Source: Plumapathes pennacea (lineage: Eukaryota > Cnidaria > Anthozoa > Antipatharia > Myriopathidae). Taken from it: a stretch of DNA of 64,000 bases. The stretch spans positions 3,233,115 through 3,297,114 of the forward strand of contig OZ038465.1 of the NCBI GenBank assembly GCA_964036295.1, in the 5' to 3' direction. Below the pieces are notes generated by a model. It did no database searches. It saw only the letters and a program-made list of their open reading frames with translations, and was not told the origin of the DNA. The position numbers and the translations under genes are program-made. This document shows, piece after piece, positions 1-64,000 of this stretch (the stretch's first letter is position 1; each line of letters begins with the position of its first letter).

Positions 1-306
1 ACCAAAAGAAAGAAATAACACAATATTCCTGGGTTAGTGTCACATTATATTATCACAATCAAAAATATATACCAATAAAAATAGCCATTCATACTTGATT
101 AACGCCAAATGATGTTGGCCAAATTGTCACACAAAAAGCTTCTTTAATTTGTATTGATATCAATTTTTAAATATTGTTTATCAGTTGACATGGATTATTA
201 TAAATCATTGATTTATTACATAAATCATTATTTTCATGCTTCTACAGTCGCTGGTGACAGTTCATGGAAATAGATGTACATGTAAATGGCTTATTGTTGT
301 TTGCAG

Positions 307-1321
307 GTCTTTTCTCTTGGCACCCTACTCTCATGGCCCTTGGGGTAAGTTAATGATTAACTCAACTGAGCTGTATGTACAATACTGCATAGCTATATAT
401 TATGTGAGAGGTTCATCATAATGGGCATCAAAGGTGAAATGCAAAGTCCTCTTCCAGGAGCTGTTTTTTAAAAGATGCGTACTGTATGTCAAATGTTTAA
501 TTTCAACTGTACCAGAAAATAAATGTACAATAGTCTGTCAGTGCTTCTGCATATACTGTATTTTATGTTTTGATGAATACAACTTTCTTAAATATATCTT
601 CAGTGATTTGACTGGGTTGAGTTGGAGGGGGGGGAGGGGAGGGGTAAAGTTATGGGTAAACAATTGAAGCTTGTAGGTTTGTATTCGCTGTTCTAACAGC
701 TTTTAAATTCCTGGATGCATCAAAAAGGCAGCGTGAGAATCATCCTCAGCTCATAATGTGTGTAATGTAATAACACCTATTTTCCCTTTCTAATCCATTA
801 CCTAGTTTGGATTTCTCATGGTGGAGGCGATAATAGTATTCTCTCCCCAAAGTTCCCTTGTACAGTCTGCGGCAAGAGCTACTAAAGTGAAACTCCACTG
901 GATAACACAGCTACTGGCCATTTTGTGCAGCATGGGAGGCTTTGCGGCGATCTACTACAATAAAGAAAGTCGTAACAAACCCCACTTTACAACTGTACAT
1001 TCTTGGTTTGGACTGTGCACAATGGTTTTGGTAAGCCTACAGGCCCTCCAAGGGTTGACAGTTTTGTACCCCAAATTCTCTCCAATTGCAAAGAAGTTGA
1101 AGCTGTCGCAGCTGAAACAACTTCATGCTGTGTGTGGTGCACTGATTTTCTTTATTGCCTGTGCCACTGTGGTGCTAGGGTTTTGCTCAAACTGGTTTAC
1201 AAGGACTGTTGATAATAGTGTTATAGTGTTTTTAAGTGTCACATCTGCATTGGCTTTGGGTGGGGTTGTCATTGGTCAGGTTTTCACTGAGTATGGCTTG
1301 AAACGGAAACCTGGAACATGA
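307..1321 (+). CDS. CYB561D2: Cytochrome b561 domain protein (3' end of gene)
   Basis: Two exons are visible: 307-344 and 806-1321, joined in phase 0 with acceptor cag/ctag and donor gtaagt. Earlier exons lie left of the window. The family are multi-pass membrane b-type haem proteins that pass electrons across endomembranes, with ascorbate as the usual cytosolic donor and ferric iron or monodehydroascorbate as acceptor. The short exon encodes LFSWHP, the conserved haem-histidine region, and the long one supplies four hydrophobic spans with the second conserved His region (QLKQLHAVCG). The segments LFSWHPTLM, VFSPQSSL and CSLWFT-like CSNWFT match the D2 subgroup best. The stop TGA is at 1319-1321. 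Identity to the family is clear; the choice of D2 over D1 is less certain. Confidence 0.85.
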
Positions 1322-3657
1322 TCATTGTTTGTTCAGTATGTTTTGGCTGAGCAGTTCCCAGCATGAACTCTGTCACTCCCAAGCATAGAATTCTCTCTAC
1401 CATGTAATGAGAATTGTAGTTTTTATCAACTGTTTTCTGAGCAGTGCATACCAAGAGTCAACTGAAAGAGTAATTTGAATTTGATCTCTTCTGGGAGTGA
1501 TTGGTTGATGTGTACTCTCAGGTACATTATATTTTATCACATCGCTTGTCGTAAGCAAAACCAAGACAGAATACATCACTATTATTTTGAAGATTAAAAT
1601 GATCCCAACCAATAAGCCACTTTCACAATCATGCCCAGTTCATTAGGCGCAGATATTCTGGCGGACCACCTGACGATAAAACACGGCAGGTATCGGTGGA
1701 GAACTGCTTCTTTGTTCATAATACAATTATGTAGAAACAAAAGACACACTCATTTATGTGGAAGGTTAAGCGTACTAATTGTTATTGCGCATGACTGTGT
1801 AAGTGGCTTATTTAAAGGGGCAGTGTCATGAGATGCGCATGCGTGGGCGTTTTGTCGAATTTTGAAAACATTTGCCCAATGTTTTTAAGTTTGAAATCCA
1901 ATATGGCGTCCACAACGGCGGTGGATCTGATCTCATGACACTGCCCTTTTGCAAGACATGAAGCCGACATGTGTTACACTGGTTAATTTGCACTGCGATC
2001 CAGTGTTACTGTTCGGGTGTGACATCCCATTTCGTACGTTTTGTGATATATATTTTTATATTTTCAGTGCAGCTTTTGAAATCTCACAACGAACGAGATA
2101 ACATAAAACGATTTTATCGATCAAAAATCGTTACAAAAATCGTTTGCTGCAAAGCATTCCATTTCGTGCGGGGACAACGTTGACACTCCCAAGTTCATTA
2201 TGCAGATTCTCCCAACCATTTATGACGAATTTTATGGGTGATGTAGGGAGAATCGATAGCTCAATCAGCTTTTCATCTGAACAAAGTGTCATAGAGCTCG
2301 AAAAGACATTTTCTATAGCCCTAAATATACAGTGTATACAGTATCGGGCGCATTTCTTGCTAGTTCGAAATTTTCTAGCATGCCCCAGGCGTTGGGCTAG
2401 CGGAGTTTTTAGGTCTTGAATTGAAAAGCCAAGTTTGCTAAATTATGACGGGTATTTGTAGTGAGAGACTGGAAGAAAAAAAATTCGCACAAATGGATCA
2501 TGCGAGATCGGGCATATCACACCTGAATAGCGCAACACCGCGTCACGAAAAATTGACCAGTGTAACAGTTTTTCTTTTTCAAAGAAGAATATACTTTCAC
2601 AGATCAACTCTTTTAGGGAAGGATCATTTTCCGGGAAAAGAAAACAAGTTTCTGACCGTGGAAATGATGTGTGTTAAGGATTGGAGTACACCAGCCACAC
2701 AAAATACATCCCTTGCATTTTAATCCAGAAAATTTACTCACACGACCACACAAGCTGTAGCTTTAAACTTTTATCGTGTATAAATAAAGGTTGATTGATT
2801 TATTGATTGATCCTGTTGTTACAATGTGCGCAGATACCGTGAATCCGGTTTTCTGAATTGGACATACGGAATTAATATGTTTATTGAAAAACTCGTAACG
2901 TTAGAAAAACTGTTTGTGGATTGCGTGAGATGGACTGCTTTAATTTGAGTGCGATTTTCATTAACCAATCCATAACTAGTTCTTTATCTGGCACTATTTG
3001 TCTAACAAACGGAGTAATATTCGGCGAGGCGTGTATAGTAAACATAACTAAAAAATTTAGTATCACTGTATGTCACATTTGCTTGTCATTTTGAACTTGT
3101 CATTTAACTGCGAACTTTACGCTCGAGCAGCTTTCTCGATCTGTTTCGGTTTTTTCGGCTAGTGCTTATCGTTAAGGTCTCACAATGCAACGAATTGAAC
3201 GCGTAATGAAATACAAAGGAAAATGTAGCCATAAGGTGGATGACAATAAAGAAAGAAGGCATAAAAATATTGGTCTTTTGCAGGCTTTTGATCCGGGTTT
3301 TGCCACCCCCTGTTGTTTTGCATCAATTCGTTGGCAGAAATGTATGCACAAGCTTTACCGCGTGTTCTCCAGATCTTGTCTCACTTCCGTGTACTGTATT
3401 CCTAAGTCCTCTATTTCATAAAAAAGAAGTGCGAACAGGATCCCTGATTCAACTAACAAGTGTTTGCAAAGGCTGGTTGGGCCATCTAAGTCGCCAGAGG
3501 GTTTAGCTGTATAATAGAATTACTCGTGCTGAAAATTATGTGATCTTATCCAGCCGCGTTGCCGGTGTATATACGACGCAGTGGGAACATTGGCGTGAAC
3601 TGACCTGTTGGAGATAATTCTACCCGTAGCTCTTTGGGCAACATTTGCTACTAAATA
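1322..3657. other. Intergenic region between CYB561D2-like and TRIM-like genes
   Basis: No convincing exon was found. Several open stretches (for example 2144-2419 and 2445-2723) show no recognisable domain and no splice pattern. It holds one foldback element (1813-1950). Near 2780-2812 an AATAAA is followed by TTGATTGATT-type repeats, a form often seen at the 3' tails of retroelements; this one is not further resolved. Confidence 0.5.
1813..1950. mobile_element. Foldback MITE, family 1 (copy 1)
   Basis: The ends are inverted repeats: GGGGCAGTGTCATGAGAT at 1817-1834 faces ATCTCATGACACTGCCC ending at 1946. A second, diverged copy with the same ends and the same internal AAATCCAAGATGGCGTCCAC-like segment is at 19806-19970. 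Non-autonomous, no ORF. Target-site duplication not resolved. Confidence 0.75.
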
Positions 3658-5331
3658 ATGGCATTCTTTATCAAAGCCAGGAAAGTTTCCACGACTGATG
3701 AAGTGCCTAAGTTGGACGAAACTTTGTGTCCCGTATGCAAGGAGGAATATGACGAACCGAAACGCCTGCCATGCATGCATGTGATCTGTGTGCGGTGTCT
3801 TGAAGACGTCGTAGCTCCAAACGCGCTGACTCTCCACTGTCCCATCGACGACCAAGAGCTGCCTTTGCCCATGGGTGGTATAGCCGTACTGCCGACTGAT
3901 GATCGAGTTGTCAGTTTGTTGATTGCGGTATCCAAAGACCAGAACAGAAGGGACATCAAACCGAGGGCGGCGCGTCCCCCGCACATCAAACCAGCAACTG
4001 ATCGAAAAATCGCGCGCCGCTCGTTAACTGAGGATGAAGGGCCTTCGTTGGAGGAACAAGAGGCGAAAATAAAGCAGCAAGTTCAAGAATTCGCAGAGGA
4101 AATCCGACAATTGGTCACAAAGAAGGAGAAGGAGATAGAAAAGAAGGTGGAAGAAGCATTTGCGAAAGTGAAGGAAGGCAAGCCTGTGAACACTACACTA
4201 CTGCAAGACATCGTGTCGGCCGCTTCACAGTTTGGACAATTAGATCAAGACAAGCCATCAAGAAGTACGCAACCCAGGCGCCGGGTCGAGACTGTCATTC
4301 TTGACCTAACTCCGAGCCGAAAGATCCTGCAGAGTTTGAAAGTGGAAGGCCTGGCCGCCATACAAACTGCCCGCAAGTCGCCGAAGACCGAGGTAGCCGA
4401 TGAAGCGTCAAGTCGTCAAGCTATTTCACTTAACAGTATTGGCGCGAGTAATTCTTACCGAGACGTAGCCGACATCACTTCAACCCTAACTGTGCCTATC
4501 AGCATGAAGGGAATGTTTAACCCCGGAGCTGTGGCGACCTGCAAGGACGGACGAATTGCTGTCACCGACTACGGCAACGAATGTGTGTGGCTGTTCAGTC
4601 GCGCAGGCGCGTTTCAAAGCCGCGTTTCCGGAGATGGTGAGGAAGACGAGTTGGAAAGCCCTGACGGAGTTGCCTTTCTCTCTGATGGCACTCTCGTCGT
4701 GGCCGACTCACCGTTCGATGAGGCGCAAAGTTTGCACCTTTACGATAGCGACGGCAAGTTCCAGCAGTGTCTGTTGGAGATGCCAGAGGAGGAAGGAGTA
4801 TCATTTGGGCGAATCTTCGTCGATTGCGAAGACCGAATCTTGGTGATCTGCACTGCGAACGAGAACACTGTTCAAGTGTACGACAAAGAGGGTGAAGTCG
4901 AAATGGAGTTTGGCCAGGAGGAGCTGACGGGTCCGGAGAAAGTTGTTTTTCACAAAGGGCAGTTCTTCGTGTCTGACACCAGCACAGCCACAAATCGTTG
5001 CTGCATCAAGATCTTTGATCAAGCGGGCGAACTCGTGCGCTCGTTTGACGAAGATAAGTACACGCTTGGTCAAACCGATAATCTTGGAATTGACATCAAT
5101 TACCCGATCTTATTAACTCTGGATATGAAAAACGACCGCATTCTGGCATACCACGGCTTGTCAAAAGAAATAAAAGTTTTCCAGTTGGATGGGAGTCCAG
5201 TAAAACAGATTAAAACGGTGTCAGGAGCCAAGGACATCGCGCTGACCAGCGACAACAAGAGCATCGTGATTACTTGTGGAGAAGACAGTATCATGCAAAA
5301 GACAGTGCAAATTGTCAAGTACCCGGTTTGA
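3658..5331 (+). CDS. Intronless RING / coiled-coil / NHL-like propeller protein (TRIM-like E3 candidate)
   Basis: One uninterrupted 557-residue ORF. Residues 24-64 form a RING: C24-x2-C27, C39-x-H41-x2-C44-x2-C47, then C61-x2-D64, so the eighth zinc ligand is Asp where Cys is usual. Residues about 128-180 are charged, with heptad character (EEQEAKIKQQ, KKEKEIEKKVEEAF), and look like a coiled coil. No B-box is apparent. Residues about 275-557 carry repeated D-G-x-hydrophobic-D strands such as CKDGRIAVTDYG and SDGTLVVADS, as in NHL/six-bladed propellers of TRIM2/3/32/71-like proteins. By family it would be a ubiquitin ligase binding substrate or RNA through the propeller. The lack of introns beside intron-rich neighbours suggests an origin by retroposition or lineage expansion (inference). 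Confidence 0.85.
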   Translation: MAFFIKARKVSTTDEVPKLDETLCPVCKEEYDEPKRLPCMHVICVRCLEDVVAPNALTLHCPIDDQELPLPMGGIAVLPTDDRVVSLLIAVSKDQNRRDIKPRAARPPHIKPATDRKIARRSLTEDEGPSLEEQEAKIKQQVQEFAEEIRQLVTKKEKEIEKKVEEAFAKVKEGKPVNTTLLQDIVSAASQFGQLDQDKPSRSTQPRRRVETVILDLTPSRKILQSLKVEGLAAIQTARKSPKTEVADEASSRQAISLNSIGASNSYRDVADITSTLTVPISMKGMFNPGAVATCKDGRIAVTDYGNECVWLFSRAGAFQSRVSGDGEEDELESPDGVAFLSDGTLVVADSPFDEAQSLHLYDSDGKFQQCLLEMPEEEGVSFGRIFVDCEDRILVICTANENTVQVYDKEGEVEMEFGQEELTGPEKVVFHKGQFFVSDTSTATNRCCIKIFDQAGELVRSFDEDKYTLGQTDNLGIDINYPILLTLDMKNDRILAYHGLSKEIKVFQLDGSPVKQIKTVSGAKDIALTSDNKSIVITCGEDSIMQKTVQIVKYPV

Positions 5332-7594
5332 AATTTTAATATTTTTTGTTTTTAGCATGGTTTAGTGAGACAGACGTGTATTGCAGTAAACAGACTTAAA
5401 TACAATCAGTTGACCGCGAGGGAATAGAAACTATATGATTACAGTCGTGAGCATCACCGTCGGGACTATAGCATTTGACTGTCAGCTATAGAAAGAGTTC
5501 AGTTGCACAGAGAAACATGTGAAAATCGGCAAGGACCAAATCTGCATGCTGTCCGCCTTAGAGTGGTGTCCGCTTTAGAGAGAGTTGACCGTATATCATT
5601 ATACGGCGTATATCATCGTTCGGCCGTGGTTGATAGTTTTCTTCTACGTATTTTCGGTCCTTATACTATTCGCGACACTCTTGGTCAGTTTGCTTTGTGA
5701 GACAGTGAAGTGCTTCTCGTCTTTTTCAGTCGGTCGGCAATTTCGCATTCAGAAAAAGTTGTGATGTTCTCGCCTTGTGTGCTTGCACTTCAACACAAGT
5801 CAGTGTGGAGTGTTTACAAACTATATATCAAAAAACAAGCTCAAAACAAAACGAAGATATCATGTGATTCGCCCAACATTCGCTAAAACGTGCCCGCATC
5901 ACCATTCCCGATTGCCACTCGCGATTATCACTCACAATTTCCACTCCCGATTGCCAACTCCCGGTTACCACTCCCGATTGCCAACTCCCAATTACCACTC
6001 CCGATTATCACTCACAATTACCACTCCCGATTGCCACTCCCCATTACCACTCCCGATTGGGTCTCGGAAGCGCGGGATACGCAGCCGCGTAGGGCTGGGG
6101 GCAAAACCATGCGCGGCAAGGAACTGGGGTGAGGCTTGTACCGATCATAATTCGAGCACTAATTTCGTTCCCCAAGCATAATTTTGAGCACAATTTACGA
6201 TTTTTATGAGCACTGCCGGCAGGCATAAGTCGCCATTACCATCTTTTCAAAAACGGTCATTTTTGACGAAAAATGTAAAATTCTTCAAACTTTCAGGAAC
6301 CGTCCTTGGACTATGACGAGACTTTTGCAATACTAACAATTGTGATAATTTTCTTCAGTTGTTGACGAGATATAACAAGAAAATTTGATTGAAAAAGGTG
6401 AATTGTTAGGTAAAGTTTTGCTCTTATTACTCGCGACCCGCTCTATATATTATCATAATTTGTATTTAAAACCTCCCTTGTACATTCAGGAACATTCTTT
6501 GAAAATTTCATGCGATTCTGCTACTCATGCAGATTTTGAGATTGGGCCGAACTGCCGTTTTTCGAAAATATGGAAAGGCTATGGCGGTTGGTAGTGGGTA
6601 CGGGTGGGGATGGGGGAGTGAGGTGGAAGTAAACAAAAAAAAAAAAAAAAAAAAAAAAAAAGATAAAACTCCACAAAACAAAAGTAATGAAGCAACAATA
6701 CTGCCTTCGGACGTTTCTTTAATTTTTGCAGTGATAAAGAAGTCGTACTGATCCAGACGTACAGAGTTAATAAGCGTTCACGCCGCATTTTACACTCAGA
6801 TGTACTAGACATTAAGTCAGTGACTTGACTCTGACGTGCAGCTAATATTAAATATAGCAAACTCTGACCATAATTCTTATGCACTCGTGTTCAGTTCCCA
6901 AACATCCCATAAACAGAGCTGCTTCTAAAATTTCGAGCTAGACGTTGATGTGTTTCAGTCAGATTTCAACAGTCGTGGTTAAAAGCCATTGGGACGCTTT
7001 TTACAGAACACAATCACAGGTGAAACTCAGTTTTCCCTCGAACTTCCCTGTTAAAATCCCTCTCCTCATCACAACATGACATTCAATGTTGTGGATTATT
7101 GTGCAGGAATAAGCAGCGAACATGACTTAACTTCCAAACTGACCTGGATGAGAGGGTAAATTGTCTTATCGTCCCAACACATTTGACCATGATTGAAGGC
7201 TACTAAAGCTGAATAGATGCTGACAAAAAGAACAACAAGCAGTGAAAACTAATAACAATGGACTTAGCTTTTGTCTCTTTTCTTCTACTTCTTCCTATCT
7301 CTGCATGAATCCTTCGTTACATATGGAAACTGCATAAATATTTTCATACCATTCCGACTTGTGGTGAACCCAATCGTGCCTTAAACAACTGGATCTTGAT
7401 CAAGCAAGAAAACATCGCAACAACGTGATAATTCATGGTCACAACGTAAGTATGTCATGGCTGAAAAAAAAAAACCTCTGGCTAGCAAATATATTTTCAA
7501 AATGTTCAAGAACATATACAGTTCCCAAGAAGACGTCGAGCTTAACTGGCAAACGAGGAAACATGGGTAGAGTGTCCAGTCTGCGCAGTTCTTT
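5332..7594. other. Gene-free flank between TRIM-like gene and METAP2
   Basis: No exon could be supported. It contains a degenerate minisatellite (5889-6058) and a poly-A run (about 6635-6660). The remaining sequence shows no recognised gene. METAP2 reads in from the right on the minus strand, so its 3' untranslated region probably lies here. Confidence 0.5.
5889..6058. repeat. Degenerate minisatellite (about 12-16 bp unit)
   Basis: Roughly a dozen imperfect repeats of CCACTCCCGATTGCCA/ACTCCCGATTACCA type in tandem. Each reads as a variant of ACTCCCGATT followed by a short spacer. It is translatable on the plus strand as His-Ser-Arg-Leu-Pro-like repeats but lacks other coding features. Confidence 0.8.
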
Positions 7595-16413
<8,819 letters not shown>

Positions 16414-16932
16414 GTTGGCTAGGTGGCTTTGGTGGTGCCCAGATCCCTGGTAACACTCGATCCAGCCTTTTTGGCGCGCAACTATAAAACGACAACTTTT
16501 TCGATTTTAGCCGCGCGCAAAAAATAGGGATCGAAAAAGTCGACGTATGCTCTGCGTATCGAGGAGAAACGCTTGTTACGCAGTCTAGCAGAGGGAGATA
16601 ACGCGCCCATTTGGCAAAATACATAAATCATCACCTGGAAACACCCAGGAGGTTGGGGTGGAGATGGTTACAACTGGAATTGATCGATAGTATCCCACTT
16701 GGCTTTCATCATCCCGCGGAACAGCTATACTATTCGGGGTGAGAAGTCGGCGAAAATTTACGAGCCGTTTGTGTGTGCCATGGATAGTCCAAGGTCCAAG
16801 GTTATGCGTTATATTTGGATTTACATAAAGTGATATTCATTTCAATGAAACGTGTCCGTTCGTTGCCCAGGGATTGTTCACCAACGATCACGATATTTGT
16901 GGCTTATTCATGTCGGAATCCTGAATGCCCAT
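16414..16932. promoter_or_regulatory. Divergent intergenic promoter region, METAP2 / SLC41A
   Basis: The start codons of METAP2 (minus) and the SLC41A model (plus) face away from each other across about 520 bp. Transcription start sites are not marked by a clear TATA element. The function is inferred from the head-to-head layout. Confidence 0.5.
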
Positions 16933-19900
16933 ATGTCTTTTTCGTTTGCTGGTTTGCTTCAAGTTGGCGTGATTGTTAAGGATACGACTGTACGAAGAAG
17001 GACCGTACCAGGCGATCGTATACTGACATCAACAAAGGGTGGCGAAAACGATCATAAGATGGTTCCGAAAATTAGTGTTATCGATGTGGAAGCGATCGAT
17101 GCGTACGGGAAGGATGAAAATTCCCAAGAAAATGAAGTGAATGAAGCTTTTACAAGGGCAATTACAGAGCCAGAGATATTGGGAGCTGTAAAGAAAGATC
17201 AAAACTCGTGCATGAACGGTTCGTTGATCAACAGCAGTGATGATTTCCAAGAGTTTTCGAACAACCATCTGGAACCCCTGTTACAACAAGAAGACGACGA
17301 TGAACTTAAAACAGAATTGTCTGGGACAACCGGGTCCCAAGAGAGCTCGCTTGGTATAGCGCTTCAAGTATTTTTTCCTTTTCTTGTCGCTGGCTTTGGA
17401 ACAGTATCAGCCGGATTGCTTTTGGATTTAGTGCAGGTAATTGTACGAATAGAGCTCTATTACAGTAGGTATATTGTCCTTCTGAAATCCATATAAACTC
17501 GCTAGTAGTTCTCAAAATAAGCGGTTTATTGAATCTATTGAATGAAGAAATTAGTTAAATTATGTTCTTTAATTATCAGAATATTTCTTCTGTAATATTT
17601 GCAATACAAAATTGTGTGAATTTGAAAGTACCTTTAATGTTGGTGAGATTTTATGCTCAGTGCGATACAAATCAGTTAAGATAAACAATACACTACATAC
17701 TGCATCATCAAGGGTACAAAAGTGTAGGTCAGATATTTTTCTGTCCTTTATTGATTAATTAATATGCATGCAGATACTGTAAAGCCAGGTTTTGCACAGC
17801 TTTGAAACCTCTTGATTAAAAAAAAATGTTATACATTTAAATGTATATTTGCTCTCTGGAGGTTTGGAGGTTTTGCACAAGAGGTAGATGTACAAAAAAG
17901 TCCTTGAAATTGAGTCATTGTGGTTACAAAGCAACAAAGCAACTGTTGGGGAATTCACATTTAATTCTAACACGTTAGCATTCCTTGTGATTTAATTTGT
18001 TTTCACTAAAAAGTCCTGTAAAAAAACATTTGCCAATTAAGCGACATGTACAATAATCCTCAACTGGTCAATATAATTCTGTCTGTTGCCACCCTCTGAG
18101 AAATATTACCACAGGGTTTGTGTTCAACTTTGTGTGCCCAGAAATCAGGGTGTGTGAGGACCTGTTCATATGAGCCCAGTCATGTGTTCATGTCATGGGA
18201 AGTTTAAGCCCACAGGTAACCGAAATGAATTGTCTATGATGCAAAAGTTTTTGCCAATAATTGCAGAATTATTCTTCCATCAGTGCCAAATTAGGAAGCA
18301 AGAAAGTGCCATGTACTGCCACAAAAAAATAGTGATAATTTAAATTGATTTATAGCATTAAAACAGAGGGTCAAGGTTCACCTACCTTATTTGTTCTTTT
18401 TACTTTTTAGCACTGGAAAGTGTTCAACGAAATCTCGGAAATCTTCATTCTGGTCCCAGCACTTCTTGGATTAAAGGGCAACCTAGAGATGACTCTAGCA
18501 TCAAGACTTTCAACTGCAGTAAGTGCATGTACTAGCTCATATTTAATTATACATGCATGACTACCATGTGAGAGTCACAAAACCTAGGACTCCACATACA
18601 CTCTAGAGTGGAATGTGTAAATATGGTGGGTTGTACTGGACAGTATAGCAACATGTATCAACTCATAACATTACTTTGTTATAAAATAAATAATAGTTGC
18701 AATTATAATATTAATAATTATAGTAATTTGACTGTGCACTCACAGGCAAATGTAGGACACATGGATAACAAGAAGCACCTGTCCAAACTGATAGGAGGCA
18801 ATCTTGCATTAATACAGGTATTTTTATTATTTGTTTTGTAAGATACTGGTTAGTCCAATGAAGGTATGTATGTAGTACACTGCATTCTCACTGGATCATG
18901 TGAAACATTGTTTTACCTCATATAATTAGTGTGTGATTATTTCACTTTGATTGTGTTTGTTCTAAACTGTATCACAACCAACATAAACAATTATGTTTCA
19001 AATTTGTGTTGTATGCTCTGCACATTCACACCGACATTAAAGTGAAAAATTGTTTCATTGGGGAGACTTGAAATGTAGAAACCAAATATCATACTCTGAA
19101 CGTAAATTTGTTAAGAATCCCAACTGGTCAGAGACTAACCAGTTGGCTATTTACATAGTGTGGCTGAGGATTTGAACTGAGGGCTACTGTGTTGCAAATT
19201 CAGCTAGTGGTCAGAGCGGGACTTGAACCTGGGACCTCCTGTTTCAAGCCACTCTAGATTTCAACCACTCAGCCACACTGCCTCCTATGAGTCCACAAAT
19301 GTGTCATATCCATTATGAACACAATATACATGTACACTGTAAGAGGTTTTCTAACAGATTATAAGAAAAATCACTGAGGCACCCTTATCCTGGGTTGTTA
19401 TTTCCTGGTACAGGTACAAGCTACAGTAGTGGGAGCGCTGGCGGCAATAGCAGCTGTGATAATGGGTTGGGTGATGGATGGACACTTTGACATCAACCAT
19501 GCAACCCTGTTGTGTGCCAGCAGCTTAGTCACAGCCACTCTTGCCAGCCTTATTCTGGGTTCTGTCATGGTTGCAGTCATTCTTCTCTCACGGAAATGCA
19601 ACATCAATCCAGACAATGTTGCCACGCCAATAGCAGCAAGTTTGGGTGATTTGATAACCCTTGCACTGCTCTCAGCAATTAGCAGATTCTTGCACAACTG
19701 CATTGGTAGGTTTACAGTCAGTGACAAAGTACATCAGCTAGCTTTAATAATACTTTTTGTAGTGTTTTTGAGAGGTAGTCATTATTACTTGTTTCAGCAC
19801 TGGGTTAATGTCATGAGATGTTTTCAAGTTTGAAATCCAAGATGGCATCCACAATGGCAGCAAACGGCAATGGACGCCATCTTGGATTTCAAACTTGAAA

Positions 19901-22304
19901 GCCATGGGGCAAATGTTGTCAAGATTCAAACAAACCTGCATGCATGAGAATCTCATGACACTGCCCCTTTAAATGATATTGTTTTAATATTGTTTTAATG
20001 ACATCACTTCATTCCAAACTGAATACAATTATATGTAAATATAGTCAATGCACCCTTATCTCAGCTAAATCCTCCCCACCCACAGGATGGCCATCTGCCA
20101 ATTAATGCCTTGCTCTTATTACCACCATCACCACTACCAACTAACAGTTCTCTCATGACCCTACTGTTGACCATACATATTTGCTGAGCGATGTACTATA
20201 CACTGCATGTATACCCATTGATTTGTTGGACGTCATTTGACAGGGACACACCACTGGATTGCACCGGTGATCTGTTTAGGGTTTTTTCTTCTGCTTCCCC
20301 TATGGTGGTATATTACACATTGCAACCATTACACAACAGATGTACTGTACTCTGGCTGGTCTCCTGTAATAAGTGCCATGGTCATAAGCAGGTACTGTAC
20401 AGTGAAGAAAAAGAGAGTTGTAGCTTTCCTACTGTTTCACCATTTCACAATTGCACCATTTTTCAGCCAAAGTTTGTGGTCACCCAGTAATATTATTAGG
20501 ATGGTCACCAGGTACAATGTAACTTTATATGAGAGCGGAAGAAGTCAGGTCATTTGGTTTCAAGACATTTCATAATTTTACTTACTTCTCTTTGTTGCCA
20601 CAGTTCTGGTGGTCTCATTCTCGACTATGCAGTCACCAGTTATCATGGCATTGCAGTCTTTAACCCTGTAATGAATGGTAAGTAATTAAGCTAAGAATAA
20701 TTTGTGTTTGGACAAGGAATCACCATTTCACCACTAATGCTTGTGTAAGGCGATTGCATTATTGGTTATATGTTGTTACTAATCCTGCCAAACTTGTGTT
20801 GATCCCAATCCAAACAGTGTGCAATTGCAAAAGCAGTTATAATGCAATCACATGATTACTTTGGACAATCATTTGACAGTGCCGAGCTATAGAACTATAG
20901 GGTACACTCATATCAACCCACTCATGTCTTGTTACAGTACCTGTAATGTAGTGTCTCTCTCGCTTTGTTTTCTAGGAGTTGGAGGTAATCTTGTAGCAGT
21001 GCAGGCCAGTCGGTTGTCCACATCTCTCCACAGACTTGGAAAACCTGGTCACGCCTTAAAGAGTGGCCACTACAATGGCTGCATTAAGACATTCTTTGGT
21101 TCAGGTGCAGTGAATAGTTACACAGTTACTTTTTTCTCCATAATTTACTTTTTTTAGGTCTACAGGTAAAAATTCTACAATCATATTGTGTGGCAATTAT
21201 TGCAACCACTGACTGAAAAAATATGAATTTTTCATGGTGCCCAATGCCAAAGTATTTTTTTGTTGCATGTGATGTGATGTACAGTTACATCCCTGTAGTA
21301 TGCACCTTAAACCATGTTTTGTTACACAGAAGTTCATGCCAGGACTGCTCGAGTGTTGCTGTTCATGGTTATCCCAGGTCACCTTATCTTCCTGTATGCA
21401 ATCCGTGTGCTTCAGGCAGGCCACACTTCGCTGACGCTTGTATTTACCTTGGCTTATATTGCTGCTGCACTGCTTCAGGTATGGTATTGATAAGTTGATG
21501 GGCAAAGCTACTGTAAATGCAAATAATTATATCATTTATGGTATAATACTATAGAGTGCATTCCCTTGGAACTATTTCACAATATGAATAGGGTTGCTGA
21601 AGATGTACTCTGGGGCGGATAAGGGGGTTTCTTAAGATTAAGTTAAGATTCTTGAAGTTACATTCACATCAGTATTTTGCATGGCTCAATTGACCTACCC
21701 GAACATTTTTTCATTTTAGAAACTTGGCTGGTATAATTGATGACTAGAACAGTTTACCTTTAGCTTTTAACCTCCTATACCTCACTATCAAACCCTGATC
21801 AGATAAAAGACTATAATATTACAATTTTTTTGCTAACTTTGTTCCATAAATAAAAGAATATATTTTAATTTAAAAAACTATGATACTATGCACGTTCTGA
21901 TTTGCTAAACAACCATGTAAAATGAGAGTATATTACACTCTGACACGTTAAAATACATTGTATTTTATTGACTAATCATTTTACTCGGCGGCCTTGTGGT
22001 TTCCCTATGCTACTCTCGTGTTCTCCCAACTTGTTGTGTGTTTAGATGAGGCTATATTACACAGGAACGCATTATACATTTCTTAAGTAATGAGCTGTAA
22101 CTGCCTTGATGTTCTCAGGTTCTTTTTCTCCTACTTGTTGCTGATTGGCTGGTTCACTGGATATGGAAACGAGGCAAAGATCCAGACAACTACTGCATAC
22201 CGTACTTGACAGCTCTGGGGGACTTACTTGGTACCGGGCTCCTCGCGGCTGCTTTCCACATCCTGTGGCTGGTCGGTGACCGGGACAGTGATGTGGGAGA
22301 CTAG
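16933..22304 (+). CDS. SLC41A1/2-like: SLC41A-family magnesium transporter
   Basis: Nine exons: 16933-17436, 18411-18518, 18746-18817, 19414-19705, 20244-20391, 20604-20677, 20976-21104, 21330-21478, 22119-22304. Phases close to 553 residues if the ATG at 16933 is used. An in-frame ATG at 17059 ([10 protein letters not shown]) is an alternative start, so the N-terminus is uncertain. The protein is a eukaryotic MgtE-domain duplication: a long acidic cytosolic N-terminus, then about ten membrane spans. Landmarks include [51 protein letters not shown] in the first repeat and [31 protein letters not shown] in the second. These N-P-D/G-N and SLGD motifs line the Mg2+ pore in MgtE homologues. Expected role: Mg2+ transport across plasma or organelle membrane. 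It ends DRDSDVGD, like vertebrate SLC41A1. Confidence 0.95.
19095..19285 (-). mobile_element. tRNA-derived SINE
   Basis: On the minus strand the element begins GGAGGCAGTGTGGCTGAGTGG, a polymerase III A-box like that of tRNA-Leu/Ser. A B-box-like GGTTCAAGTCC follows about 50 nt later. A non-tRNA body contains CTGGTTAGTCTCTGACCAG. It lies in SLC41A intron 3. No intact tRNA cloverleaf is claimed. Confidence 0.75.
19806..19970. mobile_element. Foldback MITE, family 1 (copy 2)
   Basis: Near-perfect hairpin: CAAGTTTGAAATCCAAGATGG faces CCATCTTGGATTTCAAACTTG about 40 bp later. The right end CTCATGACACTGCCCC matches the copy at 1813-1950. Sits in SLC41A intron 4, shortly after the donor at 19706. 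Confidence 0.8.
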
Positions 22305-22439
22305 GGCAAGTGGCCTAAATAAGAATAATAGTTAATAGTTATTATTGACTAGATATTTTTGTAGGTAAAATAATATACTCTGAGGTGTAGAAGTAGAAGT
22401 TGTTTCCAAATTCCAAAATCAAAGTAAATTACATTGTCA

Positions 22440-22680
22440 ATCACAAAGCTGTTAGAAAACTCTTTCAGCCAATCAGAAGCCAACATAGTTTGCAAAAATT
22501 TAAAATTACTTTGAAAAAGAGACCAATTTGCTTGATTGTGCAAGCAGACTACAGCCTGGTTTTGTGTTTGTTCTGATTGGCCAAGAATGCTGCCAAACTT
22601 GGACCAATCAAAAAATGTAGCAAACGCTAAACCAAATCCATCACACAATTTCTTCAGGCAGTCAATAGGAGACCTCTCTG
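22440..22680. repeat. Diverged family-2 MITE relative
   Basis: Contains, in reverse orientation, the internal CAAACTTG..ACCAATC..GTAGCAAACGC segment of the MITEs at 9051-9373 and 25898-26211. Its ends are degraded. Confidence 0.55.
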
Positions 22681-23275
22681 TGCTACCACTGTGTTCTCCA
22701 TTCTCCCACAGTTTATTATTATTTAAATATTATGGTATCAAATAGCTGTATGTATAATGTGGGGTTTATATTTTAGAGAGTGTATATTTTAACTTAAAGT
22801 GGCATTTTCATATTTTGGTAAAGTGTTAGTCCAAAATGGAAAAAGACTGTGCAAAATGCAAATGAGAATGTACTCGCTGTACGTCATTATTTTATGTGTT
22901 GTGAATTATATACGCCACAAAATAACTAAAGAATATTAAATGTTCCACCTGAGCCAAGAACTGAACAAAATGTGAAGAAATTAATATAACGGTTTGGTGT
23001 GCAACTGCAACTGCAGAATAGTTTTAAATACAATGCACAAGAAATATAAGAAGAACATACACTTGACGTATTTAAGAAATCAAGAACGATACCAAAACGT
23101 ACATACGGTATACAAGGTGGCGTTACTGTGGGATCCTGTGTCCCTGTGAGACCTACTATCTGCGTCGTGGAAATGAAACGTTAAAGTGGATAAGTTTAAC
23201 TCCGCACAAAAACTTTCGTTTCGAGCGTTAGCCTACGTCGGACGAAATGAAACATGCAATGCAACTTATTGGGCT

Positions 23276-23413
23276 GGGCCCGGTTGTTCAAAGAGTGGAT
23301 AGCGCTTTCCAGTGGATAATTGTTAATATTTAAGCATATTTTTAATTATCAACTGGTTAAGGATTTATCCGCTGGATAGCGCTAGTATATACACTCTTTG
23401 AAAAACCGGGGCC
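23276..23413. mobile_element. MITE with GGGCCCGGTTGTTCAAAGAG ends
   Basis: Ends GGGCCCGGTTGTTCAAAGAG and CTCTTTGAAAAACCGGGGCC are inverted, with inner arms TGGATAGCGCT..CCAGTGGATAA facing TTATCC..GGATAGCGCT. A shortened version is at 45070-45170 in the duplicated unit, so it was present before the duplication. Confidence 0.8.
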
Positions 23414-24114
23414 TGGACCTCAACATGAACCATGTACCTTTAATTTGAGTTTTTCTTGTTTCGAGCAAGATTAAATTTCTTTTTTGTCCAGCTCCCTATA
23501 GTCGCACTAAAATCAGTATAGTTACACGGGACAGTGTTGTCACGCAAAATGAAATAATTGAAAACACAGAAACCAAGGTTGTGTTATTTTATTTTTGAGA
23601 GCGTTTAAAAAGCGTGTTAGTTTTTATCATACAGTAGTTGCCCAAAGCGGTCCAAACACTGTTTGCAATTCCAGGTTTTTAACTTCCTGGCCAAATCAGT
23701 TTTCCAACTGTGTTACACTTACAGCAGAATTCACTGAGTGTACTCTGAGACAAGGACTTACAGAACTTTTACTATACCGCCATTTTTGCGACGATGATGA
23801 AAAGTGCGTTTCCTCTGGACAAGAAAGTTCATTTTAACTCGTGGACATTGGAGTCATTGCTACTGCGAACACTTTTCTTGGATTTCAGCGCAAATTGGGC
23901 CATAACTTCGGCAACCTGTGCTTTCCTTAGCCACTCTCCCATGCGAACGCAGGCTCTTAGTTTTGAAGAATACTCTGCGGCTAGGCACAATATTTTACAT
24001 TTAGCCGGTAATAATGGTACAGAAATGCTTAACCGTGCCGATTACAGCTTTGAAGAGTATTTTGGCCCCGAGGCACCCATGCATGTGAAACGTTCTGGAG
24101 TAGGATCACGTGAT

Positions 24115-25726
24115 CTAGAATCTACCGAGTCTTTTCCCGCTCTGGTCTATCTCTGTTGAACGGTATTTAATCGAGTCTTCAGTCGACTTTCTGTTTCGTT
24201 GGGTCGGAAGCAAGGGCTCTTGTTCTGGCTCCGGAGCTCGATAGAGAAACAAAAACATAAAACCTCCAAAGGCGACGAGAACAGCAGAGCTGATGAATAG
24301 TAAGTCCCAGCCTTGTATGAGCTGCATGGCTTTACTGAGCAGAGGAGCCAACACTTTCCCAGCAGACATGGAGGCGATACAGTATGGCATAATAACAGGC
24401 TGCAAGGAATAAGAAGATGATCAATGAAAACTCCAACCAGCAACTGCTGAAAACTTACAGCAAATCTCACTCAAAATATTACACTGTGAGTTGTCAGTAT
24501 AAAAAAAAAATGCAGAGCACTTTTACAGGGGTTCTCTTCCCCTAAGGGGCGAGTATGAAATGAAAGAAAACTTCTCTCGCATTCGTTTATTCACTCGCCA
24601 CTTCGCGTAAACGACTAACAGGGCCACTTTCTGTAAAGGCCGGATAATTGCGACTGAGAATGACGAATTTACTTCAATATATCAACATATTTTACATCAG
24701 CTTTGCTTGCATTCTGCTGTAGCTTGTTAACGATCACGACGGTCTTCTCCAAACTGTTAAATAAAAAAGGGTGTAGAAATGACCACCCAAAAACGCGGAT
24801 CGGGGAAATATCACATCGCAACAAAAGGAAGAGAGTGGACAAAGGACACGATCAACCTGTGAAACTGTGATTTTTTGTAAAGCCAAACTTCAAAACGCTT
24901 TTGCCAAATCTCTTGTAACTCTTACTCACCATCATCGCTTTCTCAACGAACTTTGTTGTCATAGTTGGCAGGATAACTCCACACACAGAGTAAGTCAAGA
25001 ACACAGTAATCACCCCGGCGACAAAAAAGCCCTCTTTCTCGTGTGCCGTGAAATTCTTTAAAACCTAAAAGAAAAGAGAGAAAATGAACTACTAACTACT
25101 GCAACACACTACTTCTAACATAACTACTACACTACTAATACTACAAATACTGCAGTGCTATGTTCTGCTACTACTACTTCTGTATAATTTGGCTACTGCC
25201 ACTATGACCATTGTATCCTTTACACTTACCGTGGGTCCACCGACGTATGACAAAACAGCTCCAACAGTCATGAACACGTAACAAACCACGAGAGTTATCC
25301 AGTCTCCTTTCGTCTTCATACACTCGGTTTTAGAAAAGAACGAAGTAGCAAAAGAACCCAGAGCTGCTGTTCCTGACACGCCCACCATGAGCCAACCAAA
25401 CTGATCCACGTCCCATTTGAAGATGGGATAAGCAACCAGCGGCATGACGTAACCAATCCACGTGGTAATGTAGCCATTTAGGAAAAACAGTATAATGCCG
25501 AGGATAACACCGCGTGACGTGAGGGACGATTTGATGGAACCACTGCTTTCCCTGTCACCTGTGATAGATAATGAGGAAATTATTATAATTAGTCTAACTT
25601 ATGCGTATACATATGTTGAAAATGAAAGGGAAACAGAACAGAGACAAGAGAACGCACGTGTTGCTGCTTTGACGATGACGTTGTTTTAATGATGATGACG
25701 ATGATGATGATGATGATGATAATAAA

Positions 25727-25771
<45 letters not shown>

Positions 25772-28369
25772 CTGACGATGGTGAATGACGATGACATGAT
25801 AGTGGTGACGACAACGCAACGACGGAATACAAAGGACGATGATGACTGACGACTACGACGATGGTGATGATGAAGAGGATGACAGTAAGTCGATATAGAG
25901 CGGTTTTCGGATGACTGTCGAAAGTAATCGTGTGATTGCTTTGGTTTTGCGTTTGCTACGCTTTCGGATTGGTCCACACAAGTTTGGCAGCATTCTCAAC
26001 CAATCAGGAACAAAACCAAAACCAAAACCAAACATTTCTCACGCAAGCGATGGCGTGTACTCGCATTGCTGATTGGAAAGTAAAACCAAACGCAAGACCA
26101 AACGTGAATTACTTTGGCTTCTGACTGGCTGAACTGTTTTCCCTCAGTCTCTGTGATTGGCCTGTGTGATTACTTTGGTTTTGGTTTTCGACAGTCATCC
26201 GAAAACGGCTCTAAAGATAAGTAAAAGGAAAGAGGGATATAAAGAGTGGGTGAACCAGGAAAAAAGATCGGGCGACTTTCTTACCAATAGGAACACAATC
26301 GCTTTCGTTCAGAACGAACGTCACCATCACCAAGGCAACAACCAAACACGCGATCGTGAGAGCGGCGGGAGAGGAATACTCCGTCAGACCAGTCGCCTTT
26401 CCTAAAACGTTATCTTGGAAGTTTGGTAGATACGTAGCAGAGGCTGAGCATAAACGGAAAACAGAAAAAATAAGTAACTCCTCAAGCCATCGTATATATT
26501 TATTGACCCATATATATTTTACAAATACACCCATATCAAGAGAGGATCTCTTGACCCATGTCTATAAATCGCTTTTATCTCGCAGCAATCTTCGACAATT
26601 AGTCTTCTTCTAATTACCGATGCGATTTCCAGGAGAATTGTTTATTAAATCAATCAGTATAACACTGGAACTGTGCACAAGCGAATTATTGTGTCATAGT
26701 GGCCTGCGGCCCATCGAAGCGCTTCCGGTTCCGGTAATGCCTCGACGGGAAACGGCTGTATATCCGCACGCTGGCCCCACTGCATTAGTTAGAAGTGTAT
26801 TAGCAGATTATGTACTTACATATTGTGGCAAACAACACACCGAACATGCACGTGACCCTGTACAGCGACATGTAGGTAGTGCGATTTTCTCTACTGGTGT
26901 TCGCTCCTATGAAACCGTACGCAACACCTCCACTACCTGCACATTAAAAATAGAGAACAGTCAACGCTCAGTCGTTCTTTTTATGGACCTAACTTTCCTA
27001 CTTCATGAGATTAACTCTGACAAGGACCTACGCTGGAAACACTGACAAAAATCAAATTAAAAAGTAGTTCTGACAGGGGCAGGGTTAAAATTGTATCTAT
27101 CTATATTTATGTATTTAGACGGACAGATTTTTAAGGAATTATAAAGCCGAGTTTTTGGTACATTCATCAATTCTACCCACATCTCTGTTGGAACAGTAAA
27201 CGGGGTCGCTCGGTCGTTTTATTTATGGACCGAACTTTTCTTGCTAAAACCTAATTCTGGAAACACTGGCGAAAGTATTTCTAGCAGGGGCCAGCCGGTT
27301 TCCGTTTTTAAAATTTTTGATGAATTAAAACCTCGTTTTTGGTACATTTCATCGATTCTACCCATATCTCTGTTGATGCATGCTTCCTAGAATTTATCGA
27401 CATTGTAAGTTGTTAGGCGGAAAATATCCTGGCCTTTTCTCTGTTTTTAATTGAATAGATAAACGTGGTAATGAAGTGGCTGTAAATAGACCAACCTGCT
27501 CCAAATCCAGCCACGGCTCTTCCCGCTATAATCAGCGCTACGCAATTCGTCTCAGCAGCCAACATGTAAACCACGTTTCCAGCGATTGCGATGATAATGG
27601 ACCCAATAAGGACAATTTTTATTTGACAAAGTCTCTTAACTAGGAGACTTGCAATTGGCTGCGAGATGCCCTGACCCAAAGGAAACAGGCTTTGAGCCAG
27701 CGACAGGTAGACAGCAACCAAAGAAGAACTTGAATACTTCAAAATAAAAAAACAAAAAACAAAAAACAAAGAACATGTTAAAACATCAGAAAGATGATAC
27801 AAAAAATCGCCAGCAGTAAGACAAAGCCCGGCTCTTGGCTGTAATATATAACAGTGATGTTTACTACATTGCACTACCCTACAGGGGACTTAATTTGCTT
27901 AGCGCCCCGAGTCGTGCAGAACGCGGATCAAAACGATCTATGGAAGTTGGCAATGGCGTGAGTCGGCATAACCTGCCACGCAAGACAAATAAATTATGTC
28001 GGATACCTTGGCAAAGGTTGAATGAAATTCGCCAGGATTTTCAGGAGGATAAAGGGTCCAGAGAGTGTGACATTAATCTACTCGCTCCATCTTCGTCCTT
28101 TGACTTCCGTTCTTTAAAGTTATCGTAGCCCAAACTATAATCAGCTGAAGACACCAGGCAAGCTTTTTTATATTTCTTATTCTATTCGATAATCCATTGT
28201 ATGGGTTTCCTATGGGTATATTTTATACGAACTGACCTCAAATAATATATTAAGCAACGCTTACCTCGTCGATATAAGGATATATCGTGGTCATCACAAC
28301 AGCCCATTCCAAATAGTTGACAAATCCCACGAATAAAACTACTACGAGGTTTCTCTTACTCAAAGCCAT
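24115..28369 (-). CDS. MFS transporter, MFSD8-like, copy 1
   Basis: Seven exons (minus): 28369-28265, 27736-27496, 26936-26820, 26443-26285, 25558-25230, 25064-24930, 24399-24115, giving 456 residues with consistent phases. The protein is strongly hydrophobic, with about 12 spans. It starts MALSKRNLVVVLFVGFVNY. GRAVAGFGAGSGGVAYGFIG followed by NTSRENRTTYMSLYR matches the loop after TM4 in MFSD8/CLN7 (RGLLGIGAG..ERTSS). The C-terminus has an acidic di-leucine-like EQEPLLP, a possible endolysosomal sorting signal. Substrate unknown. The family assignment rests on motif resemblance; another MFS subfamily is possible. It is head-to-head with the acyltransferase-like gene and has a tandem paralogue at 45.9-51.0 kb. 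Confidence 0.88.
25688..25772. repeat. (GAT)n microsatellite in MFS copy 1 intron 4
   Basis: Imperfect GAT/GAC trinucleotide repeats of about 85 bp. The same intronic site in MFS copy 2 is expanded to about 355 bp (47236-47591). Confidence 0.9.
25898..26211. mobile_element. TA-flanked MITE, family 2 (copy B)
   Basis: 314 bp with inverted ends GAGCGGTTTTCGGATGACTG and CAGTCATCCGAAAACGGCTC, TA on each side, as in Tc1/mariner-type insertion. It is in MFS copy 1 intron 4 and absent from the matching intron of copy 2, where flanking sequence reads straight through to AAGTAAAAGGAAAGA. Confidence 0.85.
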
Positions 28370-28814
28370 TATCGTCCCAAGCAGGATTGCGCACGGATCA
28401 ACATACCACGGCTCCAAACGTTCAAAGAAGAACTAATTTCTTAGTATTCCCCTGCTGCAAATAGCAACGAAATATCGGGTAACGTTACGCAAATCACAAG
28501 ATCCCGTGATGAATCTTGTTCGTATGCCAAAAGTACGGAAGGAAGTTGATTATTCCGCTGTACGTAGCCCGCAACTGTTGCCTGTCTAAAACTTTGGAGA
28601 TTGATCCATCGTAGCTTTTCGCTTTGAATTGCACTGTGAAAGGCTGGCTCTTCTAGTTATTACGTCATGGGTTTCTGAGAACAGGCGTTCCACTCGTTGC
28701 AGCGCGCTTTCAGTTTTGACGGACGTGTTTCTGCCTGTCATCGCCCCGAAATAGCCGTACTTCCGGTCATCCGTAATACTTGGCACAACAATCGCTGAGT
28801 TTGCAGGCGCCAAC
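28370..28814. promoter_or_regulatory. Divergent intergenic promoter region, MFS copy 1 / acyltransferase-like
   Basis: 445 bp separate the two start codons, which point away from each other. No TATA box is evident. The part next to the MFS gene is duplicated upstream of MFS copy 2; the part next to the acyltransferase-like gene is not. Confidence 0.5.
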
Positions 28815-31800
28815 ATGTATCGACTGGGAAATGACGTTTTTTGCAAATCCGTCGTTCGGACTGCATTCAATTCAAATCGCGCGGTATCCTCGCATTTCAC
28901 ATCGAAAAACCGCGTGTGTAACTCTGAGGAGGACAGAAGAAATGCTTTAAAGGTGCGTAAAGTTTCGTATGTCGTTATCAAATCCTATGGTATGTGCTCA
29001 TTTATAACAGTTTGTCACATCAGTTGATTATCTGTATGAGAGAACGCAGCACTGAAAATATATTCCCAATACATAATGTATACCCCAAGCCCATTTTTCC
29101 ACCGGGAAAGAGGAAGGGACAGGTACTCAAGTGAACCTAATACTTTGCAAAACGTCAAGAAACAGCACAAAGTTATCTGAACGGTAACGGTGAAACATGG
29201 CTAGTTTTGGTTATTGTTTAAGCCCATTTCTGTACGACGTTCGATCTCGTCCCTAGTAACCAAACTACCGTGCCGCATGTGACATCATAGTTTCGTTTCA
29301 CAATTTATTCTTGTATTTGTGACTGACGTCATTTTAAAAATACAAATCAGTCCTTGTCTATGGTACACAACGATGGCAAGGAGGGGGTCCTTGTCTATGG
29401 TACACAACGATGGTGGCTGGGAGATATGCAAGGGGGGGGGGGGGGTGAGAAGGGGATATATACTGCCAACTCTTGAGTGAATAATCATCTTCTTTCGCCT
29501 TTCTCATGACAGAGAGATAATAATGCATTTGGGAAGAGTGAAAACTGCATATGGGTGACGGAGAGACAAATTAACAATAATTAATGAGTATATTTAATTT
29601 TTCTGCTGCGATCCCGCTATAGTTTACGGCTGATTGACATTACGGGCAGTTTGATGCATCCCTGGTACGCACTAGAAGAGATGCACCAAAATGACCGTAT
29701 CTCAGAGTACTCAACGACCAAAGCAGTTGACTTGTTGGAAACTAGACTGCTCGAGTGTGTAACCATTTCATTTCAAAAGACTTCCGCCGGATATAATTAA
29801 CCTTTTCATACAATCACGTGCGCAGTTCGTGTAGGTCTGGAAAATGTCAATCTTATAAGGTGTGTGTTTTGTGTTGTAATGATTCTTGTGTGATGTGATC
29901 AGATTTTTGTAGCGACAGAAGTGAGAAGTGAAACCATTAAAGAACGTGAGTGACTGTGACTGGTTTGGAGGTAATCAGCGCGGAGGCTATTTCCATAAGA
30001 CTATAAACAAGTCCGCAAGAATGAAAACTGCATATAAGTGATGGAGATACAAATTAACGACAATGAATGAGTATATTTAATTTTCCTGCCGCAATCCCAC
30101 TTGTTTACGGCTGATTGACACGACGGTCCGTTTGATGCATCCCTTCTAGTATTTGCAGCTCGAAGTGATCCAATGGATATAATATCTTTCTTTCGTTAAA
30201 ACAGGATGTTGATCGGTCCAAGCACCTTCATGACCGCCTTCTGCTGTGGGATGATACTTTATCTGTTTCACCGCCGCCTTCTTTGTCTTCCCTCCTGGAG
30301 TTTCTCACCAGAAGAAGAGTTTCATCTGATGCATCAAAAGGAGCAAAGATCTTTGACGGTTTACTTGTCCGTGGTGCTGCCTGTTTGATCGGCCTGCGGG
30401 GCGCACATAAAAGGTACGTTTCTCCACTCTGCACCTCAATCAATATTTTTTTCATTTTCTTCTCAGATGTTTTTTCTCACTTCTTTTCTGTCATGATCTG
30501 CTACTTGAATCGTCTTTATCTTTTTTTCGTTGCTTTCCTCACTCGTCTGGTGATGTGACCTACTTGGCAACTCTGTAGTCTGTCATTTTCAATGTAGTCG
30601 TCTTAACTCCAGTTTCTTATCTTGGTTTGTCTCTCGTACCGTTTTCTTACTAGTTTTCGTTTTCTGTTAGTTAGTCCCTTCCTTTGTACCTTTTGCGTCC
30701 TTCCCCCGCTTTCTCTTCTCCAATTTCCGTCCTTCCTTTTATCTCTTTACTTCTCCTTCGGCCCTCTTTTAATTTTGTTGTGCCCCGTTCTCCTCTTTTC
30801 TGTTCTTTGTACCTGTTAGTTAGTATCATTCTCATTGTAATTTTTCACTTCTCAATTTTCTCTTCTCAGCGTTATAAATTAAAGCCTCACGTACGTATTC
30901 TTCTACTGACTCCACTTTCTTTCTAGTTTGTCCTTTGTTTTATGCGGGCTATATTTTTTTCTCAGATTAAATCAAGATCATGGTGCAGACCCCATCCGTA
31001 GCTGCTGGTACACTCCAGCCAATCACGGCGACACATTTGGCATTCGACACGACGAGATTTATTTCCATCCAAACATCATTCCCTCACAGCCGGTTACATC
31101 ATACGCTGTCGTCATTCGCGGAAGCACGCAGTACCCCCAATCAGCGGTTAAAGACGGCATAGCAGAAAACGAAATCGTGTCTGAGTTGACAAGCAATCAA
31201 GTGGTAGACGACGAAGCTATGATTGGTCGAGCAGCATCCCTCATTCTAGGATTGCTGAAAACTAGAGAGTTCTATCTCAGCCAAGAGTTTGAACGGGAGT
31301 TCATTAAGAAAACCCCCCTGTCCATGCAATGGTACAGCTACATTTTCTCGTGCTCAATGCAATTCTACCCAGGATGCATTGAACGGTACAAAGCGCCTTT
31401 AGCTTCATCGCGTCACGCGATCGTTATGCTTGATGGCGATATGTACAAGATGGAAGTGCTGTTCAAGAATGATCGTGGAGAGGAGACAACTATTGACTTG
31501 AATCAACTGAAAGTAAGTATAATACCAACAAATATGTGACAATGTAGCACTTTGATCGTGGTTCAGAATTTCAAAAGATAAGCCAAACAATAAGTTTGAT
31601 GACCAACTGGCATCAGACTGATTTGCGCATAGTTAGAAGGCTCTCGGCGTCATAAATCGGATTGTGCGCACTGCCATTGTAGACACGGTTTTCAGATCAG
31701 CATTAAAGTTTTACAATTCTACCCGGCGTTCATTGAACGATAATCTTTCCTTCCACAGCGAAAGCTACGAAGCATTTTGAAGATGCAAACCAACAGAGTA

Positions 31801-33880
31801 AGTAGCAGCCTCCCAACGGGTGTCCTAACGAGCCTGTCGCCATCTGCACGATGCCGCGAAGAGCAGAAACTCAAAGCGCTTAGTGAGAAGAATATTGAGA
31901 ACCTAGCCACTGTGCGGGATGCGCTGTTTGTGCTTTGTTTAGAAAATGGCGACTCTCCTCAGTCAGCGAATGAAACCATGTACGCTTTGCAGTCCAAAAA
32001 CTTTGTCAATCGGTGGTACGACAAAAGCGTTCAACTTGTGGTGTTCAAAAATGGCGTCGCAGGGTTTGTGAACAACTACCTCGCGGGAATGACCGGTACG
32101 GTGGGAACGAATTTCATTCGAATGGCAGTTGGAAGCGAAGACTGCTTTCAAGATAAATGTACTGGTAAGTGTACTCTTTGTACCGGAGGTTTTTCCGCCG
32201 ATCTCCGTCTCGCCCGAAGATATTACGGGTTGTGGGCGTGAGCCGCACGAACAAATTCCGAAAATGAAAGAGATTTTGTCTTGAGATGGCAATCATGGCC
32301 ACGTCATCCAACATGCCTGGCCTCCCAAACAAATCTTGTATAATTGCTACAATTATGGGGCATAGTAAACTTTGGCAACTCGACTGCGAAAGTGACTTCG
32401 TAAAGTTCTTGGAAATTAAATTTACACTCTTGTGATGAATTCAGCCTAAGCCTCGTAATTGACTGTATCCCAGTGCACTCTCGTTCTTTCCTAATAACTG
32501 CTATTTACCTCTTAGGAAGTGATGGCAATGACAGAGAGTTGTCAGAACCCTCAGCCTTGACTTGGGATGACACAGCTGACGAATACTTCCACAAAAAACT
32601 CCATGAAATCGTTTGCGATAGGCACACGTCTGGTCCTTTCAAGCCGATGCGCCAAGATGTTTCCAAAATCTGCCAAGGCTTCAGTTTTGTTGCGCTTTGC
32701 AGGTCTCAGCGCGTCACTCCCGGTGGGGCATTCCAGGCTGCGTTGCAGCTCGCACTAGCAAGAGTGTCTGGCAAGTTCATGAGCGTCGGAGAAGTTGTCA
32801 GTATCAGGTACGAGGAAGGGTCTGTACGTGGATTCGGCTTAGTATCTGATCACTTGCACAATTAGACAGACTACATTCTATTCCCGCTATTGCCGTTATT
32901 TAGAAGGCTAAACTAAACTGCTCAACAAAAGAAGAGCTTTTCCATTCAATAGTGACAACTGTCGGCTAAAATACGCGAGTAGTGTAGTCGGTGAGTCGAA
33001 AAGCTACAACCGTGTCATATTTTAAGTCCAGAAAGCCTTCGAGACGTGTCACTAGCAAACATTCGAGTTTGAACAGCCTTTGAAAAGAGATGAAGAAACC
33101 AATGATCGCCTCGCGTCGCCATTTTCTACTACATCAACGTGTGAATATGCCAAACACCACAGTCAAGTAATCGTCCCTCCCACAGTGGTTCCAAATAGGG
33201 CCATGCGGCTGTTTTGGTAGACTCGGAGATAAAAACTCACTCACACGTCACACAGTTCTTATAAGGTTTTTTTCCTCATTTTCAGGCATCTCCGCTTTGG
33301 TGGTATGGTCTTCATGGATGCCAGCATGGCAGATATGAAGGCTTTCGTTCAATCGGCCCAACCGTCTCTGAATCTCACCAAACTCTTAAATGAAAGGCGA
33401 GACAGTTTGCGTAAACTGCTGATCCGAGCCATTCAAGGCTACAGGGAAGAAGTGCTGCGTTACAAGAACGGAGAAATGCACACCTGGCACCTGGATAGTC
33501 TGTACAGAAATATCGGTTTACAGAATAGATTGCCTTATTGGGAACCACCGCGTCTCGATTTGAAGACGAAGCTAAAAGGTGCGGCTCTCGACGCCATGAG
33601 AAACCCCCTTATCGACATTTTCCCGCCAGCAGTTCCCGTGAACGTCACCTCCAATCCTGATTGGTACCCTGAGATTGAGGCTATAGGAAGAGCCGGAGTC
33701 AAGTGTATTTTACCCCCGGGTTCTATGGCGCTGCATTACATTTTAGGAAAGAGCGGTATGTCTATTACGATTAATGCAGATCCCCAGCATCCATGTTATC
33801 AGAAAGAAGAAATGTTGGCGAAGGAGTTGGAAACATGTTTGAAGTTTGTAATGGATCTTTTTCGTGACGCGAAGAAATAA
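28815..33880 (+). CDS. Choline/carnitine acyltransferase-like protein with altered active site
   Basis: Six exons: 28815-28952, 30205-30413, 30966-31512, 31759-32164, 32516-32807, 33286-33880, with phases closing to 728 residues. The N-terminus (MYRLGNDVFCKSVVRTAF, rich in Arg/Ser, no acid until residue 7) could be a mitochondrial presequence. Family landmarks follow in order: NRWYDKSVQLVV, then a segment equal to the catalytic loop, later RVTPGGAFQAALQLALAR with VSGKFMSVGEVVSIRHLRFG, which corresponds to the conserved P-x-AFxQLALQLA..TGK..YE..R block. These enzymes move acyl groups between CoA and carnitine or choline. In the catalytic loop the usual Val-Tyr-Glu-His is V402-N-N-Y405, so the general-base His is Tyr here. 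It may be a pseudoenzyme or have a new chemistry. An AATAAA overlaps the stop codon. Confidence 0.85.
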
Positions 33881-33884
33881 TAAA
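33879..33884 (+). promoter_or_regulatory. AATAAA overlapping the acyltransferase-like stop codon
   Basis: AATAAA at 33879-33884 shares bases with the TAA stop (33878-33880). If used, the 3' untranslated region would be only some 20 nt. Whether it is functional is unknown. Confidence 0.4.
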
Positions 33885-34809
33885 GAACCCTTATGAACAC
33901 AGCAACGATCACTAAAAAACACATTATATTTAAATGATGTACATATGCAGCAACTGTAAATGATTGTATAGTACTTAGAGAAATACACGCAAAGAAGAGA
34001 GAATGAGAAGCTTGAAAAGAGTTCTATAGGTCTATTCGATATAGAACCTAATGCTAATACATATGTGATCGTTTTAGTTTAATGTCCTTATAACATAAAT
34101 TAAATTACAGACCAGCCCTCTCATCCAAACGTCTATTTTTGTCCTTTACTGATATGACATTTGCATCTCATAATTGCATAATATAGTTGCCTGTTGGAAA
34201 CAACATATAAATTAGAGATTCATACACGCATACACCACTCTAAAAATAGAATTGCAAGGCTGAGCTATTTACTTCCAGCGACTGCACTATTGCGCGTGGG
34301 GCAACTGATATCAATCGCAAAATAACATGGTGATTTACCAAACAGTTAACTCAATTGATCTCTGGTTAAATAGCTCTTTTGTGGGTATGTTATCCCTTTA
34401 TGCCCAAAAAGGAAAGCGAAGAGATAAAACTTTGGTAACTGTGAATTTAACGATGCGGCTTGTGTAGTATATCTAGTAAAATAAATATACCAGTTCAGAG
34501 TACAAACGAGCTGCACAATAAAGCAGAGGAAGCAATTCAACACACCTGTGATCGAACAGTGTTTCTTAGTGTGACAACTGTTTTGTAGCATGTTTCTCGA
34601 TGGTTCACTATCAAGTTAGTCTTGACAACATTATATAATAAATTTCAATAATTTATAACTATATGAATGATGTACTGAATCGATAATTTAATATACTACT
34701 ATTAAATAGGTTCTCTTCAATCTGCTAATTAACAAACAAATTACTGCTGTACTATATACAGATTATATCTCCCTTTCTCACGGCAAACACACGACGCATT
34801 TTACAAGAC
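33885..34809. other. Convergent intergenic region
   Basis: AT-rich sequence between the 3' ends of the acyltransferase-like gene and the CDPS gene. No exon, repeat family or structured element was recognised. Confidence 0.5.
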
Positions 34810-36578
34810 TTAACCATTAAGTGAGGTCCTTCGAGTGCGTAGCGCGCATGCGTCGTGATAAGCGATCACCGTAAGTCCGTAGCCTTCCTTTGGCTCTCCG
34901 TCATATTCACCATTGACATACTTTTCATAGACAGACCAGCTGCGGTGATAAATGACGGATACATTTTCAGTCGAATATATCTCTTTGCTCGCAAGAATGA
35001 AGGCCAGTTCTTTGAGGAGGTAGCAAACGCCTTCTTTGATGTTCTCGTCGTCTTCCAGCTCCGAATCCAAGGATGATTCTGCAGAGAAAAAGAGACAAAC
35101 TGTCAGTTTTATGCTGCCAAAAACAATTTCAATGAAAACTTCCAACTCCTGAACTTTCCAAATGAGTAGTGACCACTCATTACAGGTTCTCATTGAATAC
35201 GTTCTAATAAAACGTTTACGTCATTCGATGCAAGGGTGTTCCAAAATTTGTGGCGTATTAGGAAATTAATCAATGACAGCTGAATCTACTGAAATGCCCT
35301 GACATTTGACACCCCTTCAGACGGATTTGAAAGCATGATGAGTAATCAGGGCAAATAAACTTCATATACATTCCTTTTCTGATCGGTGGAACTTCGGAAC
35401 ACTCCAAATTGCCATTTGCAAGCTTTCAGACTGTTCTAGATTGTGAGCGATTTCACTATTAAACCGAGACGAACGCATCGCCGCCATGTTTTTTTGTTAT
35501 TGCCCTGATTACCCATCATGCATTCAAATCTGTGAAGGGGTCTATTTCAGCAGGGCATGGCTCCAAATATCACGCATTCGCACCTCCGAGTGAACAGGAC
35601 TAAACTCCATATTGCGTAGACTTTAATAAAACTAACCTGCAAGATTAGCTGATTCACCGAGGATTGTCTTCTTCCCGATAACTCTGGCCGTGAGTGAAGC
35701 TGCGTCTGATCGGAACTGTTGGTTGTTGTGATAAAAGTTTACCACTCTCTCCAAAGCCGTGACGTATGCCGGGTGTACATCAACCTCTTGCGCCCAGTCC
35801 ACCATGTGGTAGCTGCCAAGAAGGTTTCTGCAACTGTTCCTCACCTATAAACAACAGCAACGCGCGATCACTTAGCAGATATCCAAATACATTTTAAGTA
35901 AGGGTCCACGTAAGCCTAAAGTGACAACAAACAATGCGCGTTCGGGTGTGACAACCACCACTGTAGTCGCGCGGCGAGACAGAAATAATATTATTATTAT
36001 AGCCTCAATTGGTTTAATTTACTCTCAGCTCAACATCAGGGCACTTTTTGGTAACGCAGAACTTCTCGTACAGTTTGATATGAAAATCAAGTAATATTAC
36101 GAAACGAACAATCAGTTCAATGCCGTTCATAGCGTTCAAGCAACTATGGCTGCGCTCGCAGATTCGCAGACAAAACCAACAAGCCCACAATCAACGCGTG
36201 AAAAAGTACGCAGATAGAATTAAGATTCTTAAATTATCAAAACTACTTCTGTCTCTTACGTACCTTTTCTATAGCTCTTCTGCAGTGGGAGCGCAGTTGG
36301 CTAGCGTTCTTCTTTGCTCTTTTGACAGCGTCTTTGGAGCCCATAGCTCTGTACGTGTGCTCGGCTGGTTGCTGCGGAACCACTACCACCACGCGCCGCT
36401 TCTCCTGCCCAAGAAAACGAACATAGTCTTCGATAACTGGAGACTTGAAGTATGGATTTCCAGGACTCATGCCAAAGAGAACAACACCATTGGCAGCATC
36501 TGACATGACAACGCGACCAGTTTCATGTACCAGGCTGGACATACTCTCTTCGAGACGAAGAACTTTGTCAAGAACCAT
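34810..36578 (-). CDS. Cyclodipeptide synthase (tRNA-dependent), NYH-type
   Basis: Three exons (minus): 36578-36264, 35844-35637, 35078-34810, with phases closing to 263 residues, the family's usual size (about 220-260). An in-frame TAG sits four codons upstream of the ATG, which fixes the start. CDPSs take two aminoacyl-tRNAs and form a 2,5-diketopiperazine by a ping-pong mechanism through an acyl-serine. Visible landmarks against AlbC: LFGMS38 with the nucleophilic Ser; PGN41 (N40 of the NYH subfamily); a basic helix K86-R104 (KRAKKNASQLRSHCRRAIEK) suited to tRNA contact; Y194-x3-E198 (CYLLKE) equal to Y178/E182; and IY218-H219 equal to Y202/H203. The His in front of the GxS motif and the Pro of YxxxExP are not kept. 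Product and aminoacyl specificity cannot be read from the sequence. Starts 335 bp from a divergent P450. Confidence 0.9.
35294..35558. mobile_element. MITE with about 60-bp inverted ends in CDPS intron 2
   Basis: 265 bp. The ends ATGCCCTG and CAGGGCAT are complementary. The inner arms (ACCCCTTCAGACGGATTTGA..GCATGATGAGTAATCAGGGC and the reverse of GCCCTGATTACCCATCATGC..TTCAAATCTGTGAAGGGG) pair over about 60 bp with a few mismatches. No target-site duplication could be assigned. Confidence 0.85.
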
Positions 36579-36913
36579 TGCGACTGTCTAATCAATTCCA
36601 GCGATGCGAGGACTGCTTGCTCCCAATCAGCAAACTGATGAATTTTAGCGGCCGGCGACCGCTTTTTGAACGGTTTGGTCACTCTTTATTGCTACTGACG
36701 TCATCAAGATGTATTCCCGCAGGCGGCCAACCTATTTTTGTCTATGACTGACAAGCACTGGTCATGTGTAGCAAATCAAAAGCGTCCCAGACCGCTGTAA
36801 CAGATAAGCGTTTCAGGATGGTATCGTTTACTGGGATTACCCAATAAATCCCGTGACGTGACTGACTGGATTCCCCATCGAGCCTGGAAAGCAATCAGTT
36901 CGAAAACGAAATC
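36579..36913. promoter_or_regulatory. Divergent promoter region shared by CDPS and P450
   Basis: 335 bp between the CDPS ATG (minus) and the P450 ATG (plus). No TATA element is clear. The region contains CCCGTGACGTGACTGAC, a TGACG-type (CRE/bZIP-like) sequence, at about 36850-36866. Shared control is inferred from the spacing only. Confidence 0.55.
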
Positions 36914-39900
36914 ATGGCGGCAACATTGGTTTTAGCGTTTGCAGCGATTCTGGTGGTAATTGTGTCGTTGACGATCAAAAATGTCAAACAAGTAAGTGCA
37001 TTGTTCTTCAAATGTATTCATACGGGCTCCAGTGTGTTGCTAAATGTCAGTTAAACTGCTGTGTCCCAAAGTGAACAGTCGGTAATATTGCTCTGCGCGT
37101 GCGGTTGATCGCCGAGTCGACAAGTAAAATGCGTCAAGAATTCTCGGGGACTGAATTTTGAATCATTTTCTTTAGAAGATGTTTACTGGTAGCCTGCGTC
37201 TGACACCTCATCAGTTCGTTTCAGCGATTGCGAAAACCGAAACCCAGCTTGAGTCACGCAAGTTTGGGTTGATGCTTCTGCATATTTCTGCGTTCCCTTA
37301 TTGTTTAATATCGAAACGTGAGAATGAAGAAACAGGGAAACTTTCCTTACTCCGAGCAGCGTCGACAACTTCCAGCTACTGCATTTGGAAAAGAAAACTG
37401 CGGCCCCCACCCCTCCCCTGGTTGTAACATTTTGTAACCCAAATTCCTGGTAACAGTTGGTCTTACAGGGAATATGTCGACTAATAGATATTTTGAAGAC
37501 GACTCATACGAGTGGACTAGTTTTGGCATCAAAATTAATTAAAAGTCACTCATCCGCCTGACCGAGCTATCAACTTCAATGAAAAATTAAACTTGAAACC
37601 ATAAGTGACCGCTGAACAGTGTCCTAAATTTAATTATGATCTGTATTTCCCCGAACTCTGTTTGTTGACCTCCCGTGATTTGTAAGCTGGGCGCGTGATA
37701 TGCGTATTGAACATATCGTTTCCCCGAAAACTATTTTGGTTCGATAACGATGACGATGACAATTATGGTGATGATGATGATTTTTGTTGTTCTGCCTATT
37801 ACTCACAGGCACAAAACGAAAACGCACAATAGATGACTTGTCAACGTAAGTCCATTTATTTGGTTAACAGTTGTGTTCGTGCCTTGAAAAACGAGAATCT
37901 CGAGGTGTCTTCTTCAGTCTGCCAGTAAAAAAAATCCCCGTCACCCTGCGTTTAAGATGATACACAAACATACGTGAATTAGGAACAAGCTTGGAGCAAG
38001 TAAGACAAATAACTCACATAGTGATTTATGTTAACTGGCGGCATGAACATCCTTTGGGAACAGCGAGCAAAAATGCGCAATTAATTATTGAAATGTGTGT
38101 CCTTGGGTGATTCATGCCAGGCATTATTGATGATATTTTTTACGTATTGTCCGCATAAAACTGCATTATACAGTGGGCTGATTGGTGAACTAGTCTCTTA
38201 AGACTGTGTAACAATAGCTTCGCTCCCAATTCAAAAATTAATTCGCCGCCGAAAGCGTCCCTCTCTTGATGTTGTCATAATAAGAACTTTAAAGATTTGA
38301 TGAACTGCTCGTCAGCAACGTCTTTGTAGCTGTTTTACAATAATTTCTGCATTCTGATTTGCTGAAAGCATGTCACTTTATCCCAAACAAGGCCAAGTTC
38401 TGCATATCTGTGATATATTAATGGAAGTTTCTTAATTCTGGTTTATAGACTGACCGATACGAGTTTGCTTTCTAGGTGTATTTCTGGCAGAATGATTCTG
38501 GTGAAGTTATCCAAGGAACCTCGTTTAGATTGTTCACAGCACCTCTCATTTCACTGAGGGATAATCGGCTCGCTCATCTGGGCCTGTATCTTCTCCGCTT
38601 CTTTCCGATGCCAAAGCTGTGAGTGCACGTTCAACATTCTTTTGTGCAAGGGGTTGGGGAGGGAGGGGAGGGGAGGGGGATTATTAGTATCGTGACCATG
38701 ATAATAAGGCAGCCCAGCATGTATGGCCTTAAGTATTTATTAGCTAATATGGGTGATCACATGATTTCGAATACAATTTGGAATAAATGAGTACAAGTAA
38801 TTTTTTCAAAGACCACAAATTTGTGATCTTTAAAAAATGATGTGCTCATTATTCCTAAATTGCACAAAGAAATTATGTGATTACTTGTTAATAACATGCA
38901 TACAATAATTTTACGTCGCGCAATTTTATTTTTAATTTCTTTTACAATTCAAAAGTGTCTCTTAAGAACTTTGTTTTCTCGTAAACAGAATCGAAATCTT
39001 TCTGAGGAATGAAAACACGCTTTTTGTTTTGTTTGGCTTTGCAACTTAATACGTGCACAAGCTGTCAGCAATTTTCAATTTCAAATTTCACAATTGTTCA
39101 CTGTTAATTTACTTGCTTCATAACTGCGAGGGTCACTTTCACTATCATGGTATGACAATAATCATGATGATGACTTCGCCCACTGCAAAACAAACGGCTT
39201 CTTACTCTACACCATTATTTTAATCCCCTATTCCGGGAATCACGCCCAAAAGAACATTTAGACAAATTTATAGTTACGGGTTGGTAACGAAGTATGGTCT
39301 TTTTTTATTTTACAGGATGATAACAGACTCTCAGATTGCATCGAAGTTTATGGCCAAGCAACACAAGTACTCGCGCCTAAAAGACTTTCGCATGGGTTAC
39401 ATCTTTGAGAATCTCTTTGGCCGTGCTGTTGGCACAGCGAGTGGCCCGGAACACAAATACATGCGTAGCATATTCGACAAAGGCTACAGCACAGAAATTG
39501 TGACGAAAAATCTGAGGATGATGGAAGAGGAATGTGAACAGTTCTTACATCAGACAATGCAAGACAAAAAAGTATGTTTTTATGCAGCCGTAGCTTGCAC
39601 CCCTAAAGCCACCTATTTGAGATGATGCAGATCTCTAAGCTGATATAGTGGATATATGTCATTTCCTTTAGAGCCTTCTGAGATCATTGCAGACATGTAG
39701 AAATTAAGAAATTCCAGCCAATAATTGAACTTGTTTTGTATTTTCCTGGTGTGACAAGAGGCCGTTGCTATTAAATTGGGGATGCAGCACAAAATTCATA
39801 AATTTCAAAGGTAAACCAACCACATAATAGCAAATGAATTCGTATCGTTATGGACGTGTTCTGTCTTTTTGTAGTCTGTATTTTTTTTCTTTTTTCTTTT

Positions 39901-39992
39901 ATTTCTTTGGCTTGTCTGTGCCTGTAGTATTAATGAAATGTAATGTAGTGTAAATGTAATGAAATGAAATGAAAATAAAGCAAGGAAATGTA

Positions 39993-40081
<89 letters not shown>

Positions 40082-42569
40082 TAATAATAATAATAATAAT
40101 AATAATCCTCTCCTCTTCTCCCCCACCGCCTCTCAATAATCTGTATATTTTTATACGATTGTGTGTCACATCAAAAGGGTGTCATCACAATGGACGATAT
40201 GCTGCACGTCACGTTCCGTGTTTTGGTGAAGTACACGTTTGGTTCCGGTGTGTCGGAGGAAGACTTCAGGGAGCTGAGTGAAATCAGAGAGTTAACAGCA
40301 ACTTTAATTGGTGACACGTTCACCAATCCCCTGATAAAGCTGCCTTTCTACAAATATTTGCCTACGGACCCAAACCGACGGCTGGCGGAGTACAAACGAA
40401 GATGGAAAGCAATTGTGGACAGGTAACTTTTAAATTCCTGACTGTCTTGGTGCTAAATCCATGACAATCATAAAATTGTCAGACGTTAATACGCCGGGAA
40501 CCTGTACGCCAAACCCATGAAATATTTTCTCTCGCGCGTGATTGGTGGAAACGTAACACGTGACCGAATAACGCCCGCTCGTTATCAGCGAATAACCCCC
40601 TCCTGGCGAACTGTCGCTACAATAACAAACAGTTTTTTTAACCAATCACACAAAAACATTACGGGATGAAACAATTTGCATCAACCACTGAGGAGGACAT
40701 CATTTCAAAAGCAGTTCAGGAAAGCACCAAAAGTCTACATCTTTTGCCGCGCGAGAGGAAATATTTGAAGGATAATAAAGACAATAAACTACTAGTTTAT
40801 TGTTTATATACTGTTTGCCTTAGAAGCTGTGTTAAATTTATGGTTCACGGCCTGTCGGCAAATTGGATGCAGTCTTGAATTTGTACATGACGTCATGAAA
40901 GTTCGCGCCTGCGATTTGGCCGCGGTTGCCAGTATAATAACTATGGCAACAAATTGCTCCGCGCGAAATATAAAAAGTAAACTTTTCAACATCTTGTGTG
41001 GTGTTGTGGTTTCGATTCTTCTTGTCGTCTTTCGATGCTGCATGGTTCGGATTCACGTCGAAGAAACGCACAAACTAGTTGAACGTAAATCGAAATGGAA
41101 GGTAGAGAAAACTATTCACTGTGTTACTTTCACCACCAGAAGCAAACTGGATAAATTTATTAAGACATTGTCGTTCCATAATTACAAAATTCTAAAGTTT
41201 GCCACTAAAATTTTGCCTTTTAACAACACGAGACTTTATTTTGCACCTTTTCAAACCAAAATTCTGAAAACAGAAACGATAACTTTCTTTCAAACAAGAC
41301 TTACTTTACATATCATCAATCAAAACGATGCTTTAATTTGTCTCCGTGACGCTATTTAGCGTGAAAATATCGACCGCTTTACGGCCAAATGCTCGCGCTA
41401 TGACGTCATGCATAATTAACTTTGCATAATTTATTATTTAGGTCTCAGCCTTCGGCCTTGAACCATAAAATTGATCTGGATCACCAGAATTACAGAGCTT
41501 ATGGGATTGCGTCCCGTGCTATCTTAGCCGCAACTCCTGAGCTTAATATAGTTTTACTCGTTTCCTAGTTGTCCCTTGAGTGTGGTCCACACTCTCAAAG
41601 TCACATGATTTCTCGATACACAGGTTTGTCAAAAAGATCAACGAGGACCACTCAACAGATGAAAATTGCGCACTGTACAAGATATTGCAAACTTTAGCGG
41701 AGAATCCGGAAACTCTCACGAGAGAGCAGGTAATGAAGTCACATAAGTCAGGTTAAAACGTCCTGGTTCAAAGCAGGATTTAGTTTTCCGAGGTTGAAAA
41801 AAAAAAAAAAAAAAAAAAAAGAAAGAAAGAAAGAAAGAAAGAAAGAAACAAGAATAGCAGTTACTTTTGTCATATTGCTTTTTAGTTGCTTCGTCAAGCG
41901 GTATGCACAATAATATGCGTGATAGAGATCCGAGACGCATTAGATTTTCTTAATTTGTTCTAGTTGGAGCAGACGTTAGAGGAAGCCTCCCTGGCTAATG
42001 TGGACATTACAAGTGGAAGCACTTCCTGGCTCGTTTTCCATGCGGCGCTGTATACGGACCTTCAGAAGGAGCTTACCTCGGAGATCGAAAAGGTTCGTGT
42101 TCCTGGATCATCCCGGTTTATAATTTCTTTATCTTTTGCATTTTAGCAGAGTTAATGTTGTTGGGAACTATAGAATGTTAGACTATAAAATATGAATAAT
42201 TAGTTTACCACCTTCTTTCTGCACAGAACTCCGGTCCTCTAGATATGGACACACTCTCGCAGATGGAGTTTCTGGGCAAGTTTGTGAAGGAGTCGGCTCG
42301 CAGGCGCCCTGTGTTAGAAATCAGCACACCTGAATACATCACGTGCCCAATGATGATCGGCAACTATCACACACCAGCAAAGGTAAAGTGCGCGTATGGC
42401 CGATATAAGCTCTTTTATAAACGCGTACAGTTGTACTAGGTAGGAAATTATTTAGGTTGCTTTGCACTAATACGGTTTTCAACATGCTACTCTCAATATG
42501 CCTAATAATCTTAAGTAATAGTCCTTAATACATTATATATTTTATTTATTTATTTATTTATTTATCTAT

Positions 42570-42617
<48 letters not shown>

Positions 42618-42941
42618 TTCGAAGTTTCGATGGATATCAATGCCGTCAACAATGATTCCAGAGTCTGGAAAGATCCCACATCTTTCAACCCTCGACGATT
42701 TGATGACGAAACAGCAAGCATGCGCAAATGCTTGTTTCGGTTTGGCATCGGATCGAGGCGATGCTTGGGCTACAGACTCGCCGACACCTTCATGAAAGTG
42801 CTTCTCATCACGGCATTTCGTTCATACAAGGTTACCAACGAAACCGTTGTGAAGGGTGACGATGAAAGCGTGCCTGTTAATCGCATCGGAATTTTTGCTT
42901 TCCCGAATATCAAATTTAGGATAGAAAAGAAGACTGAGTAG
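36914..42941 (+). CDS. Cytochrome P450, microsomal type
   Basis: Eight exons: 36914-36991, 38476-38618, 39316-39571, 40178-40422, 41624-41729, 41964-42092, 42227-42382, 42618-42941, with phases closing to 478 residues. P450s are haem-thiolate monooxygenases. Exon 1 is a membrane anchor (MAATLVLAFAAILVVIVSLT). The K-helix ExxR is E341-S-A-R344, the meander is FNPRRF at 394-399, and the haem loop is FGIGSRRCLG with the ligand C420. The I-helix reads ANVDITSGSTSW (287-298) and lacks the usual acid-threonine pair of (A/G)Gx(D/E)T(T/S). That may alter oxygen activation. Subfamily not recognised. It is divergent from CDPS. In bacteria, CDPS-linked P450s tailor the diketopiperazine, and a similar role is a hypothesis here. 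Its 3' end is copied at 52.1-53.4 kb. Confidence 0.92.
39993..40106. repeat. (ATA)n microsatellite in P450 intron 3
   Basis: About 38 near-perfect ATA/TAA units with one C interruption, about 70 bp upstream of the exon 4 acceptor. Confidence 0.95.
40423..41623. other. P450 intron 4, with a possible transposon-ORF remnant
   Basis: This 1.2-kb intron holds open stretches without a recognised domain. A short plus-strand piece at 40666-40740 (MKQFASTTEEDIISKAVQES) resembles the start of transposon-encoded proteins common in marine invertebrates, but this is weak. The 40829-41359 open frame is unrecognised. Confidence 0.35.
41798..41848. repeat. Poly-A / (GAAA)n microsatellite
   Basis: About 23 A followed by seven GAAA units in P450 intron 5, possibly an old retroelement tail. 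Confidence 0.9.
42541..42617. repeat. (TTTA)n microsatellite abutting the P450 exon 8 acceptor
   Basis: About 17 TTTA units run directly into TTTTTACAG, so the tetranucleotide repeat forms the polypyrimidine tract of the last P450 acceptor. Confidence 0.9.
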
Positions 42942-43538
42942 TGAATAAGTCAAGTGAAGAAGAAAAGGTTTCCCTCCAATTTTGTGTATCTAAAACACGT
43001 GGAATTGAAAGATAGTGTTGAGCTTTTTGATATAGAAATGCACGTTTCATCAAATAAGATGCATTTCTATTACATAACTCAAGCCCTACAGGCGTTTATA
43101 ATGAGTCATTTATACTTGCATGATACGTGTTACCGTTTTCGCCAGCATCTTACAGCCAAATGCGCATTTGACTCACCCTAGAAACTGACTTCTGAGCTTT
43201 AAACCGTCAAACGAGTGTAACAAGTCTAAATCAGCAGAGAGTGGACTGTGTTGACATCGGTGCCTAGTACCCTGCAGAACAAAGTTCAAGACATGTTGTT
43301 TTTATTGTTGTTTTATGTCTTGGTTTGTTGTTTGTTTTTATATCTGAAGAGAGAGATATTATCAATGTGGTGTAGAGGATACGTCATAGGATGGTTCACA
43401 CATTCACGTGCAAGTAGAAACTCTGTTGCGTCTGCGTTTGTGCTCTTTTTGGAAGCCAATGTTTTTATGCTACTCAAAGTCTGGCAACTTTTTATGTCTG
43501 ACAAATGCCAGTTTTGGTCCTGTTAAAGAGAAAAGAAA

Positions 43539-43544
43539 AATAAA
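43539..43544 (+). promoter_or_regulatory. Likely P450 polyadenylation signal
   Basis: AATAAA about 600 nt after the P450 stop. A matching AATAAATAAA occurs in the duplicated 3' fragment near 53345. Confidence 0.5.
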
Positions 43545-43884
43545 TAAGCTGTAACTGAACATTTGTGCTGTGCTTTTTCACAGATAGAAAAAATTTGGAT
43601 CCATGCATGTGACGTCATCAAACATTATCTTGGAATTTATGCATTCTACAAAACCAATACGCTGGTATTTTCTAGAATACCATAAGTTAAGCCTCCATGC
43701 AAAGTTCTGGGAAGATACAAAGTTTCTATCAAGAATTATGGATGTTTTAAATTCGTGACAACAAGGCCGTGTGTCATGCTTTCCGCCGCGGAAATCCTTA
43801 TGTTTGTGTATGAATTTGAATGTTTTAATTCTGGAATCATTTTTAAAATGGATGGAAAATAATTCCTAGCAATACAGAATCATC

Positions 43885-45053
43885 CAACCTCGTTCCCAGG
43901 CTCTTTCATCTCCCGGCCCCCGCCCCCGAAGAAAGACCCTGGTTCAGGCTGGTCACGTGCCTTGCTCACAAAGATAATCCGTTGGGAGGGGTCCCCCTGT
44001 CAAAGAAATTTGTCGTGCTGTACGTTTGTCAAATCAAAACGAGGCTGGAACAAACGACACAAATCAGCCACGCTTTTTGGCAAGCTTCCTATAAAAGGGC
44101 GCTTCCAGGGACCGAGACAACAGCGACCGAGACAACAGCTCCTAATTAGTAAAAAGCCAAAAATGTCCAAATTTTGTTTTCCTTGTACTTGAATACCACG
44201 CAAAACAAGATAATGTTACCTCACCAATTTTCCATCACATAAACATTCATTTTGAGTGCAATTTGAGTAAAATCCAAGAATAATCTTCAAAGTAAAAAAT
44301 TAAAGATGCTTGGTGGGCAGCCATGCGTCGTATTGCACCGCGAAATTCAAAATGTATTTTGGCAGCCAAGAGAAAAATTTCGTTTCAAACCCTTCCGTCC
44401 AGGATTCCATATTAAAGTTGCCCGTATGTGTTTAATTTTAGGTATAACTCTTAGTTGCTGCAGAGATATTTCATGGACAGAGCGACTTCTGAACGCTGTG
44501 GACGCACGTGCGATGCAACAAACATTATGCAAATTTGATGTCGAAAGAGGCGGCCAACGGCCTTTTATAGCGCGCCTTCGTGTTTAAATGTATCTTTTCA
44601 CGCTTCCGAAGGAGCCTTGACTCTCGAAATTACCTTTTTGAAAGCTCTGAAGTTGTCGAGGCGTCTTTCACATGGTCTGCAGATTAAATGCGGCAAACTT
44701 TCCCTCTGTGGCAACGAGCTGCTGTAAAACTCTTTCGCTGTTTCGAGAAGTGCCTTAGTAGCTCAGTTTTCCGCATACGTTTTTGCAGTGGTCTCCCACA
44801 GAACTACAAGGCCTGCAACAACTTGACTTGTTGTTCGACGCAGCGTAAACTACATGGGAGGTGTTCAATTTTTATATCCAAATTTTTCTCTCCCCAGTAG
44901 ACAAAGTAAAGTAAATTTCCGACTTAACGGCCCCTCCCTTGGTTTCCTTTTTTTGCAACCGGCCAGATTCTGGCCGACACGTGACCAGCCTGAACCAGGG
45001 TCTTTCTTCGGGGGCGGGGCCCGGGAGATGAAAGAGCCTGGGAACGAGGTTGA
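43885..45053. mobile_element. Non-autonomous hAT-like DNA transposon
   Basis: 1169 bp flanked by exact 8-bp direct repeats GAATCATC (43877-43884 and 45054-45061). The inverted ends extend for about 75 bp, with only slight mismatch: CAACCTCGTTCCCAGGCTCT facing AGAGCCTGGGAACGAGGTTG, then a CCCCGCCCCCGAAGAAAGAC segment and its complement. An 8-bp target-site duplication is typical of hAT elements. The interior has no transposase-like ORF. Confidence 0.9.
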
Positions 45054-45886
45054 GAATCATCTACTGGGCTGGGCCCGGTTGTTCAAAGAGTGGATAGTGC
45101 TATCCAGTGGATAATTGTTAACATTTAAGCAGTTATTTTTAATTATCCACTTTGAACAACGGGACCTGAACCTCGACATGAACCATGTAACCTTCAATTT
45201 GAATCTTTCTTGTTTGGAGCAAGATTCCGTTTCTTTTTTGTCCAGCTCCCTATAGTCGCACTAAATCAGTATAGTTACACTGGACAGTGTTGTCACGCAA
45301 AATGAAATAATTTAAAACACAGAAACCAAGGTTGTGTCATTTTATTTTTGAAAGCGTTTAAAAAGCGTGTTAGTTTTCAGAAATTAAAAATCATCAGTTG
45401 CCCTAAGCGGTCCAAACGCTGTTTGCAATTCCAGGTTTTCAACTTCCGGGCCAAATCAGTTTTCCAATTGTGTTACACTTACAGCAGAATACACTGAGTG
45501 TACTCTGAGACAAGGACTTACATAACTCTTACTACAGTATAATGCCATTTTTTTGCGACGGTGATGAAAAGTAACGTTTCGTTTGGAAAGTTCATTTTAA
45601 CTCCGAGACATTGCAGTCATTGCTATGGGCCATAATTTAGGCAACCTGTGCCTTCCTTAGCCACTCTCCCATGGGAGCGCAGGATCACAGCTTTGAAGAA
45701 TACTCTACGGCTATAGGCACAATATTTTACATTTAGCGAGCAATAATGTTACGGAAATACTTAACCGTGTTAATTACAGATTTAAAGAGTACTTTGGAAC
45801 CAAGGCACAATTTTTTACATGCAATCAATAATGTTACGGAATGCTTCACCGTGCATGTGAATCCTTCTAGAGTCGGATTACGTGAT

Positions 45887-51044
<5,158 letters not shown>

Positions 51045-51453
51045 TATCGCCCCAAGCAGGATTGCACACGGATCAACTTATCACGGCTCCAAACGTTCAA
51101 AGAAGAACTAATTTCCTAGTATTCCCCTGTTGCGAATGCAAGGTCAATTTCGGGTTACCACGGCGGTGGGGTCTGGAGCGAGTGTTTGATGTTATAAGAG
51201 TTAGAGTGAAATAAAATGAACAAAACTTACCTTGTATGTTTATCTGCGCTTCAAGAGCCTGTGTTCGAACTTTTAGCCGATTTTTGCAATATAATACCAG
51301 TGAGGTCGCGAAGCCAAAAATGGTAGCAAACTCGAATTGTTACCGAGTTTGCTACGAGCATGTAGCTTGCTCCGTACATTTTTTTATTCGAAAAATAACT
51401 ACACCGTATTCAATTTAAGAATCCTTTGCTCAGAGTTAGTATACTTTCTTCAT

Positions 51454-51782
51454 TAGCCTGCGAAACAGGCCCTTGTGTAGCGTCCGTTGGCCGCGCTCAG
51501 TTGTCCGCGCGTGGTCGGCAAGAGGGGGTTGTGTAGCGTCCGAAGAGGGGAATACAAGGGCCTGCAATCGGCTCTTATGCAAATGAATTCAGCCCCCGAA
51601 TTAATTTTGACAACCTGTCACAAAACCGACCAATCAGAAACGCACCGGAAATGTACCCACGGTTCATCGAGCTGTCAAAACAAATTCTCTCATGCGCACG
51701 TGAGCAGACGTTGTACTTCATCTGGTATTTATCAAACATTTTGACACATTCCAAGCACATTCCAAGCCTGTTTCGCAGGCTA
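51454..51782. mobile_element. 329-bp MITE with 9-bp target duplication
   Basis: Ends TAGCCTGCGAAACAGGC and GCCTGTTTCGCAGGCTA are perfect inverted repeats, flanked by TTTCTTCAT (51445-51453 and 51783-51791). Contains the inner direct repeat GTGTAGCGTCCG. No transposase ORF. Confidence 0.88.
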
Positions 51783-52113
51783 TTTCTTCATGATATACTA
51801 GATGTTTTCAGGAAACATCCAGAGTTCAATGATAATTAAAAACAAATCCAATAATTAAATGTGTTTGTTCCGTTTGTTTTACATATGAGCTCTCTCAATA
51901 GTTGTATTAGCCGTTCAATAAAGTTGACGATTAATGGGGATTAATGAATACCGCCTTTGCAAAGTTTACGCATTTTCGCTCGATATGAGAAAAATAATAG
52001 AAAAGAAAGAAAAGAAAATATAAGAAGAACAGCATGCGATCCACAATCTCTCAAATTAGTTTTTAACACCTTGAAAGCCCTTGTATTTAAATGCACCTAT
52101 TCCACTTTATATT

Positions 52114-53400
52114 CTATCACACACCAACAAAGAAAAAGTGCGAATATCAAATTTAGGGTAGAAAGAAAGACTGAGTAGTGAATAAGTCAAGTGAAGAAGA
52201 AAAGTTTCCCTCCGATTTCGTGTATCTAAGAAACGTGGAATTGAAAGATAGTGTCGAGCTTTTTGATATAGAAATGCACGTTTCACCACTATGCATGAAA
52301 ACCATATAACATTTCTATTACATAACTCAAGCCCTACAGGTGCTTATAATGAGTCATTTATACTTGCATGGTACGTGTTGCCTTTTTCTCCAGCATCTTA
52401 CAGCCAAATGCGCATTTGACTCACCCTAGAAACTGACTTCTGAGCTTTAAACCGTCAAACGAGTGTAACAAGTAAGTCTAAATCAGCAAAGAGTGGACTG
52501 TGTTGACATCAGTGCCTAGTACCCTGCAGAACAAAGTTCAAAACATGTTGTTTTTATTGTTGTTTTATGTCTTGGTTTGCTGTTTGTTGTTTGTTTTTGA
52601 TTAACTTTATCTGAAGAGAGAGAATTTAGCGAGGTGGTATATAGAGGATATGTCATAGGATGGTTCACACAGTCACGTGAAAGTAGAAACTCTGTTGCGC
52701 CTGCGTTTGCGCTCTTTTTGGAAGCCATTGTTTTTATGCTACTCTCAATATACCTATATAATAATTATAAGTAATAATCCTTACTACATCTACTATAAAA
52801 TTAATTATAAGTAAGGACTAATTCTGGTATAGACTGAGTTGAAGATATCTCAAAAGCTGAACATATCGGAAAGATCGATGGATTATTTTGGACTATTAGT
52901 CCTTTTTGAGTCATGCTGCATGTGAAAAGGATCAGAAGGATAGTATTTTGACAAGTTTGTACTTGAATTGGGCACAACACTGAGAACTTCACATATAGTA
53001 GGCAAAATAAAAGATAATTGCAAAAACTTTATTGTGTTGCACAAAGTTTACATTTTCTACCCATTTCTTAGTCGCAAATGAAAACAAAATAATTCAAAAT
53101 TTTGCAACCTGAGGTGTTACAGAAATAAATCAACAAAACAAACAGCCTCTCAGCATCGATAAAAAGTTACAATTGACATTACAATTGATGCGTTTGTCCA
53201 GCTTGCTCTAAGCCGATCATACCAACAATAATTTTATCCCAACTACAAAGCTCCGTGACTTGACGCCGGGTCCATCCCCTCAAAGTTTGGCAACATTTTA
53301 TGCCTGACAAATGCCAGTTTTGGTCCTATTAAAAAAATTAAAAAATAAATAAAGGAAAGAAACTGTAACTAAACATTTGTGCTGTGCTATACTCGTGCAT
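52114..53400 (+). pseudogene. Broken 3' copy of the P450 gene
   Basis: CTATCACACACCAACAAAG (52114-52132) matches the end of P450 exon 7. It jumps within a few bases to the last codons of exon 8 (AATATCAAATTTAGG..GAAAGACTGAGTAG, stop at 52176-52178), so the intron and most of exon 8, including the haem Cys, are deleted. The 3' untranslated region then matches 42942-43590 with an extra segment of about 540 bp at 52742-53280. No catalytic part remains. Confidence 0.85.
53028..53033 (-). promoter_or_regulatory. Possible polyadenylation signal of the cysteine-rich peptide gene
   Basis: AATAAA on the minus strand about 560 nt after the peptide stop codon, in otherwise non-coding sequence. Confidence 0.4.
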
Positions 53401-53590
53401 GTAATACAAACCGATGGATTCACAGATTAAAAAAAAGTGGAGCAATGAGTTCAATTATAGTTCAATCATAAACATGATGAAATTAGGCACGCAGCGCTGT
53501 GGAAACAGCATTGTTAAAAATTGTGAAAATTGGCAGACTTGTGTCATTGTGATAGTATAGCCACAATGTGGGAAATGTTTCCCGCACTAC

Positions 53591-54400
53591 TCACTGCTTC
53601 ACACCGGGTGCTGGAGAATTACAATTTTTGCTGCAACATTCAGAAGCGTGTGCCATCTCACAACTGTGACTATCGGGAATGCAACCGCCGAATTCATGCG
53701 TTGGATCTTTTAACCAAAATTCTTCGTGTGCTCCGTGTTCACGCTTCACGCGGGATGCTTTTATCTGGGAAACCAAAAGCAAATTAAAGAACATCAGTAC
53801 AAAATACTGCATGCGCTAATCCAGCGCCTGTTAGTTCAGTGCTTCGAGAATGCGCGCTAGTCAGAACGATGATGAACAGTTAGTATATCAGTCAATTCGA
53901 GTTACTCAATTTACGTTGTCTTCGATGTCGATCAATCACGGCTGAAAAGAACTGAACACTTAAAACTTACAGCAGAAATTGATATCTTGAAATCGCAGGG
54001 GCCGAGACTATATTGGCCTATTTTGTTTGGGTGCGTTATTGTATCTTTCCTCCGGTTTCGTGCGAAAAAAAAAACAAAAAAAAACTGCATATTAGACTAG
54101 TTATCAGTGCTTTGCAAATCCTTCAAAATCTGGGGCGTGCTTTGAATTTCGATGGTGGAACGTTCATGAGATATAACCGGTGTGTAAAATACTTTATCAG
54201 AGATGGAAGACAAAGAAGTTACACTCCAGTTCCAAGGAGAACTACAGGCAGAATGCAACGACAACTTAAAAAGCATTTTTTTTTTTACATCTGGTATGGC
54301 CAATAGAAACTTGGCTACTTACTTTGTTCCTTGATGGTGCACTAAGTGATGCAGCAAAGCAAAGGCTTAGTATAACAAACAGCAAGGTTGCTTTGCTCAT
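53591..54400 (-). CDS. Small secreted cysteine-rich peptide precursor
   Basis: Two exons (minus): 54400-54323 (donor gtaagt) and 53764-53591 (acceptor tttcccag), phase 0, 83 residues. Exon 1 is a signal peptide (MSKATLLFVILSLCFAASLS, cleavage probably after a Ser-Ala near residue 21). Exon 2 begins with a short propeptide ending RVKR, a furin/dibasic cleavage site, then an acidic/His-rich stretch and a cysteine motif C-x6-C-x7-CC-x3-C. The spacing recalls inhibitor cystine-knot peptides (toxins, defence or signalling peptides), but only five cysteines are present; a sixth would be needed for a full knot. A TATA box lies about 100 bp upstream of the ATG. Not assigned to a named family; a toxin role is not shown. 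Confidence 0.75.
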
Positions 54401-54497
54401 GATGCCTTTAAGACTCCAGTTGTGTTGAACGAAACGAATAACGGAGGTGCACGTACGATGTAAAACGATTTCTGACGTTCTGTTGTTGGGTGGCACG

Positions 54498-54504
54498 TTT
54501 TATA
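54498..54504 (-). promoter_or_regulatory. TATA box of the cysteine-rich peptide gene
   Basis: TATAAAA on the minus strand in the context CGCCCCTATAAAACGTG, 98-104 bp upstream of the start codon. The spacing suits a start site near 54470. Confidence 0.6.
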
Positions 54505-54786
54505 GGGGCGCTCCAGGAATAGAGTTTAAAGAACCGGATGCCGTAGAATTTTATCAGCTCTTTGTACTCCCCAAGTTTATAATAGTTGAATCTTTTCCAA
54601 AAGATAAACCCCAGTCTTGCAGATAAGAAAACACAAAACAAGATACAAAGAGTTTATAAATAATGGATTCCTGCCTTCACTTGCACCGGCGCAATATGCA
54701 AAATAGTATTTACCTTTCATACATCGTATTTAGGTACTGCACGTTCATCTGGATCAATTGTATAGTCAGTGACTATCCCGACAGCA

Positions 54787-54822
<36 letters not shown>

Positions 54823-56232
54823 CCGACGTTAAACGGGGCCGACGGCTCCTGTATGACTGCAGAAATTCAGGGCAAAGTTGAAATATTAAAAAGTTAAAAA
54901 AGGTTTTCTCTGTTGTGTAGATCAAGTTAGTGAAGGAATCTGTTTATATATTGGCAATCTTATCGCTATGTGGATGGAAAAGTACTTGTATGTGGACCAC
55001 CAAACTTGTTCTGTGTTTATTTTTTTGTTTCAGTTGCCTATCTTTGTATCAAAGATATGAACATGCGAGTGCTGATTAAAATAGCCTGACGGTTGGCCAC
55101 AGCGCTCGGTTCTCTAAAGAAACGTTCTAAAACATTTCTAAACCGACACTTGGCCAAACTGCTCGCTAATTCGAACCAACTTTACTTTCATTAGTTACAA
55201 GTAAAGAGACTGCTGTTTCAATAGACATTCAGATCGAGTTCCTACGTTTTTATTGATAAATATTCCTTAAGTCTTGTGACCAGAGATTTCGAACATTTTG
55301 AAACTTATGACTACGGCAAGATCTAAGAACAAAAAAATAAAATAAAATAAAATAAAATAATAAAAAAAAAACAACAACAACAAACTGTACTTTTAACCCA
55401 TCCATTTTTAACCCCCAGTGTAATTGACTAAATTTCTGGCGATGCTCGCGTAACAACTTAATTTATCTTACAACATTCGTTACACTCGCACGTTTTACTG
55501 ACCTCGTTAAATTTTGAGTTGAATTACAAGACTAAAGACTGGTTCACACGAGTAGAGCAAGCGCAACCGACCGCTTCACAAGGTAAAATTTGTGAAACAA
55601 GCGCAAACGCAAGCGCAAGAAAATGGTTCCATTCTCTTGCACTTGCTTTACCGTGTGAACCAGCCTTAATTGTCTGTGGAAAGCACATTCATGCACTTCA
55701 ATGTTATCGTAATATATGCCTATTAACTTTCGGTGCGTCCGAAAGCAAGAGATTCTGTACATTTTGAAGTTTAATACGAAAATAATACGATTCATTGTCC
55801 AATTCATGGTAATTATATCATACTTATTCACTTTACTAATCAGGGTAAGACTTCTACTGATTACTCGGTACGGTTAATGACGCCGCTGCATTAAAATACG
55901 TGTAGTTTGGTTTGACCGTCACTTTACTACTGATGTGGTGGTACCGTCTGCAAAGCTTCCTCGCTTGGGCGGTTTGTCGATACGTTCTGACCAAAAAAAA
56001 AAAAAAGAAAAAAAGAAAAAAGAAAAAAAAAAAAAAAGACAGAAAGAAAGAAAAGAAAAGACAAAAATTGAGGAAAAAATCACAGGATCATATCACATAT
56101 TTCCTTCAGAGAAAGATCTGGGATAACGCAATAGTTTTACGGCCGCATTTGCGCCTGAGAGGAGACTCAAAACAGGAATATTGACGCAATGTTTCAAGGA
56201 ATTTAACACTTTCGAGTTCATTTCTCGACTTA
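54505..56232. other. Intergenic region between peptide gene and PFKFB
   Basis: No exon seen. Contains a poly-A run (54788-54820), AAATA-type repeats (about 55326-55370), a Harbinger-like MITE (55536-55666) and a GAAA/A-rich microsatellite (about 55993-56070). Confidence 0.5.
55536..55666. mobile_element. PIF/Harbinger-like MITE with TAA target duplication
   Basis: 131 bp, ends AGACTGGTTCACACG and CGTGTGAACCAGCCT, flanked by TAA (55533-55535, 55667-55669). The interior is rich in AAGCGCAA repeats with a TCTTGC hairpin. A degraded relative is at 12430-12580. Confidence 0.85.
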
Positions 56233-56413
56233 GGGCCCGGTCGCACTAGAAAGTTTAGTCTATAATAACTCAGCATCGAGAGCAATACGACGGTTTCTTC
56301 AATGTTTGGTAGCAACTTGCTAACATATACTTCTGGTGACAAGCGCTGTTTGCACTTCAGATGATGCAAGTGTCGATATTAATGTAGTTAAGGTTACGAG
56401 TGCGACCGGCGCC
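56233..56413. mobile_element. PIF/Harbinger-like MITE with TTA target duplication
   Basis: 181 bp with inverted ends GGGCCCGGTCGCACTAG and CGAGTGCGACCGGCGCC, flanked by TTA (56230-56232, 56414-56416). The right TTA supplies the minus-strand TAA that would end the read-through form of PFKFB. Confidence 0.8.
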
Positions 56414-63222
<6,809 letters not shown>

Positions 63223-64000
63223 ATGGAGAATGGCTGGCAGTTGGATGCATTTGATGACGGTTCTCGCAGTAAGTATCACATTTGTGCTTGCCGAATTGGA
63301 TCCTGTGGTAAGTCTGTTCCCTTACCACGGTCACTGCTACGTTAGAAATTGCAGGCGAGATACAGCTACGAAAATATGGCCAATTTCTCGAGGAGTATGC
63401 CGCTCAGCTGAAAGGTATCGAAGATGCCCTGGATGAGTCAGTGGGTGATTCTTGGGATTTTACTCTAGATCCGATATCACTACAGGTGAGAAATATGCTG
63501 TCTACAGGTCTTGCTAAGTCTGTAAAAGCAATCACACCCCCTCAAATTGATGGCTTCCACCTTCCTGCCCCACACCCCCACCCCCTACCCAAACTTCGAT
63601 CTTGGGTCTCATAAAATGTTATTAATTTTGTGCAGGTATTACCATATGAACAAACTAAGTTGTTGGAGCTCATCAAAACAGACAACAAGGTACCATAACT
63701 AAATTGTAATGTCATAATATTATTACATATATACTTTTTACATAAAGATAGCCCTATTTCCCGAGAGTATTATCCAGTACTATATAGTTGTCTCCTTCAT
63801 TCTTTCCCTGGTCAAAGATAAACTAACCATAATCATTACAGCAATATATACCTAGTACTGTAGGTGAGGTCCTCAGAAAGCCTGCAGGCACTCCATGTTC
63901 TCTTCCCTTCTGTTTCTATTTCCTCTGTTTTACTTCATTGCACAGTACAGTATGTCTGTACATTGTCCACAGGTGTTCAACAAAATTGTCACAGTGTTTT
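63223..64000 (+). CDS. WASHC4: WASH complex subunit 4 (SWIP), 5' end
   Basis: Four exons are visible: 63223-63268, 63355-63485, 63636-63689 and 63973 to the window end, in frame throughout. The 87 or so residues include EIQLRKYGQFLEEYAAQL, then DALDESVGDSWDFTLDP, then LPYEQTKLLELIKTDNK, which closely follow the N-terminus of animal WASHC4/KIAA1033. That protein is a large (about 1170-residue) scaffold of the WASH complex, which drives Arp2/3 actin assembly on endosomes for retromer-linked sorting. The first exon (MENGWQLDAFDDGSR) matches the family's short N-terminal peptide. The gene continues past the window. Confidence 0.93.

Follow-up and report, generated by a model that had tools for sequence, protein, structure and literature searches.

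A cyclodipeptide synthase (CDPS) gene and a cytochrome P450 gene, both intron-bearing, are arranged head to head within a 64,000-nucleotide stretch of the genome of the antipatharian Plumapathes pennacea (hereafter the window). The CDPS gene lies on the minus strand, consists of three exons (36578-36264, 35844-35637 and 35078-34810; span 34810..36578) and encodes a complete protein of 263 amino acids. The P450 gene lies on the plus strand and has eight exons (36914-36991, 38476-38618, 39316-39571, 40178-40422, 41624-41729, 41964-42092, 42227-42382 and 42618-42941; span 36914..42941), all seven introns of which are of the GT-AG type, and its complete product has 478 amino acids. With both gene models complete, the start codons are 335 bp apart, as stated in the preliminary description. 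Its claim of a complete P450 with an N-terminal anchor is likewise borne out by the eight-exon model, by the N-terminal hydrophobic stretch MAATLVLAFAAILVVIVSLTIKNVKQ, a membrane anchor, and by the match to PF00067 (E=8e-49, 167 bits, cut-off 22.8). From its layout, the stretch between the start codons (36579..36913, without strand) is a candidate bidirectional promoter that the two genes may share. Its CpG content (1.06 observed/expected) is not above that of several neighbouring 500-bp segments. The sequence TGACGTCA, which occurs inside the stretch, was rejected as a shared regulatory motif because its nine copies in the whole window, against 1.05 expected, prove nothing, and a bacterial promoter scan of the window was set aside as not applicable to an animal gene.

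The CDPS of the window matches PF16715 (E=1e-23, 84.7 bits, cut-off 27) and the NCBIfam profile TIGR04539 (108 bits, cut-off 45), and carries the NYH-type set S38, N41, Y194, E198, Y218 and H219. In AlbC numbering, the catalytic residues are presumably Ser37, Tyr178, Glu182 and Tyr202, with Asn40 and His203 marking the NYH subfamily. Profile score and residue set together place the protein among the predicted members of this subfamily, and the alignment shows the set SNYEYH to be kept in the window CDPS, the aligned coral rows, the Nematostella protein P0011 and both further CDPS of the same genome described below. The P1 pocket residues read LGVPWFIV in the window CDPS and in nine of the ten stony-coral-type rows, P0007 deviating at one place, and are by eye nearest to LGLPWFLF (F/I?), a motif listed in Table 2 of PMC5816076. 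Of the seven P2 residues of the window CDPS, three are unlike those in most coral rows, and position 119 is alignment-dependent, being W in one alignment and A or T in another; owing to this unstable position and the P2 mismatch, a product call from the pocket residues was dropped.

The window P450 is identified as such by its ExxR motif (ESAR) and its heme signature (FGIGSRRCLG). It scores 27.8 bits against TIGR04538, the NCBI model for the bacterial CDPS-associated P450, well below the cut-off of 500, and its top NCBIfam profile is a bacterial terpene oxidase, matched weakly (79 bits, cut-off 700). CYP121, which acts with the Mycobacterium tuberculosis CDPS in the mycocyclosin pathway by C-C coupling of cyclo(Tyr-Tyr), as a Bacillus CDPS-P450 pair acts in that of pulcherriminic acid, is not among the 60 of 232 PDB matches listed for the window P450. 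The closest proteins are eight at 49-58% identity, the six named ones all from stony corals, and the ninth match falls to 22%. The I-helix of P450 monooxygenases usually carries the motif [AG]Gx[DE]T. The window P450 reads ANVDIT at this place and thus departs from the canonical motif; NVDIT is present in 9/9 window-type P450s read (the window protein and 8/8 coral-type relatives), and the paired P450s at the second locus of the genome carry NVDVS. The Gly and the Thr of the usual motif are therefore absent from every member read of the pair-associated family, which makes an atypical P450 chemistry likely. The canonical I-helix is kept in all six other readable P450s of the genome, three being near-alike tandem copies (eight loci were fetched, of which L002 and L004, without a readable P450, were excluded; P0050 was read for the I-helix and lies outside alignment A1).

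A Pfam scan of the genome returned two further CDPS genes on another contig (C8), three in total. Each of them has a member of the window P450's family as its head-to-head neighbour, so that all CDPS genes found in the genome (3/3) are paired with a P450, with 335 bp between the starts in the window and 317 and 449 bp at C8. The latter two distances depend on where the C8 P450 models are inferred to begin: hydrophobic exons resembling one another, present upstream of all three P450 bodies, were taken as exon 1 of these genes, and the models still miss one or more additional exons. The C8 CDPS score 90.9 and 85.6 bits against PF16715, and in CDPS-b2 the P1 Gly is replaced by Val. Identity between the window and C8 amounts to 33-34% for the CDPS and 25-26% for the P450s, from which the pairing would be either old or made twice; as judged by these sequences, the two loci diverged long ago. 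In a P450 tree that carried a long-branch warning, a single clade (100/99) unites the paired P450s and excludes protein P0052 as well as five further P450s from this genome. The two tandem pairs at C8 seem to be under constraint, with dN/dS values of 0.21 for the CDPS and 0.12 for the P450 exons compared. Within the 20 kb read at C8, a third P450 is without an intact CDPS partner, and no acyltransferase-like or MFS gene was found.

The preliminary description had made its proposal depend on linkage conserved in related species, and CDPS-P450 linkage indeed survives in Oculina and in two Porites species. In Oculina patagonica, the P450 ACROYT_G025583 is followed by the CDPS G025584 and the acyltransferase-like G025586 (linkage judged from tag order and equal contig size), and in Porites lobata and Porites evermanni the CDPS and P450 contigs are of equal size, 1,668,973 and 57,919, respectively (linkage judged from the size match). 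Linkage of a core and a tailoring enzyme across species, a criterion for an animal gene cluster, is thus found in the tags, the contig matches and the C8 pairs. The layout is more than chance, since it recurs at all three CDPS genes and the linkage is found in other corals. Nematostella has a CDPS (P0011, 51% identical to the window CDPS), which may be Nvec-CDPS2, and no close P450 match among the 7,998 best word-sharing candidates scored.

Next to the pair, a partial carnitine/choline-acyltransferase-like gene of five exons lies on the plus strand (30205-30413, 30966-31512, 31759-32164, 32516-32807 and 33286-33880; span 30205..33880; 682 amino acids), the first exon or exons of which were not found in the window. 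Carnitine/choline acyltransferases bear their catalytic His in an EHS-type motif. This motif is absent from the gene, where the region reads NNYLAGMTG; NNY[LI]A[GA]MTG is present in 6/6 cnidarian-type relatives read (P0053-P0057 and P0059), and the fish ChAT P0061 has CEHSPFEG. Because the acyltransferase-like gene is also linked in Oculina, yet occurs in Actinia and Exaiptasia, neither of which is among the named CDPS matches, part of the CDPS-P450 linkage may reflect nothing more than conservation of local gene order. Two duplicated blocks on the minus strand flank these genes: block A (23396..28480, the limits being those of the block and not of a gene) contains exons of a putative MFS-transporter-like gene, and block B (45150..51155) a second MFS-transporter-like gene, in pieces 82-92% identical to block A. 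The last codons and 3' flank of the P450 recur on the plus strand at 52141..52744 (89% identity over 605 columns), the trace of a tandem duplication in whose second copy neither a CDPS, an acyltransferase-like gene nor the body of a P450 is present. A role of the acyltransferase-like and MFS genes as core pathway members is unsupported, both being missing from the C8 stretch; the acyltransferase-like gene counts as a neighbour of the putative pathway.

CDPS of anthozoans, and operons of CDPS and P450 in bacteria, have been published before. Most known CDPS are bacterial, and mention is made of CDPS from marine worms, anemones and coral (PMC5816076); the anthozoan Nvec-CDPS2 has been characterised (Seguin et al., 2011, as cited in PMC5816076 and PMC4159871). 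The claim of an undescribed system has therefore to be narrowed to the partnership with a eukaryotic P450 specific to the lineage; no description of it, or of any animal CDPS-P450 pair, was found in the literature searched. Nvec-CDPS2 is, as the window CDPS, an anthozoan NYH-type enzyme, but the passages from PMC5816076 and PMC4159871 mention no paired P450, whereas the window CDPS has one, and the P1 pocket of Nematostella P0011 (LGFPxYIF) differs from that of the window CDPS (LGVPxFIV). In M. tuberculosis and Bacillus, a CDPS is reported beside the P450 that oxidises its cyclic dipeptide (PMC2922099 and PMC11610984), an adjacency that the window shares; however, these are bacterial operons, while the window pair is intron-bearing and head to head, with a membrane-anchored P450. 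Streptomyces CDPS 71, the CDPS part of which makes cyclo(Trp-Tyr) (PMC5816076), also binds CDPS and P450 into one unit, but as a single fused bacterial protein instead of two animal genes. A precedent is given by the octocoral HcTC3 and HcCYP (pseudopterosin, helioporin), where a P450 near a terpene cyclase was proven by expression to be a pathway enzyme, and which represent clustered, animal-encoded coral biosynthesis with a dedicated P450 (PMC11784711). Those clusters are built on a terpene cyclase, as are the coral-encoded clusters found in print, whereas the window pair would perform tRNA-dependent peptide chemistry outside the octocorals.

Regarding the origin of the core enzyme, the nearest prokaryotic CDPS found is archaeal, and an unexpected donor may therefore have supplied the CDPS. 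No heme motif (plain pattern) occurs within up to 6 kb at any of the 21 nearest prokaryotic CDPS loci fetched, which were drawn from two peptide patterns only, and these lineages thus seem to be without a ready-made CDPS-P450 pair. Two scans of viral collections confirmed no relative.

Very probably, the window pair constitutes a two-gene animal biosynthetic unit in which the ring product of the CDPS is oxidised by the P450. By analogy with the CDPS family and its catalytic set, the cytosolic CDPS would transfer a first aminoacyl group from an aminoacyl-tRNA onto Ser38, and the amino acid of a second aminoacyl-tRNA would be joined to the bound one, yielding a cyclic dipeptide. The ER-anchored P450, supplied by the P450 reductase of the cell, would then oxidise this compound. 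Given that its family lacks the usual I-helix Gly and Thr, plain hydroxylation is expected less than dehydrogenation, coupling at the ring or a side chain, or some other atypical oxidation. The observed 335-bp head-to-head layout could let both genes switch on together, and the pair has been retained and copied as a whole, C8 holding two tandem head-to-head pairs of old relatives of the same two genes (with their P450 first exons inferred).

Alternatively, the two genes could be bystanders that share only local gene order, the P450 acting on a steroid, a lipid or a xenobiotic. The linked acyltransferase-like gene, with a species distribution not tied to the CDPS, and the weak terpene-oxidase profile noted above would suit this explanation, which is nevertheless improbable because the C8 contig repeats head-to-head pairs with old paralogues, without an acyltransferase-like or MFS gene in the 20 kb read, and because no CDPS gene found (3/3) is without a P450 partner. 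Animal P450s often clear small molecules, which, together with the Nematostella CDPS that has no close P450 relative, would agree with a CDPS product that is itself active, or a CDPS acting otherwise on charged tRNA, and a P450 that degrades the compound. This is slightly less probable still, since the changed I-helix of this P450 family and its gene-by-gene pairing with the CDPS accord, in our judgement, better with synthesis than with clearance. Bacterial contamination or a recent bacterial insertion, which the bacterial origin of most known CDPS (PMC5816076) could bring to mind, has a negligible probability: it is refuted by the exon structure of both genes, with their GT-AG introns, and disagrees with the 27-Mb contig, free of N in the 264 kb read, and with coral orthologues on contigs of at least 30 Mb.

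Symbionts are considered the source of many small molecules obtained from marine animals, and the CDPS-P450 pair points to a home-made small-molecule pathway. If the biosynthetic reading is true, an animal pathway would take amino acids straight from charged tRNAs and have a dedicated oxidase. More tentatively, at somewhat short of an even chance, all observations may be read jointly as an old hexacorallian tRNA-dependent diketopiperazine metabolism, in which the CDPS and a private P450 family travelled, duplicated and diverged as head-to-head pairs, with P450s that oxidise cyclic dipeptides otherwise than by hydroxylation, a reaction not known from animals, and, maybe, with an unexpected CDPS donor. 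The purpose of an animal CDPS becomes a direct two-gene question, for which the paired paralogues at two loci permit a clean comparison, and a family of P450s with a modified active site becomes available for study.

As for the sequences compared, the second CDPS tree was calculated with P0043, L028 and L029 excluded and with CDPS of more than 300 amino acids trimmed to 250. Among the related CDPS proteins, seven occupy contigs of 0.9-2.1 kb, each as one uninterrupted reading frame, and these are suggested to be spliced transcripts because three other CDPS copies enter unrelated sequence at the exon-1 boundary of the window gene.

The cyclodipeptide synthase (CDPS) gene of the window lies on the minus strand at 36578-34810, with three exons encoding 263 aa, and stands head to head with a plus-strand P450 gene at 36914-42941 (eight exons and seven introns, all GT-AG; 478 aa). 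These gene models agree with the preliminary description in coordinates, in strands and in the 335 bp that separate the two start codons. The encoded CDPS scores above the cut-off of the CDPS models in Pfam and NCBIfam, shows sequence matches to solved CDPS structures and, in an alignment to AlbC, contains the NYH set of residues (Ser37, Asn40, Tyr178, Glu182, Tyr202 and His203), while the P450 has an N-terminal hydrophobic anchor, the ExxR motif and the heme signature. In the proposed pathway, a cytosolic CDPS would convert two charged tRNAs into a cyclic dipeptide, which the ER-anchored P450 would then oxidise, and the head-to-head layout would permit joint expression of both genes. We infer an active pair with a shared promoter, a substrate link between the two enzymes, a product and a biological role; chemical defence or signalling would be guesses at that role.

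The reading of the pair as a candidate animal pathway gains strength from evidence outside the window, namely linkage in other corals and a second locus in the same genome. A Pfam scan for CDPS across the 290-Mb, 24-contig genome (four candidates, all scored) returned three matches: the gene of the window (C4:3233115-3297114) and a further pair of genes on contig C8, with Pfam scores of 90.9 and 85.6 bits. A genome P450 scan placed P450 exons interleaved with the C8 CDPS genes on the opposite strand. Within the stretch C8:12694001-12714000 (L053 and L054), CDPS-b1 starts at 2267 on the minus strand and P450-b1 at 2585 on the plus strand, 317 bp apart; in the second pair the starts are at 8825 (CDPS-b2) and 9275 (P450-b2), 449 bp apart. 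All three CDPS genes found in the genome are thus head to head with a P450, the first exons of the C8 P450s being assigned by recurrence of a similar hydrophobic exon ahead of all three P450 bodies, in models that lack at least one further exon. The third C8 P450 has its first exon at 16715 and no intact CDPS partner in the 20-kb stretch, which also holds a CDPS remnant of 33 residues (6534-6436) and in which no equivalent was found of either kind of neighbour of the window pair, acyltransferase-like or MFS (transporter-like). The I-helix and C-terminal exons of P450-b2 match the Pfam P450 model (69.3 and 59.7 bits); its body exon alone gives no Pfam match. The C8 CDPS are 33-34% identical to that of the window and weakly join the cnidarian CDPS clade (83/74). 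The C8 P450s share 25-26% identity with the window P450 and form one clade with it and the coral P450s (100/99) against five other P450s of the genome and the unnamed protein P0052; the tree carries an automatic warning about long branches coming together. Both C8 pairs, tandem duplicates of one another, are under constraint (dN/dS of 0.21 for CDPS and 0.12 for the P450 exons compared).

Linkage was also found in related species. A CDPS protein search gave 43 proteins, of which those with a named organism come from stony corals and Nematostella; P0032 and P0035 bear CDPS-type names with no organism given. A P450 search, scored over the 7,998 candidates with most words in common, gave nine proteins, the first eight at 49-58% identity to the window P450 and the ninth at 22%; the six organism-named ones among the top eight are all from stony corals (Oculina, Montipora, two each from Porites lobata and P. 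evermanni). P450 and CDPS bear consecutive tags in Oculina patagonica (ACROYT_G025583 and ACROYT_G025584), and both are listed on contigs of 1,668,973 bp in P. lobata and of 57,919 bp in P. evermanni, co-location in Porites being read from these equal sizes alone. Two CDPS trees keep the window copy apart from a set of nine stony-coral-type rows, some of them named (Oculina, Porites, Acropora; support 95/96 and 97/97), and unite it with these rows to the exclusion of the Nematostella protein P0011 (96/94 and 97/92). Such a position might fit a corallimorph or some other hexacoral close to the stony corals.

The usual P450 I-helix motif is [AG]Gx[DE]T, seen as GGVDT in the CYP11A1 alignment. 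The window P450 and all eight coral-type relatives have ANVDIT, and therefore Asn in place of Gly and Ile in place of Thr; the C8 copies have NVDVS. Of eight other P450 loci of the genome, fetched from the listed matches, two without a readable protein were dropped, and the remaining six, three of them near-alike tandem copies, all keep [AG]Gx[DE]TT. The altered I helix of the CDPS-paired family suggests, from sequence, an atypical oxidation chemistry of unspecified reaction type. Seven CDPS proteins (P0002-P0008) each occupy one open frame on contigs of 922-2,070 bp. These are probably spliced transcripts, because their frames are uninterrupted and P0017, P0018 and P0028 continue into unrelated sequence at RRAI[ED][KR], the exon-1 boundary of the window CDPS; they give an indirect sign of expression.

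The CDPS region adjoins a plus-strand carnitine/choline-acyltransferase-like gene (30205-33880), which also lies near the CDPS in Oculina (ACROYT_G025586); in P. evermanni such a gene and a second P450 copy are both listed with a contig of 318,836 bp. Family members also occur in Actinia, Exaiptasia and corals. The catalytic-His region reads NNYLAGMTG, the same or nearly so in six of six relatives read, and CEHSPFEG in a fish choline acetyltransferase; the catalytic His is absent from the coral and anemone members read, and the protein is unlikely to be a conventional acyltransferase. Two MFS-like genes flank the block as copies of each other, in duplicated stretches at 23396-28480 and 45150-51155 (pieces 82-92% identical), and the end of the P450 gene (42904-43475) has a second copy at 52141-52744 (89% identity). 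This layout is most simply explained by a tandem duplication after which copy two lost the acyltransferase-CDPS-P450 body; that copy still holds the MFS-like gene and the 3' end of the P450 gene, and neither an acyltransferase-like gene nor a CDPS or P450 body was seen in it. A search of 264 kb around the window (E 1e-3) gave no additional CDPS, acyltransferase-like gene or P450 of the CDPS-paired family. TGACGTCA occurs 9 times in the whole window against 1.05 expected and may represent a repeat or a regulatory site of wide occurrence.

Extracts of earlier articles describe CDPS of Nematostella, coral and marine worms, with Nvec-CDPS2 characterised (PMC5816076, PMC4159871, PMC2922099), bacterial CDPS-P450 operons (PMC2922099, PMC11610984), a CDPS-P450 fusion (PMC5816076) and, in octocorals, a P450-terpene cyclase co-location that led to a pathway confirmed by expression (PMC11784711). 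No description of an animal CDPS-P450 pair was found in extracts of the mostly non-subscription literature on cyclodipeptides and animals or corals (including PMC5816076, PMC2922099, PMC4159871, PMC12250223, PMC11610984 and PMC11784711). Unlike the bacterial systems, the candidate pathway here has an animal-type P450 paired head to head, and we rate the window pair as a CDPS-P450 pathway, putatively active, remade around such a P450.

A prokaryotic scan with two peptide patterns found the nearest CDPS in four archaeal assemblies (L009-L012; Nanoarchaeota, Woesearchaeota, Aenigmatarchaeota and one unclassified) at 29-36% identity, followed by candidate-phylum, Melainabacteria and proteobacterial assemblies. 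Support is weak (82/68, 83/74) at the forks that unite archaeal with cnidarian rows, and the trees include hardly any classical CDPS from actinobacteria or firmicutes. A plain pattern search found no P450 heme motif near the prokaryotic CDPS at 21 loci. Long CDPS proteins (454-495 aa) occur at L013, L015, L016 and L018-L027 as well as L014, all in the non-archaeal assemblies; in L014 (5971-7383), the sole one tested, the CDPS is joined in one protein with a solute-binding domain of family 3 (PF00497), a hint of some connection to sensing or transport.
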